From positions 1 to 32,522 of the forward strand of contig CAIUUR010000376.1 of the NCBI GenBank assembly GCA_903902345.1: DNA of 32,522 nt. The letters are read 5' to 3'. Positions within the stretch are counted from its first letter, which is position 1. Each line of letters starts with the position of its first letter. This DNA is from an uncultured Geobacteraceae bacterium (GTDB lineage Bacteria; Desulfobacterota; Desulfuromonadia; Geobacterales; CAIOGM01). The notes below the pieces were generated by a model, which saw nothing but the letters and a program-made list of their open reading frames with translations, did no database searches and was not told the DNA's origin. A program made the translations under genes and the position numbers. Below, in pieces: positions 1-32,522 of the stretch.

Positions 1-29
1 GGGGTGGGGATGGGGAAAAAAGCAGAGCC

Positions 30-72
30 TGAGCCCCCATCCCCCTCCTGACCTCCCCCTTGAAGGGGGAGG
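30..72. repeat. Palindromic intergenic repeat, C-rich/G-rich hairpin
   Basis: Positions 52-60 (CCTCCCCCT) and 64-72 (AGGGGGAGG) form a perfect 9-bp inverted repeat around a TGA loop, preceded by a C-rich arm reading CCCCCATCCCCCTCCTGAC. This looks like a dispersed hairpin repeat of the kind often found between bacterial genes. A related hairpin lies inside the restriction-modification gene near 31850-31871. It sits just past the end of the recognisable homology of the pseudogene remnant at 108-420. Confidence 0.55.
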
Positions 73-107
73 AACGAAAAAAGCCGGAGATTAGTACCAA
101 ACAGGTG

Positions 108-420
108 AGGATATCGTAGAGCCGGCTGACATTCACTGCGGGAACCATGGGGTCCCGGGATAATTCCCGCAACAGGGCGTCATTCAGGCTGGACTGAACC
201 TCCTTGTTGGGGTAGCGCAGGTTCAATTCCAACCGGCCGGGAAGGAAACGGGCCGAGGCGATGGTGAGATAGCCTGCCTGAAACAGCAGCGCCTCCACGG
301 GGATGTTCCCCACGTCGAAGGTGGAAGGGGTTGTAAACGGCTTCGCCGGTCCAGTTGTAACCGTTGTACCACCGTCTGAGCTCGTCTCGATCGAGTCCCT
401 TGGTCGAGTTTTCGGGAGAG
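108..420 (-). pseudogene. Remnant of AAA-ATPase-like / PD-(D/E)XK nuclease gene with internal deletion
   Basis: Read on the minus strand, the stretch begins with codons for GLDRDELRRWYNGYNWTGEA, nearly matching GLDRDDIRQWYNGYNWTGEA in the neighbouring gene at 750-2293. About 60 codons are then missing, the frame shifts, and homology resumes with STFDVGNIPVEALLFQAGYL and later YPNKEVQSSLNDALL, which parallels YPNHEVETSLNSALL of the neighbour. Homology ends near position 110 and the frame runs on into a palindromic repeat. Both the N-terminal ATPase half and the C-terminal nuclease half are gone, so this is a dead copy. The family is the AAA-ATPase-like plus DUF1703 nuclease proteins, which usually occur as multiple paralogues in accessory regions. 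Confidence 0.75.
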
Positions 421-540
421 GACTCAGGGTCTGACAGAGGTCATAGATCTCGATCAAGGGTACGTCTCTTTCGGTGCTGACGGTGAAACGAGAAGAAAAT
501 TATGTCATGAGTGGGTGATGTCGTCGGCGCCGGAAGGTGA

Positions 541-690
541 TTGGCAAAAAATCATGAGGCGGCGCAGCGAGGACATTTAACTGGCGACGAGAAGCTCCAG
601 CAAATCGTTGCGGAACGAATAGGTATCCGTTTAGATTTTCGCAAACCCGGCAGACCCAAGAAAACTCAAATATTCATTGGTGAAAAATAA
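541..690 (+). pseudogene. Possible C-terminal remnant of a REP-associated (IS200-like) transposase
   Basis: The plus-strand frame from 541 to the TAA at 688-690 reads LAKNHEAAQRGHLTGDEKLQ and later RLDFRKPGRPKK before stopping. A charged tail ending in GRPKK after a GDEKL-like helix resembles the C-terminus of the Y1 transposases that accompany REP repeats. There is an in-frame stop just upstream at 538-540 and no catalytic HUH motif or Tyr region, so at most a 50-codon stump remains. The stop codon lies inside the first copy of a 32-bp tandem repeat (677-740). The identification rests on a short stretch and could be wrong. Confidence 0.35.
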
Positions 691-740
691 ATCTGTCCCG
701 GTTTTCGCTTGGTGAAAAATAAATCTGTCCCGGTTTTCGC
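677..740. repeat. Perfect 32-bp tandem duplication
   Basis: Positions 677-708 and 709-740 are identical 32-bp copies; each starts TTGGTGAAAAATAAATCTGT and ends with CCCGGTTTTCGC. The unit includes the last codons and stop of the possible transposase remnant at 541-690, and the second copy ends 10 bp before the stop of the ATPase/nuclease gene at 750-2293. Similar ATAAATCTGTCCC-type sequences are, as I recall, associated with REP-type transposases; that link is an inference. Confidence 0.9.
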
Positions 741-749
741 TTCTTGTCA

Positions 750-2293
750 TTACCCCAATGCTTCGATTTCGAACCCCACGATATTCCGACTTTCCCGGCT
801 GAACTCCACGCCGATGAAACTGATGGGCTCACCGTATCGCCGGTATTTCTCGGCATATCCCTTGCTCTTCAGCTGCTCCAAAGCCTTTCCTTCCGGAACC
901 ATCTCCACCACCTTGAATTCAAACAGGTAGATACGGCGGTTGTAGCGCACCGTCATGTCGATCCGCCCCTTGTTGGTGGCATCCTCCAAAATTATCTCCA
1001 ATCCCAGCGCGGCAAAGTAGCTGTAAAAGATACTGGCGTAGTATCCTTCGTAGCCTGCCAACTGATTTTTCCGGTACCAGTCGTGAGGGATGGAGGCGAA
1101 GAAGGAGTGGAAGAGCTCTCGCAGGGCAAAAAGATCGTCGGCCTTCAGAATATCCAGCAACCGGAGCCGAACCTCAAAAGAGCCCATTTCTTCACCTAGA
1201 TAGCCTCCCAGCAGTGCGCTGTTCAAACTGGTCTCAACTTCATGATTGGGATAGCAAAGCGTATAAACCCACTGCCCCCGGATCGGCTCATCAATTTGTT
1301 TGATGGTCAGATAACCGGTTTGGAATAACAGGGCTTCAGGCGCGATGTGACCCACATCAAAAGTGGAAAGCAGGGTCATGCTGCCGCGCAAACCGGCCAG
1401 ATCGGGGGTAAAGAACCCTTTTTCCGTCAGGTAGTTGACGAGAAAGGTCGGCGTTCCGGTCTCGAACCACCAAGGGCGGAACTCGCGGTTACGGAACAGC
1501 AGCAACAGGTCAAAGGGGTTATAAACGGCTTCGCCTGTCCAGTTGTAACCGTTGTACCATTGCCTGATATCGTCGCGATCCAGTCCCTCCAACTCAGGGA
1601 GAAAAATCGCATCCACATCGCGGTCCGTATAGCCGCAGATGGCGCTGAATCGTTTATCAAGGGTGATGTCTTCCAGGTTATTGAGCCCGGAGAAAAGGCT
1701 CACCTTGGAGAACTTGCTGACTCCGGTGAGAAAGGCGAATTTGACATGGGCATCTGCGCCCTTAAGGAGTAAATATCCCGAAGCTTTTCACGCATCTCGG
1801 TAGCCGTGTCCGATGATTCGATATTATCCAGGATCGGCTTGTCGTATTCGTCAACCAAGATGACTACCCTCCGGCCGAACTTTTGGTGAGTCTTTCGTAT
1901 CAGTTCCAGAAAACAGCCGGCGTTGCTGGCGGCGTCACAACTGACACCCAACCGCTGCTGATGATGACGGAGCAACTCGGTGATTCTTTCCTTCAGCTCG
2001 CCGCCGCTTTTCAGTACACCCTCGCCGAAACTGATCCTGATAACCGGGTAAGTCACCGACCAGTCCCAGTGATCACCTGCCTCCAGGCCCTGAAAGAGAC
2101 GCCGGTTTCCCTCAAACAGTTCCTTCAGGGTGTCCAGAAACAGACTCTTGCCGAAACGACGAGGCCGGGAGAGGAAATAATAGCTTCCCTGATCGATGAG
2201 GGAGAGGGCAAAACCGGTCTTGTCCACATAGTAATAGTTGTCTTCACGGATTTTGGAAAAGGTCTGAATACCGATGGGGAGCTTTTTGCGCAT
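750..2293 (-). pseudogene. AAA-ATPase-like / PD-(D/E)XK nuclease family protein, split by a frameshift
   Basis: The gene starts at the ATG at 2293 (AAGAGG upstream) and ends at TAA 750-752. The N-terminal part (2293 to about 1767) opens MRKKLPIGIQTFSKIREDNY, has a Walker-A-like stretch RPRRFGKSLFLDTL and a Walker-B-like VVILVDEYDKPI. The second part continues in another frame from about 1767 with KGADAHVKFAFLTGVSKFSK, the WYNGYNW block, and ends with the nuclease-type core (D in GRIDMTV, then LFEFKVVE). The break lies at about 1761-1767, where one base appears to be missing between IYS and LKGADAHV. Such proteins typically join an ATPase to a DUF1703 nuclease; their role is poorly known and often linked to mobile or defence-like accessory DNA. 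Both halves are otherwise well preserved, so the frameshift is recent or a sequencing error. Confidence 0.85.
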
Positions 2294-2632
2294 GAGGTGC
2301 CTCTTGAATGATTCTTGTCCGCCGGGATATCAAAAAGCAGAGTCAGTACACAGATCCTATTTGTCATATTACGCCGGACGTTGGATGAGATGCAACAAAG
2401 ATCATGTTTTGCCTGCCCTCCCATTTTATCGGCTTGTCATCCTGAGCAACGCGAGGGATCTTCTTATCAGGCCAAAGCAGATTCTTCACTACGTTCAGAA
2501 TAACAACAACGGTCGCCCTTGCACCACCAGCCTGCGCAGTCCTTGACAGAGCCGCGCCATTGGGCTTAAAGTACGGACGGACGCGGTGTCGTCACCGGTG
2601 CGCCGGATAAACGATCACGCAGAGGAGATATC
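2294..2632. other. Non-coding interval upstream of hemG
   Basis: The 339 bases between the divergent ATPase/nuclease gene and hemG show no convincing gene. They hold one palindromic repeat at 2436-2504 and the hemG ribosome-binding site (GAGGAGA just before 2633). No strong sigma-70 promoter stands out to my eye. Confidence 0.5.
2436..2504. repeat. Imperfect palindromic intergenic repeat (GTCATCCTGAGC type)
   Basis: The left arm GTCATCCTGAGCAACGCGAG is matched, in reverse complement and with several mismatches, by the right arm ending CACTACGTTCAGAATAAC. The arms can fold into a hairpin of about 25 imperfect base pairs with a central loop. A decayed relative begins at 18234 (GTCATCCTGAGTACGTGAAG). 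Repeats of this form are scattered in many bacterial genomes. Confidence 0.65.
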
Positions 2633-4039
2633 ATGAAACAGGCAGTCATCATCGGCGGAGGAATCTCGGGGCTCGCCACGGCCTGGCTGCTCAAATGCCG
2701 GGCAGAGCGGGAAGGGATCGAACTGGCCTTGACCGTGGTGGAAAAAGAGCCGCAGTTCGGCGGCAAGATCAAGAGCATCAAGGCCGACGGCTATCTCTGC
2801 GAATGGGGCCCCAACGGCTTTCTGGACAGCAAACCCCAGACCCTGGATCTCTGCGGTGAGCTGGGGGCCGCAGGCGAACTTCTCCGGAGCAACGATAACG
2901 CCCGGAAACGGTTCATCTACTCCGGCGGCATCCTCAACAAACTGCCCGAAAACGGGCCGACATTTCTCAAGAGTCAATTAATCTCCTGGCCGGGAAAGAT
3001 CCGTCTGGCCATGGAGCCGTTCATCCCGAAATATTCCAGCGATGCGGACGAGACGCTGGCGGCCTTCGGGCGACGCCGGCTGGGGGATGAGGCTCTACGT
3101 AAACTTATCGCCCCCATGGTCTCCGGCATCTTCGCCGGCGACCCGGAGACCATGTCGCTGGTTTCCTGCTTCCCCCGCATCGCCGAACTGGAACGGGAGT
3201 ACGGCGGCCTCATCAAGGCGATGATCGCCCTGGGGAAAAAGAAAAAACAGGAGCAGGCGTCAGGGAAGGTCGTCTCCTCCGCCGCGGGACCCGGCGGAGT
3301 CCTCACCTCCTTCAAGGAGGGGATTCAGACCCTCACCGATATCATGACGTACAAGCTGGGGGAGGTAAAGCTGATCAGCAACACCCAGGTGCTGGAGGTG
3401 AAAAAGGTTAGATCGGTACCATATCGTGTCGTCACCGACGGTGGGGAGTTGGATGCTGACCTGGTGATCGTTGCCTCCCCCGCCCATGCCGGGGCCGGGA
3501 TGCTGGCGACGCTGGCGCCGGGGGTCAGCTCCCTCCTGGCTCAGATCCCCTACTCCTCCATGACGGTGATCTGTTTCGGCTACGAACGGGAGAAGATCGC
3601 CCTGAACCTGGACGGCTTCGGCTATCTCATTCCTAAGGAGGAAGGGCGCAGCACCCTGGGAACCCTCTGGGACTCCAGCATCTTTCAACACCGGGCGCCG
3701 GAAGGGAAGGTTCTTCTCCGGAGCATGATGGGAGGCGCCTGCCGCCCCGAATACATCACGTTGCCCGATGAAGAGGTGGCAAAGCTGGTAAGGAACGACC
3801 TGAGAAGCATCATGGGGATACAGGAGGCTCCCTCCTTCACCCAGATCTACCGGCACGAACAGGCGATCCCCCAATATACCGTGGGACACGGCAGGAGGCT
3901 GGCGGCGCTGGCCGATGAATGCGCCGCTCATCCCGGCCTTGTCCTCACCGGCAACTCCTACCGGGGGATCGGATTGAACGACTGTGTCGCCGCAGCCCAC
4001 CGGGCCGTGGCCGAGGCTTTTTCATATTTGACAAAATGA
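2633..4039 (+). CDS. hemG: Protoporphyrinogen oxidase, FAD-dependent HemY type
   Basis: A 468-residue flavoprotein of the HemY/PPOX family. These enzymes oxidise protoporphyrinogen IX (or coproporphyrinogen III in some lineages) late in haem synthesis. The N-terminus MKQAVIIGGGISGLATAWLL has the FAD-binding GxGxxG (G8, G10, G13), followed by a VEKEPQFGGKIKS strand with the acidic residue that binds the ribose, and WGPNGFLDS, a conserved family block. The C-terminus carries the second FAD-contacting block (VLTGNSYRGIGLNDCVAAA). The length fits the family (about 450-480). The start has GGAG at a good distance. The gene stands alone between a divergent ATPase pseudogene and a convergent transporter. 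Whether the substrate is proto- or coproporphyrinogen cannot be read from the sequence. Confidence 0.92.
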   Translation: MKQAVIIGGGISGLATAWLLKCRAEREGIELALTVVEKEPQFGGKIKSIKADGYLCEWGPNGFLDSKPQTLDLCGELGAAGELLRSNDNARKRFIYSGGILNKLPENGPTFLKSQLISWPGKIRLAMEPFIPKYSSDADETLAAFGRRRLGDEALRKLIAPMVSGIFAGDPETMSLVSCFPRIAELEREYGGLIKAMIALGKKKKQEQASGKVVSSAAGPGGVLTSFKEGIQTLTDIMTYKLGEVKLISNTQVLEVKKVRSVPYRVVTDGGELDADLVIVASPAHAGAGMLATLAPGVSSLLAQIPYSSMTVICFGYEREKIALNLDGFGYLIPKEEGRSTLGTLWDSSIFQHRAPEGKVLLRSMMGGACRPEYITLPDEEVAKLVRNDLRSIMGIQEAPSFTQIYRHEQAIPQYTVGHGRRLAALADECAAHPGLVLTGNSYRGIGLNDCVAAAHRAVAEAFSYLTK

Positions 4040-4090
4040 TGAGGGTTTCTTCGTTTTCCTTCGTGTCCTTCGTGGACAACCGTTTCTCGG
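4040..4090. repeat. Short CTTCGT-rich direct repeat between convergent genes
   Basis: The 51-bp gap between hemG and the convergent transporter contains TTCTTCGTTTTCCTTCGTG followed by TCCTTCGTGGAC, a degenerate 10-bp direct repeat of the CCTTCGTG unit. Repeats of this style also occur at 24955-24995 with a different core (CTTTGCG). No clear terminator hairpin is visible. Confidence 0.5.
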
Positions 4091-4990
4091 TTACAGCCTG
4101 ATCAGGTCCTCATGCTCTTCATCATGGGGGTTGACGTGGATCATCACATCCCCCACGTTGGGGAATCCCTGGAAGATAAGCTTTTTCACCTCTGTCGCTA
4201 CGCCATGGGACTCCTTGAGGGTCATCTCCGGGTCCATCTCCAGCTTGAGGTCGATGATCATATATTGGCCGGAACGACGCCCCCGGATATCATGCACATG
4301 CTCCACCCGGGGAACACTCTCCGCCAGACGGGTCACCTCCTGGATGAAGTCGGGGGGTGCGGAGCCGTCCATGAGGTCGTGGGCGGAATCCCGAAACGTC
4401 TGATACCCTACGTGGAGAATAAAGATCGACGTCAGGCCGGCCGCCAGCGGGTCCATGATCCCGTAACCGAAGTAAGCCCCCACGACGCCGATCAGTGTGG
4501 AGATGGAGGTAACGGCGTCTTTGCGGTGGTCTTTGGCAATGGCCAACAGCGACGGGCTCGCCAACTTCGCCCCCGTTGTGCGGGTGAAGCGGTGTAGCCA
4601 CTCCTTGATGATGATGGTGCAAAAAGCTGCCCCCACGGCCACCAGACCGGGGGATTTGAAATCGTGCCTGACCGTCGCCTGCACCGACTCCAACAGAATC
4701 CACCCTCCCGTGGCGACGATCACCAGCGAGATGAATAACGCCGAGAGGCTCTCCGCCCGGCCGTGACCATAGGGATGCTGATCGTCGAAGGGCTTTCGTC
4801 CCAGCCTCAGCGCCACCATGGTGGAGAAGATCGCCACGAAGTCACAGGCACTCTCGATGCCGTCGGCAAAGACCGCCTCGGAGCGCCCCCAGTGGCCAGC
4901 AGCCAGCTTGAAGATCATCAGGAGCGCGTTAATCCAGAACCCGATCTTTATGATCCGGTCGGCCCGATCGAACCGTTCGTTACGCTCCAT
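4091..4990 (-). CDS. Cation diffusion facilitator (CDF) family transporter
   Basis: A 299-residue inner-membrane antiporter of the CDF family, which exports divalent metals such as Zn, Fe, Mn or Co in exchange for protons. Six hydrophobic segments are visible up to about residue 205, followed by a soluble C-terminal dimerisation domain (VEHVHDIRGRRSGQYMIIDL to VGDVMIHVNPHDEE). In the second membrane segment the metal-site region reads ADGIESACD (D43, E46, D50), where relatives commonly have His or Asp at position 46. The fifth segment has DHRKDA, a DxxxD pattern. Metal specificity therefore cannot be assigned. The gene starts 16 bp after the prfC stop and is probably co-transcribed with it. 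Confidence 0.9.
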   Translation of the reverse strand: MERNERFDRADRIIKIGFWINALLMIFKLAAGHWGRSEAVFADGIESACDFVAIFSTMVALRLGRKPFDDQHPYGHGRAESLSALFISLVIVATGGWILLESVQATVRHDFKSPGLVAVGAAFCTIIIKEWLHRFTRTTGAKLASPSLLAIAKDHRKDAVTSISTLIGVVGAYFGYGIMDPLAAGLTSIFILHVGYQTFRDSAHDLMDGSAPPDFIQEVTRLAESVPRVEHVHDIRGRRSGQYMIIDLKLEMDPEMTLKESHGVATEVKKLIFQGFPNVGDVMIHVNPHDEEHEDLIRL

Positions 4991-5006
4991 GACGGCCCCG
5001 AACCCT

Positions 5007-6590
5007 CTAGCTATGTTCCCTGATCTCGTGGAACTCCAATCCCTTCCAGTTCTCCACCGTATTCTCCAGCCGCCAGGCGCTGGACGCCAGATAGGTCAGA
5101 TTTCCCTCCCCGTCCATGAAGAGATTCATCACCTCTTTTCTCTGAAACTCCTCCAGAAGCTTCTTTTCTCCGGTAACCCACCGGGCGGTGGCGTAGTTTA
5201 CCGGTTCATAAGCCGCCTTCACCTTGTATTCGTGCTCCAGCCGGTGCATGACCACGTCGAACTGCAGGAGCCCCACGGCGCCAACAATCCAGTCGGCCCC
5301 CATGAGTGGACGAAAGACCTGGGTGGAGCCCTCTTCGGCCAGTTGGACCAGACCCTTCTCCAACGCCTTGGACTTCATGGGGTCCAGGAGCCTGATCTTG
5401 CGGAAATGTTCCGGGGCGAAGTTGGGTATCCCCGTGAACTTCAGCTCTTCACCCTGGGTAAAGGTATCACCGATCTTGATGACGCCATGGTTGTGGATAC
5501 CGATGATGTCACCGGGAAAGGCTTCCTCCACATTGGTCCTGTCCTGGGCCATGAAGATGGTGGCATTGGCGATGGCCATGTCGCGCCCCAGCCGGAGATG
5601 TCGGACCTTCATCCCCCGGACGAATCTCCCTGAACAGATCCGGAAGAAAGCGATCCGGTCCCGATGGGCCGGATCCATGTTCGCCTGGATCTTGAAACAA
5701 AAACCGCTGAACGGTTCCTCATAGGGTGAAACGGTGCGGCTCACCGCTTCCCGGGGAAGGGGTGACGGAGCATACGTCACGAAGGTATCCAGGAGCTGCT
5801 GGACGCCGAAGGTATTTATGGCGCTGCCGAAGAAGACCGGGGTCTGTTCCCCTGCCCGGTACGCGTCCTCGTCGAAGGGGTGAGCTGCCCCCTCCAGCAG
5901 CTCCACGTCGTTGCGCAGCTCCTCCACCTGTGATCCCAGGAGATCATCCAGGTGCGGGTCGCCCAAGCCGGTGACCGTGGCGATCTGACCGACCCCCTTC
6001 TCCGCCTCGGGATCAAAAAAGGTCAGCTCCTTGGAGTAGAGATGATACGTTCCGCGGAATCGTTTTCCCATCCCCACAGGCCAGGTCATGGGGGCGCACC
6101 GGATATGGAGGACACTCTCGATCTCATCGATGATGTCGATGGGTTCGCGCCCCTCCCGGTCCAGCTTGTTCACAAAGGTCATGATGGGGGTATTCCGAAG
6201 GCGGCAAACCTCCAGGAGCTTCTTGGTCTGGCTTTCCACCCCCTTCACCGAGTCGATGACCATGAGGACCGAATCCACCGCCGTAAGCACCCGGTAGGTA
6301 TCCTCGGAAAAGTCGTTATGACCGGGGGTATCCAGGAGATTTATCTCGTAGTCGCCATAGGTAAACTTCATCACCGACGAAGTGACCGAGATCCCCCGCT
6401 GCTTTTCCATCTCCATCCAGTCCGACGTAGCGTGACGGGCAGCCTTGCGCGCCCTGACTTCACCCGCCTGCTGTATCGCCCCGCCGAAGAGGAGGAGCTT
6501 TTCGGTGATGGTGGTCTTTCCCGCATCGGGGTGGCTGATGATGGCGAAGGTACGGCGGCGGTTGATCTCCAGCTCGTTATGCTTTTTCAT
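5007..6590 (-). CDS. prfC: Peptide chain release factor 3 (RF3), translational GTPase
   Basis: RF3 is a GTPase that removes RF1/RF2 from the ribosome after peptide release. The chosen start gives 527 residues, close to the usual 529, and places the P-loop HPDAGKTT at 20-27. The G3 motif DTPGH and G4 motif NKLD follow, and the RF3-typical [20 protein letters not shown] block lies between G1 and G3. The frame stays open upstream to 6725, overlapping the preceding gene; other possible ATG starts are 6605 and 6638. ATG 6590 is preferred because AGGA lies 5 bases upstream and the N-terminus then matches family length. It follows the DoxX-like gene and precedes the CDF transporter on the same strand. 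Confidence 0.95.
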
Positions 6591-6663
6591 CTGTTCCTGC
6601 TCCATTACTGTTATTTTCACCCGGCATAACCTTTCCATCCCTCTGAAATTTCCTCTGCGCTGA

Positions 6664-7104
6664 CTATCTCTTCCAGAGGAACCGGTCCACGGACCAGCTC
6701 CCCCCCCCCTTGATAACCATGGCAAGGGCCATCCCCAGAAGTGCCAGGTTATATTCTATCCCCTCCCCCCGGCCGTGGAGGGTTAGAAAGAAACCGTTCG
6801 CCCACGTCACCTTGTACATGGCCACGGCCATTGTGGCAGCAATACCCGCGGCGGAAAACCTGGTAAGAAGCCCCAGGAGAACACCCATACCGCCACCGAA
6901 CTCGGCGATGATCGCCAGAAACGTCAGAACCGGCGGTATTCCCATCTTCTCTTCAAAAGTCTTGAACGTTGCGGTCAAACCCACACCACCGAAAGAACCC
7001 AGGAGTTTCTGTGAACCATGGGCGATAAAGATGATCCCCAGGGGGAGCCTGAGCATGGTGAGCGCCAGCGCGTCGCCTACCGCACTGAAATTAGCCTTGG
7101 ACAT
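6664..7104 (-). CDS. DoxX family membrane protein
   Basis: A 146-residue protein with four hydrophobic segments (around residues 12-35, 58-80, 85-102 and 118-136). The first reads [20 protein letters not shown], the typical DoxX opening, and the middle has [20 protein letters not shown]. DoxX proteins are small inner-membrane proteins, some tied to redox or thiosulfate metabolism and stress, but most have no defined role; none can be assigned here. The start is supported by GGAG seven bases upstream. It is first in a minus-strand cluster with prfC and a CDF transporter and is divergent from the TatD-type gene. Confidence 0.88.
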
Positions 7105-7224
7105 GAAGCTTCTCCCGATAATCTCCCCTGGTAGCCGGCGCCCGCAAAAGGCTTCCGTTCACCCCGGAGATAGTGATACAGTGACTACGCATTTGTACCT
7201 TTACTTTCCGTGTTTGACAAGAAT

Positions 7225-7986
7225 ATGTTTGTCGATACCCACTGCCACCTTGACGCCCCCCTTTTGACGGAACGTTTACCAACCATCCTGACCCGGGCCA
7301 ATGACGCAGGCGTAACCCGCTTCATTATCCCCGGGATCGCTCCGGAGGGTTGGCGCCGCATCATGACCCTTGCCGCAGGGGACCATCAAATTTTCGCGGC
7401 CCCTGGGGTACACCCTCTGGCCGCGGCAGATTTTAACATGGAGGTGTTGGAACAGCTGGAGCAACTTGCCGGCCATGCCGTTGCCATCGGCGAAATCGGA
7501 CTGGATTACGCCCACCCCCCTGTTCCTCGGGAACTTCAGCGGAGAGCATTCCGCGCCCAACTCAACCTCGCCGTTCGCCTTGAAGTTCCGGTCATCATCC
7601 ACTGCCGGCGAGCTTTTGCCGATCTCCTCACCATACTACAGGAGGTACAGGTACGCCACCTGCGGGGGGTCATGCATGCCTTTTCGGGAAGTCCGGAAAT
7701 TGCAGCAGAATGCGTCAAACGAGGCCTTCACATCGGCGTAGCCGGTGCAGTGACCTTCGCCAACGCCATCCGGCCTCTGGAGGTTGTCCGCCGGACACCG
7801 TTGGAAAAGCTTCTCCTGGAGAGCGATGCTCCCGACCTTACCCCGACGCCACACCGCGGCGCCACCAACGAACCGGCGTTCCTGGTGGAGACGGCAAAGA
7901 TCATCGCCGCCGTGAAGGGGGTAACCTTGGATCAGATTGCGGCAGAGACGACTTCAGGAGCGGAACGACTCTTTCGGCTGAGGTAA
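7225..7986 (+). CDS. TatD family metal-dependent hydrolase (DNase-like)
   Basis: A 253-residue TIM-barrel hydrolase of the TatD family, several members of which act as metal-dependent 3'-5' exonucleases. Visible metal-ligand motifs are HCHLD at the N-terminus (H6, H8), EIGLDY, VIIHCRRA, MHAFSG and ESDAPDLTP. The C-terminal PHRGATNEPAFL block is also typical. The ATG at 7225 begins MFVDTHCHLD, the usual TatD opening; an in-frame GTG at 7210 would add five residues. Neither has a strong ribosome-binding site. The gene stands alone between a divergent DoxX-like gene and the downstream ferritin-like gene. Confidence 0.92.
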   Translation: MFVDTHCHLDAPLLTERLPTILTRANDAGVTRFIIPGIAPEGWRRIMTLAAGDHQIFAAPGVHPLAAADFNMEVLEQLEQLAGHAVAIGEIGLDYAHPPVPRELQRRAFRAQLNLAVRLEVPVIIHCRRAFADLLTILQEVQVRHLRGVMHAFSGSPEIAAECVKRGLHIGVAGAVTFANAIRPLEVVRRTPLEKLLLESDAPDLTPTPHRGATNEPAFLVETAKIIAAVKGVTLDQIAAETTSGAERLFRLR

Positions 7987-8006
7987 TCTAAAACGTTATT
8001 TTTCTA

Positions 8007-8034
8007 TTGAACTAAAGAAAATTGTAGATATACT
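8007..8034 (+). promoter_or_regulatory. Sigma-70-type promoter of the ferritin-like gene
   Basis: TTGAAC (8007-8012) and TATACT (8029-8034) are separated by 16 bp and lie about 45 bp before the ATG at 8078. The interval is AT-rich, and a strong GGAGGG ribosome-binding site follows. A promoter here implies the gene is transcribed on its own. Confidence 0.6.
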
Positions 8035-8077
8035 GTTTACACTAAATAGTTTCATAAACTGCTCAGGAGGGATAAAG

Positions 8078-8575
8078 ATGGGTAAAGAGTATACCGTACA
8101 GGAGGCTCTGAAGCTTGCCATTCAGGCAGAGAAGGACAGCATGGATTTCTACCGGCGGGCAGCTTCCGTAACAAGGAACGAACGGGCCAGGAAGGTATTT
8201 GACCTGTTGGCCAACGAAGAGGTCGCCCATCTCAAGGCCTTCTTCGATCACTACAAGGGTCCGGAGTTCGGAGACCTCAAATCTTTCATGGCGACAGCTC
8301 CTAACGTGGAAAATACGGTCTACGCAGATCTTGAAAAATCAATTACTGCTGAAACCCATGAGAAGAAGGCCCTGGAAATCGCTCTTGTCGAAGAGAAGGC
8401 GTGTATCGACCAATATACCCTCTTTGCCCGGGACATGGTTGATCCGCTGGTAAGGTCGATCTTTCTGGGAGTCGTCAAGGAGACTGAACAGCACTACGCA
8501 CTCATCGAATCAGAGTACGCCCATATCATGGGGATGGTCAGTGAATCCGACCAGGACACCTTCGTCAGGGAATAA
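8078..8575 (+). CDS. Ferritin-like / rubrerythrin-domain protein
   Basis: A 165-residue four-helix protein of the ferritin-like diiron superfamily. Ligand-type residues occur as E18 in helix 1, E48xxH51 in NEEVAHLKAF, a glutamate in the ALEIALVEEKACIDQY helix and a second ExxH in KETEQHYALIE. The C-terminal rubredoxin domain of true rubrerythrins is absent: there are no CxxC pairs. Relatives in anaerobes handle peroxide or iron; the substrate is not evident here. The start has CAGGAGGG eight bases upstream. It has its own promoter (8007-8034) and a strong terminator (8598-8634). Confidence 0.88.
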   Translation: MGKEYTVQEALKLAIQAEKDSMDFYRRAASVTRNERARKVFDLLANEEVAHLKAFFDHYKGPEFGDLKSFMATAPNVENTVYADLEKSITAETHEKKALEIALVEEKACIDQYTLFARDMVDPLVRSIFLGVVKETEQHYALIESEYAHIMGMVSESDQDTFVRE

Positions 8576-8597
8576 ACGACGCCACCTTCGCGGTTTT

Positions 8598-8634
8598 AAG
8601 GCGGCGCACCACCCGGTGCGCCGCCTTTTCTTTT
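8598..8634 (+). terminator. Rho-independent terminator after the ferritin-like gene
   Basis: A perfect 13-bp stem (AAGGCGGCGCACC at 8598-8610 and GGTGCGCCGCCTT at 8615-8627) with an ACCC loop is followed by a T-rich run TTTTCTTTT. It begins 22 bp after the stop codon. Confidence 0.93.
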
Positions 8635-8716
8635 ACTCGCTGCCACAAAGATAATGACGTTTATTCACTCCGGTAACAAGATAGAGGCAATTTCAGCACC
8701 GTATCGTAAAAATGCT

Positions 8717-8746
8717 TTGACAAATGTTCCTGCCACATGGTATATG
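8717..8746 (+). promoter_or_regulatory. Sigma-70-type promoter of the BTAD regulator
   Basis: TTGACA (8717-8722) and TATATG (8741-8746) are 18 bp apart and lie about 55 bp before the ATG at 8801. The -35 box is a perfect match. Confidence 0.6.
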
Positions 8747-8800
8747 CCGTTACGTTTAAGATGATCCGAGCGTTACTACACCGGACAAGGATACACTGTT

Positions 8801-9415
8801 ATGAAGTGTCGCAGCCGTTCTGAAACCATCGCCATCCGTACCTTCGGCGGACTGACCTTTTATCGTGGGAACCTTCCCATGGCCATTCAATGGGACAGCC
8901 AAAAGGCTCGCCTCCTCTTCAGCTACCTCCTGATAACCTCGGACCAATGGGTGCATCGCAATCAGTTAATGGAACTTCTCTGGCCTGGTTGCAATCCCGA
9001 AGCCGGCTTCAAAAACTTCAAAACCACCCTAAGCCGACTTCGCAAGTCATTGAACGGCAAGGAACAATTCAACCATATCCTCGCCCAGGGTGACGCTTAT
9101 CGGATTAACTTCGAAGCTATAACCTGCGATTGCGATGAATTCAGAATCAGTGCCGTTGCCGGCATCCGCCTCATGTCTCGCGGTAACACTCAGGAAGCCA
9201 AAAGCCATCTTGAGCGGGCCGGGGACCTTTATGTCGCTGAATTTCTACCGGAAGAGCCTGTGGATCACTTCATCGCCAAGGCCCGCAAGGAGATGACCGA
9301 ACTTTATGGCACGGCCATGTCCCTCCTTATGCAAATCTACGAGTCCGAAGATCGCGCCGATCTTATGGTGACCCTGCAGAGCCTTGTTCATTTCCCCACA
9401 TTTCAGTGCCGCTGA
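8801..9415 (+). CDS. BTAD/SARP-like transcriptional activator-domain protein, possibly truncated
   Basis: A 204-residue protein. Residues about 10-95 look like a winged-helix DNA-binding domain of the type paired with BTAD (FGGLTFYRGNLPMAIQWDSQ, then KARLLFSYLLITSDQWVHRN, LMELLWPG and LSRLRKSL). Residues about 100-195 resemble the start of a bacterial transcriptional activator domain (ERAGDLYVAEFLPEEPVDHF). The domain seems to stop early: the last TPR-like helices usually present are missing and the end (VHFPTFQCR) looks unlike the family, suggesting C-terminal truncation. The target is unknown. It has its own promoter and is convergent with the small gene at 9496-9732 across a shared hairpin. 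Confidence 0.75.
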   Translation: MKCRSRSETIAIRTFGGLTFYRGNLPMAIQWDSQKARLLFSYLLITSDQWVHRNQLMELLWPGCNPEAGFKNFKTTLSRLRKSLNGKEQFNHILAQGDAYRINFEAITCDCDEFRISAVAGIRLMSRGNTQEAKSHLERAGDLYVAEFLPEEPVDHFIAKARKEMTELYGTAMSLLMQIYESEDRADLMVTLQSLVHFPTFQCR

Positions 9416-9440
9416 TCCAAACTCAACGTAGGTAAAGAGA

Positions 9441-9471
9441 CAAAAGCCGCTCCTTTCAGGAGCGGCTTTTG
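9441..9471. terminator. Bidirectional hairpin terminator
   Basis: CAAAAGCCGCTCCT (9441-9454) and AGGAGCGGCTTTTG (9458-9471) form a perfect 14-bp stem around TTC. The A and T runs at the base of the stem would act in both directions, serving the BTAD gene on the left and the small minus-strand gene on the right. Confidence 0.8.
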
Positions 9472-9495
9472 TCTGTCGGGAAACCGTCTCAACGG

Positions 9496-9732
9496 TCATA
9501 CCGGGCGGATGCGGCTGGGAGCAGTCCTGAGCGCTTTTTTGTCCTGCTGTAAATATCTTGTTATGGGATCATCCAGCGACCTGGACCATCCCTCCTGGAA
9601 TGCAAGCCACTGATCGGAACTCTGGGGGAAAGGGTTTGATTCCGCTCCGCTTCCGGCAAGACGTTCGACACGCCCAAGAATGGCCGCCTGAATGATTGAA
9701 CTTTTCCTTTCCTTATCACAGAGCTTGCGCAT
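9496..9732 (-). CDS. Small protein with ribosome-modulation-factor-like motif
   Basis: A 78-residue protein starting at ATG 9732 with an excellent ribosome-binding site (GCAGGAGATCTG right before the ATG), which argues for a real gene. Residues 25-50 read LAGSGAESNPFPQSSDQWLA then FQEGWS, close to the pattern seen in ribosome modulation factor and its relatives (xAGxxxxxNPxxxxxxxWxxGW): N33-P34-F35-P36, W42 and G48-W49. RMF drives 70S dimerisation in stationary phase in gamma-proteobacteria; a small family with this motif is widespread and mostly uncharacterised. The N-terminal half (RKLCDKERKSSIIQAAILGR) is basic and helical. Function is inferred from the motif only. Confidence 0.68.
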   Translation of the reverse strand: MRKLCDKERKSSIIQAAILGRVERLAGSGAESNPFPQSSDQWLAFQEGWSRSLDDPITRYLQQDKKALRTAPSRIRPV

Positions 9733-9828
9733 CAGATCTCCTGCTTCGTAATCTAGGAGATTTTTACACTAAAATAACAATCCTTGCACTAATATTCTTC
9801 TGTATTTCAACAAAATGTTCCTTTCGTC

Positions 9829-9858
9829 AAAAAAAAGAGCAGCCGAAGCCGCTCTTTT
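9829..9858 (-). terminator. Terminator of the ATP synthase operon, UUCG tetraloop
   Basis: On the minus strand AAGAGCGGC-TTCG-GCTGCTCTT gives a 9-bp stem (one G-T pair) with a UUCG tetraloop, followed by a run of T (plus-strand A run at 9829-9836). It starts about 20 bp after the atpC stop. Confidence 0.88.
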
Positions 9859-9879
9859 ATGAATCAGTGTAGGTAGGGC

Positions 9880-10296
9880 TTATCTTCGGTCAGCCTTACC
9901 GGCTACCTGCACGCGAATGAGCGCTCTCTCCAGTGCAAGTTCATATTTACGAAACTCCTTGTCTTCAGGGAGGAGTTTCTTCATTGCTTCTTCGGCGCGG
10001 GTGACGGCTGCTCTGGCCCGCACGAGGTCGATCTCGTCGGCAAGTTCGGCAGTCTCCACAAGAATGGTAACCTTGTCGTCTTCCACCTCGAAATAACCCC
10101 AGTTGAGAGCCAGATGGTCAACCCTGTTTCCCAACTTGTAGGAGAGCTCACCGATCTTCAGCGAGGTGAGAAACGGGGCATGACCGGGGAGCACACCGAA
10201 TTCTCCCAGAGCACCCGTGGCGGTGATCTCATCAACCTCTACGGAAAGGACCTTCCGGTACGGAGTGACCAGGTCCATCAAAAGTTTATCTGCCAT
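9880..10296 (-). CDS. atpC: F1Fo-ATP synthase epsilon subunit
   Basis: A 138-residue epsilon subunit of the F1 central stalk, which couples rotation to catalysis and can inhibit ATP hydrolysis. The N-terminal beta-sandwich carries MDLVTPYRKVLSVEVDEITA and GEFGVLPGHAPFLTSLKIGE, the standard signature. The C-terminal helical hairpin begins DEIDLVRARAAVTRAEEAM. The ATG has GAGG seven bases upstream. It is the last gene of the operon, separated from atpD by a 99-bp gap with heptamer repeats. Confidence 0.96.
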   Translation of the reverse strand: MADKLLMDLVTPYRKVLSVEVDEITATGALGEFGVLPGHAPFLTSLKIGELSYKLGNRVDHLALNWGYFEVEDDKVTILVETAELADEIDLVRARAAVTRAEEAMKKLLPEDKEFRKYELALERALIRVQVAGKADRR

Positions 10297-10305
10297 AAAT
10301 AATCC

Positions 10306-10392
10306 TCAGATTAAAGGTTAAAGGCTAAAGGCAAAAGGAGAAAGAACCCTACCCGGCTATTCCTTTCACCTTTCACCTTTCACCTGTCACCT
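10306..10392. repeat. Heptamer-type repeats between atpD and atpC
   Basis: The gap holds two tracts of about 7-bp period: ATTAAAGGTTAAAGGCTAAAGG at the left and CCTTTCACCTTTCACCTTTC then ACCTGTCACC at the right. The tracts are roughly complementary (AAAGG against CCTTT), so the transcript between the beta and epsilon genes could fold into an imperfect hairpin. Such arrays are prone to slippage. Confidence 0.75.
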
Positions 10393-10395
10393 AAA

Positions 10396-12740
<2,345 letters not shown>

Positions 12741-12767
12741 GCTGCGTCCCGTCCTTGACTCTTTTTA

Positions 12768-14276
<1,509 letters not shown>

Positions 14277-14285
14277 AGGAACGTC

Positions 14286-14828
14286 TCACCCCTTCTGTAA
14301 TATGCTTTCAATCCGATTGAGTTGGGTCTTGATACTGCCGTCGTATACCATGTCGCCGATCTTGGTGACGACTCCGCCGATGAGCGTCGGGTCCACCTCC
14401 ACGGAAAGGATTACCTTCTTTCCGGTGGCCGTTGTCAGCGCTTCCTTTATCCCCTGGACCTTGTCGGCCTCCAAGGGGATGGCCGTGTAGAGGGTCGGCC
14501 GGATCACACCGGAGATCTCGTCGGCATAGGCGCCGTAAGATGCGATGATCGCCGACAGGAAACCGATCCTTCCCCGGTCCAGCAGGAGCAGGAGGAAATT
14601 AGCCACCGTCCCCGTGACGTCAATCCGCGCCATGACATCCTGCATGATGCCCCGCTTTTCGTTTATGCCGTATGCGGGATTGATCAGTACGGATCTGAGG
14701 GTGCTGTGCTCCGTCAGGAGTGTCTCTATACGGGTCAATTCCCCATGAATTGGCTCTACACGCTGTTCTTCAGCGGCGAGCTGCACCAGGGCCTTGGCGT
14801 AACGCCGGGCAATCGCATTCGTAATCAA
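14286..14828 (-). CDS. atpH: F1Fo-ATP synthase delta subunit
   Basis: A 180-residue peripheral-stalk subunit joining b/b' to the top of F1. The N-terminus ITNAIARRYAKALVQLA is the delta signature, and the C-terminal part has VEVDPTLIGGVVTKIGDMVY and DGSIKTQLNRIE. The only start compatible with the full N-terminus is a TTG at 14828 that overlaps the atpF stop (TTGA), with GGAG seven bases upstream. That points to translational coupling with atpF. Confidence 0.95.
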   Translation of the reverse strand: MITNAIARRYAKALVQLAAEEQRVEPIHGELTRIETLLTEHSTLRSVLINPAYGINEKRGIMQDVMARIDVTGTVANFLLLLLDRGRIGFLSAIIASYGAYADEISGVIRPTLYTAIPLEADKVQGIKEALTTATGKKVILSVEVDPTLIGGVVTKIGDMVYDGSIKTQLNRIESILQKG

Positions 14829-15430
14829 TGTAGCTCCACCACCTTGGAAAGATAGTCGCCGACCAGGTTATCCTGGTCAATTTTCGTGATGTTTTCCTTG
14901 ATCTTCTTCTCGGCAAGCTCCACGGCCAGGTGCGCCGCCTCCTGCCGCAGCAGGCTCCGTGCCTTCTGAATCTCCTGCGCCGCCGTTTGCGTGGCCTGAG
15001 CCTTGATCTTTTCCGCCATGGCGCCGGCCTCCGCGATCATCCGGACCTTCTCTGCCTCCGCATCACGCTTGATGCCGGCGGAGAGTTCATCGATCTCCTT
15101 GTTGGCCGACTCCAGCTTGGCGGTGTACTCCTTCAGCTTTTGCTCCGCCGCATTGCGGGCAGCGGCAGCCTCACGAAGGGTCGCCTCAATCCCGTCCTGC
15201 CTCGCCTTGAGTCCCCCCTTCACGTTCTGCTTGGCCAGGGCCCAGACGATAATCCCCACAAGCACGGAAAAGTCGACGACTCGCCAGATGAAGTCTTTCA
15301 GTTGAGCGCCGCCGTCGGCGTGCTCCCCCTCCGAGGCATAGGCCAAGGCCGCACTGCAGACCACCGCGGCACAGATTGACGCAATCCGCAGGGTTTTTCT
15401 CCGATTTTCCGATACATTCAGATGCAGCAT
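14825..15430 (-). CDS. atpF: F1Fo-ATP synthase b subunit with signal-like N-terminus
   Basis: A 201-residue Fo b subunit. The ATG at 15430 has GGAAGGAG nine bases upstream; a TTG further up (15448) is less likely. Residues about 16-32 form a hydrophobic stretch ending AALAYASEG that looks like a cleavable signal peptide, before the usual membrane helix (FSVLVGIIVWALA) and a long charged coiled coil rich in Ala, Glu and Lys. Two hydrophobic segments in b are, to my knowledge, also seen in other deltaproteobacterial b subunits. It begins one base after the b' stop and overlaps atpH by four bases. Confidence 0.93.
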   Translation of the reverse strand: MLHLNVSENRRKTLRIASICAAVVCSAALAYASEGEHADGGAQLKDFIWRVVDFSVLVGIIVWALAKQNVKGGLKARQDGIEATLREAAAARNAAEQKLKEYTAKLESANKEIDELSAGIKRDAEAEKVRMIAEAGAMAEKIKAQATQTAAQEIQKARSLLRQEAAHLAVELAEKKIKENITKIDQDNLVGDYLSKVVELH

Positions 15431-15431
15431 C

Positions 15432-15857
15432 TTACAGACTCCTTCCAAGAACCTTCTCGCAGATGTCGGACGAAAGGACCATTACCTGCGTCCTGAGCAA
15501 CTCCCGGGCATCGGCGGTCTCCTTGGCTATCTTAGCGCGTATGGCGCCGATGGTCTCGTTTGCCTCAAGGCGTGCCTTTTCCAGGAGGGCCTGCTCCTCG
15601 ATCTCGACGCTCTTCTTCATGGTCGCCCGTTCCAGGGCTGCCTGCGCTTTGACTTCGCGCATCCTGGCCTCGTAAGCGGCAACCTTCTCCTGAACTCCCG
15701 CATCCACCGCTTCGGTCCGTTGCCGGGCGCCGTCGATTTCGCTTTTCCGGTCGGCCAGAGCCTTCCGTATGGGCTTGTAAAGGAAGGTGTTAAGGATGAA
15801 GAGGAGAAGAAAGAAGTTAACAAACTGAATGATAAAAGCCAGGTCAAGTGTGATCAC
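15432..15857 (-). CDS. atpX: F1Fo-ATP synthase b' subunit
   Basis: A 141-residue second b-type stalk subunit. It has one N-terminal membrane helix (LAFIIQFVNFFLLLFILNTF) followed by YKPIRKAL and a long coiled coil, the standard b/b' architecture without the signal-like extension of the next gene. The start is a GTG at 15857 with GGGGTG upstream. As the first ATPase gene it directly follows the promoter candidate at 15922-15949. Having separate b and b' genes implies a heterodimeric peripheral stalk. Confidence 0.93.
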   Translation of the reverse strand: MITLDLAFIIQFVNFFLLLFILNTFLYKPIRKALADRKSEIDGARQRTEAVDAGVQEKVAAYEARMREVKAQAALERATMKKSVEIEEQALLEKARLEANETIGAIRAKIAKETADARELLRTQVMVLSSDICEKVLGRSL

Positions 15858-15921
15858 GTAACACCCCGTCAGGAGAGAATTGCTTGCTTTTTAAACCTTA
15901 CCAGCTATAAAACAGTGGATA

Positions 15922-15949
15922 GCTATCATGTTAGCGGTGGGTATGTCAA
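15922..15949 (-). promoter_or_regulatory. Candidate promoter of the ATP synthase operon
   Basis: On the minus strand a perfect TTGACA (plus-strand TGTCAA at 15944-15949) is followed after 16 bp by GATAGC (15922-15927), a weak -10 box. It lies in the 98-bp gap between the parB stop and the atpX start, leaving a leader of roughly 60 bases. Confidence 0.5.
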
Positions 15950-15955
15950 GCTATT

Positions 15956-16792
15956 TCATAATAATAGTTCGATAATCCTCGTCAGTTCCGTCGTATCGCC
16001 GAAGCTGATCTCGATTTTTCCCTTCTTGCCCCCCCCGGTAATGGCGACCTTGGCCTTGAAATGCCGCTTGAGCCGCTCCTGAAGGTCCGCCAATTCCGGC
16101 GGCATGACTCCGCTGTTACGTTTCTGCGCCGGGGCGCTCTGGAGCCTTCGCACCAGTGCTTCGGTCTCCCGCACGGAAATTCCCCGCTTGACAATTTCAT
16201 CGCGGGCCTGCTTCATGAGCGGAGAGTCCGTAAGGGGGAGCAGGGAACGGCCATGCCCCATGGTAAGCCGCTCCTCCACAATATCTCTCTTGATCTCCTC
16301 GGGAAGCCTGAGCAAACGAAGGGAGTTGGCCACGGTGGACCGTTCCTTCCCCACCCGCTTTGCCAGCTCCTCCTGGGAGAGCCCCAGGGTTTCCATGAGC
16401 GCCTGATAGGCCTCCGCCTCTTCCACGGCATTCAGGTCTTCCCGCTGAATGTTCTCCACCAGGGCCATCTCCAGGGCCGTCTGATCGGAGACATCCTGGA
16501 TGACCACCGGAACTTCTCGAAGTCCCGCCTTCTGAGCCGCACGCCACCGCCGTTCTCCCGCGATCAGTTCGTACTGTTCACCCTTGCTCCGGACCACCAG
16601 CGGCTGAATTATCCCGTTCTCACGGATGGAGGCGGCCAGTTCGTCCAACTTCTCTCCGGAGAAGGTTTTGCGCGGCTGTCCTCTCAGGGGGCGGATCTCT
16701 TCGATGGGACAGGAGAAGTAGATTCTCCCCCGTTCTTCCACCACCGGGAGAAGCGCCGCCATTCCCCGGCCAAGAGCGCTTTTTTTAATCAT
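15956..16792 (-). CDS. parB: Chromosome partitioning protein ParB
   Basis: A 278-residue parS-binding, CTP-dependent clamp protein. The N-terminus MIKKSALGRGMAALLP is typical. The CTP-binding GERRWR motif is at 79-84, preceded by NGIIQPLVV. The helix-turn-helix region reads LSQEELAKRVGKERSTVANS then LRLLRLP. The ATG at 16792 overlaps the last codons of parA by eight bases, so the pair is translationally coupled; the open frame further upstream lies inside parA and is not used. No full parS (TGTTTCACGTGAAACA) is visible in the window. Confidence 0.96.
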   Translation of the reverse strand: MIKKSALGRGMAALLPVVEERGRIYFSCPIEEIRPLRGQPRKTFSGEKLDELAASIRENGIIQPLVVRSKGEQYELIAGERRWRAAQKAGLREVPVVIQDVSDQTALEMALVENIQREDLNAVEEAEAYQALMETLGLSQEELAKRVGKERSTVANSLRLLRLPEEIKRDIVEERLTMGHGRSLLPLTDSPLMKQARDEIVKRGISVRETEALVRRLQSAPAQKRNSGVMPPELADLQERLKRHFKAKVAITGGGKKGKIEISFGDTTELTRIIELLL

Positions 16793-17558
16793 GCGGTGCC
16801 TCCCGGGCAATGAGCTCTTTTGCCAGTTCAAGATAGCTGGCCGCCCCTCGCGAGGCGATGTCGTAAAACATGATCGGCCTCCCATGGCTGGGGGCCTCGG
16901 AGAGCCGAACGTTACGGGGAATGATCGTGGCAAAGGTCTCCCGGGGAAAGTGCGCCCGAATCTCGTCGCTGACCTGGCGTGACAGGTTGTTTCGACCATC
17001 AAACATGGTAAGGAGGATTCCTTCCACGGCCAGGGAGGGGTTGAGCCCTTTCCTCACCAGGCCTATGGTTGTCAGGATGTGGGAAAGCCCTTCCATGGCG
17101 TAGAACTCGCATTGGAGAGGGATAAGAATCGATCCGGCGGCAGTCATGGCGTTGAGAGTGAGGAGTCCCAGGGAGGGGGGGCAGTCGATGAGGATATAGT
17201 CGTAGCTGCCATGAAGCTGAGCCAGGGCGGTTTTCAGCTTCTGCTCTCTGCCCGTGGCGGCAACCAGCTCCAGTTCGGCGCCGGCCAGATCTCCCGTGGA
17301 GGGGAGAACCTGAAGTCCCGCAAAGGGGGTCGAGACGATGAACTCCGCCGGATCCATGCCATTGATGAGGACGTCGTAAACGCACCCCTTCAGGCTGTTC
17401 CGATCAATACCTGCTCCGCTGGCGGCGTTCCCCTGGGGGTCCATGTCCACCAGGAGGACCCTTCGCTCCGCCGCCGCCAGCGACGCCGAGAGGTTCACTG
17501 CGGTGGTAGTCTTACCGACTCCACCCTTCTGGTTGGCGATGCAGATGATCTTGGCCAT
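16785..17558 (-). CDS. parA: Chromosome partitioning ATPase ParA/Soj
   Basis: A 257-residue deviant Walker-A ATPase. MAKIICIANQKGGVGKTTTA carries KGGVGKT at 11-17, with LLVDMDPQGNAASG and YDYILIDCPPSLGLLTLNAM further on. It works with ParB in origin segregation. The start was placed at ATG 17558 because it gives the canonical N-terminus and length; the frame stays open upstream but there overlaps the YkgJ-type gene. Confidence 0.96.
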   Translation of the reverse strand: MAKIICIANQKGGVGKTTTAVNLSASLAAAERRVLLVDMDPQGNAASGAGIDRNSLKGCVYDVLINGMDPAEFIVSTPFAGLQVLPSTGDLAGAELELVAATGREQKLKTALAQLHGSYDYILIDCPPSLGLLTLNAMTAAGSILIPLQCEFYAMEGLSHILTTIGLVRKGLNPSLAVEGILLTMFDGRNNLSRQVSDEIRAHFPRETFATIIPRNVRLSEAPSHGRPIMFYDIASRGAASYLELAKELIAREAPHD

Positions 17559-17700
17559 AGGTTCAGCTCTTGTAGTGATCGGTACGGGGAGGCTAACCGG
17601 CGCGGGATTTGGATTTCGACAAGTACCACAAGTAGCCGGTGAAGGGAAGGTAATTTTCACAATGTCACCTGCCGGACCGACCTGGAGTCGGGAATACCTG

Positions 17701-18192
17701 CTACTGTTTCGGAATATACCCCCCCTGGTATGATCCGAGGATCTCCTCCAGATGCCGCTTGAGAGAATCGAAAAGCTGAAGGGTCTCTTCCGCCGGATTC
17801 CGACAGGATAATCGCGATCGCGCGACATTATAGTAGACACGGCAAGCAAAGGGACGCACGGCGTAGATGCCGCAGTTCTTCTTTGTCCGGTTAAAAAAAG
17901 GACAGAATTCCCCAGCATTGGCGAGACGCTTGGGAAGTCGGTCCAGGAGCTCCTGCTCCCAGGCAAAGACATCAGGCTTGCAGGCACAGCAGACCCCGGT
18001 GACGCATCCGGTATCGCCGGCCATCCCGTGACAGTAGGTATGGGGGTAGACCCCAACTCCATATTTGTCCGCCACCCGGTAGAGGACGGCGATCTGCCTC
18101 CATTTGTCGCCGGAAAGAGACCCCAGCCGTACGACTCTCCGTTTCAACCGCTCTCCGTCCCGGAGCAGTTTATCATTTCGCCTTGCCCACAT
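17701..18192 (-). CDS. YkgJ-type cysteine-cluster protein (putative metal-binding)
   Basis: A 163-residue protein with a cysteine pattern of the YkgJ/UPF0153 family, thought to chelate zinc or an iron-sulfur cluster. Visible cysteines include YCHG, GCVTGVCCACKPD, EFCPF, NCGIYAVRPFACRVYYN and LSCRN; CGIYAVRPFACR is the family hallmark. Relatives have no established enzymatic role. The ATG at 18192 has GGAG eight bases upstream and is preferred to a GTG nine bases earlier. It lies 142 bp upstream of parA on the same strand. Confidence 0.85.
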   Translation of the reverse strand: MWARRNDKLLRDGERLKRRVVRLGSLSGDKWRQIAVLYRVADKYGVGVYPHTYCHGMAGDTGCVTGVCCACKPDVFAWEQELLDRLPKRLANAGEFCPFFNRTKKNCGIYAVRPFACRVYYNVARSRLSCRNPAEETLQLFDSLKRHLEEILGSYQGGYIPKQ

Positions 18193-18550
18193 ATCCCGCA
18201 CTCCTACCTTTCTTCTGATCCTCTTCCTTGCCTGTCATCCTGAGTACGTGAAGATCTGTTTAAAAGCCGCTGCAGATTCCTCGATATCACCCATTATGTC
18301 AAGAGTTGTTATACTGGGGGGGCGATTGGCACTGTTGCACCATATCCGGAACCCTTGTCCCTTGCAGCCTGTCCAGCTTGAATTTTCGGTAAGGACCGAG
18401 AGGGACTTTTTCAATAGTTCTTTTATCCGTTCCTGCTTCCCTCTGCGTCCCTCGGCGTCCTCTACGGTGAAAACCTTCATGTTGCCAGCGGTTTCACTTG
18501 TCCCCCGCGACAGGCGATATCGAACCTGTTGGTTGAGATCCTAAGAGTAT

Positions 18551-18585
18551 TGTCCCCTGCGGGACAGGCTGTCCCCAGCGGGACA
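18551..18585. promoter_or_regulatory. Two 16-bp TGTCCC-N4-GGGACA dyads in tandem
   Basis: TGTCCCCTGCGGGACA (18551-18566) and TGTCCCCAGCGGGACA (18570-18585) are both perfect 6-4-6 palindromes with centres 19 bp apart. A third with one mismatch (TGTCCCGTAGGGAACA) lies at 18689-18704, and a shorter one (TGTCCCCCGCGACA) at 18499-18512. They could bind a dimeric regulator. Alternatively they are part of a REP-type repeat. Confidence 0.55.
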
Positions 18586-18636
18586 ATGTGTCCAAACTGA
18601 ATTTCATAACTAGCTGAAAACACTGGTGAGTCCAGA

Positions 18637-18652
18637 TGGCACGTTTCTGGCT
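18637..18652 (+). promoter_or_regulatory. Sigma-54-like -24/-12 promoter element
   Basis: TGGCACGTTTCTGGCT matches TGGCACG-N4-TTGCW with one change in the -12 box (TGGC for TTGC). The invariant GG and GC dinucleotides are 10 bases apart as required. The paired dyads lie some 50-90 bp upstream, where enhancer-binding proteins usually sit. The next plus-strand gene is the chemoreceptor, about 360 bp downstream. Confidence 0.4.
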
Positions 18653-19020
18653 AATTAATCACGACGTCTACCTCAATCACCGCCAAGGTGTCCCGTAGGG
18701 AACAGGCGCCGCACCGAGGACACGCAGGTCGTCGAAATAGTCCGGGACCTCCCCTTTCGGCCGTCATCTTTGCACAACGGAAACATGGTTTATGTATACG
18801 TCATCATCACTTTGAATATTTTCACCATGTGCGGTATCCACCCTGGCCACGCAGAGGAACCTTGGACATATTTAAATTCCAAACTGCTGAATTAGCTGCT
18901 ATATTGTCAAATTAATAATGGGGGGACATCCTTGAATCTTCAGATTCGATCGTAGTAAATCACTGTTAATTTCGAAATAAACCGGCAACATGACGCACTA
19001 AATCGCAGCGGAGATACAAC

Positions 19021-22000
19021 ATGGTAAAAACAACGTTAGGGCAAAAGCTTCTGGGCGGATTTCTGATCGTCGTCATTTTGGGCGCCATCGTCGGCGGGGT
19101 GGGAATATTCAACATCAAGAGCATCGAAAAAGCCGACACCAAACTCTACGAAAAATTCACGGTGCCCATCGGCCAACTGCAGGAGATGATTTCCTCATAC
19201 CTCCTCATCCGCCTTACCTTCGAGGAACTTCACGACGAAACGGACCCCGAGAAAAAAAAGGAACAGGTCGGGAAAATACGAGAACTTCTGGACACCCTGG
19301 ATCAGGACAGCGTGGAATTCGCCAAGAGCATTATTACCAAGGAGGGACAGGAGCATTTCAAGGAATTTACCGACTCCTGGAAAATGCACCGGGAAATAAT
19401 GGCAAAAGGGCTTCAGCTCAGTGAAAACGGCGACAACCAGGGGTTGGGAGAACTGCTGAAGGGTGAAATAGCTCCCAAGGGAGGCGCCGTCACCGATGCG
19501 CTGGTGGAGCAGGTAAACTCCAAGATCAAGCAGGCTAAACGAACTTCCGGCGAAAACATCGTCCTTTCCAACAACTCCACGGTCATCATGTCTTCGTTCA
19601 CCGGAGTGTCCATTCTTCTGGGACTCATCCTCGCCTGGGTTATCACCCGTGGGGTTAAGCGACAGTTGGGAGGTGAACCGGGTGATGTGGCCGAACTGGT
19701 GGGGAAAGTGGCTCGGGGTGACCTCTCCACGGTTATCAGTATCCAGGGAAAGGATCCCAAGAGCATCATCGTGGCCATGCAACAGATGTCCGAAGCAATC
19801 AAGTCACTGCTGTTCGACGCCGGAACCTTGACCCAGTCGGCAGTGGCTGGCAACCTGGCTCACCGGGCCGATGCCGACAAGCATCAGGGAGATTTTCGCG
19901 ACCTGGTGCTCGGATTCAACGGCACCCTGGACGCGGTCATCGGCCCCCTGAACGTGGCCGCGGAGTATGTGGACCGGATCTCCAAGGGAGATATCCCCCC
20001 CAGAATCACGGACAGCTACCAGGGAGATTTCAACGCCATTAAACTTAATCTCAACAGCTACATTGATAACATCAACACCCTGGTGTCCGACACGACACTG
20101 CTGGCCCAGGCGGCACACTCAGGCCAACTTACCTTCCGGGTGGACGCGTCCCATCATCAGGGAGAGTTCCGCCGGATCGTTACCGGCATCAACGAAACCC
20201 TGGACACGGTCATCGGCCCCTTGAACGTAGCGGCCGATGCGCTCTATATGTTCGGTGAAGGGATTGCACCTCCCGAGATCACCGGGGAGTACCTGGGGGA
20301 CTATGGCCGGATCAAGCACGGGCTCAAGGCGGTTCTTACCGCGGTAACCATGCGGGGAAAGGATATGGAACTCCTCCTCAACGCCGCTCTGGAGGGGAAT
20401 CTCTCCCTCCGCGCCGACGCCACCAAGTATAACGGCTATAACAGCAGGATGATAAACGCCGTCAATCAGGTTCTGGACCGACTCACCGACCCGCTCAAGG
20501 TCGCATCAACCTGCATGAACCGGATCGCTCAGGGAGATATTCCCGAAAAGATCACTGAAAACTACAACGGCGACTTCAATGAGCTCAAGAACAGCCTGAA
20601 CATCTGCATCGACGCCATCAACCTCCTGGTGACCGACTCCAACATGCTGGTTCAGGCCACGGTGGCCGGCAAGCTGGCCACCCGGGCCGACGCCTCACGG
20701 CACAGTGGAGACTTCCGAAAGATCGTGGGAGGGTTCAATGACACCCTGGACGCCGTCATCACCCCGCTGAACATGGCGGCGGAGTACGTAAACCGGATTG
20801 CCAAGGGAGATATTCCGAAGAAGATCACCGACGCCTACTACGGTGACTTCAACGAGATCAAACTCAACCTCAACAACTGTATCGGTAACGTGACCCTCCT
20901 CATCGACGACGCCCACCAGTTGGCCCTGAGCGCCGTTGACGGAAAGCTGGCAGCCCGGGCCGACGCCTCCCGGCACCAGGGAGATTTCCGTAAGATCGTC
21001 ATCGGCTTCAATGAGACCCTGGACGCGGTCATCGGCCCCCTGAATATGGCGGCGGAGTATGTGGACAGGATCGCCGTGGGGGACATCCCGCCGCGGATTA
21101 CCGACAACTATAACGGTGACTACAACGAGATCAAGAACAACCTCAACGGCTGCATCGATATCATGAACAACCTCCTGGGAGAGGCCGGCCGGGTCGTTCA
21201 AGCCGCGGCACAGGGGAATCTGGACGTGCGAGCCGACAGGGACCTCTTCGTGGGGAGCTGGCAACAACTGGTGGAGGGAATCAACACCATCGTCACCAAT
21301 ATCGTCACCCCGCTCCGTCTCACCGCCACCTATGTTGACCAGGTTGCCCGGGGGGAGATCCCCCCGCTCATCACCGCCGACTACCAAGGCGAGTACGACC
21401 TGACCAAGAACAACATCAACGCCCTTCTGGGGACAATGCACCTCCTCCATGGAGAAATCGCCGCCATTATCAAAGCGGCCGCCACCGGCGACCTGGAGCT
21501 TCGGGCCGACGCCGGCCGCTTCGTGGGGGAGTGGCGGACCATGGTGGAAGGTATCAACGACACGGTCTCCAACATCGTCGGACCGCTCATGAACACCTCG
21601 GCTTATCTGCAGCGGATCGCCCAGGGAGATCTCCCTCCCCTCATCACCAACCAGTATCTGGGGCAGTACAACCTTATCAAAAACAATCTGAATGGGCTCC
21701 TGACGACCACCCACGATCTGTTGTCCCAGACGGAGCAGATCATCAAGGCAGCCGCGGGGGGCGATCTCAACCACCGAGCCGACATCACTCTCTTCGTGGG
21801 CGAGTGGCGGACCCTGGTGACAGGAATCAATGACACCATGACCGGCATCGTTACCCCCCTTGCCCTCAGCACGAACTACATCAAACGAATTTCCCTGGGG
21901 GATATGCCGCCGATAATCACCGACGGGTATCACCTGCAGTTCGACATCGTGCAGAGCCTCAACGAACTCATCACCGCGCTGGACCGGATCACGTCGGGAG

Positions 22001-22875
22001 CGGGAGAGATTGCTTCCGGGAACCTGATGGTCAATCTGCGGGAGCGCTCCCCCCAGGATAAACTGATGAAAGCGCTGGTCTCCATGGTGGAGCAGCTCAC
22101 CAAAGTAGTAAAAGATGTCAAGGTAGCGGCGAACAACGTGGCGGCCGGCTCACGGGAGATGAGCTCCGGCGCCGACAACCTCTCCAATGGCGCCAATGAG
22201 CAGGCTGCCGCCGCCGAGCAGGCCTCTTCCAGCATCGAGGAGATGACCGCCAATATCCGGCAGAACGCCGACAACGCCCGGGAGACGGACAAAATCGCTA
22301 CCAAGGCGGCGGACGACGCCCGTGCCGGCGGCGCGGCGGTGGCCGAGACCGTGACCGCCATGAAGGAGATCGCGGGACGGATCAACGTCATCGAAGAGAT
22401 CGCCCGCCAGACCAACATGCTGGCTTTGAACGCGGCCATCGAGGCGGCCCGGGCCGGTGAGCACGGCAAGGGGTTCGCCGTGGTCGCCTCCGAAGTGCGA
22501 AAACTGGCGGAACGGAGCCAGCAGGCCGCCCAGGAGATCTCCGAACTCTCCACCTCCAGCGTTGAAGTGGCGGAGCGGGCCGGGACGATGCTGGCCCGGA
22601 TCGTTCCGGAAATCCAGAGGACCGCGGAACTGGTGCAGGAGATCAACGCCGCCTGCCGGGAACAGGACACCGGCGCGGTGCAGATCAACAAGGCAATTCA
22701 ACAGCTGGATACGGTCACCCAGCAGAACGCATCGGCAGCGGAGCAGATGGCCTCCACCACCGAGGAGCTCTCCTCCCAGGCGGAGCAGCTCCAGGGGAGC
22801 GTGGCCTTCTTCAAGACCGATGACTCAGGGTCGAGACGCCCGGATAAAAGGAGGCCTGCCATGTATCTGCGCTGA
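19021..22875 (+). CDS. Methyl-accepting chemotaxis protein with a very long poly-HAMP array
   Basis: A 1284-residue chemoreceptor. TM1 is at about 10-32 and TM2 at about 187-209, enclosing a periplasmic four-helix-bundle type sensor domain of about 155 residues ([20 protein letters not shown] at its start). A canonical HAMP follows (211-276), then sixteen HAMP-like units of about 45 residues (277-999). These alternate between a GxLxxRAD..H.GDFR type and a GDIPPxITxxYxGDFNEIK type. A last unit from 1000 leads into the signalling domain, whose tip (about 1124-1155) reads [20 protein letters not shown] then [20 protein letters not shown] and should bind CheA/CheW. There is no C-terminal NWETF-type CheR tether. 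GGAG lies eight bases before the ATG. It heads a cluster with a binding protein and a porin. Confidence 0.95.
19849..22020 (+). repeat. Tandem coding repeat: sixteen ~135-bp HAMP units (eight ~270-bp pairs)
   Basis: Residues 277-999 are sixteen tandem units averaging 45 residues. Each odd/even pair repeats motifs such as [18 protein letters not shown] then [18 protein letters not shown], and [17 protein letters not shown]. The DNA is also similar: for example CTGGACGCGGTCATCGGCCC recurs near 19928 and 21019. Pairs in the middle (units 7-11) are most alike, which suggests expansion by duplication or gene conversion. Confidence 0.9.
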
Positions 22876-22922
22876 ACCTGACACCTGTTTCACGCAACGC
22901 CATTACACCAAAGGGGAATCAT

Positions 22923-23369
22923 ATGACGATTAACCGGACACTACGCAACTGCTTCACAGGAACAGTCATGGCGGCCACACTCATGATAATGGCTCCCGCC
23001 CTGGCGGGTGCAGCCGACTTCGTGATTGTGGCGAACAAGGGGGTCTCGGCCGGCGCTCTCAGCAAGGCCGAACTCCAGTCAATTTTCCTGGGGGAAAAAA
23101 CAAAATGGGATGACGGCAAGCAGATCAAGATCGTCACCCTGGATGAAGGGGCGGCTCACAAGGCCTTTCTGCAAGCCGTCGTGGGAAAAACACCCTCCCA
23201 ATTTGACAGTTACTGGAAAAAACTGATTTTTACCGGCAAGGCCGCAGCTCCCAAGTCCTTTGACGAGGCGGGCAAGCTGGTTGATTTCGTGGCAGGCCAA
23301 TCGGGCGCTATCGGCTACGTGGCTTCCGGACAGGCCGTCAGTTCGGTCAAAACCATTTCTATCAAGTAG
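22923..23369 (+). CDS. Small phosphate-type periplasmic substrate-binding protein
   Basis: A 148-residue exported protein. The signal peptide ends at about residue 30 (MAPALAGA, then ADFVIVANKG). The mature part resembles the PstS-like PBP superfamily: LSKAELQSIFLGEKTKWDDG, then KQIKIVTLDEG, AFLQAVVGKTPSQFDSYWKK and a C-terminal GAIGYVASGQ. At about 118 mature residues it holds only about half of a normal two-lobed PstS, yet it looks complete (good start, no sign of decay). It has no ABC permease or ATPase nearby, so it is more likely a ligand-binding or sensing partner than a transporter component. GGGGAATCAT precedes the ATG. It lies 47 bp after the chemoreceptor and 11 bp before the porin. 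Confidence 0.85.
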   Translation: MTINRTLRNCFTGTVMAATLMIMAPALAGAADFVIVANKGVSAGALSKAELQSIFLGEKTKWDDGKQIKIVTLDEGAAHKAFLQAVVGKTPSQFDSYWKKLIFTGKAAAPKSFDEAGKLVDFVAGQSGAIGYVASGQAVSSVKTISIK

Positions 23370-23380
23370 GAGGAATTCAT

Positions 23381-24640
23381 ATGAAAAAAATTTTAGCAGC
23401 GGCAGCCATTTGCGCCGTCGGATTTGCCGCCTTTGCCCCCACCGCTGGTGCAGTGGACCTGGGGGGAGTTGATATTCATGGTTTCATCTCCCAAGGGTTC
23501 ATCAAGACCACCGCGCAGAACAACTTCCCCGTGAGCAACAGCGGCAAGGGGTCATTCAACTTCAACGATTTCGGCATCAATTTCACCAAGGAGATCACGC
23601 CGGACCTCCACCTGGGAATGCAGCTCTTCGCCTTCGACCGGGGCAACTACGGACGGGACAAGATCACCATCGACTGGGCCTACGGCGACTATCGTTTCAA
23701 GGACTGGCTCGGATTCCGGGCGGGAAAGGTAAAGATCCCCCTGGGACTCTACAACGAAGCCCGGGACAATGACGCCCTCCGGACCTTCATCTTCCTTCCC
23801 CAGCAGGCCTACTTCGATTACGAACGGGACTCCCTGGTGGCTATCCTGGGGGGGGGACTCTACGGCTCCATCCCCATGGGGAGCGCCGGGACGCTGAACT
23901 ATCAGGTGGAGATCGGCGCCGTCCCCGCGGTATCCGACGGAGGTTTTGCCAAGGAAATCGGCGGAATGCTGGGTGGTACGTCCGACGTGCTGAATATCAC
24001 CGATATCAATTCCACCACCTCCATCGCCCACAGCCTGGAATGGCGGACGCCGGTTCCCGGTCTCCGCGCCCTGGCCACCGGCCTCCATACATCGCTCAGC
24101 GGAACAGCCAATGTAACATCTCATACATTTACAAATCCCGATGACACGACCGGGCAGACTACCGGAACTGCAACCTGGAAGTACGACAACCTCCACCGCT
24201 ATATCTTCTCTCTGGAGTACACGCTGAACGATCTGGTCCTCTCCGGCGAATATGAGCTGGACGACTACACGCTGAGCACCAGTTCCACCTATGCCAACGG
24301 ATCCATTGGCACCTACAATTCACCGCAAGCCACCGACTCCTGGGTCATCATGGCCACCTACCGCTTCAATGACTGGTTCGAGATGGGAGGGTTTTACCAT
24401 GAAGTCTACGCCGACCGGCACCACCGGGATGGATCAACACATGATTTGTTCGCATTGAGCAATAATTACAATATGTGGTGGAAAGACACCGCGCTAACGC
24501 TCCGCTTCGACCCGATCACCAACGTGGTGGTGAAACTCGAAGGGCACTACATCAACGGGAACTACGAAGTCATCGAAAACATCGGTGGCGCGAAAAAAGA
24601 TTCCTACATCCTGGCCACAAAGGTCAGCTACAGCTTCTGA
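23381..24640 (+). CDS. Outer-membrane porin-like beta-barrel protein
   Basis: A 419-residue protein with a clear signal peptide (MKKILAAAAICAVGFAAFAP then TAGA, cleavage near 24). It is rich in alternating beta strands with aromatic girdles (YRFKDWLGFRAGKVKIPLGL, LHRYIFSLEYTLNDLVLSGE, ATYRFNDWFEMGGFYHEVYA) and ends in SYSF, the terminal Phe expected for BAM insertion. RAGKVKIPLGLYNEARDND resembles the phosphate-selective/DcaP-like porins, but the substrate is not evident. AGGAGG lies eight bases before the ATG. It is 11 bp downstream of the binding protein and likely co-transcribed with it. Confidence 0.85.
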   Translation: MKKILAAAAICAVGFAAFAPTAGAVDLGGVDIHGFISQGFIKTTAQNNFPVSNSGKGSFNFNDFGINFTKEITPDLHLGMQLFAFDRGNYGRDKITIDWAYGDYRFKDWLGFRAGKVKIPLGLYNEARDNDALRTFIFLPQQAYFDYERDSLVAILGGGLYGSIPMGSAGTLNYQVEIGAVPAVSDGGFAKEIGGMLGGTSDVLNITDINSTTSIAHSLEWRTPVPGLRALATGLHTSLSGTANVTSHTFTNPDDTTGQTTGTATWKYDNLHRYIFSLEYTLNDLVLSGEYELDDYTLSTSSTYANGSIGTYNSPQATDSWVIMATYRFNDWFEMGGFYHEVYADRHHRDGSTHDLFALSNNYNMWWKDTALTLRFDPITNVVVKLEGHYINGNYEVIENIGGAKKDSYILATKVSYSF

Positions 24641-24713
24641 TCCCTGACCTTCTCCCGGCTCTCACGAGGGAACGGAATTCACCGGATACCATGTAACCCA
24701 AAACCAGCAGACG

Positions 24714-24855
24714 CTCTCGCAGAGCTCGCAGAGAAACCAAGAAGATCAGCAAATTGAGCATTTGATACTTTACCGACCAGGTGATAACCTGTGGATGTTT
24801 CATTCTTCATATATTTATGATTTTCTTATCTTTTCTCTGCGACCTCTGCGAGAGA
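24714..24855. repeat. Inverted repeat pair with CTCGCAGAG arms
   Basis: The left arm CTCTCGCAGAGCTCGCAGAG (24714 on) and the right arm CTCTGCGACCTCTGCGAGAG (to 24855) are reverse complements over about 23 bp with one mismatch, separated by about 96 bp of AT-rich sequence. This could be a MITE-like or dispersed palindromic unit. Confidence 0.75.
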
Positions 24856-24880
24856 CAGTTTTTTCAGGTTCAATTGCAAA

Positions 24881-24910
24881 GGGCGAAGCAGGTAAACTTC
24901 TGCTTCGCCC
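24881..24910. repeat. Hairpin repeat GGGCGAAGCAG / CTGCTTCGCCC
   Basis: GGGCGAAGCAG (24881-24891) and CTGCTTCGCCC (24900-24910) form a perfect 11-bp stem. The following CTACGGG context is typical of dispersed bacterial hairpin repeats. Confidence 0.75.
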
Positions 24911-25021
24911 CTACGGGTAAAACCCGGATATCGACGGCCCACGATTACTCTTTTCTTTGCGGTTCCTTTGCGTTCTTTGCGTCTTTGCGGTGAAAAGGTT
25001 TCCCGATTGTCCCACGTTCCC

Positions 25022-27187
25022 TCAGATTTCCGCCGTGCGGGGGAGTCTGACGGTGAAGGTTGACCCTTTGCCCACCGTACTCTCCACCAGAATCTCGCCA
25101 TGCTGCTTCTTGACAATTTCATAGGAGATACTGAGCCCCAAGCCGGTCCCCTCCCCCACCTCCTTGGTCGTGAAAAACGGATTAAAAATACGGCTCCGTA
25201 TCTCGTCTGATATCCCCTTACCGCTGTCGCTCACCGAGGCGTAGACATTCGTCTCGTCCGACCAGCATTTGAGAACAATTTCGCCGGGTACGGACACAAT
25301 GGCCTGCCCGGCATTGATCAGGAGATTCAAAAAGACCTGATTCAGCTGGCCGGGGTGGCAGAGAATCTGGGGGCAGAGTTCGTAGAATTTCTGAATGGAT
25401 GCGACATATTTCAATTCGTTGTAGCAGATGGTCAAAGCGCTCTCCAGACAGCTCTCCAGTGTCACCAGGTCATATTCCACTGCATCAATCCGGGAAAAAT
25501 TCTTCAGATCAAGAACTATCTTGGCGACCCGTTGCGCCCCCCCCAGCGACTCCTCGATGAGATCAATCCCGTCGTTCAGAATAAAATCCACGTCCAGTGA
25601 ATCCCGGCTGACGGCGACTGCCGTACGACTTTCCGCCGCCAACTCGTTGTCATCATACTCCTGCCGAATCCTGTCGAATTGAACGATGGACTTATAATAG
25701 CCGGCCAGCGTCCGCAAGTTACTGGAGATAAAACCCATGGGGTTGTTTATTTCATGGGCGACTCCAGCCGCCAGCTGACCGATGGAAGCCATCTTCTCGC
25801 TCTGCATCAGCACCTGATCCTTCTCCCTGCTCTTGAGCAGTTCGGCCGCCACCCGCTCTTCCAGTTCCGCATTAAGCAGCTCCAGCTGATGTTGATGATT
25901 CTGCAGCAACTCCTGATCTTTGCAGCGTTGAGCAACTTCGATATTGAGAAGCTCCGTGGTACGCCTCAAAGGATCCACAATATTTGTCACGATATTGTTG
26001 ACTCCCAGCACCAGCCGCTTCCAGTCACCGACGAAGAGGTCGGCATTGGCCCGTTCATCCAGCTTCCCTTCGGCTGCAGCCATGAGGACTCTGTTGGTTT
26101 CACCCAGGAGGTTGTCCATGATGTCGACACAATTGTTAAGATTAACCTTGATCTCATTGAAGTCGCCATAGTAGGTGGCGGTTATCTTGGGAGGGATGTC
26201 CCCTTTGGAAAAACGATCCACATACTCGGCGGAGACGTACAGGGGCGCAATGACTGCATCCAGCGTCCGGTTGAACCCCGACACCAGATCCCGAAAGTCC
26301 CCCTGGTGCTTGTCCACATCGGTCCGGATACCCAGCTTTCCCGCCATTGCCGCCTGAGTCAGAGTCCCGGCATCGGCCAACAGCGCCTTGATCGCCTCGG
26401 ACATCCCCTGCATGGCCACGATGATGCTCCGGGGATCCTTGCCCCTGGTGTCGATACGGGTAGAGAGGTCCCCCCGGGCCACTTTGCCCGCCAGTTCGGC
26501 CACATCGGCCGGCTCTCCCCCCAGTTGCCGTTTGACCCCCCGGGTAATTATTCCACCGAGCCCGCATCCCAGCAGAATGGCCGCCACCGTAAAGGTAGAC
26601 ATCAGCAGTGTGGCATGATCCGAAAGCACATTATTTTCGCCGGAGGTCCGCTTGGCCTGCCTGATCTTGGAGTTCACCTGCTCCACCAACACCTCGAAGG
26701 CTCTGGTACCTTTTTGGGCCATGTCTCCCCCCAGGAGCAGTGAAAGCTCCTTCCGGTTGCCCTGCTCACCCATGCGGATCGCCTCCATCAGGTCCGCTTT
26801 GTACAATGACCAGACGTCGGTAAACTCCCTGAAATGTTCGCGTCCCTCCCTGGTGAGGATGCTCCGCTGAAACTCCACGGAATCCTGGTCGATGGTATTC
26901 AGCAGTTCCCGCGTCCTGTTGACCTCGTCCTGCCTTTTCACGGCATCCGATTCATACTGCAACTCTTGCAGGGTGAGCCGGATGAGAAAGTGTGACGAGA
27001 TCATCTCCTGCAGTTGTCCGATGGGAACCGTGAATTTTTCGTAGAGCTTGGTGTCGGCCTTGTTTATGGCTCTGATGTTGTAGATCCCCACCCAACCGAC
27101 AATGGCGGTCAATAATCCCACGGTGAGAAATCCGCCTATCAGTTTTTGGCCAAACGTGGTCCTATGTACGGGGAGCTTCATGACCAT
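25022..27187 (-). CDS. Sensor histidine kinase sharing the chemoreceptor's sensor and HAMP module
   Basis: A 721-residue membrane histidine kinase. Residues from about 9 onward parallel the chemoreceptor at 19021: [10 protein letters not shown] opening and TM1, then [20 protein letters not shown], the [10 protein letters not shown] segment and TM2, the [11 protein letters not shown] canonical HAMP, and three more HAMP-like units ([24 protein letters not shown]). A coiled coil leads to the H-box [20 protein letters not shown] (phospho-acceptor H478) and an ATPase domain with [16 protein letters not shown] and [10 protein letters not shown]. No response regulator is adjacent, so its partner is unknown. 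ATG 27187 has AAGG upstream; 27181, 27202 and 27265 are other possible starts, the last overlapping glnE. It lies 19 bp after glnE on the same strand. Confidence 0.92.
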
Positions 27188-27206
27188 CTGTACCTTTCCC
27201 ATGGAA

Positions 27207-30200
27207 TTAAGCTTCTCCGAACACCCTGTCAAAGCAGTCGCGGATGGCTGATGTGATTTTTTCATACTCGGCCATAAAAAGTTCGCCGGGATGGCGAAGC
27301 TTGGGATCGTACTCCAACTGCCGGGCCAACTTGTCCAGGTACTCCCGCGAACCGCTCAGGTCGTTCATGGAGTAGTCGTGGATGATCCGGAGCCGGTTTT
27401 CCAGACGCCGCAGGAACTTGTACCCGGTGAGGAGTGTTACGGAGTCATGCTCGGGGATAAGTCGTTCATGGCGGATCGCCTTCAGCGCCGCCACGGTGGA
27501 GGTGGAGCGGATTGAGCCATACCGGCAACCGAATTTTAACTGGAGGTATTGGGCGATGAACTCCACATCCACAATACCACCCCGGCCCGTTTTAATATTG
27601 TAACTTCCCTTGCTCTCTTTTGCCAGTTCGTTCTCCATCCTCATCCGGAGACGGCGGATCTCCCGTTGCTCCTCATCGCCGGCCGTGGCGCCATAGACCG
27701 TGGCGTCAATGATCTGCTCCAACTCCTCCTTCAATTCCGGCCGTCCGATGACGACCCGGGCCTTGGTGAGGGCCTGTCGTTCCCAGACCTGGGCCTCGTC
27801 GGCATGGTAGCTCCGGAAAGAGCCCAGCGAGGTCACCAACGGTCCGGCGTTGCCCGAGGGACGGAGCCGGGTGTCAATCTTGTAGACATACCCTTCCCGG
27901 GTCTGGGTGGAGAGGATGGAGATGATCTTCTGCCCCAGTTTGGCGAAGTATTCGTGGTTACTGATCTGTTTCTCGCCGTCGGTAGTTCCCTGCTGATCGT
28001 AGATGTAGATGATGTCCAGATCGGAATGGTAGTTGAGCTCGTACCCACCCATCTTCCCCAGGGCGATGACCGCGAGACTGGCGGAGCGGAGTGTGCCGTT
28101 ATCGTCCCACGTGGGGCGACCGTGGCGGGTCAGCTCATTTTTCGCCATGCTGTAGGCGGCAAAGAGGAGGACATCGGCCAGGGTAGTGAGCTGCCGAGTG
28201 ATCTCCGACTGTCCCAGGTTGCCGTGGATATCGTTGAGACCTATCCGGAGAAACTCCTCGTGGCGATAGCGGCGGAGCGCGTCCAACCGCTCCTCGAAAT
28301 CAGCAGCCTGGTCCAGGAGTGTGGCGATCTCGGCCCCCATCTCTTCTCGCTCCTTGAGAAACCCGGAGGGGGAGCGGGTCACCATGCTGTCCAGAAGCCC
28401 CGGATTGCCGATGAGGATCTTGGAGAGAAACTCGGAACTGCCGAAGAGAGAGACGAGGAGCTTGAGAGTGCCGTGATTCTCCGCAAGAAGGGCGTAGAGG
28501 GTGGATCGAGACCCCACCGCCACAAGAAACCGCTCCAGGTTCCCCAGCGCCATCTCCTGGTCGGGTGATTCGAAGAGATACTGCAGAAAGAGTGGTGCAA
28601 TCCTGTCCAGAATCCGACGGGCCCGCTCGGTGAGACGGACCCGGGGTGGACCGTCCCGAAGCACGACCAGGCTCTCATAGGCCTGATCCGGATGAACAAA
28701 CCGCCGCTCGGCCAGCAGGTCCTTGATCAACTCCGGATCGGCCCGGTGGTCCAAAAGTCGTTTAATCTCGGGGGAGACTTCATCCTGCACCTCCGCCCCG
28801 CCCCCATGAAAGAGCTTGCCGTACATCCCGGAGACCCGCTGCCGATGCCCGGCTAGAGTCTCCCTGAACCGGAGCACGCCGTTTTCCCGGAGAAAACCGC
28901 AGCGACGGGCCAGCGCCCGGAACTCTTCCTCCCTGGTGGGGAGGTTGTGGGTCTGCCGCTCTTGCACCACCTGAATCCGGTGTTCCACGGTACGAAGAAA
29001 ACGATAGGCCTCCCGGAGGGTGTCACACTCCTCCCCGGTGATGAGCCGGGCATCCCGGAGCTTCTCCAGCGCCTTCAGCGTGTTCCTTTCCCGTATGGCG
29101 GGATTTCTCCCCGCATAGACCAGTTGCAGCGACTGGATGAAAAACTCGATTTCCCGGATACCACCGTGACCGAGCTTGATATTCAGCTCCCCTTCCCGTT
29201 CCCGGGCCAGGGACGCATTGATCTTCTGCTTCATAACCTTCATGTCTTCGATCATGTTGAAGTCATGGTATTTACGATAGATGAAGGGTTCCAGAAACTT
29301 GAGGATCGACTCACCCAGAAGAAGGTCTCCCGCCACCGGACGGGCCTTCAGCATGGCGGTCCGCTCCCACGACTGCCCCCACGCTTCATAGTAGACCTCG
29401 GCGGAACGCTGGGATATCGCCATATCGCCGCTTTTTCCCTCGGGACGAAGCCCCATGTCCACCCGGAAGACATAACCGTCGGCGGTTACCTGGGAGATGG
29501 CCCGGGAGATCAACTCCCCCAGCTTGACGAAAAAAGCGTGGAGGGAGATCTTCCCCTTCCCCACCCCATGCACTCCCGGCACCCCCGTTGTCTCACCATC
29601 ATCCGAGGTGTAAAAATAAATCAAATCAATGTCCGAAGAGAAGTTAAGTTCCCTCCCACCGAACTTCCCCATACCGAGAACCGTCAGGTCCGCCTCCATT
29701 TCCCCCTGGAGACTCTTCATCAGGGGACGCCCATGCTCCTCCACCAGCTTGCGGCGGGCCGCCTCGTAGGCAACCTGGAGACAGGAGGCGGCCAGAGAAG
29801 TAAGTTCCGAGGTCACCTCCTCCAGCGGGGAGAGATTGTTCAGGTCACGGGTGGCGATCCTGAGAATTTCGTGGTACTTGAACCGCCGCAGGAGGGGGAG
29901 GATCTCCTGATAGCGGGTCTCACCTCCGATGAATTCCCGCAGGGCGGCCAGGCTTTCCCCTTCGCTTCGGCGAATCTCTATCTGCCGGTTTGTCAGAAGG
30001 TCGCGGAAGTAGCGTGCATCACGGCAGACGATGTTGGTGAGAAAAGGAGAGGAACCGCAGAGGGCGAGCAACTGGACGAAGCGGGGCTTGCGGGCGCAGA
30101 TGGCGAGAAGCTCTTCACGTGGAACCACCGAACAGATCCGTTCCAGCCCGTTCAGGGCCATATCGGGGAGGGTGGTGAAGAGCGCCGCATAGGCGACGCC

Positions 30201-30365
30201 GGCCATATTCTCACCGGGGAGGCTCTCGGCCAGAAGCCGGAGATTGGTGGCGGAGCGGGAGGGATAGACGTATCCCCTTCGTCCCAGTAAGGCGATGAGA
30301 TCCGCGTCACCGCTGGGGACGGCAAAAGTTGTCCGAAATTCGGCATAAAAGTCGTTACGGTTCAT
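27207..30365 (-). CDS. glnE: Bifunctional glutamine synthetase adenylyltransferase / adenylyl-removing enzyme
   Basis: A 1052-residue GlnE that adenylylates and deadenylylates glutamine synthetase in response to nitrogen status. Two nucleotidyltransferase domains are visible: LGMGKFGGRELNFSSDIDLI around residue 240 and ALGKMGGYELNYHSDLDIIY around 778, each with the metal-binding DxD. Each is followed by an alpha-helical block with IKxGxGGIxxxEF (IKLGHGGIREIEFFIQ and IKTGRGGIVDVEFIAQ). It is slightly longer than the E. coli protein (946). The start has GGGAG at a good distance. Confidence 0.95.
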   Translation of the reverse strand: MNRNDFYAEFRTTFAVPSGDADLIALLGRRGYVYPSRSATNLRLLAESLPGENMAGVAYAALFTTLPDMALNGLERICSVVPREELLAICARKPRFVQLLALCGSSPFLTNIVCRDARYFRDLLTNRQIEIRRSEGESLAALREFIGGETRYQEILPLLRRFKYHEILRIATRDLNNLSPLEEVTSELTSLAASCLQVAYEAARRKLVEEHGRPLMKSLQGEMEADLTVLGMGKFGGRELNFSSDIDLIYFYTSDDGETTGVPGVHGVGKGKISLHAFFVKLGELISRAISQVTADGYVFRVDMGLRPEGKSGDMAISQRSAEVYYEAWGQSWERTAMLKARPVAGDLLLGESILKFLEPFIYRKYHDFNMIEDMKVMKQKINASLAREREGELNIKLGHGGIREIEFFIQSLQLVYAGRNPAIRERNTLKALEKLRDARLITGEECDTLREAYRFLRTVEHRIQVVQERQTHNLPTREEEFRALARRCGFLRENGVLRFRETLAGHRQRVSGMYGKLFHGGGAEVQDEVSPEIKRLLDHRADPELIKDLLAERRFVHPDQAYESLVVLRDGPPRVRLTERARRILDRIAPLFLQYLFESPDQEMALGNLERFLVAVGSRSTLYALLAENHGTLKLLVSLFGSSEFLSKILIGNPGLLDSMVTRSPSGFLKEREEMGAEIATLLDQAADFEERLDALRRYRHEEFLRIGLNDIHGNLGQSEITRQLTTLADVLLFAAYSMAKNELTRHGRPTWDDNGTLRSASLAVIALGKMGGYELNYHSDLDIIYIYDQQGTTDGEKQISNHEYFAKLGQKIISILSTQTREGYVYKIDTRLRPSGNAGPLVTSLGSFRSYHADEAQVWERQALTKARVVIGRPELKEELEQIIDATVYGATAGDEEQREIRRLRMRMENELAKESKGSYNIKTGRGGIVDVEFIAQYLQLKFGCRYGSIRSTSTVAALKAIRHERLIPEHDSVTLLTGYKFLRRLENRLRIIHDYSMNDLSGSREYLDKLARQLEYDPKLRHPGELFMAEYEKITSAIRDCFDRVFGEA

Positions 30366-30402
30366 GGTACGCTCCCGGCTTCATAGGCCGCCTCCTCTTC
30401 CC

Positions 30403-30657
30403 TCACCCATTCAACCAGTTTCTGTTGAGCGTTCCTTTTCCATATTCAGCCCGCTCTGCCCCCTTCTGCTCTTGCTCTACGATCCGCCGCCCGATCTCGA
30501 AGTTGGTCCGCACCTTCAGGGTGTTGACCGTGGAGACAACAGCGTGGCGAGCGGAGTGGATGAGTCCGCGAAGCTCGGTAACCAATGGCGCAAGCTCGTT
30601 ATCCTCTTTCGGAGGAGGCAGCTGATGACGACTTCCGTGTTCGGATTTTTTCTTCAT
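30403..30657 (-). pseudogene. Truncated YhcG/DUF1016 (PDDEXK nuclease-like) N-terminal remnant
   Basis: An 84-codon frame starting at ATG 30657 (AGGACGAG upstream) contains LVTELRGLIHSARHAVVSTV then NTLKVRTNFEIGRRIVEQEQ and AEYGKG, the start of YhcG/DUF1016 proteins. These usually continue for about 340 residues to a PD-(D/E)XK nuclease domain. Here the sequence leaves the family right after AEYGK and stops within ten codons, 37 bp before glnE. YhcG-type genes often accompany restriction-modification loci, as here. It is most likely a deletion remnant. Confidence 0.75.
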
Positions 30658-30696
30658 GTCTCGTCCTGAACAACTATCCCGCATGACATCAAATGG

Positions 30697-30775
30697 TTTT
30701 CCGTTTCCCGGTTAAGCAAATATGCCATTTTATTTCAGTATGTTACCATTTTTTTCCGTTTTCTAGTTAAGCAAA
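30697..30775. repeat. Pair of 24-bp direct repeats, 55 bp apart
   Basis: Positions 30697-30720 and 30752-30775 share TTTTCCGTTT and GTTAAGCAAA at their two ends and differ at three of the four central bases. They lie in the AT-rich gap between the YhcG remnant and the restriction-modification gene. They could be a regulatory repeat or a recombination footprint; nothing else in the window matches. Confidence 0.75.
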
Positions 30776-30848
30776 AACGAGCTTGCCGGAAAATAGCCGA
30801 CTCACGTTATCAGGGCCGGTTACACTGTCCCGCTACTCTTGATCAAGG

Positions 30849-32522
30849 TCACTTTCCCCCCTCCACCACGGCAATTTCATCATCCGTCAGGCCGTACAGG
30901 ACGTAGACAAGCCGGTTAATTTGGGCTTCAAGAGCGGGGATGTCCCCTTCGACTCCGCTCAGGGTGCGGACCGTCGGCTGAGCGAAGTCGAAGCCGGCCT
31001 TTGAAGCATTTTTCACCCCTACGATTTTCTGAACGAGCTCTTCAATTGCTGCTTTCTGTTCATCGGTGGCGGGTGGGATGGGGAGTTGTGTCATGTATTG
31101 AGAAAAATAACGAACGAATCCACCTCGGATAAACGTAGTGAGGTTACCATAGAACCACCAGATCAGCTGTGAGTTCAACAACCCCACAAGCCATGGCTCA
31201 TCCGAGGGAATAAAGTACGTCGTGTTACTGAGAAATGCTCCCGTGCTATCCCAAAGAAATTTCGGCTCTTGCGCGATATCCGGATAAACGATCTTGGTCG
31301 ATTCGAATCCATGAAAATATGCGATATTATCCTGAATTTCAAACCACTTGTATGGCCCGGGCTTACGACCGTTCTCCTGATTTTCCGAAGATTTCGGCTC
31401 CAATTCAGTCCTGAACTGTTCCAGGTGGCGCTTGATGGCGGGATAGAGCTCGATATCCGTGCCACGCCGGGTGAAAATAAGATACAGACTTGCCCATTCC
31501 GCCCGCCACTTCTTGAGGTCACGCCCTCGAAGCCACGGTTTGATGATCTCTGCGCAGTTAGGATCTTCGGCTATGAGCCGCTGCCGGGTGGCCTCGTCGA
31601 TGACGAAGGCCTCGTTCAGACCGGTCTTGATGCCGTAGTAGAACTTCCCATCGACATACTCCCCCAGTGGTTTTCCGACCTTGCGCAGTTTTGCGATGAG
31701 CTCCAGCACGTCCGAACGTTCCAAGTTCCAACCTTCGGGAGACAGGGAGGCCACCGGCATAGTGAAACCGACAGTGGCGACAGTGTCCGCCAAATTCTTG
31801 AGCTGTTCCGGGTCGGTGAAGGTGGCGACGAGGATCTTTTCCTGCCCGACCTCTCCCCGCTGGGGTGAGGAGTTTATTTTGCGTCCTTTTGCCGGGGGCG
31901 TGTTCTCCACCAGCACGATGGACGGATAGGTGGTTGCCTCGTCGAAGATGGAGAGATCTCCAAAATCGAGAATCAGGAGCGGGGTGGAACGGGTGGTGAG
32001 GAGCTTGCGGGTTTTCCTGCCGTAACCGGCCCGCATGAATTTGTTGGGGGCGATGTAGCAGAGGGAGCCCTTCGGCTTCAGAATCTCCAGGCCGGCCTTG
32101 AAAAAATAGGTGTACAGATCCGCTGTCCCGCAGAAAAAGTCGCCGAACCGCTCGGCATAGATCTCTTTTTGCGCCTTGATGGCTTCATGCCGGATATAGG
32201 GGGGATTACCGATGACCATGTCAAAACCAACAAACCGTCCGTCATCATCCAGAACTTCAGGAAACTCAAAACGCCACTCGAAGGCGTTGGCGTAAACTGT
32301 CCGCTGCCGCTCTTCAATCTTTCGTTCCAGCTCTTCGGCCTTTTGGTGCAGCTCCTGACGCCGAGTCAGTCCGGTATTGTCGAAGACGAAGATTTCCTGG
32401 GCAAGCTCATTAGTAATCCGGCGCAGCTCCCGCATATACCCGTCGGCCGGATCGGAAAAGCTGCTCCATTGCTCCTTGAGCCGTTGGATTTCCCGACGGA
32501 GAACCGCCTTGTTGCTGGGACC
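30849..32522 (-). CDS. Eco57I/type IIG-like restriction-modification methylase, N-terminus outside the window
   Basis: The last 557 residues of a large protein; the frame is open to the window edge (an internal ATG at 32435 is not likely the true start). The methyltransferase catalytic motif IV reads IGNPPYIRHEA, followed by GSLCYIAPNKFMRAGYGRKT and DFGDLSIFDEATTYPSIVLV, all typical of N6-adenine methylases of Eco57I type. The C-terminal part (IIKPWLRGRDLKKW, then IYLIF-like strands and WFYGNLTTFIRGGFVRYFSQ) is a TaqI-like target-recognition domain. Whether an endonuclease domain precedes it is off-window. Two short in-frame insertions (NSSPQRGEVGQ and FDFAQPTVRTLSGVEG) come from palindromic repeats, at about 31850-31871 and 30947-30993. 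Confidence 0.9.
   Translation of the reverse strand, partial: GPSNKAVLRREIQRLKEQWSSFSDPADGYMRELRRITNELAQEIFVFDNTGLTRRQELHQKAEELERKIEERQRTVYANAFEWRFEFPEVLDDDGRFVGFDMVIGNPPYIRHEAIKAQKEIYAERFGDFFCGTADLYTYFFKAGLEILKPKGSLCYIAPNKFMRAGYGRKTRKLLTTRSTPLLILDFGDLSIFDEATTYPSIVLVENTPPAKGRKINSSPQRGEVGQEKILVATFTDPEQLKNLADTVATVGFTMPVASLSPEGWNLERSDVLELIAKLRKVGKPLGEYVDGKFYYGIKTGLNEAFVIDEATRQRLIAEDPNCAEIIKPWLRGRDLKKWRAEWASLYLIFTRRGTDIELYPAIKRHLEQFRTELEPKSSENQENGRKPGPYKWFEIQDNIAYFHGFESTKIVYPDIAQEPKFLWDSTGAFLSNTTYFIPSDEPWLVGLLNSQLIWWFYGNLTTFIRGGFVRYFSQYMTQLPIPPATDEQKAAIEELVQKIVGVKNASKAGFDFAQPTVRTLSGVEGDIPALEAQINRLVYVLYGLTDDEIAVVEGGK
30947..30993. repeat. Palindromic repeat inserted in frame in the restriction-modification gene (CTTCGACTCCGCTCAG type)
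   Basis: CTTCGACTCCGCTCAG (30947-30962) and CTGAGCGAAGTCGAAG (30978-30993) are inverted copies with one mismatch. On the coding strand the element translates to FDFAQPTVRTLSGVEG. It sits between the KNASKAG and DIPALEAQINRLVYVLYGL blocks of the target-recognition domain, with the frame preserved. Confidence 0.8.
31850..31871. repeat. Palindromic repeat inserted in frame in the restriction-modification gene (CCTCTCCCC type)
   Basis: CCTCTCCCC and GGGGTGAGG form a 9-bp stem with one mismatch around a short loop. Translated on the coding strand it gives SSPQRGEVGQ, inserted between NTPPAKGRK and ILVATFTDPEQL. The composition resembles the C-rich hairpin at 30-72. Confidence 0.7.

What the first reader, a model, noticed from the sequence alone, without database searches (positions are those of the whole stretch)
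30947..30993. Palindromic repeat turned into coding sequence in a restriction-modification gene (C-terminal)
A near-perfect palindrome of an intergenic repeat type encodes FDFAQPTVRTLSGVEG within the target-recognition half without breaking the frame. Repeats living in frame in genes are known from Rickettsia palindromic elements; this one may show the same behaviour here and could alter target recognition.
Basis: partly seen in the sequence, partly recalled or inferred. Interest (0 to 1): 0.5.

Follow-up and report, generated by a model that had tools for sequence, protein, structure and literature searches.

The report
Repeat palindromes inside restriction-modification enzyme loops
A 51-letter mobile-looking palindrome sits in frame in a flexible loop of a bacterial DNA restriction-modification enzyme, and relatives of this enzyme carry unrelated palindromes in the same loops, so the loops look like recurrent landing sites for small mobile DNA rather than changes in what the enzyme recognises.

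Summary
A 51-bp palindrome (30945-30995, 17 codons) lies in frame in a TaqI_C/Eco57I-type R-M gene of a Desulfuromonadales-like genome. It is two inverted copies of a repeat unit found 24 times in this genome (these two included) and in 49 of 141 genomes of the order; reversed-pattern controls gave none. It encodes a disordered linker between two C-terminal helices, outside the target-recognition domain. In-frame palindromes are known (Rickettsia RPEs; intragenic REPs, Di Nocera 2013), so this copy is not new in kind.

What is unusual is the host gene. The same linker, another loop and an N-terminal site carry unrelated palindrome families in different homologues (fewest changes on the tree, under my labels: 5 and 16 for the two loops). 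A loop of MmeI-type R-M genes does the same in 9 of 13 alignable genes. In one, the insert is a complete DUF559 nuclease domain bracketed by palindrome halves, in frame; a Pseudanabaena plasmid has the like in an Eco57I-type protein. DUF559 loci have inverted-repeat flanks in 19 of 28, against 2 of 600 random segments. I infer that DUF559 elements spread the C-rich palindromes. The TTCGAC palindrome of the finding has no identified mobiliser.

The parts
30849..32522 (-). R-M gene: Eco57I methylase domain plus TaqI_C specificity domain; C-terminal 557 residues, 5' part beyond the end of the window
   Evidence: full-length matches in the order have open frames of 1109-1447 aa
30945..30995 (-). 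TTCGAC-type REP dimer, 51 bp = 17 codons (GFDFAQPTVRTLSGVEG), in the linker between C-terminal helices 487-506 and 528-542 (loop 2)
30976..30995 (-). left arm GGCTTCGACTTCGCTCAGCC
   Evidence: read
30945..30964 (-). right arm CCCTGAGCGGAGTCGAAGGG
   Evidence: read
31827..31904 (-). loop 1 (residues 207-232) around the gap between strands 200-206 and 229-234, pLDDT below 50 at 214-226; second insertion site of the family
31850..31872 (-). C-rich palindrome CTCCTCACCCCAGCGGGGAGAGG inside loop 1, apparently degraded (loop fold z only -1.6 here, -3.9 in the same-genus copy L035; match to DUF559 flanks only 28.2 bits)

Best explanation
The stretch is a copy of an interspersed, dimeric palindromic repeat (TTCGAC type, REPIN-like). 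It landed in a flexible inter-helix linker of an R-M enzyme and stayed because the element is 51 bp long and the frame used has no stop, so only 17 residues of disordered loop were added. R-M genes of this order have a few such permissive loops, into which unrelated palindrome families have repeatedly been inserted, replaced or nested. Shown: the repeat family, the open frame, the loop position in a predicted model, the absence in most motif-matched homologues, and other palindrome families at the same sites. Inferred: neutral tolerance rather than function, and mobility by an unidentified mobiliser or by recombination.
For: Repeat: 24 exact unit copies in the genome, 49 of 141 genomes of the order, control 0. 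Dimers in 25 of 141 genomes; 54 dimers examined. Linker: 10-13 aa in 21 and 27-51 aa in 6 of 27 motif-matched homologues. Families at that linker: GTAG-type in L035, L036, L123; TTCGAC in L039, L040. Loop 1: 18 of 35 aligned homologues have 26-40 aa, 14 of these 18 with fold z of -3.5 or lower. Fewest changes on a tree of 27 rows: 5 for loop 2, 16 for loop 1, under my labels. Third site in L040 and L042. Inverted-repeat score 45 or more: 9 of 23 genes of this family against 2 of 310 background ORFs, p 3e-10. Both loops are low-confidence segments of the model. I judged 10 of the 54 dimers to lie inside genes; 7 of those 10 have a core length divisible by 3 against 10 of 44 others, p 0.007, rows not independent.
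Against: The family was picked because it contains an insert, and its genes are longer than the background ORFs, so the enrichment is conditioned. The window gene itself scores 41, below the cut of 45, as do L112 (37) and L113 (41). Distant homologues L065-L072 have linkers of 22-26 residues without a palindrome, so a long linker needs no insert. The three TTCGAC copies in loop 2 (window, L039, L040) share flanking residues and may be one old insertion spread by transfer or recombination. The L045 insert was not found repeated. No empty site in a very close relative was found. No RAYT locus examined carries this repeat (0 of 33). 14 of 24 inner tree branches are weak.
Confidence: 0.78

Rival explanations
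1. The loops are not merely tolerant: R-M genes attract or retain palindromes, because an existing palindrome is a target for further ones (nested insertion, gene conversion, template switching), giving allele-like turnover at fixed sites.
For: L036 has a GTAG dimer plus a doubled right arm of the TTCGAC element in one linker. Window, L035 and L036 form one clade (100/100) but differ in the family at the same linker. In nspC a half-arm native to the gene has become a full palindrome in L357, L362, L373, L374 and L375.
Against: Turnover was not observed directly; recombination between alleles would give the same pattern. nspC is not an R-M gene, so the effect need not be special to R-M.
Confidence: 0.4
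2. The hairpins are kept because they act in the mRNA, slowing ribosomes between domains of a long enzyme.
For: Strong RNA folds at the loops (L038 -65.6, L044 -69.4 kcal/mol).
Against: 17 of 35 aligned homologues have a short loop 1 of 9-20 residues. Window loop 1 folds weakly while the frame is kept.
Confidence: 0.08
3. The insert changes target recognition.
For: It lies in the C-terminal half of the enzyme.
Against: It is outside the TaqI_C match (329-482) and unstructured in the model.
Confidence: 0.05
4. Ordinary variable linker, palindromic by chance.
For: Linkers vary in length among distant homologues.
Against: The same 16-nt unit occurs 24 times in the genome and in 49 of 141 genomes, control 0.
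Confidence: 0.02

Closest known systems
Rickettsia palindromic elements (RPE), as described in PMC3733652 (passages read)
   Same: Interspersed palindromes inserted in frame in genes, tolerated as extra residues
   Different: Unrelated host; no CGTC at the element's ends; the same loops of one enzyme family used by unrelated repeats
Intragenic GTAG/CGTC REPs (Di Nocera et al. 2013, PMC3733652, passages read)
   Same: REP monomers and dimers inside ORFs; [quoted passage not shown] recB of two Xanthomonas species hit at about the same site by different REPs
   Different: The words restriction, methylase and methyltransferase do not occur in that main text (supplements not read); this repeat has no GTAG/CGTC end; here one enzyme family has three sites and several repeat families
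REPINs and RAYTs (PMC8049555 seen in a search listing only; otherwise recalled)
   Same: Two REP units in inverted orientation with a short spacer, scattered over the genome
   Different: None of 33 Y1_Tnp loci examined carries this repeat in the fetched flanks
MmeI (PDB 5HR4)
   Same: Homologue of the second R-M family hit by palindromes
   Different: The solved MmeI lacks the insert between KAAHYI and AFVSTNS

Membership tests
REP/REPIN (RAYT-associated) | short palindrome in many dispersed copies | tested here: met
   24 exact units in G000, control 0; 49 of 141 genomes, some matches being nspC codons
REP/REPIN (RAYT-associated) | inverted dimers with short spacer | tested here: met
   25 of 141 genomes; 47 of 54 dimers have core lengths 44-49. 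In G000 itself the exact dimer pattern finds only the window copy; L003 has a variant dimer
REP/REPIN (RAYT-associated) | GTAG (or CGTC) tetranucleotide at one end | tested here: not met
   the 51-bp element begins GGCTTC and ends GAAGGG
REP/REPIN (RAYT-associated) | repeat flanks a RAYT gene | tested here: not met
   0 of 33 Y1_Tnp loci have the unit with up to 2 mismatches in the fetched flanks; more Y1_Tnp matches exist than were fetched
Rickettsia palindromic element | in-frame insertion in genes with the protein kept open | tested here: met
Rickettsia palindromic element | sequence relationship to RPE families | not tested
   no RPE sequence was fetched; a CGTC end is absent
MITE | terminal inverted repeats with target duplication and a cognate transposase | tested here: inconclusive
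   no close empty site was found, so no target duplication could be read
DUF559-flanking C-rich palindromes | repeat matches the flanks of DUF559 genes beyond chance | tested here: not met
   the TTCGAC inserts hit only L240 and L017 flanks, which contain the repeat, and mostly hit random segments about as well

The most novel reading that the evidence does not exclude
DUF559 (Vsr-like) nuclease genes are the mobile core of a widespread element bounded by C-rich inverted palindromes. Its short palindromic derivatives, and sometimes the nuclease itself, are inserted in frame into loops of R-M enzymes, which serve as recurrent safe havens for mobile palindromes of several kinds, including the one in the window.
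Probability: 0.45. Interest if true: 0.82.

Novelty: new variant of a known kind. Interest (0 to 1): 0.6.

Why it matters
Intragenic REPs are usually treated as scattered accidents. Here one enzyme family takes them repeatedly at the same loops, which makes a question testable: are R-M loops only permissive, or targeted? The link to DUF559 gives a candidate mobiliser for C-rich palindromes and a possible role for a domain that Pfam still calls of unknown function. It also warns that such residues in databases can be repeat-derived, not conserved protein sequence.

Tried and rejected
RAYT as mobiliser of the TTCGAC repeat: 33 Y1_Tnp loci, none with the unit nearby. A viral-contig scan for DUF559: 8 pattern matches, none confirmed. 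A 23-nt part of the L045 loop-2 insert, searched with up to 3 mismatches in 3 genomes, was found once, in its own gene. The pattern GTAGGGGCGNNNNNCGTTCGCCC is in 7 of 8 genomes; the exception is G086, whose own R-M gene holds a variant GTAG palindrome in loop 1, so that insert need not be local in origin.

Measures of palindromes in genes. A strict gap-free detector finds 3 of 23 TaqI_C, 2 of 22 MmeI and 4 of 30 nspC genes, and in 800 kb of two genomes 37 hairpins of which 3 lie deep in long open frames. Plain folding energy did not separate the loops from GC-rich coding background. An inverted-repeat alignment score of 45 or more finds TaqI_C 9 of 23, MmeI 4 of 21, nspC 5 of 25 (one of them at a frame's start), background 2 of 310. 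The MmeI count is lower than my reading of the loop (9 of 13). nspC, a non-R-M gene picked for an insert, also scores above background. So I do not claim that R-M genes as a class are proven enriched.

Rows dropped or chosen. MmeI: 30 loci, 14 without the motif, 3 duplicates, leaving 13; L327 and L349 are the genes that led to this family. Dimers: a NuoG-like hit (L268) looks out of frame and was not counted; gene-end or upstream cases (L252, L261, L277) were not counted as inside genes. The 48 same-locus control places were not screened for overlap with the DUF559 flanks. Rfam: no match in the window at gathering scores.

Literature: ten searches of the held library. DUF559 is in 14 papers (titles and abstract starts seen); passages were read of PMC12907096 (no occurrence of palindrom* or inverted repeat) and PMC12308824 (transposase/DUF559 segments as repeated recombination hotspots in Legionella). 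I saw no paper joining DUF559 to palindromic repeats in these searches; 12 of the 14 were not opened.

Full report
WHAT IS THERE. Its nearest named relatives at this gene are Desulfuromonadales and Geobacter MAGs. The minus-strand gene 30849-32522 has an Eco57I methylase domain (E 2.5e-31) and a TaqI_C specificity domain (E 7.4e-16, residues 329-482). Its 5' part lies beyond the window; full-length matches in the order have open frames of 1109-1447 aa. The best solved folds are the CamA and M.BseCI adenine methyltransferases, then BrxX/PglX and MmeI.

THE ELEMENT. It is 51 bp, 30945-30995: arm GGCTTCGACTTCGCTCAGCC, 11-nt spacer, arm CCCTGAGCGGAGTCGAAGGG, read as GFDFAQPTVRTLSGVEG. Four of its six frames are open. 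Two arms in a shuffled window are unlikely: 0 of 100 shuffles reach two. The unit occurs 24 times exactly in the genome, the two arms here included, with none for the reversed pattern, and in 49 of 141 genomes of the order. Some of these matches are nspC genes whose own codons match an arm. Inverted dimers occur in 25 of 141 genomes; in the window's genome the exact dimer pattern finds only this copy, with a variant dimer in L003. Of 54 dimers examined, the commonest core length is 44 (22 of 54), the next 45 (13 of 54). I judged 10 of the 54 to lie inside genes: three TaqI_C R-M genes, two MmeI-type genes, an HsdR-like gene, a CCG-domain gene, a CbiD gene and two nspC-like genes. In 7 of these 10 the core length is divisible by 3, against 10 of 44 others (Fisher p 0.007; rows are not independent). 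In the window's own genome further in-frame copies lie between domains of an ABC exporter (L007) and of a CusB-like protein (L023). The solved exporter nearest to L007 has a shorter linker there.

THE SITE. I compared the linker between ..VQKIL and LEAEIDRLVY in 103 distinct homologues; 27 matched the motif, 21 of them with 10-13 residues. It has 29 residues in L039 and L040, 41 in L035, 51 in L036, 36 in L123 and 27 in L045, and 29 in the window. L039 and L040 carry the same kind of element with other spacers. L035 and L036, the same-genus genes, carry a GTAG-type palindrome followed by the right arm of the TTCGAC element. L123, from another family of the order, carries a GTAG-type palindrome alone. 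The L045 insert was not found repeated. Distant homologues L065-L072 have 22-26 residues without a palindrome, so length alone proves nothing. In the model this linker (509-525) and loop 1 (214-226) fall below pLDDT 50, between better-predicted elements. The linker is outside the target-recognition domain, so I do not support the idea that it alters recognition.

A RECURRENT LANDING SITE. In loop 1, 18 of 35 aligned homologues have 26-40 residues, and 14 of those 18 have folding z of -3.5 or lower against mononucleotide shuffles. Four (window, L037, L046, L050) do not. The other 17 have 9-20 residues. The palindromes belong to different families: GTAG dimers (L039, L040, L042, L054) and several C-rich types. 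On a tree made without the loops the fewest changes are 16 for loop 1 and 5 for loop 2 among 27 rows. My family labels decide these counts, two rows being labelled unclear, and 14 of 24 inner branches are weak. L040 and L042 have a further in-frame 94-bp GTAG element at an N-terminal site, so L040 carries three in-frame palindromes. L114, from a one-contig genome, carries a strong palindrome at loop 1, which argues against an assembly artefact. With one inverted-repeat score, 9 of 23 genes of this family reach 45 against 2 of 310 ORFs sampled from two genomes. The window gene scores 41 and is not among the 9, and one of the 9 (L148) scores at another site. The R-M genes are longer than the background ORFs, which was not corrected for.

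A SECOND R-M FAMILY. MmeI-type genes of the order have a loop between WYRKAAEYM and AFVSTNSI. It has 8 residues in 4 of 13 distinct alignable genes and an insert in 9 of 13: TTCGAC type in three, GTAG type in one, C-rich types in five. Solved MmeI lacks the insert. By the inverted-repeat score only 4 of 21 MmeI genes reach 45, so the two measures disagree in size.

DUF559. In one MmeI gene (L340) the insert is 171 residues and holds a DUF559 domain (E 3.6e-41, profile positions 3-108 of 109). It keeps all 19 positions conserved in at least 85% of 26 aligned DUF559 rows. It is bracketed by the two halves of a C-rich palindrome. A Pseudanabaena plasmid has a DUF559 domain in frame in a 1621-aa Eco57I-type protein, again with inverted flanks. 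Among DUF559 loci, 19 of 28 have an inverted repeat between the two 300-nt flanks at E 1e-3 or better (15 of 24 plasmid loci; 4 of 4 from this order, which were met through repeat or R-M searches). The controls are 2 of 600 random segments and 1 of 48 other places in the same plasmid loci. Annotated neighbours suggest non-disruptive insertion: between sufB and sufC, between transhydrogenase genes, and in hpa and paa gene clusters. Of 33 loop inserts of R-M genes, 15 match DUF559 flanks at 40 bits or more, against 0 in shuffles and 0.7 on average in random segments. Seven of the 15 are TTCGAC arms, which match random segments too. The other eight are C-rich; of these, four match flanks from other phyla (L328, L330, L339, L340), one matches the DUF559 gene beside its own R-M gene (L044), and one (L038) is nearly reached by a random segment. 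The window's own loop 1 matches only weakly, 28.2 bits. I infer, and have not shown, that DUF559 moves these palindromes.

WHAT IS KNOWN. PMC3733652 (passages read) reports REPs inside genes of several species, with inserts of 20-30 residues and recB of two Xanthomonas species hit at about the same site. In-frame palindromes are therefore a known kind outside Rickettsia too. The searches listed under Tried and rejected showed no report of R-M loops as recurrent sites or of DUF559 with palindromic flanks; the library lacks most subscription papers.

VERDICT. The element alone is a new member of a known kind. The repeated use of R-M loops by unrelated palindromes, and the DUF559 link, are the parts worth following.

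Noticed in passing
L340 (G088:C84), L443 (NZ_CP112876.1): DUF559 nuclease domain embedded in frame in MmeI-type and Eco57I-type R-M proteins, bounded by inverted palindromes.
   Followed up: partly
L427-L451, L017, L044, L240, L340: DUF559 loci have inverted-repeat flanks in 19 of 28, and several sit between genes of an operon-like cluster.
   Followed up: partly
L357, L362, L373, L374, L375, L377, L381: nspC: native codons for SLSGVEG match a repeat arm exactly in L377 and L381, and in the other five a full palindrome with extra residues has formed there.
   Followed up: partly
window 30403-30684 (-): Short ORF with a partial DUF1016_N domain (E 8e-10), apparently a truncated gene beside the R-M gene.
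   Followed up: no
window 677-740: Perfect tandem duplication of a 32-nt unit.
   Followed up: no
G000:C327:8-129 (L008): Five copies of the repeat unit in a row at a contig end, the first four spaced 24 nt.
   Followed up: no
L036, L039, L040, L042, L123, L336: GTAG-type elements in these R-M genes are 70, 94 or 97 bp, each one more than a multiple of 3, so each in-frame insertion must have added or lost bases at the junction.
   Followed up: no
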